Source of the DNA: Nitrospinota bacterium
GTDB lineage: Bacteria; Nitrospirota; Nitrospiria; Nitrospirales; UBA8639
Assembly (NCBI GenBank): GCA_022572725.1
Contig: JACZVJ010000015.1
Coordinates: 1 to 39,112 of the forward strand
Length of the DNA: 39,112 nt
Reading direction: 5' to 3'
Of the stretch, positions 1-39,112 are shown piece by piece. The notes beneath the pieces were generated by a model, which searched no databases, was not told the DNA's origin, and saw nothing but the letters and a program-made list of their open reading frames with translations. The position numbers and the translations under genes were made by a program. The first letter of the stretch is position 1. Every line of letters starts with the position of its first letter.

Positions 1-509
1 GTGGGTTTAATCATGGGCCGGTGATGGGGTTCATCATGCCATAGACCGGGCTGTTGGCCAAGAGGAAAAATAGTTTCTGACGGGATGGCCCACACGAATG
101 GGAAGTGCGGAGGAGGAACATGCTAGTGGGCTCACAAGACCCTGTGGGCAGAGATGAACCCGGCTAAAAAAGGTGTTTTCGGTCACGCCAAAGGTGGCGG
201 ATTAGAGTGGGGTTGATTCTTTCACGGGAAGGGGAAACAGATTGAAGGTCGTCTTTTCCAGTCAAAATTGCAAGAGAGGTCTCATGTGTACACATACTAA
301 ATTTAGGCAATGCTCTTGGTGCCTGCACCTTGTGGCCACGCAGCATTGGAATGGTCAATCCCAGTAGGTGCTTCGCATCTACGTCAACAGGCGTAGCGGG
401 GGGACAACAAAATACGTGGAAAAGGGTAAGCGGATGTAACGGGGTGAAAATTCCAATCCTTTCAACACCCGAGGGACAAGCGTATAATGGGCGAAAAGGA
501 TGCTGAAAT
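1..509. other. Window-edge region without a convincing gene
   Basis: I see no supported gene here. One plus-strand frame is open from the window edge to a stop near position 42 and could be the last dozen codons of a gene that starts outside the window. A GGAGGAGG-like stretch near 110-118 precedes a 15-codon reading frame at 121, which is too short to call. The reverse-strand frame across 164-535 overlaps the start of the next gene and has unconvincing composition. Confidence 0.3.
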
Positions 510-1058
510 ATGACAAGCCCTGGCCTCAAAACCAAACTCGAGTATTCGGATTACGTGCATATTCCCTCCGACGGAAAACGGTATGAATTGTTGGAAGGCG
601 ACCTCCACGTGACGCCAGCACCAAGCCCCCTTCACCAACGGGTGTCGAAACGGCTGCAGCGGGTGTTAGAAGCCTATTTTGAAGATACTGGCCGGGGAGA
701 AGTGTTTAATGCTCCCATTGACGTGATTCTGACTAACCAGGATGTGGTCCAACCCGATCTTGTGCTTGTGACCAATGCTGAACAAATTTCGCAACGTGGT
801 ATCGAAGGTCCTCCTCTGTTATTGGTCGAAGTGTTATCCCCTTCGACCCGAGAGTACGATCGCACCGCCAAGGCCAACCGGTATGCAATTTTGGGCGTGG
901 TTCATTATTGGATTGTTGATCCTGAAGTCCAGGCCTTAGAATGCTACCGCTCTGCTGGAAAAACATTTGAATTGATCGTTCAAGCTCACAGCCCCTCGGT
1001 TTTAACCCACCCTGACTGGCCTGACCTACACATCTCGTTAGCAGATTTGTGGGCCTAA
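510..1058 (+). CDS. Uma2 family (PD-(D/E)xK fold) endonuclease-like protein
   Basis: 182 residues, the usual size for Uma2/DUF820 proteins, which adopt the restriction-endonuclease fold and are common in cyanobacteria, Chloroflexi and Nitrospirota. The hallmark pattern is visible: YELLEGDL near residues 25-32, VVQPDLV with D83, LLVEVLSPST with E107, then a basic run with K121, and a YWIVDP motif near 133-138. The first three supply the acidic and lysine residues expected of a PD-(D/E)xK active site. The ATG at 510 has an AAAAGGA-like ribosome site about nine bases upstream. The cellular role of the family is not settled. It faces a second Uma2 gene tail to tail across a palindromic repeat; the two proteins share the family motifs but are clearly diverged, so this is an old paralogous pair. 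Confidence 0.85.
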   Translation: MTSPGLKTKLEYSDYVHIPSDGKRYELLEGDLHVTPAPSPLHQRVSKRLQRVLEAYFEDTGRGEVFNAPIDVILTNQDVVQPDLVLVTNAEQISQRGIEGPPLLLVEVLSPSTREYDRTAKANRYAILGVVHYWIVDPEVQALECYRSAGKTFELIVQAHSPSVLTHPDWPDLHISLADLWA

Positions 1059-1088
1059 AGCCAGTACCCTCCAGTTTGATCCGTCGTC

Positions 1089-1186
1089 CGTATCTCGTTA
1101 CTCGTATCTCATGAGGGAACGAAACCTTCTTCTGCTGAAGTACGGCAGACGAATATGAGATACGAAATACGAGTCCCGAGACACGA
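1089..1186. repeat. Imperfect inverted repeat between convergent Uma2 genes
   Basis: Left arm 1089-1112 and right arm 1155-1186 are built from repeated CGTATCTCG-like units and are reverse complements over most of their length; the inner 11 bases (ATGAGATACGA) match exactly. The element sits between two convergent stop codons, so it could serve as a bidirectional terminator. The design (short TATCTCG units in inverted order) resembles dispersed intergenic repeats I recall from Nitrospira genomes. Confidence 0.6.
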
Positions 1187-1276
1187 ATCACATATCACGA
1201 TTTTCCACCATCCATGGAGTGAGCGGGGTCGAAGACTTCGGATTGAAGCCCAACAGCCCCGTACAAGCCAAACGGA

Positions 1277-1816
1277 TCAAAAGACGTCAGAAAGGGGAAT
1301 GAAGAGATCGGGAAACAAGGGAGAGTGAAGGGTATCCGAATGGTTGGTAAGGCTAGTCCGTTGGTACCCCGTTTCGCTGAGCGTGAATACCTCTACAGTT
1401 TTGGAGGTGGGGTCGACAATCCAATACTCCGTGACGCCCGCTCGGGCATAGAGCTTTTGTTTTGCCCCCCGGTCTCGTCGCTCCGAGGCAGAAGAAAGGA
1501 TTTCGACCACAAGGTCAGGAGCGCCCTGGATATTGGTTTCTTTGATGATCGAGAGCCTCTCCTTCGCAATATACAAAATATCTGGCTGAACAACATCGGT
1601 TTCGGAGAGCAGGACATCACAAGGTGCTTGGAGAGTCTCACCCAGATCATGTTCCTTTACGTATTGGTGGAGTTGGAATTCAAGATTGCGTGAAACCTTC
1701 TGGTGATAGGGAATGGGGACAGGAACCATGTAGAGGTCTCCATCCACGATTTCATACCGACGGTCTTCGGGAAGTTGAAGGTAATCTTGGTAAGTAAAAC
1801 GAAGAGCGGTGTTCAT
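1277..1816 (-). CDS. Uma2 family (PD-(D/E)xK fold) endonuclease-like protein
   Basis: 179 residues, with the same motif order as the Uma2 gene at 510-1058: YEIVDGDL near residues 21-28, VVQPDI with D79, LVVEILS with E105, a basic segment with K119, and YWIVDP near 131-136. The expected catalytic acidic residues and lysine are therefore intact. The ATG at 1816 is preceded only by a weak ribosome site. No partner gene (helicase, methylase or transposase) is adjacent, so the sequence does not show whether it acts in defence, repair or a mobile context. The family assignment is firm; the nuclease activity is inferred from the fold. Confidence 0.85.
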   Translation of the reverse strand: MNTALRFTYQDYLQLPEDRRYEIVDGDLYMVPVPIPYHQKVSRNLEFQLHQYVKEHDLGETLQAPCDVLLSETDVVQPDILYIAKERLSIIKETNIQGAPDLVVEILSSASERRDRGAKQKLYARAGVTEYWIVDPTSKTVEVFTLSETGYQRTSLTNHSDTLHSPLFPDLFIPLSDVF

Positions 1817-2097
1817 ATGATCACATCCCTAGGAACCAGAATATAGGTTGGGTGGAGGGCAGTCAATACGCGTCGGCTTCCCGCTCCCTAAGGTTGCCTG
1901 CTTGGGGTGGCCGAGTCATGTAGGGTGGGCATGGCCCATCTTTTATTATTTTGCGGGGTTTCGCCCTTATTGGAGGTGTGGAGGTTCTGTTACCCGTCGT
2001 TTTGGGGGAGGCGGAAATTCACACAAGAACGTTTTGATTTGGCCCCCTGCTGGTTTCGCCGAGAATCGCCGCCGAATCCGACTCAAATCACTCAATT

Positions 2098-2200
2098 GTC
2101 ATTCTGAGCGAAGCGAAGAATCTCTCCTTCAACAAACTAGATTATTCAAGTAGCCTCTCTTGTGCGCTGAAGTCAGATCCTTCGCGTTGCTCAGGATGAC
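2098..2200. repeat. Inverted repeat of the CATCCTGAGCGAAGCGAAG type
   Basis: The left arm (2098-2123) and right arm (2175-2200) are 26-base reverse complements with only a few mismatches, separated by 51 bases. The arms contain the CTGAGC-GAAG words of a very widespread bacterial intergenic repeat whose mobility mechanism is unclear. I infer a dispersed, transcribable hairpin and not a gene. Confidence 0.7.
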
Positions 2201-2270
2201 AAAGGAAGGTTTGAATAGTGAAAGTGTGCCGGGTTTCGCCCCCGCAAAGGTTGGAAAAAGAAAAATCTGG

Positions 2271-2312
2271 ATGCCCGTTCCCCGCTTCCGCGAGGACAAG
2301 CTTCACGGGCAT
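2271..2312. repeat. Short hairpin with ATGCCCGT/ACGGGCAT arms
   Basis: ATGCCCGT at 2271-2278 pairs perfectly with ACGGGCAT at 2305-2312. The loop contains a second small palindrome (CGCTTCCGCG). This resembles another dispersed intergenic repeat family. It lies downstream of the topoisomerase tail relic. Confidence 0.45.
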
Positions 2313-2342
2313 GACGGATTCGCGTTGTAGAAGGCAATTGGC

Positions 2343-2468
2343 TCAGCCGCTGGTTTTGAGAGTCTTTGAATCGAGAACCGGGAGTTCGACGGGTAGGGGT
2401 TGGGCGCCTTTTAGTGCGCCGCGCTTGAAAAGCGCGTGGCCTTTCCCGCCCCGGCTGACCGGTTGGTG
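2343..2468 (-). pseudogene. Displaced copy of the topoisomerase A C-terminal tail
   Basis: Forty-one codons plus a TGA stop, starting five bases beyond the vapC stop, reproduce the last residues of the adjacent topoisomerase gene. Over the alignable core (starting [10 protein letters not shown]) 23 of 28 residues are identical, and about 62 of 84 nucleotides. Most differences are at third codon positions, so the copy diverged while under protein-level selection, that is, inside a functional gene. It keeps its reading frame and its own stop but has no start and no gene body. The remaining C-terminal residues differ. The likely reading is that this is an original or foreign tail left on the far side of vapBC after an insertion at the topoisomerase 3' end. 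A remnant of a deleted gyrA-type paralogue is the alternative. Confidence 0.8.
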
Positions 2469-2472
2469 TGAT

Positions 2473-2880
2473 TCAGGAAGGCAGGGTGATGAGATCTGAA
2501 TGCTTGGCGATATGGGTGAAGTCACGATCTGCGGTGAGAAGGGGGAATCCATTCTCACAACAGGTTGCGGCAATCAAAAAGTCGATGGGGCTTGCATGGA
2601 CCCCTTTGGCGCGGCAGTGGTTCCTCAGGCGAGCTGCTGCCACATGGGTTTGCCGATGGATGTCGAGGAGCGGGAAGGGCTCAAGGAGCTTGAGCAATCG
2701 GTCAAAGTCCCGTGAGGAGCGAACGCCGTCAAGGAGTTCTTGGAGAATGCTTCCGATCAGGAAAATCCCATCACCCTTTTCGAGAGTGGCACGGAACGTC
2801 CGAACGAACTGATTGGCCTCCTCCACCTGGGGGCGTCGCAACACCAGGGACCACACCGAGGTGTCAACGACGAGGTTCAC
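2473..2880 (-). CDS. vapC: Type II toxin VapC, PIN-domain ribonuclease
   Basis: 135 residues, one PIN domain. The metal-binding acidic set is intact: D6 in VVDTSVW, E48 in ILQELLDG, D100 in PIDFLIA and D118 in TADRDF. VapC toxins are Mg-dependent RNases, many of which cut tRNA or rRNA; the target here cannot be read from sequence. The start codon lies inside the 3' end of vapB (17-base overlap), the usual coupled arrangement. The stop codon lies five bases from the relic topoisomerase tail, so the toxin gene ends exactly at the junction of the presumed insertion. Confidence 0.92.
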   Translation of the reverse strand: MNLVVDTSVWSLVLRRPQVEEANQFVRTFRATLEKGDGIFLIGSILQELLDGVRSSRDFDRLLKLLEPFPLLDIHRQTHVAAARLRNHCRAKGVHASPIDFLIAATCCENGFPLLTADRDFTHIAKHSDLITLPS

Positions 2881-3076
2881 GGCCCCAGCGGTCGGTCTTG
2901 TAATCCCATTGTTTCCGAAATTCGATGGTTCCGAGGGCGCGGAGAATCCAGCGTTGCTGCCGCCGCTGGATGAACTCCTCGAGAGCGCGGGTGACCGTCT
3001 CTTTTTTCGTACGGAGCCCGCCGATTCTTTGGGCTTTTTCTAGGAGGGTGTCGTCAATGGCCAGATTCGTTGGCAT
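2864..3076 (-). CDS. vapB: Type II antitoxin VapB
   Basis: 70 residues from the ATG at 3076. The N-terminal segment MPTNLAIDDTLLEKAQ followed by TKKETVTRALEEFI is the short strand-helix-helix (ribbon-helix-helix-like) pattern of the VapB/DUF2191 antitoxins. The basic C-terminal part would wrap VapC. An in-frame ATG four codons upstream (3088) is possible, but it overlaps the perfect inverted repeat at 3087-3105, and a GGTGAAG ribosome site sits well placed before 3076, so the downstream start is preferred. It is the first gene of the pair. The repeat suggests autoregulation by the VapBC complex. Confidence 0.88.
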   Translation of the reverse strand: MPTNLAIDDTLLEKAQRIGGLRTKKETVTRALEEFIQRRQQRWILRALGTIEFRKQWDYKTDRWGREPRR

Positions 3077-3086
3077 GTTCTTCACC

Positions 3087-3105
3087 ATGTGTAGAGGCTA
3101 CACAT
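3087..3105 (-). promoter_or_regulatory. Probable VapBC operator (perfect inverted repeat)
   Basis: ATGTGTAG-AGG-CTACACAT is an eight-base perfect inverted repeat with a three-base spacer, placed 10 bases before the preferred vapB start. VapB-type antitoxins classically bind such palindromes to repress their own operon. Binding is inferred from position and symmetry. Confidence 0.65.
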
Positions 3106-3154
3106 CAGCGTATCCAACCTTCAAACGTTTGTCACACCTCATTCCGACCTCTCA

Positions 3155-5581
3155 TCAGCCGCTGTTGCTCTCAGCCTGGAATTGAGGAACCTCGACGGGC
3201 GGCGGTTCCGCGCCTTTCAGGGTTCCCCGTTTGAACATGGCGTGGCCTTTTCCGCCTCGGCTCACGGGGTGATATTTTTTGGCGGAGACAGGAAGTTTGG
3301 TGCCGTCCTCTTTGAGCAGAATGAGGTGGTCTCGTTTGTCCTTGAGGAGTCGCATGGCTAAGACCCGGTCTCCTCCCTCCAGCTTGATGACGATGACGCC
3401 GCGCCCAGGGCCGGAGAGGAAGGCCACTTCGTCGGGATCGCACAGCAGGACCCGCCCGCGTGCGGAGGCGACGGCGAGCACAGTGATGCCTGAGGGCTCG
3501 GGGAGGTATCCCACTCCGATCACTTCTTCGTCTTCCCTGACCTTCATGTACTTGCGGCCCAGCCGAGTTGAGGGTTCTTTGAGGGGGCCGAGTTCAAACC
3601 GGACGCCCATGCCCGTGCTGCTGACCGCGACGCCTTGCCCCATTGAAGGTGAATCCCCGTTGGTGGGCAGGTCAAAGAGGGGAAGTAAAGGGGCGGATGG
3701 GGTGGTGGTCACTGAAGGTGCCAGGCTCAGCATTCGTGGGTCCAAACTGAAGGCTGTAATAACCCGTTCGCCGTCCTTAAACTTAAAGAACTTTTGGGCC
3801 GGGTCCCCGTACCCGCTCCGGGCGGGTGGGATGTCGCCGATGCGGATGGTGTACGCACTCCCGTAGTTGGAGAAAAACACGATGGAATCCAAGGTGCTCC
3901 CCCCCAGTACGGTGAGGAGGCTATCGCCCTCGCGCAGCCGGGCTTTGCTGAGGTCTCTAATCACCCCTACCCGGCGAATCCACCCGTCGGTTGACACGGT
4001 AATGACCGAATCCTCACGAACCATGTAGGCTTCTGGGTCGAATTCCACTTCCTCTGTTTGCCGCCGTCCGACCTTGGTCCGCCGTTTGTCTCCATAGGTT
4101 TTGGCGACCTCCTGCAGCTCGCATTTGACCGCTTCCCACAGTTTGGGCTTGGAGGCCAGAAGCGTCTCAAGCTGCGTGGCTTGACGGCGCTTGTCCGCAA
4201 GCTCGTCCAGCATTTTTTGGATTTCAGCCTGGGCGAGCTTGTAGATCGGGGTCTCCAGAATCGCCTCGGTTTGAGAGGCGTCGAGGGCGAATCGGCGTTT
4301 CAGTTTTTCAGCGGAGTCCGCCTTTCCATGGCTTTGGCGGATAATTTTGAGGACCTGGTCGAGGGCGTCAAAGATCGTCTTAAACCCGGTCAAGATGTGA
4401 ATGCGTTGTTGCAGGACCCGCAGGTCGTAGGCAAAACGCCGCTGGACCGTCTGGAAGCGAAACTCCACGAATTGCTCGAGGATTCGCTTGAGGTCGAGAC
4501 GTTCCGGTCTGGTGACCGGAGCCCCCCGTACGGGGATCAAGCAAGTGAGATTCACCGAAAAATTGTTCTGAAGCGGGGTGTTTTTGAACAGGTAGGCCAT
4601 GGCGAGTTGGGGGTCGGCATCTTTTTGGAGTTCCAGCGCGATCCGCACCTCGGTGGTGGACTCGTCCCGCACATCGAGCAGTTGCGGAACTTTACGCGCC
4701 CCAATCAATTCTCCAATACGTTCCACAATGGTGGCCTTGTCGACGGCAAAAGGAATGGAAGTAATGATGATCTCGGATTTGCCGTACGCGGGAGGTTCGA
4801 CCGTGAATTCTCCACGAAGCCGGACCGATCCCTGCCCGGTTTCGTAAATTTCGCGCAGTTCCGTCCGGGTATTGAGAATTTCCCCGCCGGTTGGGAAGTC
4901 AGGCCCTTTGATGGATTTCATGAGGTCCGAAACAGAGCAGTCCCGGTTTTCAATCAGCGTGATGGCCCCCTCGATCACTTCACCCAAATTATGGGGTGGG
5001 ATATTCGTCGCCATCCCTACTGCGATCCCTGTCGATCCATTGACCAGGAGGTGCGGAAACCGTGACGGGAGCACTACAGGTTCTTGGTCTTTCCCATCGT
5101 AATTCGCTTGCAAGTCCACGGTGTCTTTGTTGAGTTCTGAGAGCAATTCGAGGGCGATGGGAGTCAGCCGGGCCTCGGTGTAGCGGTAGGCGGCAGGCGG
5201 ATCTCCATCGAGGCTGCCAAAATTCCCGTGACCGTCTACCAACGGGGCCCGTAAGGACCAGGGCTGTGCCATGCGGCACATCGCCTCGTACACGGCAGCA
5301 TCCCCATGGGGGTGCCATTCCCCGATGACTGAACCTACGACCTTGGCGCTTTTGATTGGCGACCGTTCGGGAATGAGTCGATGGTTGTGGAACATGGAGA
5401 AAAGAATGCGGCGCTGGACGGGTTTAAGTCCGTCCCGCACATCGGGGAGGGCCCGTGAGGTAATCACCGACAGGGCGTAGTTGAGATAACGCTGGCGTGT
5501 GGTTTGGTCCAGAGGGACAGAGGTAATGGATTCCAGGGCTGAGCCCCCGCCCGTGAGGAGTGGGGGTTTTTTTCGTGTCAT
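3155..5581 (-). CDS. parC: Type IIA DNA topoisomerase subunit A (ParC/GyrA type)
   Basis: 808 residues. The breakage-reunion domain starts near residue 27 ([29 protein letters not shown]) and carries the catalytic tyrosine Y134 in AYRYTEARL. The quinolone-determining region reads [12 protein letters not shown], with alanine (A95) where E. coli has GyrA Ser83/ParC Ser80, and E99 matching ParC Glu84. A coiled-coil/C-gate region follows (about 370-490), then a beta-pinwheel-like C-terminal domain from about 520. A GyrA-box-like SRGGKG sits close to the very C-terminus. GyrA and ParC cannot be separated with certainty, and no B subunit is adjacent. The start lies 11 bases after the M23 peptidase stop, so the two are probably co-transcribed. 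Its last 38 residues are duplicated beyond vapBC. Confidence 0.93.
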
Positions 5582-5592
5582 CGATTGAGTTT

Positions 5593-7029
5593 CTAAAAAT
5601 CCGATTGCGTCGTGGAGCCAAGGGGCGCCGGGCCCAATGTTTGAGGAGATAAGATCTCCGGCTCGGCCTGCTCGTGTTTTCTGAGCTTGGCGCTAATTCG
5701 GGTTTTAACCCAATGGGGATCCCACCATTCCAGGGGGTTCACATGGACTCCGTGCAGAAGCAGACTGAAGTGGAGATGATCCCCCGCCGCTAAGCCGGTG
5801 GTCCCGGACCGGGCGATGATGTGTCCCTTTGCCACCCGATCGCCCTTTTTCACTTCAAACGAGGAAAGGTGTGCGTAAAGTGACTGTAACCCGTATCCAT
5901 GATCGAGCACGATGGCATTCCCATAGATCCCCAAGAACTCGGTTAACACCACCACCCCGCTGTTTGCTGCTTCCACCGGGTACTGCTTGGTCACGGCTAA
6001 GTCAAACCCGAGATGGTCTTCCGAATCCACCACCTTGCCTTGGTAAAGGTAATTCCTGTGGTCTGCAAAGGCTGACTCGACCTGGGAATTGGAGAGTTGG
6101 AGGAAAGGCCCTTGCCACACAAATTCCTGTCGGGTGTGGGTGGACAAATCGAGGAGCTGTTCATCGTTGATGCGACGCAGCTTGCTGTTCACCTCAAGGA
6201 AATTTTTGAGGTTGTTCCCCTGGTCTTCAATGTCAGGAGTTTGGGCGATGATAGGCATGATGGTGTTGGTAATAAACCGGTCGGTAATACGAATGCGCCG
6301 GGTTCGCCATTTTTTGGACCTCACTCGGAGGTCAAGCGTATGGATGGCATGGTTGCCCAGTCCATCCTCAGCGACCAATTGAATGGGCTCGTCGGCAGGC
6401 AGGTTGAAGGGAAAGGCAATAAGGGAAAAGTGACTGAATTCCTCGGGCATCGGATACCCTGGGAAAAAGGCAGGGCCGATTTGGATGCCATATCTGGTTG
6501 CATCCTCCGAGACCCGATAGAATACGACTCCCGACCCTCCTTGGGAAATGGGGAGTGGTGAGGAAAGAATCTCCAACCGGGGAGGGGTGAATTTAACCGT
6601 AAAATCCTGGTTGAGTCGCGCCCAATTCCCTTCAAACAATTCCCGCCATGAGTAGTCTCTGGCTGTCACGATCAGGGAAGCCGGTCCCCTTCGTCGGGGA
6701 ATCCCCCCATCGGCATAGGGGGTAATTTCGAACTCAAATGAATGCTCCGTTCCGGCTTCTAAGGACAGTTCACCGTGAGTAGGGAAGTGCTGGGCGGCAA
6801 GCGAAAAGGTTTCAAGGTTCTGGACAATGCGGATGGAGACTTCTTGGAGGCCGGTTTCGTCATCCTCGATTCGAAGGGAGAGCAAGGTCGCTGGCCCCAC
6901 TACCGTGAAGGGCTCCTTAAGAATAATGCGAGGGGGGGTCTTGTCACCCCAGCGGATCCCGGCTACCAGCACCAGGTAGAGGGCAAGGATGCCAACCCCA
7001 AGCAAAATCAATAAGTTTTTCTTGGACAC
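5593..7029 (-). CDS. Membrane-anchored M23 (LytM-type) metallopeptidase
   Basis: 478 residues from a GTG start. Residues 5-24 form a single hydrophobic segment (signal anchor or signal peptide), followed by about 300 residues of beta-rich periplasmic sequence without a recognised domain. The M23 domain lies at about 335-432: H339 and D343 in HLGFD, H387 in YAHL, and H418/H420 in DHLHFS are the expected zinc ligands and catalytic histidines, so it should be an active endopeptidase acting on peptidoglycan cross-links. The C-terminal tail after [10 protein letters not shown] is short and proline-rich. It is upstream of, and nearly abuts, the topoisomerase gene. Its long extracytoplasmic N-terminal region resembles other Gram-negative M23 proteins with folded leader domains. 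Confidence 0.9.
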
Positions 7030-7284
7030 GATGGTGAGGGAATACCAGGATATGGGTGTTGGGTCAACAGGGACTGCCGTCTAGGACATTTAAAAAAAAT
7101 CTGCCAATCATTTCAAATTTCGTTGAACAGGAAGAGCTGCAAGCGCTTTCCCTCTTGTCCTTCTTATCCTTTCCCGAGAAATAAAAGTAATTCAGGGATT
7201 GGCGGGCTAGCCACCTTGCAGTTAACCACGCCCGCCCGTAACATCGGTAGGGGGGGATCAGGGAACCGGGTTCGCTGCTTTCAA

Positions 7285-7310
7285 CCCCCAGCCTCTATCC
7301 GGGGGCTTTT
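7285..7310 (+). terminator. Terminator-like hairpin upstream of mreB
   Basis: CCCCC at 7285-7289 pairs with GGGGG at 7301-7305 and is followed by CTTTT(T) on the plus strand. No plus-strand gene ends upstream, so this may end a short RNA or attenuate the mreB leader. The stem is short and this is tentative. Confidence 0.35.
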
Positions 7311-7451
7311 TGGGGCAGGATCGAGCTGATTCTTTGTCGTGTGTGAGCTAGAGGTGTATCGAAAGGTGTTCCTGCTTTCTCGATTTTGGGATTCCTTCCT
7401 GGAAGTTCCCAGGGAACAAATCCCTTGACAGTTCAGAGCCTTTCCCCTAGC

Positions 7452-7480
7452 TTTACCTACCCTTGGTAGACCACTATTAT
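7452..7480 (+). promoter_or_regulatory. Possible sigma-70-type promoter for mreB
   Basis: TTTACC (7452-7457), a 17-base spacer and TATTAT (7475-7480) match the consensus at 4/6 and 5/6 positions. It lies downstream of the terminator-like hairpin and about 175 bases before the mreB start. A TTGACA hexamer also occurs at 7425 but has no good -10 partner at the right distance. Confidence 0.35.
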
Positions 7481-7654
7481 TCTGGAATCAAATCTTTTTC
7501 CGAGTTTGTCCTCAGCCTTTGCTGGGTTCTTTCAGGGCTCCGGTAGGAGATCGCGGTTTAACGTGGGGGGTCTTCGCCGGGTGAAAAAGGGTCCGTTCGG
7601 TGATGAGAGAGTAAAGAACGTGACGGTCCTGCCCATAGAGTAAAAGGAGCAATT

Positions 7655-8710
7655 GTGGGATTAGTGAGTGAAATCCTAGGCTGGTTTTCCAGCGACCTTG
7701 CGTTGGATCTGGGGACGGCCACTGTCTTGGTGTACGTCCGTGGTCGGGGGATCGTTCTCAACGAGCCTTCGGTGGTCGCTATAGAAAAGCAATCCAATTC
7801 CGTTCTGGCGGTTGGAGTAGAGGCCAAGCGAATGGTTGGTCGCACACCGGGCAACATTGTGGCCATTCGCCCAATTAAAGAAGGGGTCATTGCCGACTTT
7901 GGAATGACCGAGCGGATGCTCAAGTACTTCATTGCCAAGGCTCATAATCGCAATTCCTTTGTACGTCCCCGGGTCATCATTGGGGTCCCTTCCCGCATTA
8001 CCGAAGTGGAACAACGGGCGGTACGGGAATCGGCGACCCATGCAGGGGCCCGAGAAGTGTACTTGATTGAGGAACCGGTGGCCGCGGCGATTGGGGCCGG
8101 CCTGCCCATTACTGAACCCTCTGGTAATATGATCGTCGATATCGGAGGTGGCACCACGGATATTGCCGTGATTTCCCTTGGGGGGATTGTCTGCAGTGAA
8201 TCGGTAAAAGTCGCTGGTGATCGAATGGATGATGCCATCATGAATTACGTGAAACGGCGGTATAACCTCCTCATTGGGGAACATATGGCCGAAAAGGTGA
8301 AAATAGAGGTGGGCTCAGCGTATCCTCTGGAGGAACGGAAAACCATGATGGTCAAAGGGCGCGATATGATTTCCGGAATACCCCGAACCGTCGTGGTGAA
8401 TGATGCAGAGATTCGCGAAGCTCTCGAGGACCCGATTCATGCGATTGTGAACGCCCTTCGAACCGCGTTGGAGAACACTCCTCCGGAGTTGGCCGGGGAC
8501 ATTATTGACCGGGGCGTGGTCATAACTGGTGGGGGGTCGATGCTCCCAGGGCTGGCGACCCGGTTTCAAGAAGAGACCAATTTGCCCATCATTACCGTCG
8601 ATGATCCGTTGACTTCGGTGGTGTTGGGGGTGGGCAAAGTGCTTGATGAGATTGATTTGTTCCGCAAAATTAAGCTCCTGTCTTCCGATCGTGATTCTGG
8701 CTATTCCTGA
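7655..8710 (+). CDS. mreB: Rod-shape-determining actin homologue MreB
   Basis: 351 residues from a GTG start, with AAGGAG at 7644-7649 five bases upstream. Actin-fold signatures are intact: phosphate-1 loop [11 protein letters not shown] near residues 15-25, [18 protein letters not shown] (phosphate 2), [14 protein letters not shown], and [14 protein letters not shown] (adenosine motif) near residue 290. The short amphipathic N-terminus ([12 protein letters not shown]) fits direct membrane binding. MreB filaments direct lateral wall synthesis, so the cell is presumably rod-, spiral- or vibrio-shaped. Unlike the common mreBCD operon, no mreC or mreD follows; the next gene is convergent and only 34 bases away. 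Confidence 0.96.
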
Positions 8711-8744
8711 CATTTCTCAATCAGGGTTTATCCTGCCGCTGATC

Positions 8745-9953
8745 TCAATTTGAGCTTGAACCTGGGACGAGTTTGGAAATTGAGCCTTCGTGCCCCACGG
8801 CATACAGTTCCCCGCTTTCGTCCTCACCGAAGGATGAAATTCTAAGGCCTGTGGACAGAAAGATCCGTATTTCTCCATCCACGAGGCCCATGATTTCTCC
8901 ACTGCAATAGTCTGCGAACACGTAAGTGCCAAAGAGTTTTGGGATAAGGCGCCCACGATAGACATAACCTCCAGTCACGGCACAACGGGATCCGGCATTT
9001 CGATATTCGGCAATGGGCTTGGTCAGGTTGTCTTCAGGGCAACCTTCCTCTGGCCTGAAGCAGTGAACACCCTCCATAAATCGCCACCCATAATTCTTCC
9101 CTTTTTCGACGATATCGATTTCTTCCCAACGGTTTTGCCCCACGTCGGCGGCCCAAAGCTTGCCTGTCTCCCGATCAAAGGAAAACCGCCAGGGGTTCCG
9201 AAATCCTGAGGCGAAAATTTCCCGACCTTTTTTTCTTGAGAAAAAAGGATTGCTTTTTGGGATGGCATAGGGTGATCCACGGTCAACATCGATCCGGAGA
9301 ATTTTCCCCAGGAGTTCGGTTGGGTTTTGCCCACGATTTCCGGGATCCCCACCGGCGCCCCCGTCCCCCATTCCAATGTAAAGGAACTCGTCAGGCCCAA
9401 ATGCCACCATGCCCCCGTTATGATTACCATACGGTTGGGAGATGACGAGAAGAACTTTTTCGTTTGTCGAAGAACGATACGGATCTCGAGAAACTTGGTA
9501 TTCCGACACCACCGTGGCTCCGTCTGGTGACCGCGTGTAATTCACCACGTACCGGCCGTTGTCCTTGTATGCCAGATGAAAGGCGAGGCCGAGAAGCCCC
9601 ATCTCCCCGCCGAAATCGACCTTGGAAGAGATATCCAGGAAAGGTGTTGAGAGCAACTTTCCGTTTTTCATGATTCGGATTCGCCCGGGTTGCTCGAGAA
9701 TGAAAAGACGATCACTGTGATCCCCGGCATGGGTGAGAAACACAGGCTTTTCCAGTCCACCGGTGATAACGGGGGCCAACGCGATTGGCTTTGAGGGATT
9801 GGGGGGAGAAGAGGCTAAAGCCAATCCCTTCGGCGGATTCATGGCGAGGAATAAGGCAACAAGGCCGGACGTAATGGCTAGAGAGAGGTATGACCGACTC
9901 CAATGAGCTTGAGGGCCCAACAAGAGGGACATTTTCACTAGGTTGGATTTCAT
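8745..9953 (-). CDS. Secreted PQQ-dependent sugar dehydrogenase-type protein
   Basis: 402 residues from the ATG at 9953; a TTG ten codons upstream is also in frame. Residues 15-45 contain a basic segment and a hydrophobic core typical of a signal peptide. The mature part is a glucose/sorbosone dehydrogenase beta-propeller: GGLEKPVFLTHAGDHSDRLF near the start, GEMGLLGLAFH, GNHNGGMVAFGPD (with the conserved histidine region), YIGMGDGGAGGDPGNRGQ, ASGFRNPWRFSFD and AADVGQNRWEEID. This family is soluble and periplasmic and uses PQQ with calcium, but its substrates vary and many members are uncharacterised. No haem-binding CxxCH is present. It converges with mreB. Confidence 0.88.
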   Translation of the reverse strand: MKSNLVKMSLLLGPQAHWSRSYLSLAITSGLVALFLAMNPPKGLALASSPPNPSKPIALAPVITGGLEKPVFLTHAGDHSDRLFILEQPGRIRIMKNGKLLSTPFLDISSKVDFGGEMGLLGLAFHLAYKDNGRYVVNYTRSPDGATVVSEYQVSRDPYRSSTNEKVLLVISQPYGNHNGGMVAFGPDEFLYIGMGDGGAGGDPGNRGQNPTELLGKILRIDVDRGSPYAIPKSNPFFSRKKGREIFASGFRNPWRFSFDRETGKLWAADVGQNRWEEIDIVEKGKNYGWRFMEGVHCFRPEEGCPEDNLTKPIAEYRNAGSRCAVTGGYVYRGRLIPKLFGTYVFADYCSGEIMGLVDGEIRIFLSTGLRISSFGEDESGELYAVGHEGSISKLVPGSSSN

Positions 9954-10040
9954 AGGTGGTCCACTTTTAGATTGGTACCTCAAGTGGGTGACTCTTTAGG
10001 GGCTTGGTGAGGTGCCCGCTGGGGGGGGGATTGCGGAGAA

Positions 10041-10292
10041 ATGCTGCCCCCTGTTATAAAACTCACCTGGGTAGAACATTCAAGTGGGTCTGAACCAATG
10101 ATTTTAAAATATGAAAGCGATTCGATGGATGTCGAAGATGCGCGAGGTCGGTTTTACCACGTCTGTCGAGGACGGGTCCAGGAGACAGAACTTGCCATTC
10201 CGGCTCCGGGCCAGCCATATGAATGCCCCGTTTGTGAGATTGATCTCGAGGTAGAAGACTTTTTGCTCGCCCAGGAGCGCGGGTGGGCCTAG
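10041..10292 (+). CDS. Small protein with a putative Zn-ribbon, unknown function
   Basis: 83 residues. I do not recognise a named family. FYHVCRGRV and ECPVCEID supply one cysteine and one CxxC pair, which could form an incomplete metal site. The rest is acidic (EVEDFLLAQERGW at the end). The ATG at 10041 has a GCGGAGA sequence close upstream; an ATG at 10098 is the alternative. It is followed by another small CxxC protein gene in the same direction, so the two may be co-transcribed. Confidence 0.6.
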   Translation: MLPPVIKLTWVEHSSGSEPMILKYESDSMDVEDARGRFYHVCRGRVQETELAIPAPGQPYECPVCEIDLEVEDFLLAQERGWA

Positions 10293-10425
10293 TCCTAACA
10301 GGGTTATTGCCTCCTAGAAAGGCAAGGGCCGTTTTGGGCTTCGGCTTTCAATGGGACGCGGGATCCTGAAAGGCGCCGAGCTGGAAAAGCGCCTCCTCAT
10401 GCAAAAGAGCCAAGGAAGAAAAACA

Positions 10426-10608
10426 GTGTCGGTGATGCGGGGACTCATGATCCTCTGTGAGCCTTGCTACGGGCAGGTGGTGGAGGAGAAGCTCGTGGAC
10501 CAACGTAATTATGTGGCCGATCATGAAGCCTTGTTTGGTGCGATTTGCCCAGGCTGCGAAGATATTAACCGACCGCTGATGGATGACATGCTCGGCAGCT
10601 CCGAGTGA
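10426..10608 (+). CDS. Small two-CxxC protein, unknown function
   Basis: 60 residues from the GTG at 10426, chosen because AAGGA lies nine bases upstream; an open frame extends back to an ATG at 10351 without a ribosome site, which would give 85 residues. Two CxxC pairs (CEPCYG and CPGCED), separated by about 30 residues, are consistent with a small zinc ribbon. No function can be assigned. It lies just upstream of mlaA in the same orientation and just downstream of another small cysteine-containing protein. Confidence 0.6.
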   Translation: MSVMRGLMILCEPCYGQVVEEKLVDQRNYVADHEALFGAICPGCEDINRPLMDDMLGSSE

Positions 10609-10727
10609 TATCCTTACTCCTGCTCATTTCCCTTCAGTAGCCAGACTTACCGGTTTTTGATAAAGTGCGCCACAGTTTGCCCTCAGAGGGTCAATTGATT
10701 GTGCTATGTCAGATCAAGGAGAAGCCA

Positions 10728-11603
10728 ATGGCTATGTTGTGCCGGAATGGAGTTAGTTGGGTAAATCTCGCTTTTTTCGCTATCATCCTTGTTGGCTGGG
10801 TACCCGTTGCAAAGGCAGCTTCCCCCTCTTCAACTCCCACCGTTTCCACCTCAGGCATCCAAGGGTGGGTTCCCCCCACCCCGGTGTTACGGTCCGGGAT
10901 TCAAATCTTTACGCCTGAGCAGGAAGAAGTTCCCCTCATGGAAGAGACAATTGTCGAGGGGACTTTTGTTGACCCGTTTGATGAAGGAGGCGGGGAAGTA
11001 GGCTCAGATCCCTGGGAAGGCTTTAACTCAAGCATGTTTGATTTCAATCGTGATGTTGATCGCTATGCGTTCAAGCCGTTGGCGAAAGGGTGGGACTTCA
11101 TCATGCCTACCGAGGTCCAAAATTCGATTGGCAATGCATTTCGGAATATTGGCATTGTGCCTCGGTTGGTCAACAGTCTGTTACAGGGAAAATTTGGGGT
11201 TGCTGGAATTGAGCTGCAGCGATTTCTCATTAACAGCACCGTCGGCATTGGTGGGTTTTTTGATGTTGCTAAATATGGATTTGAGATCGAACCTCCGGAA
11301 CCTGAAGATACTGGTCAGACCCTCGCCGTCCATGGGGTCGAACCTGGTCCCTACCTCATTCTTCCCTTTCTCCCCCCCACGACTGTTCGTGATGGGGTGG
11401 GATTTTTAGTGGACACGGCGATGAATCCTCTCAGTTATTTCGTGCCGTTTGTTCCCAACCTGGCTGCTAAGGCGGGTGAAAAGACCAATGAGCGGTCACG
11501 AAATCTTGATTTTTTCCAAGGGGTGGAAGACTCAACTGTGGATCTCTACGGAGCGGTAAGGGCCGGTTATTTTGAGAGGCGAGCCAGGGATATAGAACAG
11601 TAG
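10728..11603 (+). CDS. mlaA: MlaA (VacJ) family outer-membrane lipid-asymmetry protein
   Basis: 291 residues from the ATG at 10728, with AAGGAG at 10716-10721; an upstream GTG is less likely. The family core is clear: DPWEGFNSSMFDFNRDVDRYAFKP, then RNIGIVPRLVNSLLQGK, GGFFDVAKYGF, and GPYLILPFLPPTTVRDGVGFLVDTAMNP. MlaA sits in the outer membrane and passes surface-exposed phospholipids to the periplasmic MlaC shuttle. The N-terminus is a signal peptide ending VAKA-A, with no lipobox cysteine, so unlike E. coli MlaA this protein may not be lipidated. About 70 low-complexity residues rich in Pro, Ser and Thr precede the domain. No other mla genes are in the window. Confidence 0.92.
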   Translation: MAMLCRNGVSWVNLAFFAIILVGWVPVAKAASPSSTPTVSTSGIQGWVPPTPVLRSGIQIFTPEQEEVPLMEETIVEGTFVDPFDEGGGEVGSDPWEGFNSSMFDFNRDVDRYAFKPLAKGWDFIMPTEVQNSIGNAFRNIGIVPRLVNSLLQGKFGVAGIELQRFLINSTVGIGGFFDVAKYGFEIEPPEPEDTGQTLAVHGVEPGPYLILPFLPPTTVRDGVGFLVDTAMNPLSYFVPFVPNLAAKAGEKTNERSRNLDFFQGVEDSTVDLYGAVRAGYFERRARDIEQ

Positions 11604-11721
11604 AATGGGCCAGAAAAGCCGGCACCAGTTCACCGCCGCATATTTTCAGCGAAAACCCTGTTTAGGGCTTACCTGGCCTCGTGAGGGAGGGTTTCTTTCT
11701 TTATCCTCCTTTTCTGTGTTT

Positions 11722-11804
11722 AGAAAATAGGGACTGGCTCCGGCACAGAAGGGGGATAGTCCCTGATCAGGGCAGTCCCCGCCGGTGCCTGTCCCCATTT
11801 TCTA
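11722..11804. repeat. REP-like nested palindrome (GGGGACAGGCACCGG type)
   Basis: The outer arms at 11722-11746 and 11781-11804 are reverse complements with few mismatches and contain the AAAATGGGGACAGGCACC word common in REP/RAYT-associated repeats. Between them lies a second palindrome centred on CTGATCAG near 11764-11771. The right end (CTA on the plus strand, 11802-11804) is the TAG stop codon of the FmdB-like gene. No RAYT transposase is in the window. Confidence 0.7.
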
Positions 11805-12029
11805 ATCCAGTGTACATGCCCCTGGTCCCCGGGGGTCTCCACAGGTTCCACAGGGGCCTGGCCCACTCTCGAATCCAAACTCTCCATTCCCTCCACCTAC
11901 TGCGAAGGCAGAAAGCTGTTTTTCCAGGTTTTTGGTTTTGCAAACCGGGCATTCCGGAACGGAAGATCCCTGGACAATCGACTCAAAATGATGCGAACAT
12001 TCCTTGCAGATATACTCATACAGTGGCAT
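11802..12029 (-). CDS. FmdB family zinc-ribbon protein
   Basis: 75 residues. The N-terminal motif MPLYEYICKEC with a second CPVC is the FmdB zinc ribbon (C8, C11, C27, C30). A glycine-rich tail ends in a further cysteine cluster (CGTCGDPRGPGAC). Family members are regulatory or accessory proteins of unclear function, first noted beside formamidase. The frame extends upstream, but the family start is at 12029, where AGGAG lies nine bases before the ATG. The stop codon is contributed by the end of a REP-like palindrome, so the original C-terminus may have been altered by insertion of that element. It diverges from the gene at 12157. Confidence 0.85.
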   Translation of the reverse strand: MPLYEYICKECSHHFESIVQGSSVPECPVCKTKNLEKQLSAFAVGGGNGEFGFESGPGPCGTCGDPRGPGACTLD

Positions 12030-12156
12030 GGGTTGAGCTCCTAAGTGTATTCGGTTGACTCTCCTCATTATAAAGAGGCCAACCCTGTGCTGGCAATCGA
12101 GCAAACGGCCCCATCGGGGAAGGCCCAATAGGGGGATTGGGATAGAGAGGAATTTC

Positions 12157-12417
12157 ATGTTTCATGAAGAAAAAACCTTCAATCTCCGTTTTAGTTTAGA
12201 GGCCCATTTTCCAGAGAATTACGAAGGGGACGAGGATGCCTATGCCTGGCTCCGGGATTGGGAAACCCGCGTGAAGCCGGATCTCCTCAAAACAATATTT
12301 TCCTCCCTGCGGGGGTATCCCTCCTGGGCGGCCCATGTTCGAAACCGCGGCGTGGCTTCGACGGAGGAAGTTGAAATTGTCATGGTGAAGGTCTTTCCTA
12401 GTGGGTCAACAAGCTAG
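12157..12417 (+). CDS. Small conserved-looking protein, unknown function
   Basis: 86 residues from the ATG at 12157, with GAGAGGAA about six bases upstream. The sequence is hydrophilic and well composed (DAYAWLRDWETRVKPDLLKTIFSSLR), with a C-terminal strand EVEIVMVKVF; it has no cysteines or membrane segment. I do not recognise the family. Its TAG stop codon coincides with the CTAG at the left end of the 169-bp miniature element, so that insertion lies at the stop codon. It diverges from the FmdB-like gene across about 130 bases. Confidence 0.65.
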   Translation: MFHEEKTFNLRFSLEAHFPENYEGDEDAYAWLRDWETRVKPDLLKTIFSSLRGYPSWAAHVRNRGVASTEEVEIVMVKVFPSGSTS

Positions 12418-12582
12418 GAAGCTGTCCGAGATTAGATTGATCTACTGCGGTTGCGCCGGACTTGGCCAGATTCTCCGATCCTTTTCGTTCAATAGGCCAC
12501 ACTATTCGCCTCAAACGATCGAACAATCTGACTCAAATCGACACAACCTCGTGACGATCACTACTCTCGGGCAGCCTCCTAG
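12414..12582. mobile_element. 169-bp MITE-like element, copy 1
   Basis: The ends form a terminal inverted repeat of about 22 bases: CTAGGAAGCTGTCCGAGA on the left and the complement of a matching GGGCAGCCTCCTAG end on the right. A second copy at 20149-20317 has exactly the same length and differs at about 17 of 169 positions. CTAG at both extreme ends may be a four-base target duplication, which would suit an IS5-type parent. There is no transposase inside, so movement must have been in trans. Confidence 0.8.
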
Positions 12583-12601
12583 CCGATTTTCTTTCCGCCA
12601 A

Positions 12602-14113
12602 GTGCAGTTGAAAAGGTCAGATCCTCTCACGTTGTTCTTCCTGGTCGCACTCATTCTTGGACCGGTGATTTGGGTGGACTCGTCTCGAGTGCGAGCCCAA
12701 AATTTGATACTGACCCCAACCCTCAATGCACCGGTTGGGAGACACCCGGGAGGCCTCACGGTAGGGGACTTTAACGCAGATGGGTTTCTTGATGTCGCCA
12801 CCGTGAACAGTGATTCTGACGACGCGACGATCTTACTGGGGAATGGAAACGGGACCTTTCGGTCTGGGGTTTCTTTCGGGGTAGGCAAGAGCCCGATGTT
12901 TGTGGCGGCAGGAGACCTCAATGGGGATGAAATCCTTGATCTGGTGGTGGCTGAGACAGGGGCTGACGGCTTGCTGGTCATGTTCGGTAAGGGCAATGGC
13001 TTGTTTGGGAGACCCATGTCTTACCCCTCGGGGAAAGGGCCGACCTTTGTCGTCTTGAGCGACCTAGATGGGGATCAAGACCTGGATGTGGTGGCCGTCA
13101 ACAGCGGCCGATTTGGCTATTATCCGCCGTTTAGTCTTTCGGTTTTTCTTAATCAAGGGGAGGGCCGGTTGGGAGAAGCCAGGATCTATGAGAGTGCCGG
13201 GCGCGATGGCATGTTTCCAACAGGTGTCTCCGCGGCGGATCTTAATCGAGATGGGCTTCCCGATTTGGCCATTGCCTGGAGCCAACCCAGTTGGCGGACT
13301 CCCAACGGTTTGGTGTCTTTTCTTATCAACGAAGGTGATGGAACTTTCATAGTTGCCAAAGAAATCCAAGCAGGCTTGACACTGAGCGCGCTCATCCAGG
13401 CTGACCTGGATATGGATGGGGATCTGGATCTTGTCACGGCCAGTGCCTTTACCGACAGCCTGGTAGTGCTCATCCAAGAATCGGATGGAAGCTATCAACG
13501 AGGGAGGCATTTTGGCGTTGGGTTTAGCCCGGTCGCTCTGGCTGTGGTCGATCTTGATGGTGATACGCGGCTGGATCTTGTCGCTGCGAATCGGGCGTCC
13601 AGCAGCGTTTCCATTCTTTTGGGGAAAGGAGACGGCTCCTTTCGGCCCGCTGGGCATTATGGTGTTGGGGCTACTCCCACTTCACTTGCGGTTAAAGATT
13701 TTGATAGGGATGGCCTCCCCGATTTGGTAACTGCCAATAGCGATTCCAACGACGTATCCATTTTGCTGAGCGGGAGTGAAGGGATCCCCTCCATTACTCT
13801 TAGTACGGACGCCGTAGCCTTTGACGATCATGGGCAACGCCGGGAGCGGCAGGTCAAAACAGTGACAGTTTCCAATGTCGGGCTTGGACCCCTGAAGATC
13901 ACCAACATTGTGCTTGAAGGCAGGGACCCCTGGGCCTTTTCAGTTCGTGATGGCGAGTGCAGGGGCGCAACCTTGACTACTGGAAAACTGTGCGCCTTGC
14001 AGATCGACTACACCTCTCAAACACCCGGCAATCACCAGGCACGGATCACGATTTTGGATAATGCCCCTGGAGGACCCCGGTTCGTCACCCTCAGCGGGAC
14101 GGTCAAGGGGTAA
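12602..14113 (+). CDS. Secreted seven-repeat FG-GAP/VCBS beta-propeller protein
   Basis: 503 residues if started at the GTG at 12602. A TTG at 12608 is an alternative, as is a GTG at 12551 that lies inside the adjacent miniature element; none has a good ribosome site. The N-terminus (QLKRSDPLTLFFLVALILG) is a plausible signal peptide. Seven calcium-binding FG-GAP repeats follow: DFNADGFLD, DLNGDEILD, DLDGDQDLD, DLNRDGLPD, DLDMDGDLD, DLDGDTRLD and DFDRDGLPD, enough for one seven-bladed propeller. The last 110 residues form a beta-sandwich of the choice-of-anchor D/ASH type (VTVSNVGLGPLKITNI). The role is probably adhesion or an extracellular structure; the ligand is unknown. The 5' end appears disturbed by the insertion at 12414-12582. 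Confidence 0.85.
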   Translation: MQLKRSDPLTLFFLVALILGPVIWVDSSRVRAQNLILTPTLNAPVGRHPGGLTVGDFNADGFLDVATVNSDSDDATILLGNGNGTFRSGVSFGVGKSPMFVAAGDLNGDEILDLVVAETGADGLLVMFGKGNGLFGRPMSYPSGKGPTFVVLSDLDGDQDLDVVAVNSGRFGYYPPFSLSVFLNQGEGRLGEARIYESAGRDGMFPTGVSAADLNRDGLPDLAIAWSQPSWRTPNGLVSFLINEGDGTFIVAKEIQAGLTLSALIQADLDMDGDLDLVTASAFTDSLVVLIQESDGSYQRGRHFGVGFSPVALAVVDLDGDTRLDLVAANRASSSVSILLGKGDGSFRPAGHYGVGATPTSLAVKDFDRDGLPDLVTANSDSNDVSILLSGSEGIPSITLSTDAVAFDDHGQRRERQVKTVTVSNVGLGPLKITNIVLEGRDPWAFSVRDGECRGATLTTGKLCALQIDYTSQTPGNHQARITILDNAPGGPRFVTLSGTVKG

Positions 14114-14155
14114 TCTCCTAGCCGTTAACCTTCTCTTCCTGTCAGACGAGTGACC

Positions 14156-16198
14156 ATGGGTTTAGGGAAAAAGATGAAGGAATCTGAAAAGGCCACCTCT
14201 CGGCTACACATAGGGATCGACATCGGAGGGACCTTTACGGATTTTGTCGTGTATGACGAACAAGACGCCAGCTTGCGAACCTTCAAGGTGCTTTCGACCC
14301 CATCAGACCCAGCGGAGGCGGTGCTCAAAGGCCTTGAGTCGATGTGCGATGAGGCATCTCGAACGATCGTTCATGGTTCCACCATTGCGACCAATGCACT
14401 GGTGGAGCGGAAAGGGGCCTGCACAGCTTTGGTGACCACGCGCGGGTTCGGCGACATTCTGACCATTGGACGACAGACCCGAAGTCATCTTTACGATTGG
14501 TTCAGTAGTCGGCCCAGCCCCTTGGTCCCCACCGACCGCTGTCTTGAAATGTCCGAACGGGTCGATCACCGCGGGTGTGTTCTGACGCCCTTGAGTCATG
14601 AGGAATTCCCCGCCTTGCTGATGAAATTGCGGGCTCATCAAGTTGAGGCCGTCGCTGTGAGTTTTCTTTTTTCATTTGCACACCCTGGCCATGAGGCATG
14701 GCTCACGAAATGCCTGAGGGAGGCTGGGTTTTTTGTTTCGGCCTCGCATGAACTCGTGCCGGAATTTCGGGAATACGAGCGAACTTCCACGACCGTGATC
14801 AATGCCTACGTGTCTCCCATTCTCCATCAGTACCTCAGCAGGCTGGATCGAGTTTTAGCCCCTTCGGAGTTTCACATTATGCAGTCTAATGGCGGCCGGC
14901 TTCAGGCATCCCAAGCCCATCAATTGGGGATAAGATCCATCTTGTCCGGTCCTGCGGGAGGGGTGGTGGGTGCAAGGCACCTGGCGAGGCTCGCGGGATT
15001 TCATCAAGTGATTACGTTCGATATGGGTGGAACCTCCACCGATGTGTCATTGGTTGACGAGGAAATACGAGTCACCTCGGAAGCCGAAATTGGGGGGCTG
15101 CCCATCCGTGTTCCTGTCATTGATATCCATACTGTTGGGGCAGGTGGTGGTTCCCTGGCGGTGATGGATCAGGGTGGTGCCCTTCGGGTGGGACCGGAAA
15201 GCGCTGGATCTGATCCGGGTCCGGTGTGTTACGGGCGGGGAGGCCAAATCCCCACCGTGACGGATGCGAATTTTCTCTTGGGGCGGTTGCCAAGGAATGG
15301 GTTGTTGAACGGCCAAATGCCTTTAGAGGCTGCTGCTGCCTCCAAAGCCTTGGATGAATTGGCGCATCGGCTTGGAATGAAGGCAAGGGTGGGCATGAGC
15401 GAAGGCCAGGCGGTGGCGCTGGGGATCATCGAAGTGGTCAATACCCAAATGGAACGGGCGATCCGCGTCATTTCAGTGGAATGCGGGTATGATCCCCGTG
15501 ACTACGTCTTGGTGTCCTTTGGTGGTGCGGGTGGTGCCCATGCCTGTGCCCTGGCACGAAGGATGGGCATCCGACAGATCTTGATTCCGCCAACGGCATC
15601 AACCCTGTCGGCATTGGGGATGCTGGTGGCTGATGTCCAATTGAATTACGTTCGGACCATCATGCGTCCCGGACATACATCCTATGAGGAACTGGAGCAA
15701 GAAGTTTCCCTGTTGGTTACACGAGGGTGGGCCGAGCTTCAATCTCAAGGCGTTGCACGGCATGAAGGTGACATTCAGTGTGAACTGGATCTTCGCTATG
15801 TCGGTCAATCCTTTGAACTGTCTGTTCCCTTCACACCAGCCTTTCGTGCGGCCTTTGACGAGGTGCATGATCGACGGTATGGCTATAGCGATAAGGCGGC
15901 GCCCGTGGAAATTGTCAATGTTCGAGTGCAGGCCGTGGGTAAAACCACTCCCCCTCCGTTCCTCTTAGACTCCGAGGGGTCTCCTGATCCTTCAGGAGCA
16001 TTTGTGGGTGAGTATCCGCTGGTACTAGAAAGTGGACCCACCACTGTGCCGCATTATTCAGGGGAACGACTCTGTCCAGGAAATAGACTCGCGGGGCCGG
16101 CACTGGTTGTCCGAGAGGACACCACGATTCTATTAAACCAAGCCGATCGCGCCGCCGTTGATCGGTACCACAATCTGATTGTGGACATGGGTGGGTGA
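14156..16198 (+). CDS. hyuA: Hydantoinase/oxoprolinase subunit A family protein
   Basis: 680 residues. The N-terminal ASKHA nucleotide-binding motif GIDIGGTFTDFVVYD is followed by HGSTIATNALVERKGA, the central ITFDMGGTSTDVSLV, and GAGGGSLAVMD, all typical of the A subunit of ATP-dependent N-methylhydantoinase/5-oxoprolinase enzymes; later VLVSFGGAGGAHACALA matches the family. These enzymes hydrolyse a cyclic amide using ATP. The exact substrate (5-oxoproline, N-methylhydantoin, or, in relatives, acetone carboxylation) cannot be decided. The GTG at 14150 and the ATG at 14174 are alternative starts. The B-subunit gene starts one base after the stop, so translation is probably coupled. Confidence 0.92.
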   Translation: MGLGKKMKESEKATSRLHIGIDIGGTFTDFVVYDEQDASLRTFKVLSTPSDPAEAVLKGLESMCDEASRTIVHGSTIATNALVERKGACTALVTTRGFGDILTIGRQTRSHLYDWFSSRPSPLVPTDRCLEMSERVDHRGCVLTPLSHEEFPALLMKLRAHQVEAVAVSFLFSFAHPGHEAWLTKCLREAGFFVSASHELVPEFREYERTSTTVINAYVSPILHQYLSRLDRVLAPSEFHIMQSNGGRLQASQAHQLGIRSILSGPAGGVVGARHLARLAGFHQVITFDMGGTSTDVSLVDEEIRVTSEAEIGGLPIRVPVIDIHTVGAGGGSLAVMDQGGALRVGPESAGSDPGPVCYGRGGQIPTVTDANFLLGRLPRNGLLNGQMPLEAAAASKALDELAHRLGMKARVGMSEGQAVALGIIEVVNTQMERAIRVISVECGYDPRDYVLVSFGGAGGAHACALARRMGIRQILIPPTASTLSALGMLVADVQLNYVRTIMRPGHTSYEELEQEVSLLVTRGWAELQSQGVARHEGDIQCELDLRYVGQSFELSVPFTPAFRAAFDEVHDRRYGYSDKAAPVEIVNVRVQAVGKTTPPPFLLDSEGSPDPSGAFVGEYPLVLESGPTTVPHYSGERLCPGNRLAGPALVVREDTTILLNQADRAAVDRYHNLIVDMGG

Positions 16199-16199
16199 C

Positions 16200-17789
16200 A
16201 TGGAGGATCCGGTCCAACTGGAAGTGTTTAAACACCTCTTTGCGTCGGTGGCCGAGGAAATGGGAGTGCGACTTCAGCGGGCGGCCTTTTCACCCAACAT
16301 TAAAGAACGTTGTGATTTTTCATGTGCGGTGTTTGACCCTGGCGGGAGGCTGATCGCCCAGGCTGCCCATATCCCCGTTCATCTAGGGGCCATGCCGTTG
16401 TCTGTCCAGGCTTGTCTTCGGGCTTTTAATTTTTCACCAGGCGATATTGGGATCGTGAATGATCCCTACCATGGGGGTACGCACCTACCTGATATCACAC
16501 TGGTTGCACCTGTGTTCGTTGATAAGGGGAAAAAGAAATCCCTAGTTGGGTTTGTCGCCAATCGGGCTCACCATGCCGATATTGGCGGTATGTCCCCAGG
16601 CTCAATGCCGCTGTCCAAGGAGCTCTATCAAGAAGGGGTGATTATTCCACCGCTCAAGTTGGCTTCTAGGGAAAGGCTGAATGAGGCCTTGTGGACATTG
16701 TTGTTGGCCAATGTCAGGACTCCCTCTGAACGTGCGGGTGACCTTCGGGCCCAAATCGCGGCCAATAAGGCCGGCATAGAACGAATGCAGAGTTTGGTGG
16801 CCCGGTATGGCTTAGACGTGGTCATGAGAAATATGTCGGCGCTGCTGAAGTACAGTGAGCGGATGACACGACAACTGATTGCCGCCTTGCCGGATGGAAC
16901 CTATCGCTATCAGGATTGCATGGATGATGACGGCGTTGAGCCGGGACCGGTAGGCATTGTGGTCGCGGTGACTATTCAGGGTGATGAGGTCACGGTGGAT
17001 TTTACCGGAACGGCTTCTCAGGTGAAGGGCAGCATCAATGCGGTTTACGCTATTACGTTGTCCGCTACCCACTACGTCTTTCGTAGTCTTCTAGGGATGG
17101 ATATTCCGGGGAACGAGGGGTGCATGGTTCCCATTCATCTGCGTGCTCCGGAAGGCAGTCTTGTCAACGCCAGGTTCCCCGCTGCGGTGGCAGGAGGAAA
17201 TGTGGAAACGGCCCAGCGCATCGTGGATGTGTTACTGGGGGCGCTCAGCCAAGCATGCCCCAATCGCGTGCCGGCCGCGAGCCAGGGCACGATGAACAAT
17301 GTCACCGTTGGGGGGAGGGATACTGAGCGGGGATCCAATTATGCTTATTATGAAACCATCGGTGGTGGAATGGGAGCCGGACCAGGAAATCATGGTGCCA
17401 GTGCCATCCACACACATATGACCAATACGATGAATACGCCCATTGAAGCCTTAGAATATGCCTACCCCTTTCGGGTTATCCAATACACAATCCGTCGGGG
17501 GTCCGGCGGAATGGGGAAATTCCGAGGGGGAGATGGGATCACCCGTGAGCTGGAATTCCTACAGGATGCCCAGGTGACCATCCTGTCCGATCGACGCAAT
17601 ACTGCTCCCTATGGCTTGGACGGAGGTCAGCCTGGGCAAGCAGGACGCAACGTGCTTATTCGCGATCAGCAGGAAATGGGTCTCGGAGGCAAGGTGTGTA
17701 TTGAGGTGAAGGCGGGAGACCGGCTTCGGATCGAGACCCCGGGAGGCGGGGGGTTTGGCCGCTTGAATACGAAACCGACTTCGGATTAG
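16200..17789 (+). CDS. hyuB: Hydantoinase/oxoprolinase subunit B family protein
   Basis: 529 residues from the ATG at 16200, which follows the hyuA stop by one base. Family hallmarks are present throughout: [93 protein letters not shown] near residue 435, and a C-terminal [10 protein letters not shown]. It forms the catalytic complex with HyuA. No transporter, carboxylase gamma subunit or racemase gene is adjacent, which argues mildly for an oxoprolinase or hydantoinase over acetone carboxylase. Confidence 0.92.
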
Positions 17790-17910
17790 GCTGGTGTTGT
17801 GGAAGAAGGACCTTCCCTGTGTGTGGCCCTCGTTTCGACCGCCAGGGGTTCTATGAATCGAAAAACTCGAAGAATCTGGGGTGTGGGGATAACTGGAGGA
17901 GTGAACCATC

Positions 17911-18180
17911 ATGAAGGAAACTGACCCGGAAAAATTGGCCTTGCTCTATGACCGTTTTAAAGATGTGTGTTTGGTCGAAAAGGAGGTTTGGAAGGAAATA
18001 TTCATGCCTCGCCAAATAACTCAAGGTGCCATCATGACCAATGTGCAGGAGCGTTACGACGTTATCATTGACGATCCGGAAGTCGAGGAAGCGCTTGAGG
18101 CCAACATCCTTCGGGGTGCCAAAGCTTTGGCTGCTGCCATACACGAATATAAAGCACACATTAGCTTCGTGAAGAAATAG
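17911..18180 (+). CDS. Small acidic protein, unknown function
   Basis: 89 residues from an ATG with a strong GGAGGAG ribosome site (17895-17901). It is predicted largely helical and acidic (DPEVEEALEANILRGAKALAAAIHEYKAHI), with no cysteine pair or membrane segment, so it is probably cytoplasmic. I do not recognise the family. It stands alone between hyuB and a long non-coding stretch. Confidence 0.65.
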   Translation: MKETDPEKLALLYDRFKDVCLVEKEVWKEIFMPRQITQGAIMTNVQERYDVIIDDPEVEEALEANILRGAKALAAAIHEYKAHISFVKK

Positions 18181-18942
18181 CAAGCCGGTCCTGAGGAGAT
18201 TGCATTCAGCTTTCCTCCATGTATCTTGGCTTAAACACTTGTAATCAGCATGAGAGTTTTCAGTGGGCGGACTTTCCACAAAGACAGGGTTCATGCCCGA
18301 CGGGGCGAGGACCAGTCTAAATTACGAATCCTGCCAGCCGATTCTTATCGTGGTTCCTTAAACTTTCTTCCATTGCCCCCAAGCTTTACCCACCAAGCTG
18401 GGTCCCCCACGAGTGCACGGTACCGGGTTCGGGAGTAGGCGGTTTAGTCAAACCTCTACCCGAAACCCGAAAATTTTTGGAAACCGGGATTTCCTTATCC
18501 CGAGGAGCGACCGCTTCCCCATTGACGATATCTAAAGGCGTCTTGGGATTTAACAGTTTTTGCTTTGGTTGGGAAAGATCGGTTTGTTCAGGGGTTTGGG
18601 CAAAATACCATCCCCCGAGAGGTCGGTAGAGGCTATTTTCCCAATTCGGCAGTCGGAGAATTTTACAGATGGAATCTTGTGGGCTAAAGGCTTGAAAACG
18701 CATGAGTATTTGTTGTTCCCCCCTCCAGGTCTGCCGGAACCCGTCAGGGAATCTTACAATTTTTTTCCTGACAAGTTAGATCGATTTCCCATCCCGCCCT
18801 GTGCGTTGATGTAAAAACGTTTCTTTTGCTTTCCCTTTGGTGAAGTTGATGCAGCCTTTTCCCTGGTCTCAGGGAAAGGCATGGTCCTTGCTGAAGTTTA
18901 CACATCTGTGGAAATCAACTTTTTACTGGAAGGGGAAGGCTG
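18181..18942. other. 762-bp stretch with no firm gene
   Basis: Only one frame is even moderately protein-like: a reverse-strand frame at 18386-18703 (105 codons from an ATG) containing PLGGWYFAQTPEQTDLSQPKQ. Its nearest purine-rich ribosome site is about 17 bases away, and I recognise no domain. It may be a short secreted or decayed gene, and I do not call it. No clear repeat family was seen here. Confidence 0.3.
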
Positions 18943-19095
18943 ATGTGGGTATGCAACAAATGTCAGGGATCAATGTTTGTAGAGCGGGCTGTGGATTTGG
19001 TGTTGGGGCTGTCGATCCTGCTCTATGCTTGTGTGAACTGCGGCCGGCGTACCCCAGCTGAAAGCAAACCACGGCCACTGGCTTACAAATCCTAA
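18943..19095 (+). CDS. 50-residue Zn-ribbon protein with a hydrophobic middle
   Basis: The frame ATG TGG GTA TGC at 18943 runs 50 codons to TAA at 19093-19095. It begins MWVCNKCQGSMFVERAVD, then has a hydrophobic stretch (LVLGLSILLYA) and a second pair, CVNCGRR. Two CxxC pairs 23 residues apart make a small zinc ribbon likely. AAGGGGAAGG at about 18930-18939 is a strong ribosome site, and the stop codon overlaps the AAGGAG that serves the next gene, so the two are translated in tandem. Size, motif and spacing support a real gene; its function is unknown. Confidence 0.7.
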   Translation: MWVCNKCQGSMFVERAVDLVLGLSILLYACVNCGRRTPAESKPRPLAYKS

Positions 19096-19105
19096 GGAGA
19101 TTCCC

Positions 19106-19297
19106 ATGAACGTTACCACGGAGCAACCTCGACGGCTGACAAATGATGAAAAAAAAGCGGCGGAAGCGGCCTTTCGGGGGGCTCCCTTTAATCCCGGTTG
19201 GTCCGAATCTTCTCGCAAAGTGTATGAAGGGTTATTGCTGGCGATGGCTCGTCGGCGGGCGAAGAAGTCCAATGAGATGGGTGTCGAAGGAAATTAG
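19106..19297 (+). CDS. Small basic protein, unknown function
   Basis: 63 residues from the ATG at 19106, with AAGGAG at 19094-19099 immediately after the preceding gene's stop. The protein is helical and basic (LTNDEKKAAEAAFRGAPFNP, then RKVYEGLLLAMARRRAKKS), with no cysteines. The tight spacing to the 50-residue Zn-ribbon gene suggests a two-gene unit. Family not recognised. Confidence 0.65.
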   Translation: MNVTTEQPRRLTNDEKKAAEAAFRGAPFNPGWSESSRKVYEGLLLAMARRRAKKSNEMGVEGN

Positions 19298-19377
19298 TCC
19301 TTTCACCCCGCCGGTGAGCAAAGGATTGAAACCAGGAAGTTCCTGGCGCCGAATCAATTTCACGCCTTGATTTCCGG

Positions 19378-19554
19378 TTGCGATCCCCGTTGAATTCTCT
19401 GGCAGGGGCCGTTCTTCGCGTCTTTATCCTCCTCGTCATCATCTGGTCCCTGGCTTTTTATCTCTTTGTTCGCCAAAGTCGTGAACACGGCCTTCCCTAT
19501 CCGTTGACAACCTGTTTAGGCTTGAAGTACCAACGCAACTGGCTTGTTTGGTGA
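19378..19554 (+). CDS. Possible small membrane protein with TTG start
   Basis: An open frame of 58 codons from a TTG at 19378 (or 54 from a TTG at 19390) to TGA at 19552-19554. It contains one strongly hydrophobic segment (AVLRVFILLVIIWSLAFYLFV) followed by a positively charged side (RQSREHG), which is a classic single-pass pattern. There is no clear ribosome site and no ATG, so this is tentative. If real, it would follow the two small genes at 18943 and 19106. Confidence 0.3.
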   Translation: MRSPLNSLAGAVLRVFILLVIIWSLAFYLFVRQSREHGLPYPLTTCLGLKYQRNWLVW

Positions 19555-19727
19555 GCTGAACGTGGAACGATGCTTTCGCTCATCTCATTTTTTAGACATG
19601 TTCTGAGTTTTCCCACCCTTTCCAAAATTTCGTGGCGAGGGGTATCATTGTTGACCTTGACCGTGGGTACATCCAGGTGAGACACATGCGATTGCGACGC
19701 AAAGCAAACTGCTGGGTAAGATAGCCT

Positions 19728-20114
19728 ATGCCTGCCCCTGAGGTCTTCGTTAAAGCTCTTCAAGGACAACCCATTTCTTGTCCTATGTCTCGCTGCCCTG
19801 GTCCAGTTGAATCAATCGAATTGTCTCGCGCTCGGGACAAGATCAAAACATTTAGCCTGAAATGTGGACGGTGTGGATGGCAGGATCAGGTGACTGGCCA
19901 TGAAGACTCCGAACCACCCTGGGATGAAGCTTCCCTCCAGGCCATTACCGAGGAACATCTCTTGCACCTCCAACCGGTTTGTCCCTTCGATCATGCCCCC
20001 GTCGTGTTCATCTCTTTACCCAATCCTCGCCGGAAAGCACGGTATCGGATTTCTTGTTTTTATTGCGGTCGCCAGGTGGAAATGGACTGGCCTCCTCAAG
20101 AATCCAAGTGGTAA
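19728..20114 (+). CDS. Cysteine-rich putative Zn-binding protein, unknown function
   Basis: 128 residues. Cysteine pairs occur in CPMSRC, KCGRCGW, CPFDH and SCFYCGRQ, so two treble-clef or ribbon-like metal sites are plausible, separated by an acidic linker (GHEDSEPPWDEAS). No catalytic motif or membrane segment is seen, and I do not recognise the family. A GGGTAAG sequence lies about ten bases before the ATG. A miniature element follows 34 bases after its stop. Confidence 0.65.
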   Translation: MPAPEVFVKALQGQPISCPMSRCPGPVESIELSRARDKIKTFSLKCGRCGWQDQVTGHEDSEPPWDEASLQAITEEHLLHLQPVCPFDHAPVVFISLPNPRRKARYRISCFYCGRQVEMDWPPQESKW

Positions 20115-20148
20115 TCCGCCAAAAGAGTAGATTCCAGTTCCCACAATG

Positions 20149-20317
20149 CTAGGAGCCTGTCCAAGATTAGGCTGATCTACTGCGGTTGCGCCGGATTTGG
20201 CCAGATTTTCCGATCCTTTTCGTTCAATAGTCACCACTATTCGCCTCAAACGATCGAACAATCTGACTCAAACCAGCACAACCTCGTGACGATCGCTAAT
20301 CTCGGACAGGCTCCTAG
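20149..20317. mobile_element. 169-bp MITE-like element, copy 2
   Basis: Same length as the copy at 12414 and about 90% identical. The terminal inverted repeats are better preserved here: CTAGGAGCCTGTCCAAGATT on the left mirrors the right end over about 22 bases with one mismatch. CTAG flanks both ends. It lies between the cysteine-rich gene and the diguanylate cyclase and carries no transposase. Both copies have CCG immediately to the right, which may be part of the element or of the preferred target. Confidence 0.82.
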
Positions 20318-20438
20318 CCGGCGGTTGAAAACAGCCTGCCTGGGAGATGTTTTTTCCCAAACCATGGGGGGGTATCCCATAAGAAAGGATTTGTAGAAAT
20401 CGGCCAGCACCATAGATCCGTCCATGCAGGGAGGGGTC

Positions 20439-20519
20439 ATGGTTCCTCAGGATCAAGAAACCCTTTGGCTGGCCGATAGAATTATAGAATATAGTGATGT
20501 GAAAGCGGTCGAAAAGTAG
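20439..20519 (+). CDS. Possible 26-residue small protein
   Basis: ATG at 20439 to TAG at 20517-20519, encoding an amphipathic acidic peptide (PQDQETLWLADRIIEYSD). GGGAGG lies directly upstream; an in-frame ATG at 20424 would add five residues. It sits between the second miniature element and the diguanylate cyclase gene. The evidence is only the ribosome site and the composition, so this is low confidence. Confidence 0.22.
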   Translation: MVPQDQETLWLADRIIEYSDVKAVEK

Positions 20520-20596
20520 AGAAATGTCCAAAAACAAGACAGGCGAAAAAACCTGTAGGGAATTGGGAATTCTCTCCACCCCAGGGAAACCAGTCC

Positions 20597-21736
20597 ATGT
20601 TTAAATTGTGGTCGAGCCGAAAGGGCCAGGGAGATGAGGTGGCTGTCCAGGAAGTTACCCAGGACTCTGGCAACGGGTCCTCTGCCCCGCATGAGGACAA
20701 TGAGGCGGCCGTTGAGACCGTCGCCAAAATATTGCGCATCCTCGGGCGGCACGCCTTTGATCTGGATAAAGGCAGTGCCGAGTCCTTCAATAGAGAATTT
20801 GAGCGGTGGGCTCGACATGTGCTGCTGGGCACCTCGACCTCGGAAGACCCCGAGGCGGGGGCGTTCGCTGGTGATGGGCGGAGAAACTGGGGTGACCTCT
20901 GTCAGTTCGTCAACCGCCATCGCCAACATGAGAAGACCTACGTCGTTAAGGGGTTTCAGGATCTCCGTGATGTCATTTGGACCTTTACCAGCACGCTCAG
21001 CCAAGCCTTTACCCAGGACAAGGAACACGACGGCCGGATGGACTCCCACATTGGCCGGCTCAGGGCCGCTGTTGATGGTAAAACCCCTGAGGAAATGAAG
21101 CGCGAAGTCCTCGCTGCGGCTGAAGGCCTAGGCAAACTGGTTGAGGACCGTCGTCAACAGCAGCGGGCTCGAATGGAGAGGTTGGGCGACAAATTAAAGG
21201 AGGTGGAAGCTGAACTGGGCTATGCCCGTGAGCAGATGACGCTGGATCCCCTGACCCAACTCTACAATCGAGCGGCGCTGGATCAACACATTGAACGAGT
21301 CAGTGCGCTGAGTGTCATTTCTGGTTTCCCGGCCTGTCTTCTGATGATCGATATCGATCATTTTAAACAGGTTAACGACACCTATGGGCACCGAGCCGGG
21401 GATGCGGTGATTCGCCAACTCGCCGACCGGACGGTTCTCACTTTCCCCCGCAAAACGGATTTCGTTGCTCGGTATGGTGGAGAGGAATTTGTGGTACTCC
21501 TTCAAGATAGTTCACTTGAGGTTGGGAGGGGATTGGGTGAACGCCTTCTGGAGGCGGTCCGACAATCCTTGTTTCAACACGAGGATCAGGAATTGGAGGT
21601 GACGGTATCCGTCGGGCTGGCAGAGTTGATTTCAGGAGAGTCTTCGGGTAGTTGGGTGGAACGGGCCGACCGAGCCCTTTATGAAGCCAAGCAGAATGGC
21701 CGTAATCAGCTACGTGCGGCGGGGGTTGATCTGTAG
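20597..21736 (+). CDS. Diguanylate cyclase (GGDEF domain)
   Basis: 379 residues. The N-terminal 200 residues are soluble and helical without a known sensory domain, ending in a likely coiled coil (about 165-213: EEMKREVLAAAEGLGKLVED onward). The GGDEF domain follows (DPLTQLYNRAALDQ at 217-230, IDIDHFKQVNDTYGHRAGD). The active-site motif is GGEEF at 294-298, a functional variant, and the inhibitory I-site RKTD (285-288) lies five residues before it. It should therefore make c-di-GMP from GTP with product feedback. It is cytoplasmic (no membrane segment). The N-terminal layout resembles other GGDEF proteins with a roughly 200-residue helical leader. It converges with the TonB receptor gene. Confidence 0.92.
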   Translation: MFKLWSSRKGQGDEVAVQEVTQDSGNGSSAPHEDNEAAVETVAKILRILGRHAFDLDKGSAESFNREFERWARHVLLGTSTSEDPEAGAFAGDGRRNWGDLCQFVNRHRQHEKTYVVKGFQDLRDVIWTFTSTLSQAFTQDKEHDGRMDSHIGRLRAAVDGKTPEEMKREVLAAAEGLGKLVEDRRQQQRARMERLGDKLKEVEAELGYAREQMTLDPLTQLYNRAALDQHIERVSALSVISGFPACLLMIDIDHFKQVNDTYGHRAGDAVIRQLADRTVLTFPRKTDFVARYGGEEFVVLLQDSSLEVGRGLGERLLEAVRQSLFQHEDQELEVTVSVGLAELISGESSGSWVERADRALYEAKQNGRNQLRAAGVDL

Positions 21737-21741
21737 TGCCC

Positions 21742-21755
21742 TTTGCCCGGGCAAA
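21742..21755. terminator. Perfect palindrome between convergent genes
   Basis: TTTGCCCGGGCAAA is a perfect 14-base palindrome placed six bases after the diguanylate cyclase stop and before the convergent TonB-receptor stop. It may aid transcription termination, but it has almost no loop and no T-run, so this is tentative. Confidence 0.3.
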
Positions 21756-21816
21756 CCCTGGAGAATGAGCCCTCCTATGGGAAGCCCCAGGGCCTTGAAC
21801 GATTCATGGCCCTTCC

Positions 21817-23793
21817 CTACGAAGTATACTCAACTCCAAATCGAAACCACGCCTTCGGCGTCCCAAATCCGAGAAACTCCTCATAAGTTGTATTCGTCAC
21901 ATTTTCTACTACTCCAAATAGTTTCCAAGATTTCCCAAAATAAAGCGTAGCAGCGAGGTCGGCTTTGATATAGCCAGGAACGGATTGTTGGTCCGTGGGA
22001 ATTTGCAGATCAAATCGTTCTCCTACCGCTCGGACGTCCCCTCGAATCTTCAGGGAAGGAATCGGTTGGGCATCAATGACGAACCCGCCTGAGTATCGTG
22101 GCCGATTCCGAAGTTGGTCACTGGTTCCACGGATATCACTATCCAAATACGTGAAATAACCCTTGAGGTGGAGCGAAGGGAGGGGCCGGGCATCGAGACT
22201 CAGTTCGATTCCTTGGGTCACCACCGTGTTGAGATTGATAAGTTTAAAGGTCCCTTGCCGGGCGAGATTCGGATCAAGATCGATCAAGTCGGAAAATCGA
22301 TTGTAAAAATAGGTCATCTCGATGCCATACTTCCCCTGATTAAGCTCCTGGCGAATGCCGGCATCCCATCCAACGCTGCTTTCTGCTTCTAAGGCCGAAT
22401 TGCCAATGAGGGGATCACCCAGTGCATTAAAGCTTGGGAGTTTAAATCCTTCTCCGTAACTTCCTCGAAGCGTGGTTTCCGACGGAAAGTGAACGATGAG
22501 AGCTGCTCTGGGACTGACCTGCACAGGGAACTCTTCTGGCACATCCAGTCGAATACCACTAGTTACGGTCACGTTAGGTAAAGGAAAAAAGCTTGCCTCA
22601 ACGAATCCCGCCGGAGTGGTGCGAGTTTTTTGAAAGTCGCTTCGCTGGTCCGAACTCTGGCCCAGGGCGCTGAGTTGTTGAACGCCCGTCCGTTCCCCAT
22701 GTTCCCGATTCAACTGGAGTCCGCCTGCGAGTGACCATTCTTTGGAAAGGGTCCGGAGGTGTTTCCAGAGCAGTCGAAATTGAGTGAAATTGGTGGTAAA
22801 GGTAGCAGGAGGAATTTGAAAGGTGTCCGGCGCCGAAAGCACACCAGGGTTCTCAACATCCTGGCTCCGGTGGAAGAGAGTCGCGGAAAATTGGTGGGTC
22901 CCCTCACCATCTCCGTTTTGAGTCACGAGGATCCCCAGCGCGGCTTCGTCTGTGTTTCGTTGCTCGGTGTCACGCAAAATGGCAAGGCGCGGGCCACCGC
23001 TTCCTTCCGGGAAAGATCGGACATCGCTTTTGGTGTATTGACCGGTCAACTGTACAGTGAGGGGGGTTCCTTGAGGCCATTCTAGACGGCCGCTTACCGT
23101 GGCGAGGTCAAATTGGTCTCCATCTACCTGTGCGTCATTCCGTGTGTAGGAGATTGAACTGGTATAGGTAAGACTCTCCAGAGGGCCGCTCGCCTGAAGA
23201 AACCCTCTCGTATATCCGAATTGCCCGCCCTCAACCTGAAGTCGGTGTTTCCCTTTTGATTGCCCGCGGCGTGTGATGATGTTGATGACGCCGCCCATGG
23301 CATCTGATCCGTAGAGCGCAGAAGCAGGTCCACGGACGATTTCAATTCGGTCAATCCGCTCTGTGGTGAGAGTGGAAAGATCCACAGACCCACCACGCTG
23401 ATTTGTTGGATCATTGAGGCGGATGCCGTCAATCATGATAACTGTAAAATTGGGATCGCCCCCTCGAATGTAGACCGAACTGATTCCACCTCTTCCGCCC
23501 ATCTCATCGACGTACAATCCCGGGATTTGCTGGAGGACGGTGCTGAGCCGGTTGGCCTCTTGCCGGTCGATCTGGTCACGGGAAATCACTGCGACACTGG
23601 CCGGTGTCCTGGCGAGAGCAGTGGGTCCAGCCGAGGCTGTCACGATCACGGGATCCAATTCGGAAATCGAGGAGTCATCTGCCGCATTGAGAAAGTTGGG
23701 AAGGAGAGACAGGGGTCCCAGAAAAAGGGGAAAGATCAGAATGACTCCTCGGGGAGCCAATTGGGCGAGAGCATGGTGCACAAAGAGGAACAA
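21817..23793 (-). CDS. TonB-dependent outer-membrane receptor (BtuB/CirA-like)
   Basis: 658 residues. A signal peptide region (VILIFPLFLGPLSLLPNFLNA) is followed by a TonB box-like DPVIVTAS near residue 47 and a plug domain: PASVAVISRDQIDRQEANRL, QIPGLYVDEMGGRGGISSVYIRGG, IDGIRLNDP, and RIEIVRGPASALYGSDAMGG. The remaining 500 residues alternate as beta strands of the 22-strand barrel. The plug resembles cobalamin and ferric-siderophore receptors; the ligand cannot be fixed. There is no ATG: the start is a TTG at 23793 or a GTG a few codons later. No TonB-ExbBD or ABC genes are adjacent. It diverges from a histidine kinase/regulator pair that could sense the same signal. Confidence 0.9.
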   Translation of the reverse strand: MFLFVHHALAQLAPRGVILIFPLFLGPLSLLPNFLNAADDSSISELDPVIVTASAGPTALARTPASVAVISRDQIDRQEANRLSTVLQQIPGLYVDEMGGRGGISSVYIRGGDPNFTVIMIDGIRLNDPTNQRGGSVDLSTLTTERIDRIEIVRGPASALYGSDAMGGVINIITRRGQSKGKHRLQVEGGQFGYTRGFLQASGPLESLTYTSSISYTRNDAQVDGDQFDLATVSGRLEWPQGTPLTVQLTGQYTKSDVRSFPEGSGGPRLAILRDTEQRNTDEAALGILVTQNGDGEGTHQFSATLFHRSQDVENPGVLSAPDTFQIPPATFTTNFTQFRLLWKHLRTLSKEWSLAGGLQLNREHGERTGVQQLSALGQSSDQRSDFQKTRTTPAGFVEASFFPLPNVTVTSGIRLDVPEEFPVQVSPRAALIVHFPSETTLRGSYGEGFKLPSFNALGDPLIGNSALEAESSVGWDAGIRQELNQGKYGIEMTYFYNRFSDLIDLDPNLARQGTFKLINLNTVVTQGIELSLDARPLPSLHLKGYFTYLDSDIRGTSDQLRNRPRYSGGFVIDAQPIPSLKIRGDVRAVGERFDLQIPTDQQSVPGYIKADLAATLYFGKSWKLFGVVENVTNTTYEEFLGFGTPKAWFRFGVEYTS

Positions 23794-24084
23794 TACCGGG
23801 TGCGAGAAGGAGATTCAAAGATGGGGAAGGGACACCGGAATTTGGAGCCGGGGATGGGGAGGCGGGAGGGGGAGCTTCCCTCACATACCAGACCTTACCC
23901 AGACCTCTGGGGTTCTAAAGTCTTGTTGGGTTCTACCGATAGTAAAGTACACAAAGGCCCTCAATCCAACCATAATGGTGAGGAACTCAGAACATTCCTT
24001 AGGACATGCACACCTCCTTTTTGAGGTGGGTTCCAAGAGGTTGTTCATCCCGAAGGTCCACTGTTCCTACAAGGTGCCGGGTTT
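23794..24084. other. Divergent intergenic region, receptor/kinase
   Basis: It must contain promoters for both flanking genes. One small hairpin is visible: CACCTC at 24011-24016 with GAGGTG at 24023-24028. I looked for cobalamin riboswitch signatures on the receptor strand and found none. Confidence 0.35.
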
Positions 24085-25767
24085 ATGATGGAGAAAAGAT
24101 GGGGAATGACCCAATTTCATGCGATGGATCAAGTCCCGATAGGGATTTGTGTCCTTAAGAAGGATTTTCTGGTCCACTATTGGAATCGCTGCCTTGAAGA
24201 ATGGACCGGGATCGCTCGACAATCCATCGTTGGCCGACCCATTGGGGAATGGTTTCCCCATTTAATGAGCTCGGAATTTACTGCTAGCTTGACCCCTCTA
24301 TTTGAAGTGGGGGGCCAAATCATCTTTTCTTCAGAATTCCACCCCCACCTTATTCCAGCTTCCTTCCCTGATGGGAAGCTGCGCGTTCAACATACGACTG
24401 CAACGGGGGTTTATGGAGCGGAAGAAGAGGCCTGGCATGCGTTACTGGCTATTCAGGATGTGACCAGCCTCGCGACGCAGGTGGAGGCTCACAAAAGGAT
24501 GCGGGATCAAGCCGAGAAAGAGGTGAAGGAGCGGAAGTTGGCCCAAACGGAATTAGCCCGGCTGACCCGTCACCATGAACTCATCCTACGGGCCGCGGGG
24601 AATGGAATTTTCGGCCTTGATTGCGATGGGATGACTTTGTTTGTGAATCCTGCGGCCGCCAGGATGTTGGGGTGGAACGTTGAGGACATGATTGGAAGAA
24701 GCATGCATTCGATTTTACGGCACGGCTGTTCTGAGGGGATTGGCCTTCAGGGCCGGGCATGTCCCATTTCGGCTACGTGGAGATTGGGAACGATTCAGGG
24801 AGTATCGGAGGATGTCTTTTGGAGGCGGGATGGAACGAATTTTCTTGTTGAGTACGTGAGTGCGCCTATGCGGGAAAATGAAAAGATTGTCGGTGCGGTT
24901 GTCACGTTCAATGACATCACCGAACGGAAAGACCTGGAGAAAAAGGTCCTTCGCTATACCCTAAAGCTAGAAGAAGAAATCGACCGTCGGACAAGTCGCA
25001 TCCGAGAATTGGAGCAGCGCCGCATGCAGGTAGAGAAGTTAGCAGCGTTGGCACAGGTGGCTGCGGGGATCGCCCATGAAATCAATAACCCCCTCGCGGG
25101 GATAAAAAATTCGTTTCATTTAGTGAAAGGCGCTATTCCCCATGATCACCCGTATTTCGGGTATATAGGAAGAATTGACCACGAGATTGAGCGTATCACA
25201 GAGACCATCCGGCGCATGTATCAGCTCTACCGACCGGATCCGGCCGTTCTTGGTCCGGTGAACTTGCAGGGGCTTCTTCGAGATGTTTCGTTAATGGTCG
25301 AGGGCCCCCTAAAGGAACGAAATTTGCGGATGGTGATACAGGTACCCGCCGAAATCCCACTGGTCCGGTTGCCGATGAGAGACATCACTCAAGTCCTGTG
25401 TAACCTTCTTCAAAATGCGATCCAAGCTTCTCCCGAGGGAGAAGTCATTACGGTTGCGGCTGAGCAGGATCATGATCAGCTACAAATCTCAGTGTCCGAC
25501 CGAGGATCAGTCATTCCCCCTCATGTCCTGCCTCATATATTTGAACCTTTTTTCACCACCAAGATGGGAAGCACTCGGGGTGGGATGGGCCTGGGCCTAT
25601 CGGTCTCTCGGAGTTTGATCGAAGCCCTTGGCGGTCGCATTGAGGTAAAAACAGCGGCTGAGACAGGATCCACCTTTACCCTGGTCGTGCCTTTCTTGGA
25701 TGGGGCTGAGGGGCAGGAGAATTCGAGCAAGAGCCGGAAGGCGGAGGTGGTCTGTGGTTGTGAGTGA
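24085..25767 (+). CDS. Soluble PAS-PAS sensor histidine kinase
   Basis: 560 residues. A first PAS-like domain lies at about 10-130, a coiled linker at 135-165, and a second PAS domain at 165-285, which contains the CPISATWR and VFWRRDGTNFLVEY pattern. The dimerisation/phosphoacceptor helix has H331 in AGIAHEINNPLAGI. The ATP-binding domain has N444 in LLQNAIQASP, the F box FEPFFTTK, and the G2 box GGMGLGLS. The G1 box reads SDRGSVIPP, with serine where the second glycine of DxGxG is usual, so ATP binding may be altered. There is no membrane segment, so it senses a cytoplasmic signal. It overlaps the response-regulator gene by eight bases, forming a classic two-component pair. Confidence 0.92.
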   Translation: MMEKRWGMTQFHAMDQVPIGICVLKKDFLVHYWNRCLEEWTGIARQSIVGRPIGEWFPHLMSSEFTASLTPLFEVGGQIIFSSEFHPHLIPASFPDGKLRVQHTTATGVYGAEEEAWHALLAIQDVTSLATQVEAHKRMRDQAEKEVKERKLAQTELARLTRHHELILRAAGNGIFGLDCDGMTLFVNPAAARMLGWNVEDMIGRSMHSILRHGCSEGIGLQGRACPISATWRLGTIQGVSEDVFWRRDGTNFLVEYVSAPMRENEKIVGAVVTFNDITERKDLEKKVLRYTLKLEEEIDRRTSRIRELEQRRMQVEKLAALAQVAAGIAHEINNPLAGIKNSFHLVKGAIPHDHPYFGYIGRIDHEIERITETIRRMYQLYRPDPAVLGPVNLQGLLRDVSLMVEGPLKERNLRMVIQVPAEIPLVRLPMRDITQVLCNLLQNAIQASPEGEVITVAAEQDHDQLQISVSDRGSVIPPHVLPHIFEPFFTTKMGSTRGGMGLGLSVSRSLIEALGGRIEVKTAAETGSTFTLVVPFLDGAEGQENSSKSRKAEVVCGCE

Positions 25768-26518
25768 GCGGGGACGCATTCTATTGGCCGACGACGAGGA
25801 AACCTTTTTGCGATCGACGGCGGACTTATTGAGGGAGCATGGATATGCATGTGATTGTGCCAAAGATTCCCAAGTGGCGATGTCCGCCTTGGCTGAGGAG
25901 GAGTACGATCTTCTCATCAGTGACATAAACATGCCGGGGAATGAACAATTGGAATTTTTCAATGAAGTCAATCAAAAGGGCTACCCCCTCCCGATCATTG
26001 TGATCACTGGGTACCCATCGGTCCAAACCGCTGTGGGTTCCTTTCGCTTATCGGCCGTAGATTATCTGCAGAAACCCTTGGACATTCCTGAGTTCATCAC
26101 TTTGGTGGAGAAGGCTTTGAAAAGGGAACGACTCCTCCGTACCGTACGCAAAACCCATGAGGAATTGGGAGCTTTGGTCGGTACCATGGAAAGCCTGGAA
26201 GAGGTTGGCCGCCTGCCAGGACGTGAGGAAATGAGCGGGCACTTCGCTTCGTGCCTTGGCGCTTACCTGAATCAGGCTGTCACCCAAATCGTTACGGTAT
26301 CCACCGGCCTACAAACCGCTCTTGGTGGTCTGAAGAAAGGGCAAGAAAAGTTGGGTGAGAGAGACCTTTTTGAGGCACTATGTCCGAAGTGCCAAAAATA
26401 TCGGGAAGGCCTTTACCAGACTGTCGAGGTTCTTATAAAAACCAAGGGGGCCTTTAAGTCCAAAGATTTGGGAGAGTTACGACGGAAGACGGAGGTTCTA
26501 CTGAAATCTCTTCATTGA
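25760..26518 (+). CDS. Response regulator without a DNA-binding domain
   Basis: 252 residues from the GTG at 25760, which overlaps the kinase stop by eight bases and has GGAGGT eleven bases upstream. The receiver domain (1-125) has acidic D11/D12, phospho-acceptor D55 in ISDINMPGN, the threonine in VITGYPS and the lysine in YLQKPLD. The remaining 125 residues are helical, with a lone CPKC pair and no HTH, GGDEF or other output motif I recognise, and may form a protein-interaction module. Output is therefore probably not direct transcription control. Confidence 0.88.
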   Translation: MSERGRILLADDEETFLRSTADLLREHGYACDCAKDSQVAMSALAEEEYDLLISDINMPGNEQLEFFNEVNQKGYPLPIIVITGYPSVQTAVGSFRLSAVDYLQKPLDIPEFITLVEKALKRERLLRTVRKTHEELGALVGTMESLEEVGRLPGREEMSGHFASCLGAYLNQAVTQIVTVSTGLQTALGGLKKGQEKLGERDLFEALCPKCQKYREGLYQTVEVLIKTKGAFKSKDLGELRRKTEVLLKSLH

Positions 26519-26600
26519 CTTGAGAATGGCTTAAGTTTTTTTGATGATCACCGACAAGAGACTCTGACCAATATGGATTAATTCACACCATTACCAGGCA

Positions 26601-26760
26601 AATGGCCGGCTACTTTAGCGAACGGGGGCTAGGAACCTGATAGCTGAAGCGTAGTCCAGGGCTTCCAGCTTAGCGAACAGGATAGTCAGGCCTGTTGGTT
26701 GAAGGCGCAATGGAAGATCTCCCATTCGTGGGAGATTTTTTATTGCGCCTTTGTTTTTAG
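26601..26760 (+). ncRNA. Candidate structured RNA downstream of the two-component pair
   Basis: Three successive stem-loops are predicted on the plus strand: AGCTGAAGC (26642-26650) with GCTTCCAGCT (26661-26670), one bulge; AACAGG (26676-26681) with CCTGTT (26691-26696); and a long terminator-type hairpin at 26702-26751. A near-direct repeat, TTAGCGAACxGG, occurs twice (about 26615 and 26670). The long stem contains G-U pairs that hold only in the plus-strand transcript, which indicates its direction. It could be a stand-alone small RNA or the 3' UTR of the regulator gene. The 5' boundary is a guess. Confidence 0.45.
26702..26758 (+). terminator. Rho-independent terminator with UUCG tetraloop
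   Basis: A continuous 23-bp stem: AAGGCGCAAT (26702-26711) pairs perfectly with ATTGCGCCTT (26742-26751), and ATCTCCCA with TGGGAGAT around a TTCG loop (26725-26728). The segment between them closes with A-U and G-U pairs. A T-rich tract follows (26750-26758). This is a strong intrinsic terminator for rightward transcription. Confidence 0.75.
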
Positions 26761-26953
26761 AATGGGGGCTCACTCCAATATGTTGTGTAATGGCGTAGGA
26801 GGAGAGACTGAGTTGCTGATAGGGAGAGAAAGAATTCGGTATGGTACCCCTGCGGTTCGGGGTCTCTCAATCACGCACGTATTTCATGGATTGTTCGTGG
26901 GATTAGACCATTAAAAACCAACGACCAGTAACCTCAAGAAAGGAGATTGCCCA

Positions 26954-27157
26954 ATGTTCAGTGATAAGGTCCTGACCATCACCGATGTCGCCACATTTTT
27001 GAGAATTCCAAAATCCTCGGTCTATAAGTTAATTCACGTGGGTGGACTGCCGGCTCATAAAGTAGGCAAACATTTTCGCCTTGTGCATGGGGAAGTCCAA
27101 GATTGGCTGGAGCAGGGTTCGATTGGCGCACAGCTTGAGGTCTCTCAGAGGGTGTAG
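26954..27157 (+). CDS. Excisionase-type helix-turn-helix protein
   Basis: 67 residues with AAAGGAG eight bases before the ATG. TITDVATFLRIPKSSVYKLIHVGGLPAHKVGKHFRL is the MerR-like helix-turn-helix of the excisionase/HTH_17 family, which binds DNA through one winged helix; ending VQDWLEQ is usual. No integrase, att site or other phage gene is near, so it more likely acts as a small transcription factor than as a recombination directionality factor. It lies between a terminator and the broken hybrid kinase and could have been that kinase's neighbour regulator. Confidence 0.8.
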   Translation: MFSDKVLTITDVATFLRIPKSSVYKLIHVGGLPAHKVGKHFRLVHGEVQDWLEQGSIGAQLEVSQRV

Positions 27158-27291
27158 TCGGTTTACCTTTCCGGGGAATCGCCAGAGTGGCGGATTGTGT
27201 TTCAGAAGGCAGTCGAAGTTTTCAGGGTATCCCCGTCTGTCTCCCCAGTGTCTCATCGAGTAAAGAGCCGCGCAAAAATTAACTCCCCACC

Positions 27292-30262
27292 ATGACAGAA
27301 GTAAATCCTCAACGCGCCGGCAATGGCCAGCATGAAGAAGGACTTGTGGCCCTGCATCGGCGCGATGCGCGGTCCCGCCTTATCATCGAGCAGGCGCTTG
27401 ATGCCATCATCACCCTGGATGCTAATGGCCACACACCGATTGGAACCCCCAAGCCGAGAGGATCCTGGGGTGGTCTCACTATGAGGCCTTGGGCCGGTCC
27501 TTTACGGAGACGATTTTTCCCCCTCAGTACCGCGAAGACTATACTCGTGGATTTCGACGGTTTATGGAAACAGGAGAAAGAGCCCTGTTGAACACACGCT
27601 TTGAGACCACCGTCTTACATCGAAACGGGACGGAATTCCCCGTCGAAATAGCAATTAGTCCACTCGCGATGGACGGCACATTTCTCTTTAGCGCCTTTAT
27701 CCGCGATATTCGTGATCGACGACAGGCCGATCGGGCGCTCCTGCGGGAGGCCGTGATCGTCCACCTATTGCAAGGAGTCGTGGCGGCTGCGAATGAGGCC
27801 CCCACGGTTGACCTGGCTTTGCAGTCCAGCCTCGATTGGATCTGTTCAGTGATTGGGTGGTCCGTGGGCCATGTCTACATCCGTTCTAAGGAATCTAAGG
27901 ATTGTTTGCTCTCAACGAACATTTGGTACCTGGAGAATCCCAACAGGTTTGAAAGTTTTCGGCTGGCCACCGAACGGACGGGACTTCATTCAAGGTCTGG
28001 GTTGCCGGGCCAGGTGTTGGAGCGACGCCTACCCGTGTCCATGATCGATGTCGCCAACGACCCCACATTTTCTCGTGCCTCCGAGGCGAGAGCCGTGGGT
28101 TTGGGGGCCGGCTTTGCTTCACCGGTTTTGGTGGGATCTGAAGTCGTGGCGGTCCTGGAGTTTTTCTCGGAGAAGGCAGAAGAGCCCGATGAACGACTTA
28201 TGCAGACGTTGGTGACGGTAGGGGTCCAACTGGGCCACGTGGTTAAGCGAAAAGATGTTGAGTTGGAGTTGATTCGAGCCAAGGAAGATTCCGAGGCTGC
28301 AGATCGAGCTAAGTCAGAGTTTCTTGCGAATATAACCACGAAATTCGGACTCCAATGAACGGCGTGATTGGGATGATCGGGCTTTTGCTGGATACGCCAC
28401 TTTCCCCTGAACAGCGAGACTATGCGGAAACAGTTCGGAATTCCGCTGAATCTCTATTGACCGTGCTGAATGATATTCTGGATTTCTACAAAATCGAGGC
28501 AGGTAAGCTAGCTCTAGAGATGATCGATTTTGACTTGCGAACCGCCGTGGAGGACGTGGTCGGTTTGCTAGCCGAAAAGGCTGAACCCAAGGGCATTGAG
28601 ATAGCCTGCCTCCTTCACTCGGATGTTCCCCATGAACTCAGGGGTGACCCTTGGCGTATTCGCCAGATTCTGATGAACCTGGTTGGAAACGCGGTGAAAT
28701 TTACGGACCAAGGGGATGTCGTCGTTCAAGCGTACAGAGTTCGAGGGGAAAACGGTGAAGTGGTTATTCGGATAGAGGTTGTCGATACCAGAATCGGGAT
28801 TCCACTGGAGCATCGAGGACGGCTTTTTCAATCTTTCACTCAAGCGGATAGCTCGACGACTCGGAAATACGGGGGGACAGGCTTGGGATTGGCTATTCGT
28901 AAACAATTAACCACCATGATGGGCGGAGACATAGGGTGTGAGAGTGAAACGGGAAAAGGGTCCACCTTCTGGTTTACAGTTCGCCTCGAACTGCAAAATG
29001 GTGGTCAGGAGTCAAGAGTCACTCCTCGTGGGGATTTAAAGGGACTCCGGCTATTGATCGTCGACGACAACGCGACCAACCGGAAAATTTTGGAACAGTA
29101 CGCAAAAACCTGGGGGATGGTCAGTGAAAGTGTAGAGGATGGGCCCTCAGCGCTTCACACTCTCCATGCTGCTGCGGAGAAAGGTGAACCGTTCCATTTG
29201 GCCCTCTTGGACATGCAAATGCCCAATATGGACGGGTTAATGCTGGCTCAGGCCATTAAAGACGATCCTCCCATTGCATCGGGTGCGACTGTTGATTTTG
29301 ACGTCTTTGGGACGCCGGGGGGACGCGAAGAAAGCCAAGGAAGCCGGCATTGCCGCTTATCTCACCAAACCGGTTCGTCCATCTCCGTTATTTGATTCCC
29401 TGTCTATGGTTATGGGTCCGGCTGGGGAGATTAGCCGGGAGCGAATCGTGACCTGCTGCACGGTGAAGGAGGATGAACGGCGATCCTCGATCCGGATCCT
29501 GCTGGCCGAAGATAATCCCGTCAACCCAAAAGTGGCAGTCCGGATACTTGAGAGGTTCACCTGGCGGACTGATGTCGTGAGCAATGGACGAGAGGCGGTG
29601 GCGGCTTGGCAGCGTGGCTCTTATAATCTGATCCTCACCCATAACTCTTCACCGTATTCCCATCATCGCCATGACGGCCAACGCTATGACGGGAGACCGG
29701 GAGAGATGCCTGGAAGCTGGAATGGATGATTATATCGCCAAACCCGTGAGGTCAGAGGTTTTGAAGGAGGTCATCCTTGGGTGGCTGGTAAAGCCTCGAG
29801 CTGAGGTCCACGGTGTGGAGCCGAGTGAGGGTCCGTGGCCTTCAGTCTCCCAAGGATCAATCTCTTTGAGTGGGCAGGGAGACTCCGTGGAGGAGAACTG
29901 TTTGGATGAACAGGTTCTTAAGGAACTTCAGTCCCTTGGAGGCGACGATCAGCCAGATTTCGTGAATGCGGTTATTCAGCAATTCCTCGACGATCAGGGA
30001 AAACATACCACTGCTTATTGAGGAAGCGGTGAAACAGGGAGATCCCTTGGCCCTTCGAAGGGCGGCTCACAGCCTGAAGGGAAGCAGTGGCAAGGTAGGG
30101 GCACGATCCCTAGCCGCCGTTTTGATCAACTTGGTGAAAATTGGGGCTACCGGCACCCTGGATGACGTGGAGCCGCTTCTCTTCCATCTCCGATTGGAAT
30201 CAGAAAGGACCAGGCGTGCCCTTGAGCGGAAAATGCTTGTCCAGCCAGCTGGACTCCCATAA
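27292..30262 (+). pseudogene. Hybrid histidine kinase broken by five lesions
   Basis: Read across frames, it encodes PAS (LIIEQALDAIITLDANG, then DWNPQAERILGWSHYEALGR), GAF (about 27780-28240), HisKA, HATPase (GTGLGLAI), receiver 1 ([27 protein letters not shown]), receiver 2 (ILLAEDNPVN) and Hpt (AHSLKGSSGKVGARSLA). Frame changes occur near 27435, 28335, 29283, 29640 and 30000. The second falls within the H box: ILAN-type sequence in one frame continues as HEIRTPMNG in the next. At 29640 the change also removes the segment that should hold the receiver-2 aspartate motif. Fully assembled it would be a BarA/ArcB-like phosphorelay kinase of about 980 residues. No translation of the whole is possible; it is a pseudogene unless the assembly is wrong at all five sites. 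Confidence 0.88.
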
Positions 30263-30702
30263 TTCCTTCCGTTGTAAAATTTCGGTTCTCCCCTCAATCT
30301 TGATTCCCCACCAACCTTTCATTGGTTTTCAACCAATTCCTTCCCGGTGTTTTAAATAGATCTCAAACGAGGTTGCTGGATTGAGAATTCCTGGTTAGCA
30401 ACTCGTCGGTACCCAATTGTGGAAGGGTACGTTTTTAGGCCTCTGTGGGGCTTCTCTCCATCCCGCATCTCCGTTTTAATGGATCCTACTGGTGATCAGG
30501 GCTCGCTTGGGACTCGCAAGAATCCGGAGAGGAGTGCGGTATATGACCTCTCCCGGGCTGGGCAAATTCACCCACCGTTGATCTCCGTCAAGACCGTGAG
30601 TGTAAGGAAACGGTCATTTCCCTATCTCATTGGGTTTCAGTCATGTGATAGGGAGTTCACAGATTCCTTTGAGAACAGGCAATCGAATAGAATAGTCCCG
30701 CT
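30263..30702. other. Gene-free leader region upstream of POT transporter
   Basis: No coding frame is convincing. CCCTATC (30620-30626) pairs with GATAGGG (30647-30653), and the stem extends four further base pairs with one mismatch, giving a hairpin about 50 bases before the transporter start. It could influence translation or mark an upstream terminator. Confidence 0.35.
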
Positions 30703-32049
30703 ATGACAAGAAATCAGTATCGGGCAGCACCCCTCATAACTCCCAAGATGCCACCTGCCATTCCCTACCTCATTTCCAACGAGGCTGCGGAACGCTTCAG
30801 CTATTACGGGATGCGGGCCATCCTCGTTGTGTTTATGACGGAGTACCTTCTCACTCATGATGGGGTTCATGACGTGATGGGAGAAGTTGAAGCGCGCACG
30901 TATTTTCACCTTTTTGCTTTAGTGGTCTATCTTTCCCCTGCAATGGGCGCTCTGATTGCGGATGTGTTTTGGGGGAAATTTAGGACCATCGTGGTCCTCT
31001 CCATTGTGTACTGCCTCGGGCATTTCATGTTGGCGCTCGATCATACCCGAATAGGTTTGGTTACGGGATTGACGTTGATTGCGATTGGGTCGGGGGGGAT
31101 CAAGCCCTGTGTGTCGGCCAACTTAGGCGATCAGTTCGGTCCGGCCAATAGCCATTTGATCACCAAGGCATTTTATTGGTTTTACTTTGCGATCAATTTG
31201 GGTGCCGGGATTTCAACGTTAGCGACTCCTTGGCTCCTGAAGCATTACGGACCCCAATTCGCGTTCGGCCTTCCGGGTTTATTGATGTTGGTAGCCACCT
31301 GGGTATTTTGGCTGGGCCGTTGGCAGTACGCCCATATTCCCCCCAAAGGGCTAGGGTTTCTTAAAGAGTTGGTGAAGCGGGAAAGCCTCCAGGCCATGCT
31401 GAGGCTTGCCCCCATTTACCTCTTCGTGGCCTTTTTTTGGGCTCTCTATGATCAGACCGGTTCGGCCTGGGTCCTTCAAGCCAAAAAAATGGATCGTCTA
31501 TGGTTGGGGATTGAATGGTTGCCTTCGCAGATTCAAGTCGTCAATCCGTTTTTAATTATGCTTCTCATTCCGGTGTTTTCGTATGTGATTTATCCCGTGA
31601 TCCACACCGTATTTCCCCTCACGCCCCTTCGGAAAATCGGCATGGGGTTTTTTGTTACCGTGGTCGCCTTTGTCCTCGTTGCCGAAATTGAGACCCAAAT
31701 CTCAATGGGCCTGCGCCCCAATATCGTTTGGCAGTTATTCGCCTTTGTGGTCATCACCGCAGCCGAGGTTATGGTCTCGATCACCTGCTTGGAGTTCTCA
31801 TATACGCAAGCCCCCAAGCCTCTGAAATCGTTCGTGATGGCCTTGTTTCTCCTCTCTGTGTCCCTGGGGAACGCGTTTACGTCTTTTGTGAATTATGTCA
31901 TTCAAAATGAAGACGGTACCAGTAAGCTGGCTGGAGCGGCGTATTATTGGTTTTTTGCGGGAGTGATGCTGGTGATCTCCATGGTGTTTGTGTTTGTGGC
32001 AAAGAGTTATAAGGGAAAAACCTATGTTCAGGGGGAAGAGGATGAATGA
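30703..32049 (+). CDS. POT/PTR family proton-dependent oligopeptide transporter
   Basis: 448 residues, almost entirely hydrophobic, about 12 membrane helices of the major facilitator fold. The first helix carries EAAERFSYYGMRAIL, the ExxERFxYYG signature used for proton coupling. Helix 4-5 has GSGGIKPCVSANLGDQF, the second POT signature region, and FYWFYFAINLGAG follows. Family members import di- and tripeptides (some nitrate or other compounds) with protons. The N-terminal 12 residues are polar. There is no strong ribosome site before the ATG at 30703. It stands alone. Confidence 0.93.
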   Translation: MTRNQYRAAPLITPKMPPAIPYLISNEAAERFSYYGMRAILVVFMTEYLLTHDGVHDVMGEVEARTYFHLFALVVYLSPAMGALIADVFWGKFRTIVVLSIVYCLGHFMLALDHTRIGLVTGLTLIAIGSGGIKPCVSANLGDQFGPANSHLITKAFYWFYFAINLGAGISTLATPWLLKHYGPQFAFGLPGLLMLVATWVFWLGRWQYAHIPPKGLGFLKELVKRESLQAMLRLAPIYLFVAFFWALYDQTGSAWVLQAKKMDRLWLGIEWLPSQIQVVNPFLIMLLIPVFSYVIYPVIHTVFPLTPLRKIGMGFFVTVVAFVLVAEIETQISMGLRPNIVWQLFAFVVITAAEVMVSITCLEFSYTQAPKPLKSFVMALFLLSVSLGNAFTSFVNYVIQNEDGTSKLAGAAYYWFFAGVMLVISMVFVFVAKSYKGKTYVQGEEDE

Positions 32050-32824
32050 GGGCCCCAAAATTTTGACTGGCGGCTGAAAGGGAATCGGGCTAGCAAGTGG
32101 GTTTTTGAGGCTCTAAGAGTGATTGAGAGGCCTTAACCCAGTGGCTGTGGGTAAGTTGTTTATGGTGAGGAAAATCCAGACCTACAGGGCTTATTTCTAT
32201 GACTCCCAGTTGGAAGCCAGAACTAGCAGAGGGTTGGGAGGTTCTGATCTACAAATCTATTGTCACTAAAGGGTTTTCTGGTTTTCGAACAGCCAATCCT
32301 TTGTCATGATTGGCTTTGAGAGTTTGCCGCTTTCTAGTACAAAAAATGACCTTCCACGGAACCTGTGGATGAGTAGGGGATAAGGAAAGCTCGTTGAAGG
32401 TTGTCGCCTTTGCCTGAGCCTGTTCCAGCAGATTGCCCATTTTTTAGGCACTTTTGTTTCCGTAGTGTCGTACCTCCCTTTCATGGTTCCTTAGCAGGAT
32501 GTTGAAAAAGTCCACCAGCTTTGTTCTCGCGGCGCTTGGAGGCTCGACCTACCGAACAGAGTACCCCCTTCGCCTCCTCGCTTGCTGCGGCCGCGCTGGA
32601 CGGACTTTTTGAACATCCTGCGGGCTGTTCTGATACCGTCCCTGATCTCCTAAGAGTACTGTGTTGCCCCTGTGCCAAAAGGGTTGTTCACCAACCTGTT
32701 AGGGAATCCAAAAGTTTGCCATGGCTGAGGGTCTCTCAAGAAGGGGTCTGATTCGAACTCTTAAAAGGCGGAGGAGGCAGGAGGGGTAAAGACAAACGGG
32801 AGATAATCATGAGGAAGGGATCCC
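32050..32824. other. 775-bp stretch with a repeat element, no gene
   Basis: Apart from the inverted-repeat element at 32494-32621, I see no convincing coding frame. Two overlapping reverse-strand frames near 32250-32484 have no ribosome site or recognised motif. The last 60 bases contain the aldo/keto reductase leader (GAGGAAGGGA before its ATG). Confidence 0.4.
32494..32621. repeat. 128-bp palindromic element (GATGTTGAAAAAGTCC type)
   Basis: Terminal arms at 32494-32519 and 32595-32621 are reverse complements except for one substitution and one or two shifted bases near CCACC/CCGTCC. The GC-rich middle contains CTTGGAGGCTCG and GCTGCGGCCGCGCTGG. I recall elements with this AAAAAGTCC arm as dispersed intergenic repeats of Nitrospira genomes; copy number cannot be checked here. 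It may fold as a long hairpin. Confidence 0.75.
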
Positions 32825-33793
32825 ATGCACTATCGTCGATTAGGGAAGACTGGAATTCACGTATCTGAAGTCGGATTTGGGGCTTGGGGGATCGGAGGCA
32901 CCATGTGGATGGGGGCCCAAGATAGCGAGTCCATGAGGGCCTTGCACGCGGCGGTGGATGGAGGAGTAAATTTTATCGATACTGCCCTGGTCTATGGGCT
33001 GGGGCATAGCGAAAAGTTGGTGGGGGAATTGGTGCGAGCCCGATCCGAACAGCTTTATATCGCCTCCAAGATCCCGCCATTGAATGGAGAGTGGCCGGCC
33101 AGGGCTGGGGTGACTCTCCAACAGGCTTTTCCACCCTCGCATATTCGCAAGGGTACAGAGCAAAGTTTGAGCAACTTGAAAGTGGATTGCCTTGATCTTC
33201 AGCAGCTTCATGTCTGGCGGGATGAATGGCTCGAGGACGAGAGTTGGCTGGACGAGTTTCAACGGTTGAAGCAGGAAGGAAAAATCCGGGCATGTGGAAT
33301 CTCAATTAATGATCATGAGTCGGATTCGGCCATTAGGGCTGTTAAAACTGGCGTCGTCGATACGGTCCAAGTCATTTACAACATTTTCGACCAATCACCA
33401 AAGCGAGCCCTCCTTCCAACTTGCTTGGAGCATGAGGTAGGGGTCCTCGTGCGGTGTCCCTTCGATGAAGGCGGGCTGACTGGCACCGTTACGCCGGAGT
33501 CGAAATTTCCTGAGGGCGATTGGCGGAATCGGTATTTCAAAGATGACCGGAAAGCCCAGGTCGTGAGGCATGTGGCATTGCTAGAAACTCTACTTGGAGA
33601 GGAAGCAGGAACATTGGCAGAACTCGCCCTTCGATTCTGTCTGACCCACCCTGCCGTCAGCACAGTCATTCCGGGCATGCGCACGGCCAAACATGTGCAG
33701 GCCAACACGCGGGTTTCAGATGGGAGAAGGCTCAGTGATCGTTTGTTAACCGAACTCACCCACCATGCCTGGGAGAGAAATTTTTACCAGTGA
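32825..33793 (+). CDS. Aldo/keto reductase
   Basis: 322 residues, one TIM-barrel AKR domain. It starts MHYRRLGKTGIHVSEVGFGAW, and the catalytic tetrad is intact: D52 and Y57 in FIDTALVYG, K82 in IASKIPP, and H129 in LQQLHVW. The cofactor end HPAVSTVIPGMRTAKHVQAN matches the NADPH-binding loop of this family. It reduces aldehydes or ketones; the substrate cannot be deduced. The sequence is most like the broad YghZ/general-stress-type AKRs. GAGGAAGGGA precedes the ATG. Confidence 0.93.
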   Translation: MHYRRLGKTGIHVSEVGFGAWGIGGTMWMGAQDSESMRALHAAVDGGVNFIDTALVYGLGHSEKLVGELVRARSEQLYIASKIPPLNGEWPARAGVTLQQAFPPSHIRKGTEQSLSNLKVDCLDLQQLHVWRDEWLEDESWLDEFQRLKQEGKIRACGISINDHESDSAIRAVKTGVVDTVQVIYNIFDQSPKRALLPTCLEHEVGVLVRCPFDEGGLTGTVTPESKFPEGDWRNRYFKDDRKAQVVRHVALLETLLGEEAGTLAELALRFCLTHPAVSTVIPGMRTAKHVQANTRVSDGRRLSDRLLTELTHHAWERNFYQ

Positions 33794-33916
33794 GAGGGGG
33801 GAAGGGCTAGTAAACGGAGAGATTTCTTTTGGTTGAACAACATTGGTTCGTGGGGATTGATGCATGTCGAGACAATGAAAAATGATTTTTCTTGCCTTAT
33901 TTCCCCACACTTTCGT

Positions 33917-34681
33917 TCATCCCTTTTTCTCTCTGCTCAAATACCAAATTTGGTTTACCCGAAACGCTTCGGTGAATTGGTCTGATTTGATGTACTGGGA
34001 ATGAAAGCACCGCCCGTCGAAGATGATGAGCCGGTTGGGTTTCATCTCGATGAGCTTGAGCAGTTCCCAATATTCGTTGCCATCGTTGATGTAAGTATTC
34101 TCCCGGCAGGCAAAGAGCGGGTTGAAGACCATGCTGTTTTGAAAGTTTTCGTACCCTTCCGCGCTTTGGAGGAATTCGTCGCTCAATTCCAGTCTGTCTG
34201 CGAGATCCCGGATCTCTTGATCTGGGGTAATGGACAGACGCTCCAATCCGGTTGGGAGATGTCGAAAGAGCCCCGTCCCTCCCACGCATGATTGCGCTGG
34301 ATTCAGGTACACCATGGCGGTGATGTCCTTGTCAATATGGGGCTGCCGCTGGCCGATGTTCAGACGGTAATTGTTGTTCGTGATGCCGGAAAAGACCACT
34401 GGCTGGGGGTTGAAGAAAGGGTACAACTTGGTTCCCCAAAGTTCACCGATTTTGTCGAAGATGTGTTGAGTGTCTAAGTTGACGGAAGCTCGGACGCCAG
34501 GGAAATTCCCGATGATTTCGAATTGTTTGGTGTACGGCAAGTCCAGGGCCAATTGCAGGAGATTTTCAGGGAATTTGTAAAACTGATCAGCCATCACCAC
34601 TTTATGATTTCCCCTACCGATGTGCTCGACCGTGACAGTGGCATCGGGATTAATGGCTAATACATCGTCAGGGATGCTCAT
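33917..34681 (-). CDS. DUF6445-like protein, putative Fe(II)/2-oxoglutarate fold
   Basis: 254 residues. QPHIDKD (H115, D117) and the later FHSQ (H227) followed by R241 in AFRVNQIWYL have the HxD...H...R arrangement of Fe(II)/2-oxoglutarate dioxygenases. The region GITNNNYRLNIGQRQPHID and the end FDGRCFHSQYI fit DUF6445 as I recall it; this is from memory. No substrate is known. The protein is soluble. Upstream on the same strand is a truncated PEP-mutase-type gene, so the two could once have been a pathway unit. Confidence 0.65.
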   Translation of the reverse strand: MSIPDDVLAINPDATVTVEHIGRGNHKVVMADQFYKFPENLLQLALDLPYTKQFEIIGNFPGVRASVNLDTQHIFDKIGELWGTKLYPFFNPQPVVFSGITNNNYRLNIGQRQPHIDKDITAMVYLNPAQSCVGGTGLFRHLPTGLERLSITPDQEIRDLADRLELSDEFLQSAEGYENFQNSMVFNPLFACRENTYINDGNEYWELLKLIEMKPNRLIIFDGRCFHSQYIKSDQFTEAFRVNQIWYLSREKKG

Positions 34682-34940
34682 GATAATCTCCCTCTTGGCC
34701 TCGCCTGGACTGTGTGACGTGGGAGTTATGCTGCGCTTCCCCTTTGTGCTGAGTCAAGCCGGCTTTCTATAAGCGAGAGACGAGAAGGGGAGGGGTAAGT
34801 CGGCCTTTGGGAAGTCGTGTTAAGGTTGTAGGAAATTTTCCTGGCTATACCGTCAGAAAATTCTTGAGGCTCGGAAAAGTAGGGGATAATTGGGCCGAGG
34901 AGAACACCCAGAGGGCAAAAAGGCTTAGGGGGATTCAGGT

Positions 34941-35273
34941 TCAATACAAAATAGCTGCAATCCCTGCACGCTCATGATCACTGACCACGCGCATCACGTT
35001 CAACGCGTTCCCATAGCCCGTGTCACAATCGGCCACAATCGGGATGGTGATGGCTTCCGCCATGTTTCGCTCGATGTCCAACTGTTCGGTCAAGGTTATA
35101 AAGCTGGCGTCTGGAATGCATTTCAGCGAGGAAGAGAGTCCAAACCCGCTAGCCCACACAGCGTCAAACTCCGCTTGTTCGGCTAATTTGGCGCTCAACG
35201 CATCGTGGGCCCCGGCTACGTTAATGATACCGAGTTGTTGAAAAAGGGCCTGCAGGTTCTTTGCCGTGTGCAT
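34941..35273 (-). pseudogene. Truncated PEP mutase/isocitrate lyase family gene
   Basis: 110 codons covering only the first third of a roughly 280-residue family: NVAGAHDALSAKLAEQAEFDAVWASGFGLSSS, then PIVADCDTGYGNALNVMRVV, which holds the conserved metal-binding aspartates. The frame ends ERAGIAAILY-stop, exactly where the essential ED-K motif should follow. The next 220 bases show no continuation in any frame I checked. The N-terminal region alone cannot make an active barrel, so this is a gene fragment produced by deletion or insertion. The start is well placed, with AAAGG upstream. Confidence 0.75.
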
Positions 35274-35412
35274 GGGTAACCTTTAAGTCGGTAAGGGTGA
35301 TGAATTAAGACCTGACGGATGAAAGGGGCAGAGCAAAGGTCTGCAGTGAGACTTCTTTAATCACAAGACCACCAGGCCGGTTCAAGCCTCTTACAGCCAG
35401 CGTCCTTCTCCA

Positions 35413-36000
35413 TTAATGGGAATGTTCTGAGAGGATATCCATGTATGCGGGAGATAAGACGCGGCTTTCTACGGTAATGAAACCCCGTTCCCCTAACCCC
35501 CGGTAGGATAGGTCTACCTCCGTCTCTGTCCCACGCCATGTGTATTGCTGGTTCAACCCCCGAATCATGGACCCACGACCCAAGTCCACTTTTCCAAAGG
35601 TGGACTCCAGATAATTCATAACCAATTTATGGGTTTCTTCCCCCTGGTATCGAATTGTAACCCGAGCGAATTGATCATCAATGGCATGAAATTTTACGGA
35701 CTCAACCTTGATATTTCCGAGTTGTGGAGGGGCGTTTTTAAACGTGTAGGCCTTAAATCGCTCCCCCGGTTCTATGAGGGAGAGTTCTGGGATTTCGGCC
35801 AGGGAAATTCCCCAGCGAAGGTCTCCGAACCCTCTGGGGTCATTCCCCATGGTCCTTGCTTGTCCAAGCGGCCCTGTTGTGAAGAGGGAAATGAGGATGA
35901 CAATGAGGTAGAAGGATACCGGAAATTGAGAGAAGGAATGAAATTTCGAAAACCTGTTCACGGCCCAACCGACCCTACCAAGCCTCACTGGTGAATGCAA
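35413..36000 (-). CDS. Exported protein of unknown function
   Basis: 195 residues from a TTG at 36000; a GTG at 35988 is an alternative, and there is no early ATG. Residues 27-45 form a hydrophobic segment (FYLIVILISLFTTGPLG) ending near QARTMG, so it is probably secreted or membrane-tethered. The mature part FGDLRWGISLAEIPEL..., ESVKFHAIDDQFARVTIRYQG and LGERGFITVESRV resembles small periplasmic proteins of delta-proteobacteria that begin FxGxxWGTxLSE, an impression from memory. It stands between the PEP-mutase fragment and lpxC on the same strand. Confidence 0.7.
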   Translation of the reverse strand: MHSPVRLGRVGWAVNRFSKFHSFSQFPVSFYLIVILISLFTTGPLGQARTMGNDPRGFGDLRWGISLAEIPELSLIEPGERFKAYTFKNAPPQLGNIKVESVKFHAIDDQFARVTIRYQGEETHKLVMNYLESTFGKVDLGRGSMIRGLNQQYTWRGTETEVDLSYRGLGERGFITVESRVLSPAYMDILSEHSH

Positions 36001-36183
36001 CTCTTGGTCAATTCCTCAAAGAACTCTGAAGGAGACTCTCTGTTAATCTTTCATATTCGGTGTGGGCAGACAAACGAAATTGTTAGCCGGGATTCCCCAG
36101 CGGGGAACTCACGCGGGACTCGAGTGGAAAGTGAGGGTTGTTGGGGATATGGGGAGAACAAGCCATTAACTGACAGGTCGAGT

Positions 36184-37128
36184 TTAGAGGATGGAAGAGG
36201 TGGTTAGGGGAAAGGAATGAGCCGGCTGGGCTCCGTTGATGGAGTGCCTAGCCATCACAAACGGGAGTTTGTCACTGGTGTCTAGGAGGGTCCAGGCCTC
36301 AGGGTTGTCGAGAATGGTCCTTACCAGTTCCGTGTGCAGATGATGACCGGAACGATTTGCGATGATGTGGCCAATGATCGGAACCCCGAGCAACGCAAGG
36401 TCTCCTATGAGGTCAAGAATTTTGTGTCGAACACATTCGTTGGGAAATCGAAGGCCTCCTTGGTTGAGAACACCTGTGTCAGAAAAAACAACGGTGTTCT
36501 CAAGCGATCCCCCTTTTCCAAGCCCTCTGGCCCAAAGAGATTCCACCTCCGCTGAAAAGGCAAAGGTCCTGGCCGTAGCGATGTTAACCATGAACTCCGA
36601 GACGGTCCCATCGTATTCATAGGTTTGTTGTTGTATGAGCGAATGGTCGTAGTCGATGGAATACGTGACCTTGGCTATCGGAGAAGGGAGGATGGAGAGC
36701 GACCGGTTGTATTGCCCCACGTGAAGTGGCTTGAGGATCTTCAAATAAGTTCTCTGACGTTCTTGAGAGACCCGTCCTGCCGCTTGGATGAGTTTAACGA
36801 AGGGTGCAGCGCTCCCATCCATAGCAGGAACTTCTTCCGAGTTCAGTTCAATGTTCACATTATCAATCTCCAAACCCCACAAGGCCGATAGGATATGCTC
36901 AATGGTTTGGACTCGGAACCCATTGGACCCAATGGTGGTGCACAAGTCCATCGGCCTCAAGTTACGAATAGAGGCTTGGCAAGCTTCGCTGTGGGTCTTG
37001 CCTTTTCGAACAAATATGATCCCCGAGTCAACCGGAGCAGGGGATAGAGTCAAAATTGAGGGCTGCCCAGAATGCAGCCCGGTTCCCATAATTGAAATTG
37101 ACCGGCCCACAGTGTGTTGAAATCGCAT
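36184..37128 (-). CDS. lpxC: UDP-3-O-acyl-N-acetylglucosamine deacetylase LpxC
   Basis: 314 residues, full length for the family. The zinc site is intact: H78 in TIEHILSALWGL, H235 and D239 in RHKILDLIGD. The catalytic H262 lies in SGHHLH, and E77 precedes H78. LpxC catalyses the committed step of lipid A synthesis in the cytoplasm, so the organism makes LPS. AAGGAG precedes the ATG. It is not adjacent to other lpx or fts genes. A perfect TTCCCC/GGGGAA hairpin (36093-36107) lies about 80 bases downstream and may assist termination. Confidence 0.96.
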   Translation of the reverse strand: MRFQHTVGRSISIMGTGLHSGQPSILTLSPAPVDSGIIFVRKGKTHSEACQASIRNLRPMDLCTTIGSNGFRVQTIEHILSALWGLEIDNVNIELNSEEVPAMDGSAAPFVKLIQAAGRVSQERQRTYLKILKPLHVGQYNRSLSILPSPIAKVTYSIDYDHSLIQQQTYEYDGTVSEFMVNIATARTFAFSAEVESLWARGLGKGGSLENTVVFSDTGVLNQGGLRFPNECVRHKILDLIGDLALLGVPIIGHIIANRSGHHLHTELVRTILDNPEAWTLLDTSDKLPFVMARHSINGAQPAHSFPLTTSSIL

Positions 37129-37460
37129 GGGAACTCCTTAGAATTTTTCAGTTGCACACTCCATTGCAATATAGAGGCCAGAAGGCAGGTAAATGAAAAA
37201 ATCGTATCCTATTGATAATGAATGAGAATATTCTTGTCAGGTGAGTTTGTAAATGTGAAAAATCAATAGATGTGTTGCGAAAAAAATACAGGTGTCTCCT
37301 AAATGCTGTAGTCCATCATGCATCCGAACAAGCTGGAACCTGGGTAGTTCCAGAAAGAGGGGACAAGTAGTTTGACAGGGAAGAAGTTCTTGAGTGGGGC
37401 AGCGAGATGGTGGTCGTAGGGGTCATTGGCTAACTTTGTTGAGCGAATTGAATTGGGAGT
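37129..37460. other. 332-bp leader region upstream of lpxC
   Basis: It is A/T-rich near 37190-37290, unlike the surrounding coding DNA. On the lpxC strand, TATATT (complement of 37168-37173) is a possible -10 hexamer. A palindromic site at 37214-37234 is listed separately. I saw no coding frame or ribosomal or transfer RNA. Confidence 0.4.
37214..37234. promoter_or_regulatory. Possible regulator site (Fur-like hexamers) near lpxC
   Basis: GATAATGAATGAGAATATTC consists of three GATAAT-like hexamers, as in Fur boxes, and ends in the perfect palindrome AGAATATTCT (37225-37234). It lies about 90-105 bases upstream of the lpxC start. Binding is unproven and the match to Fur is partial. Confidence 0.25.
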
Positions 37461-37991
37461 TTACAGGACCGGAGGGCTGGAGGCCTGGTTTTTTTTGAGT
37501 AAAAAGGGCTCAAGAAAGTACCGGTGTTCCTGAGAAAAGCATTCTAATTTTTGGGTTTGAGCCAGGCCTGAGATAATCCCCCGATGTTTCTTGCTGAGTC
37601 CTGATTCGATAAAAGCCTGCTGGTAGAGCTTCCATTTCAATCCTTGATCCTGTGATATCTCTTGTTGCTCTTCCGCGGTTTTTTCGTGGAGGAGGGTGGA
37701 AAGACAGGTCACGGCCTTTTCAACGCTATGGTAAGGTGGAGCAAGCTTCAGGGTGGCATAGAACTCCTCGATGTTTTGGCGAAAATCATGCTGAAGAGCC
37801 TTTTCGATGGCTTGCATCTTGGGAGCTCTCATTGTCTGAATCGGGGTTCGTGATTGGGGGTAATATACCAGAAATATCTCAAGGGTGTCGCAGGTACGAT
37901 GGGATACTTTTGCGGCCTTCGTTTGGGGGGGAAGGGCCGGAGGGATTTGGGGATTATTTTCGGGCCAAGAGTAAGAATTCAACAGAGGCAT
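37461..37991 (-). CDS. Hypothetical protein
   Basis: 176 residues from the ATG at 37991; a TTG three codons upstream is also open, and an internal ATG at 37832 would give a 123-residue protein starting MRAPKMQAIEKALQ. The first 60 residues are proline-rich and irregular; the rest is helical and polar (EFYATLKLAPPYHSVEKAVTCLSTLL, EEQQEISQDQGLKWKLYQQAF). There is no recognised domain, membrane segment or good ribosome site. It lies between lpxC and trkA on the same strand. Confidence 0.55.
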   Translation of the reverse strand: MPLLNSYSWPENNPQIPPALPPQTKAAKVSHRTCDTLEIFLVYYPQSRTPIQTMRAPKMQAIEKALQHDFRQNIEEFYATLKLAPPYHSVEKAVTCLSTLLHEKTAEEQQEISQDQGLKWKLYQQAFIESGLSKKHRGIISGLAQTQKLECFSQEHRYFLEPFLLKKNQASSPPVL

Positions 37992-38062
37992 AACAGGCAA
38001 TGATTGATCAATTTGATAAGGAGGAGGTGAAAGGTACTGGCAGGGGAAAAAAGGATGAAACT

Positions 38063-38096
38063 GAAACGGGCTGGGGAAAACCCCAGCGGACGTTTC
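38063..38096 (-). terminator. Two-part hairpin after the trkA gene
   Basis: GAAACG (38063-38068) pairs with CGTTTC (38091-38096), and GCTGGGG (38070-38076) with CCCCAGC (38081-38087) around an AAAA loop. It lies directly after the trkA stop codon. On the trkA strand a T-rich tract starts several bases beyond the stem, so it fits a moderate rho-independent terminator. Confidence 0.6.
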
Positions 38097-38099
38097 GGC

Positions 38100-38789
38100 T
38101 TAATCGGAATTGGTGAAACGATCCAAATCGTTCTCCTTTCCTATCATGACAAGGACATCGCCTTTTTCAATGACATCTTCGGGTGATGGTGTGAAATTAA
38201 ACGTTTCTTCCTTCATCATTCGGCCTTTCACCATTCTCGTGACATGTTTTTTGATCCCAATAATATTGAGGTTGTGCTGTTCCCGGATTTTGGTTTCCTC
38301 AAGTCGGAGCCCCGAGAAGCGATCCGGGACCGACACTTCCTCAATACTATAGCCCGGGGCTAGTTCCAGATATTCCAGCACCTTGGGGGAAATCAGGCGG
38401 TGCGCCAGCCTGATGGCGGCATCCCGTTCCGGGAAAATGACTTCCGAGACCCCAAGGTTATAGAGGATTTTTCCATGAATATTGGAGATTGCCTTGGCAA
38501 TAATGGATTTGACCCCCATCTCCTTGAGGGTTTGGACGATGAGAATACTGGCTTCTATGTTCTCTCCGATGCTCACCACGGCCACGTCCACATTTTGTGT
38601 ACTGACCGCCTTCAGAGCCCGTTCGTCTGTGGCGTCGCATTGGACGGCAAAGGTGGCAATATCACTAATAGATTGAATCTTCGTCTCTTCCAGGTCAATG
38701 GCTAACACTTCGCACCCCTTTTGGACCAGGGTTTCGGCCACGCTGTACCCAAACCGACCGAGGCCAATGACTGCGAAGAGATGCCGCAT
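38100..38789 (-). CDS. trkA: TrkA/KtrA-type potassium channel regulatory subunit
   Basis: 229 residues: an RCK-N Rossmann domain with GLGRFG (residues 9-14) and IDLEETK near the acidic residue that binds the nucleotide ribose, then an RCK-C (TrkA-C) domain from about residue 145 (APGYSIEEVSVPDRFSGLRLEET...DVLVMIGK). The single-repeat layout is that of KtrA, which gates a KtrB/TrkH potassium pore in response to ATP/ADP or NAD(H). No pore subunit is in the window; it may lie outside. The start has the AAAGG of its leader upstream. It is followed by a stem-loop. Confidence 0.92.
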   Translation of the reverse strand: MRHLFAVIGLGRFGYSVAETLVQKGCEVLAIDLEETKIQSISDIATFAVQCDATDERALKAVSTQNVDVAVVSIGENIEASILIVQTLKEMGVKSIIAKAISNIHGKILYNLGVSEVIFPERDAAIRLAHRLISPKVLEYLELAPGYSIEEVSVPDRFSGLRLEETKIREQHNLNIIGIKKHVTRMVKGRMMKEETFNFTPSPEDVIEKGDVLVMIGKENDLDRFTNSD

Positions 38790-38839
38790 GTGTTACCTTT
38801 TCCTTTTGTGGCGGGTGAATTCCGTTCCTCAAAGTCCGT

Positions 38840-39112
38840 TTATGGGGGCGGGGATGGACGGGCTTCCGGCTTGGGGTCTGTTTTTTCAGGTTGACGAATA
38901 AATTGGCTGATAAGGTCGACAGGCACAGGGAAAATGATAGTGGAACTCTTATCGCCAGCCACAGTCATGATGGTTTCAATATAACGCAACTGCAGCGCAA
39001 CGGGATTTCGACTGAGCACATCCGCGGCGTCTGCGAGGCGCTGCGAAGCCTGGTATTCTCCTTCAGCGTGGATCACTTTTGACCGCCGTTCACGTTCTGC
39101 TTCCGCTTGCCG
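38840..39112 (-). CDS. SPFH/band-7 (stomatin-like) protein, 3' end only
   Basis: 90 codons and a TAA; the 5' part lies beyond the window edge. The visible part begins inside the coiled region RQAEAERERRSKVIHAEGEYQAS and continues QRLADAADVLSRNPVALQLRYIETIMTVAGDKSSTIIFPVPVDLISQF, the C-terminal signature of prokaryotic stomatin/SPFH proteins, which are membrane-anchored and form oligomeric rafts. Such genes often sit beside an NfeD gene, which cannot be checked here. It is just upstream of trkA on the same strand, with about 50 bases between. Confidence 0.85.
   Translation of the reverse strand, partial: RQAEAERERRSKVIHAEGEYQASQRLADAADVLSRNPVALQLRYIETIMTVAGDKSSTIIFPVPVDLISQFIRQPEKTDPKPEARPSPPP

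Follow-up and report, generated by a model that had tools for sequence, protein, structure and literature searches.

The window, the whole 39,112-nt stretch of DNA that we analysed, is contig C168 of G000, a draft genome of 3.17 Mb in 221 contigs (3% contamination) whose closest named relatives are Nitrospirales bins. Its minus strand carries, in order, an M23 peptidase gene, a gene for an 808-aa topoisomerase subunit A, vapB, vapC and then a second copy of the topoisomerase gene's tail. The topoisomerase gene is intact (3155–5581, minus strand) and its product matches the GyrA/ParC family (PF00521, 1e-140; PF03989; NF004044). We call it ParC-like because parE lies directly after it in relatives and because G000 has a separate gyrA elsewhere, on contig C46. 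In G000 itself, parE is on contig C183. Since C183 starts in a repeat that is also found just 3′ of the tail copy, C168 and C183 are probably neighbours; these repeats are dispersed in G000.

A second topoisomerase A gene corresponding to that of the window is present across the family at 70–78%. Other families of the order match the window's parC just at the gyrA level, about 43%, and its closest outside relatives are Myxococcales (51%) and Planctomycetes bins, a distribution that may reflect acquisition of the gene by the family.

Downstream of parC, vapB (2864–3088, minus strand; PF09957, 3.5e-19) and vapC (2473–2880, minus strand; PIN domain PF01850, 2.7e-14; NF047959 above cut-off) form one operon with a 17-nt gene overlap, and the vapC stop codon lies at 2473–2475. 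The palindrome TGTGTAGCCTCTACACA (3088–3104, minus strand), conserved in homologous loci, is the presumed VapB operator. Farther upstream, a -35-like element, TGTGACA (3130–3136, minus strand), aligns with TTGACA-like hexamers at the matching place in the other 27 homologous vapBC loci and forms the left end of the conserved cassette. The constant unit comprises a TTGACA-like -35 element about 60 nt upstream of vapB, a palindrome of the TGTGTAG-n3-CTACACA type, vapB, vapC and its stop codon. Beyond these two limits, the loci have nothing obvious in common unless they are orthologous, and no conserved sequence was found among homologous loci 3′ of the vapC stop, the place where an integron gene cassette would have its attC site. 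With a VapB of PF09957, a PIN toxin of PF01850 and a palindrome upstream of vapB, the window's genes themselves appear to be nothing out of the ordinary among type II VapBC systems; several of the order's families have VapC homologues at 59–73% identity.

The second tail, which we call the relic, is a 126-nt in-frame copy of the parC tail (2343–2468, minus strand) with its open reading frame and stop codon preserved. Its counterpart is the functional end of parC itself (tail 1; 3155–3271, minus strand). A first-pass annotation had reported this same-orientation copy and placed it five bases after the vapC stop; the copy is real and immediately adjacent to vapC, but the spacing is 4 nt and true homology sets in a few bases inside 2468. 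In a repeat search, the two copies have 76% identity over a gapless core of 80 nt, with a spacing of 806 nt, and they correspond over about 120 nt overall, the alignment extending from a CAC/CAA codon through the stop codon. Their local DNA alignment scores 43, compared with a maximum of 17 in 300 shuffles, and whole-genome tblastn recovers the relic at E = 5e-10.

The same annotation had observed that the tails differ mostly at third codon positions, which our counts confirm. Over the first 31 aligned codons, tail 1 and the relic differ 6, 2 and 19 times at positions 1, 2 and 3, respectively (19 of 27 at the third). The excess has a binomial P-value of 0.026 against a 1:1 ratio between positions 1+2 and position 3, the expectation for a relic that has been drifting for as long as tail 1 has evolved. 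Since the differences are mainly at third positions, most of the divergence would have arisen while both tails were coding, and the bias is consistent with a relic that ceased to code only recently.

Between the two tails, vapB and vapC are the only genes; the integrase that had been noted as missing from this interval is indeed absent. No identical att core is present in both tails, their longest common run being about 11 nt within the conserved GGKGHA codons. At the ends of the vapBC cassette we found no inverted repeat, terminal inverted repeats included.

Dispersed repeats follow the relic directly (1921–2342, no strand assigned), and pieces of them recur elsewhere in the genome: on C183, where they lie upstream of parE, and on further contigs. 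Compared to the regions downstream of relatives' parC, the entire flank (1–2342) gives short repeat matches only. The repeats at 1–140, 1921–2080 and 2240–2289 are common to C183 in equal order and orientation, but the cargo differs, being Phd-PIN on C183 and a pair of Uma2 genes in the window. The Uma2-family genes (510–1058, plus strand, and 1277–1816, minus strand) are convergent and lie between the relic and the contig start.

Placement of the two tails

The first-pass annotation had proposed that an integrating element supplied parC with a replacement tail, which would make tail 1 the newcomer. In the gene-body tree, the window's parC is sister to genera g3 and g7 (support 95/97), and the upstream M23 gene and parE both put G000 outside g3+g7 as well. 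Tail 1 alone (40 codons) is placed on the gene-body branch in the protein and DNA analyses alike, again as sister of g3+g7. The relic is best placed inside these two sister genera. Forcing it to be the sister of tail 1 costs 9.8 (protein) or 9.3 (DNA) lnL, with AU P-values of 0.08 and 0.05, respectively, borderline outcomes of topology tests on only about 40 codons.

Counts of differences per 93 sites run from 14 to 23 between the relic and g3 tails, from 22 to 26 between tail 1 and g3 tails, and from 5 to 18 among the g3 tails themselves. The relic also has the state PVELPVLDS of g3 and g7, whereas tail 1 retains the other genera's pattern, P.F..E. Because tail 1 places with the gene body, M23 and parE, while the relic falls inside g3+g7, it is the relic and not the functional tail that looks imported. 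The evidence favours, rather than proves, a native tail 1 and an imported relic, which reverses the direction that had been proposed: the functional tail is native-looking and the relic foreign-looking (AU P = 0.05–0.08). The window's vapC has 65% identity to g3 vapC and belongs to a separate clade; therefore, vapBC and the relic need not have come from one donor.

The parC–parE junction in relatives

With a whole-protein query, no second parC tail was found at E ≤ 0.01 in 79 relatives, none of which belongs to the genus of G000. A full second parC at this place, which the annotation had named as contrary to its reading, was likewise found in no relative searched. Among the family loci that were fetched with enough downstream sequence, the window's locus alone has vapB or vapC matches after parC. 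These comparisons with other genera support the view that vapBC after parC is an insertion. The empty site that had been expected was thereby found in part: there are single-tail relatives that lack vapBC, but none is of the same genus and a precise empty site is missing here.

Most genera have a short parC–parE interval, such as the 193 nt of the g7 genome G012. In g3, its contents include Phd-PIN, a PIN_3 toxin gene, ParD- and HigA-type antitoxins and a clan AA protease, together with a DNA methyltransferase gene in one genome. The junction is a hot spot for toxin–antitoxin and modification genes in g3, and it is a toxin–antitoxin landing site in G000 too. The g3 hot-spot loci are L072:10390–14935, L066:10385–12672, L068:2555–5455 and L088:10375–17753. 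By virtue of the Phd-PIN, PIN_3, ParD, HigA and methyltransferase genes in relatives, the interval is like other accessory-gene hot spots between core genes, and it differs from them in that, after some insertions here, pieces of the upstream core gene's tail remain.

A narrower tail query recovered one further decayed second parC tail, in the g3 genome G014 (locus L072, E = 0.009); its score of 67 against a shuffle maximum of 48.5 is weak by itself. The gene order in G014 is parC, the PIN_3 gene accompanied by a putative antitoxin without any Pfam match, other genes, the decayed parC tail and a Phd-PIN pair. The functional parC of G014 has an altered end, DTENI*, and the decayed tail leads into the Phd-PIN promoter, as does the intact tail in G010. 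A different toxin–antitoxin pair in the sister genus g3 thus appears also to have left a decayed copy of the parC tail at the parC–parE site. In G000, a Phd/YefM-PIN pair lies just upstream of parE on C183 (L202:493–1217), with about 77% DNA identity to the pair in G014.

Duplicated gene ends at other vapBC loci

We compared the 300 nt upstream of vapB with the 150 nt downstream of vapC and applied a threshold score of at least 36. Four of 28 vapBC loci, which are partly orthologous or overlapping (e.g. L052 and L159) and not all independent, reached the threshold, compared with 5 of 648 control genes (0.8%). The difference has a Fisher P-value of 0.0003, or 0.003 without the window; the latter is the fair figure because the test was designed after the window's case had been seen. 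Gene-based controls were used because they are matched to the question. Random-position controls are noisier (a score of at least 36 in 2.5%), and the vapBC loci are enriched against both control types. The phylum-wide search brought just distant VapC homologues, and the sample therefore stays at 28 loci. At the remaining 24, a duplication is not detectable; either duplication beside vapBC is not universal, or it decays.

The four positive loci are the window (parC tail), those of G189 and G061 (permease 3′ tails; 47 nt at 91% in G189 and about 31 nt in G061) and that of G109 (oxidoreductase 5′ end). At all four, no more than about 25 nt separate the vapC stop from the start of the downstream copy. 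Other vapBC cassettes beside duplicated host-gene ends, as the annotation had envisaged, do therefore exist. These copies of the vapBC lineage lie between host-gene ends as well, 3′ ends in G189 and G061 and a 5′ end in G109. In G109 (L160, about 4750–6200 in vapBC orientation), three copies of the oxidoreductase N-terminus surround vapBC, the two decayed ones resembling each other more than the intact downstream gene; the orthologous g19 loci retain the upstream oxidoreductase copy.

Single-tail sites without vapBC were found for both G189 and G061, in congeners. In four congeners of G189 (G072, G146, G139 and G129; genus Nitrospira), an intact permease gene is joined directly to a small metal-binding-type gene, the one that lies 3′ of the relic in G189. 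Both permease copies of G189 are partial, the upstream piece being itself truncated; therefore, the host gene is not preserved there, and its preservation in working order, which had been suggested, does not hold as a rule. The G189 copies look like sisters because both have CTCGACATCGTG, which is absent from the nearest relatives, and the locus fits a true local duplication. For G061, the permease of its congener G049 continues at once into sequence that lies about 446 nt past vapC in G061, where the G061 flank resumes. G049 has no vapBC, no second permease tail and no extra gene. The G061 insert consists of vapBC, a diverged permease tail and another gene, and the second tail is therefore part of the incoming DNA.

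Origin of the second tail

From the anatomy of the window's locus, its recurrence, the absence of vapBC at this site in relatives and the grouping of the tails, we infer, with a probability of about 0.55, that a foreign parC tail from a g3/g7 relative accompanied the vapBC cassette into the parC–parE hot spot. The cassette is self-contained, running from the -35 element to the vapC stop, and sits in the parC–parE junction. The incoming DNA would derive from a related lineage, with vapBC already adjoining the 3′ fragment of a g3/g7-like parC, and one-sided, homology-guided recombination would join it to the chromosome at the matching end of the gene. The native parC tail would be kept in place and functional, and the foreign tail fragment would be left as a scar directly 3′ of vapC. 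An intact donor arrangement was not found.

Several other histories would yield a similar layout. A simple long target duplication within the lineage of G000, with the host tail copied at the insertion of vapBC and divergence of the two copies afterwards, is unlikely in our judgement. It is the classical form of restriction–modification insertions according to PMC3874152 and PMC1643837, the sister-like copies of G189 resemble it, and the tests stop short of firmly rejecting the relic as sister of tail 1 (AU P = 0.05–0.08). However, the relic has the PVELPVLDS state of g3 and g7 where tail 1 has P.F..E, its open reading frame and stop are intact, and its third-position bias is excessive for a long-drifting relic. 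We also weighed a foreign parC that once stood in tandem, with vapBC in between, and of which a deletion spared only the tail. Deletion remnants are generally common, and such a remnant would account for a diverged, coding-like tail; yet no relative searched has a full second parC there, and the relic begins immediately 3′ of the vapC stop, like the copies in G061, G189 and G109, which disfavours independent deletions and leaves this history quite unlikely.

It is improbable that vapBC brought tail 1 into the 3′ end of parC and displaced the host tail, now the relic. The layout is compatible with such an exchange, and two g3 genomes, G014 and G002, have a functional parC with a different end, ENI*, next to a PIN toxin gene that has been inserted; therefore, new ends can arise by insertion. 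Against this stand the grouping of tail 1, but not of the relic, with its own gene body, the missing integrase, an att-like identical core of at most about 11 nt and the lack of anything conserved past the vapC stop. We give very little credence to an assembly chimera in the metagenome bin: the bin is fragmented (221 contigs, 3% contamination) and dispersed repeats flank the relic, but relic, vapBC and parC are contiguous, the vapC–relic junction has no repeat, and comparable scars are found in other assemblies.

The preferred reading, arrival of vapBC with a foreign tail, has a known counterpart. PMC3874152 describes restriction–modification systems as inserting with long, variable target duplications, on the order of 100 bp, unlinked to mobile elements. 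Such insertions were found from a comparison of two Helicobacter pylori strains, as PMC1643837 relates, and are credited to Nobusato et al. 2000 in PMC3874152, PMC3031569 and PMC1643837. Similar apparent mobility has been attributed to toxin–antitoxin systems (PMC2654758). The features shared with our case are an addiction-type module between direct target copies of about 100 bp, the lack of a transposase and single-copy relatives; here, we find direct copies (80-nt core, about 120 nt), no transposase, and single-copy relatives, the last more strongly at G189 and G061. Furuta 2010 is reportedly the direct source for long target duplication. In contrast to the known insertions, which involve restriction–modification genes, the module here is vapBC, and the copies are just 76% alike, one of them probably from another genus. 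That identity and the relic's placement argue, at borderline AU P-values of 0.05–0.08, against an origin of both copies from the recipient's own target.

Integrative elements with tRNA-type attachment likewise target a gene 3′ end and leave the gene whole, but here there is no integrase and no identical core, the functional tail is apparently native and the cargo is about 0.66 kb. Our literature search returned no report of a toxin–antitoxin pair shown to insert in this way, a result that does not prove absence. The case is probably a variant of insertion with long target duplication in which the second copy is the donor's homologue rather than the recipient's target. It would extend the mechanism proposed for restriction–modification systems to a toxin–antitoxin family, and it would add that a duplicated copy may come from a foreign source.

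How chromosomal toxin–antitoxin pairs move without a surrounding mobile element is an old open question. As a tentative generalization, with the odds against it, fixed-end vapBC cassettes, bounded by the -35 element and the toxin stop, might act as mobile units of the smallest kind: lacking a recombinase of their own, they would enter gene ends along with a piece of the donor's homologous gene, and the diverged scar left behind would be a record of the donor lineage. Should such tail scars prove general, they would mark both insertions and the lineages that donated them, they could be counted from genome to genome, and the question would therefore become testable by sequence comparison. The recurring scars suggest that toxin–antitoxin pairs enter gene ends by a poorly understood recombination route.

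Follow-up and report, generated by a model that had tools for sequence, protein, structure and literature searches.

The window, by which we mean the whole 39,112-nucleotide stretch of DNA analysed here, carries a histidine kinase gene and a response-regulator gene followed by a compact series of putative transcriptional elements and a small HTH_17 gene, all on the same strand.

24085-25767, plus strand: PAS histidine kinase (Pfam), by adjacency the probable partner of the response regulator
25700-26518, plus strand: response regulator (Pfam Response_reg; receiver, long coil, unclassified C-terminus), candidate trans-acting partner of the RNA
26531-26557, plus strand: predicted FliA-like (sigma28) promoter, with TTAAGTTT at 26531-26538, an 11-nt spacer and ACCGACAA at 26550-26557
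26564-26759, plus strand: predicted transcript if terminated, its 5' end placed from the position of the -10 element
26610-26655, plus strand: hairpin D1, CUACUUUAGC...GCUGAAGCGUAG
26668-26706, plus strand: hairpin D2, conserved core, with P1 (26668-26671/26703-26706), P2 (AGC/GUU) and P3 (ACAGG/CCUGU)
26702-26759, plus strand: intrinsic terminator with a 23-bp stem, a UUCG loop and a T tract
26954-27157, plus strand: HTH_17 (excisionase-like) gene (Pfam), the next gene downstream

The terminator is present as the first-pass annotation of this DNA had described it: the stem at 26702-26751 comprises 23 bp with three G-U pairs around a TTCG loop (26725-26728), a T tract follows, and the hairpin folded alone reaches -36.0 kcal/mol. 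The loop is closed by an A-U pair and is therefore not a classical C(UUCG)G tetraloop. When the minus strand is folded, three positions of the same stem are mismatched, in agreement with the claim that pairing is complete on the plus strand only. Equally, the two near-identical TTAGCGAAC segments noted upstream exist, and they turn out to be the 5' strands of the two hairpins, TTAGCGAACGGG at 26615-26626 belonging to D1 and TTAGCGAACAGG at 26670-26681 to D2. The two hairpins resemble one another and can be aligned to each other, and by eye the sequence of D1 varies strongly among families. Folding of 26585-26760 gives a z score of -5.4 with none of 200 shuffles equally stable; the 118 nt upstream of the terminator (26585-26702), folded alone, are no better than shuffled sequence (z -0.70, 44/200 equally stable), so that the stability is supplied by the terminator. 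The upstream structure, unproven by the single sequence, is established by the comparative evidence given below.

The unit begins farther 5' than the starts at 26585 or 26601 originally assigned to it, the promoter-like site beginning at 26531 and the predicted transcript near 26564. Since this site lies after the response-regulator gene and belongs to the RNA itself, the RNA is probably not the 3' UTR of that gene, which had been one of the two original suggestions. The start codon of the HTH_17 gene lies 195 nt past the terminator, a gap that makes cis control in the window something we infer.

Two observations on the flanking genes may be added. A second HTH_17 gene in the same genome (G000:C115, L073 1643-1825) is 70% identical to its window counterpart, and comparison by eye with window 26769-27157 shows that some 185 nt of upstream sequence are duplicated too, starting just past the terminator; as homology between the paralogs starts only there, a separate promoter probably serves the HTH_17 gene. 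Further downstream, a hybrid kinase (27489-30262) is broken into five open reading frames in different frames (Pfam was run on the first two), and a relative (L080) has one long frame at this position, which points to assembly frameshifts or decay as the origin of the split in the window.

Relatives, promoter-like sites and downstream genes

When 48 genomes of the window's family were searched at the DNA level, four genomes apart from the window's own gave matches at E<=0.01; three of the matching loci are syntenic (L010 in G026, L011 in G027 and L012 in G017) and share the order kinase, response regulator, RNA and HTH_17 gene; the fourth (L013 in G014) falls within a coding region and was judged by eye to be due to chance. 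Because alignment with MAFFT went wrong in parts of D1 or D2, a covariance model, R1, was built from L010-L012 only, leaving the window out; it nevertheless recovers the window at E 3.1e-7 in its own genome and, over the 48 genomes, gives E<0.1 only in the four syntenic ones. Applied to 18 sources, chiefly contigs obtained by way of the regulator, R1 yields weak matches (E 0.0055-0.16) in the Nitrospira-type contigs L081-L084, where they fall past the regulator gene and before the next large gene.

A second model, R2, describes D2 and was made from eight sequences, among them the window, whose D2 accordingly scores 55.5 bits as a member of the training set; R2 also detects D1 of L079, on the L012 contig, at E 0.028. 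Of 395 Nitrospirota genomes, 48 have a match at E<=0.1; at E<=1e-3 there are 26, all from the window's order, and the weaker matches are mostly taken as chance. Some Nitrospirota genomes hold two or three copies, and the window's own genome has a second, divergent one (contig C22, E 0.005) before a chemoreceptor gene. Thirty genomes reached through a search with the regulator include eight with an R2 match at E<=0.1, five of them taken as chance; the other three are G416 of the Holophagaceae (strong, 5e-7), G419 of Candidatus Scalindua (strong, 7e-7, four matches) and, weaker, G418 of the Eisenbacteria (0.012), where a terminator and a downstream chemoreceptor gene accompany the match and R1 finds the same copy independently (L087, minus strand 360-438, E 0.029). 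Scalindua and Eisenbacteria are represented by one genome each, and the phylum names of genomes outside the window's phylum follow in part general taxonomic knowledge. In the class of G416, the Holophagae, 21 of 93 genomes have matches at E<=0.02; the largest number per genome is four (G522, G419).

The final set comprises 62 copies of D2, 34 from Nitrospirota and 28 from other phyla (Holophagae, Scalindua, Eisenbacteria), obtained from hand-picked sources, so that the E-values of that search apply to those loci only. R2 matches judged false by eye (L201, L202, L203, L208, L247-L251, L255, L273, L275, L276) stand outside it, as do L176, which is nearly the same as L175, and L256, which duplicates a copy in L254; L278:870-913 was counted in the 63-copy covariation alignment and dropped from the 62. 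Three weak matches in plasmid and phage collections (E 0.2-0.7) were taken as chance. The statement that no known RNA class could be recognised also holds against Rfam, which gives no match at the gathering threshold in the window or in 16 further loci, and none at E<=1 in seven loci. Matches of the window below the threshold include Plastid-psbA-2 at E 8.7e-5, which covers the terminator hairpin alone. A CsrA sponge was rejected because the AGGA-like motifs vary between copies (by eye), and attC, kink-turn and c-di-GMP-I elements were weighed against their general consensus and set aside. In the open-access literature searched we found no description of this RNA family.

The promoter-like site, D1, D2 and the intrinsic terminator recur together as one unit. 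The FliA consensus used for scoring belongs to general background knowledge; against it the window site scores 13/16 and stands 110 nt before D2, and the same site recurs with identical 11-nt spacer and location in L010, L011 and L012. A FliA-like site of at least 12/16 lies within 120 nt before D2 in 29/34 Nitrospirota copies, as compared with 1/273 control stretches from the loci. Such sites are rare outside the Nitrospirota (4/28 copies reach 12/16), and by eye some Holophagae promoters resemble sigma70 sites. In L081-L084, whose genomes are represented for L081 and L084 by L206 and L183, a strict promoter pattern has no match and the looser 16-position score finds sites of 12-13/16. The copy in G399 (family f3; L184/L210) differs in its surroundings: by eye it stands behind a tRNA-like sequence, has a sigma70-like site (TTGACA-N17-TGTAAT) and no D1, and precedes an open reading frame that begins soon past the terminator; the regulator was not found in that genome.

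An RBS-led open reading frame of at least 60 aa on the same strand within 330 nt of D2 follows 54/62 copies, its start 36-286 nt after D2, and by the same rule none follows the other eight. An intrinsic terminator thus lies between the predicted promoter and a same-strand start codon, as in an attenuator, and the close downstream gene in so many relatives makes a leader with a conditional terminator likelier than a free-standing small RNA. The distance from the last T run to the start codon is about 14 nt in L183 and L191, which leaves no space for a promoter there. Nineteen hand-picked downstream proteins were compared with Pfam: ten are chemoreceptors (MCPsignal or 4HB_MCP_1), one is CheW, one carries DUF3391 with an HD domain and seven have kinase, PAS or receiver domains. 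Those of L081, L082 and L183 have chemoreceptor domains.

D2 as base-paired RNA and its overlap with the terminator

Over the 11 pairs of D2 in 63 aligned copies (61 distinct), in an alignment that was fitted to the model and is hence biased toward the structure, 96.6% of cells are paired against 93.5 after shuffling, and 28 cells show double changes against 10.5 +- 3.7, a value reached by none of 500 shuffles. Pairs with changes on both sides number five against 2.6 (2/500 as high), and sliding the D2 partners lets pairing fall to 23-41%. The Nitrospirota-only set, which includes the later-dropped rows L208 and D1 of L079, gives the same covariation picture. The middle pair of P2 is most commonly G-U (39/61 rows) and G-U is frequent in two other pairs, which fits an RNA and not a DNA palindrome. 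By this comparison of sequences, D2 is shown to be base-paired RNA. The claim of a structured RNA under selection at the RNA level is thereby borne out by conserved sequence, conserved structure and compensatory changes in relatives; the finding named in advance as speaking against it, an absence of conservation upstream of the terminator, is the opposite of what relatives display.

These same data bear on the notion that the regulator binds D2 as a DNA operator, the hairpin arising incidentally from an inverted repeat. D2 does lie just 3' of the promoter-like site in the 29 Nitrospirota copies mentioned, and the regulator could bind DNA; a DNA palindrome, however, would not retain G-U as the commonest form of the middle P2 pair and a frequent one in two others, nor does an operator agree with the conserved overlap between D2 and the terminator, and we regard this reading as highly improbable.

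The overlap arises because the 5' foot of the terminator, AGGC at 26703-26706, doubles as the 3' strand of P1, so that formation of a complete D2 precludes that of a complete terminator, and vice versa. The GGC of D2 is paired inside D2 folded alone in 59/62 copies and pairs with the 3' arm of the terminator in the longer fold in 54/62, where the zero recorded for the terminator of the window is an artefact of a cut at an inner T run, as it is by eye for L183 and L191. The window's zero for GGC pairing in D2 alone is real. There the minimum free energy structure of D2 lacks P1 (-12.8 as against -10.0 kcal/mol), and the terminator fold surpasses the complete-D2 fold by 11 kcal/mol; both the cost of a complete D2 and the preference for the form without P1 make the window a weak representative of the family to which it belongs. 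A T run was found by a simple pattern in 53/62 copies. The competing alternative structure expected of an attenuator is accordingly present over the copies and weak in the window.

The response regulator and its co-occurrence with the RNA

The receiver domain of the regulator has invariant D15, D16, D59, T87 and K109 (alignment A11), and its C-terminus carries a conserved motif, T-K-x-x-F-K-S-K-x-L-x-x-L-R (model A13), for which no relatives were found in Pfam, PDB sequences or Foldseek. A structural model of the coil and C-terminal region, of low confidence (pTM 0.43), shows a two-helix hairpin, for which Foldseek returns nothing at E<=0.001. The motif is present, too, in open frames 600-1100 codons long and in short ones of some 100 codons (G518 and G484 in Holophagae; G334 and G357 in Nitrospirota f33), and this variety suggests that it may be a mobile domain.

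The C-terminus is found in 46/395 Nitrospirota and 20/93 Holophagae genomes, and it accompanies the RNA closely: 23 of the 26 RNA-positive Nitrospirota genomes (E<=1e-3) have it (Fisher p 1.7e-21, phylogeny ignored), as do 18 of the 20 RNA-positive Holophagae (E<=0.01; Fisher p 4.7e-15, phylogeny likewise ignored) and 16/16 at E<=0.005. By eye the RNA matches of the two Holophagae exceptions, G459 and G477, look like coding sequence. Among Nitrospirota the regulator was not detected in the RNA-positive genomes G304, G369 and G399, nor in G319, whose RNA match (E 0.00106) falls just under the cut-off. Genetic linkage explains part of the co-occurrence. Conversely, 23 regulator-positive Nitrospirota genomes have no R2 match at 1e-3. 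Twenty of these were read over about 360 nt: 11 have no RNA recognisable by eye and R2, five (L229, L234, L235, L236, L238) keep a FliA-like site, D1 and P3 after the regulator gene with the part comprising P1 and the terminator absent, two (L231, L240) have a variant with a terminator, and two (L241, L242) have a promoter-like site and altered hairpins. In L241, L242 and L243, which belong to other genera of the family, a gene for a STAS-domain protein follows the regulator by eye, there is no clear terminator and the hairpins are altered or absent.

The C-terminus pattern occurs within 900 nt upstream of 36/62 copies, and the pattern missed at least one further case, L199. For about 25 of the 62 copies that distance contains no regulator gene, two contigs ending inside the 900 nt, and this absence fits action in trans. 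This distribution is relevant to the other original suggestion, a free-standing small RNA, in which a sigma28-like promoter and a constitutive terminator would delimit a transcript that acts in trans, for instance on motility mRNAs, its sensory-gene neighbours reflecting no more than gene order. Such an RNA would account for the promoter-like site of its own, the strong terminator and the conserved core sequence, and for the position of the next gene some 110-195 nt past the terminator in the window, L079 and L080. It sits poorly with up to four matches per genome, with the start codons placed so close to the terminator in L183 and L191, with the conserved overlap of D2 and the terminator foot, and with the copies standing apart from the regulator gene, of which the five tested precede chemoreceptor or PAS proteins (L214, L246, L277, L258, L271). 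We therefore consider the small RNA rather unlikely and the leader better supported.

Chemoreceptor and HD-GYP-like genes are typical cyclic-di-GMP targets, and the DUF3391-HD protein downstream of one copy is presumably HD-GYP-like. These neighbours, together with an overlap of P1 and terminator of the kind known from ON riboswitches, would suit a metabolite riboswitch in which D1 and D2 form an aptamer for cyclic di-GMP or another signal and the regulator co-occurs through a shared sensory network. Yet D2 is small and its apical loop variable in length, the sequence of D1 is variable by eye, Rfam offers no family at gathering threshold, and the co-occurrence with one particular regulator is tight, all of which render a riboswitch decidedly unlikely.

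Proposed mechanism and known systems

On the sequence comparisons, what lies in the window is one member of a real, conserved and uncatalogued family of leader RNAs with a likely protein partner, the mechanism of which we infer. We consider it fairly probable that the RNA belongs to a new family of 5' leader attenuators subject to antitermination by the regulator. By default, transcription would halt at the terminator; upon phosphorylation by the kinase the regulator would bind D2, and the bound regulator would keep P1-P2 closed, thereby allowing the polymerase to read through. Such antitermination would follow ANTAR-like logic by means of another RNA and, as far as tested, another protein domain. 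The broader proposition, that the family represents a second, non-ANTAR lineage of two-component antiterminators in which the C-terminus is the RNA-binding module for D2 and which controls chemotaxis and sensory genes, once their transcription is under way, in at least four phyla, is to our minds evenly balanced.

Were these proposals correct, a signal sensed by the kinase would determine the choice of chemoreceptors and signalling enzymes produced, and would do so at the RNA level, after the opening of the promoter by FliA. The unannotated C-terminal domain would gain a function as a second RNA-binding output domain of response regulators, ANTAR being to our knowledge the only one so far, and a set of target genes would be predicted in uncultured nitrifiers, Scalindua and Holophagae.

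Several known systems share parts of this arrangement. Enterobacterial sigma28-dependent small RNAs such as MotR have a FliA-type promoter and a flagellar or chemotaxis context, and in both promoter and chemotaxis context the present RNA is like them; it differs in having several copies per genome in some species, in lying usually 5' to a gene and in overlapping the terminator. In ON-type transcriptional riboswitches, for example pbuE, the 3' strand of P1 belongs to the terminator, as it does here, whereas our RNA has no known aptamer and no Rfam match at threshold. The RAT hairpin of the BglG/SacY/LicT antiterminators, according to a passage of PMC3369931, overlaps its terminator partly, and so does D2. 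The linked protein here is, in contrast, a receiver-domain regulator and not one under PTS control. The sequence of D2, moreover, we take to be unlike RAT.

The closest parallel is offered by the ANTAR systems, which, as described in passages of PMC3369931 and PMC8934654, combine a two-component regulator with two-hairpin leaders whose second hairpin excludes an intrinsic terminator, the tandem hairpins having six-base loops with A at position 1 and G at position 4. As in EutV with the eutP leader, AmiR and NasR, we find a receiver with a coiled coil, a dual hairpin and several leaders per genome, and the mutual exclusion of second hairpin and terminator is seen in the family (59/62 and 54/62, as above) and is weak in the window. 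One legend of PMC3369931 refers to a putative ANTAR site that overlaps a chemoreceptor gene at its start, so that, going by this legend, leader control of chemoreceptor genes has been suggested earlier. The differences concern both partners. The apical loops of D2 have 7 nt in 45/62 copies and 6 nt in two, neither with A1/G4, the loops of D1 having been compared by eye. The ANTAR profile PF03861 is absent from the window regulator, for which Response_reg is the sole match at E<=1; ANTAR is likewise missing among the 11 families matched at E<=10 by 15 regulator C-termini and among the best 25 of the 32 families listed for 17 regulators. Foldseek places EutV at rank 3 for the model of the whole regulator, with other receiver proteins matching too, and VIA-align, dominated by receiver domains, gives EutV (6wsh) a Z of 18.3, tied with other response regulators; because the match is shared with other receiver proteins, the resemblance to EutV is no proof of an ANTAR fold. 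The RNA-regulator pair, judged from its sequences, is not classed as an ANTAR system and would nonetheless appear to work like one.
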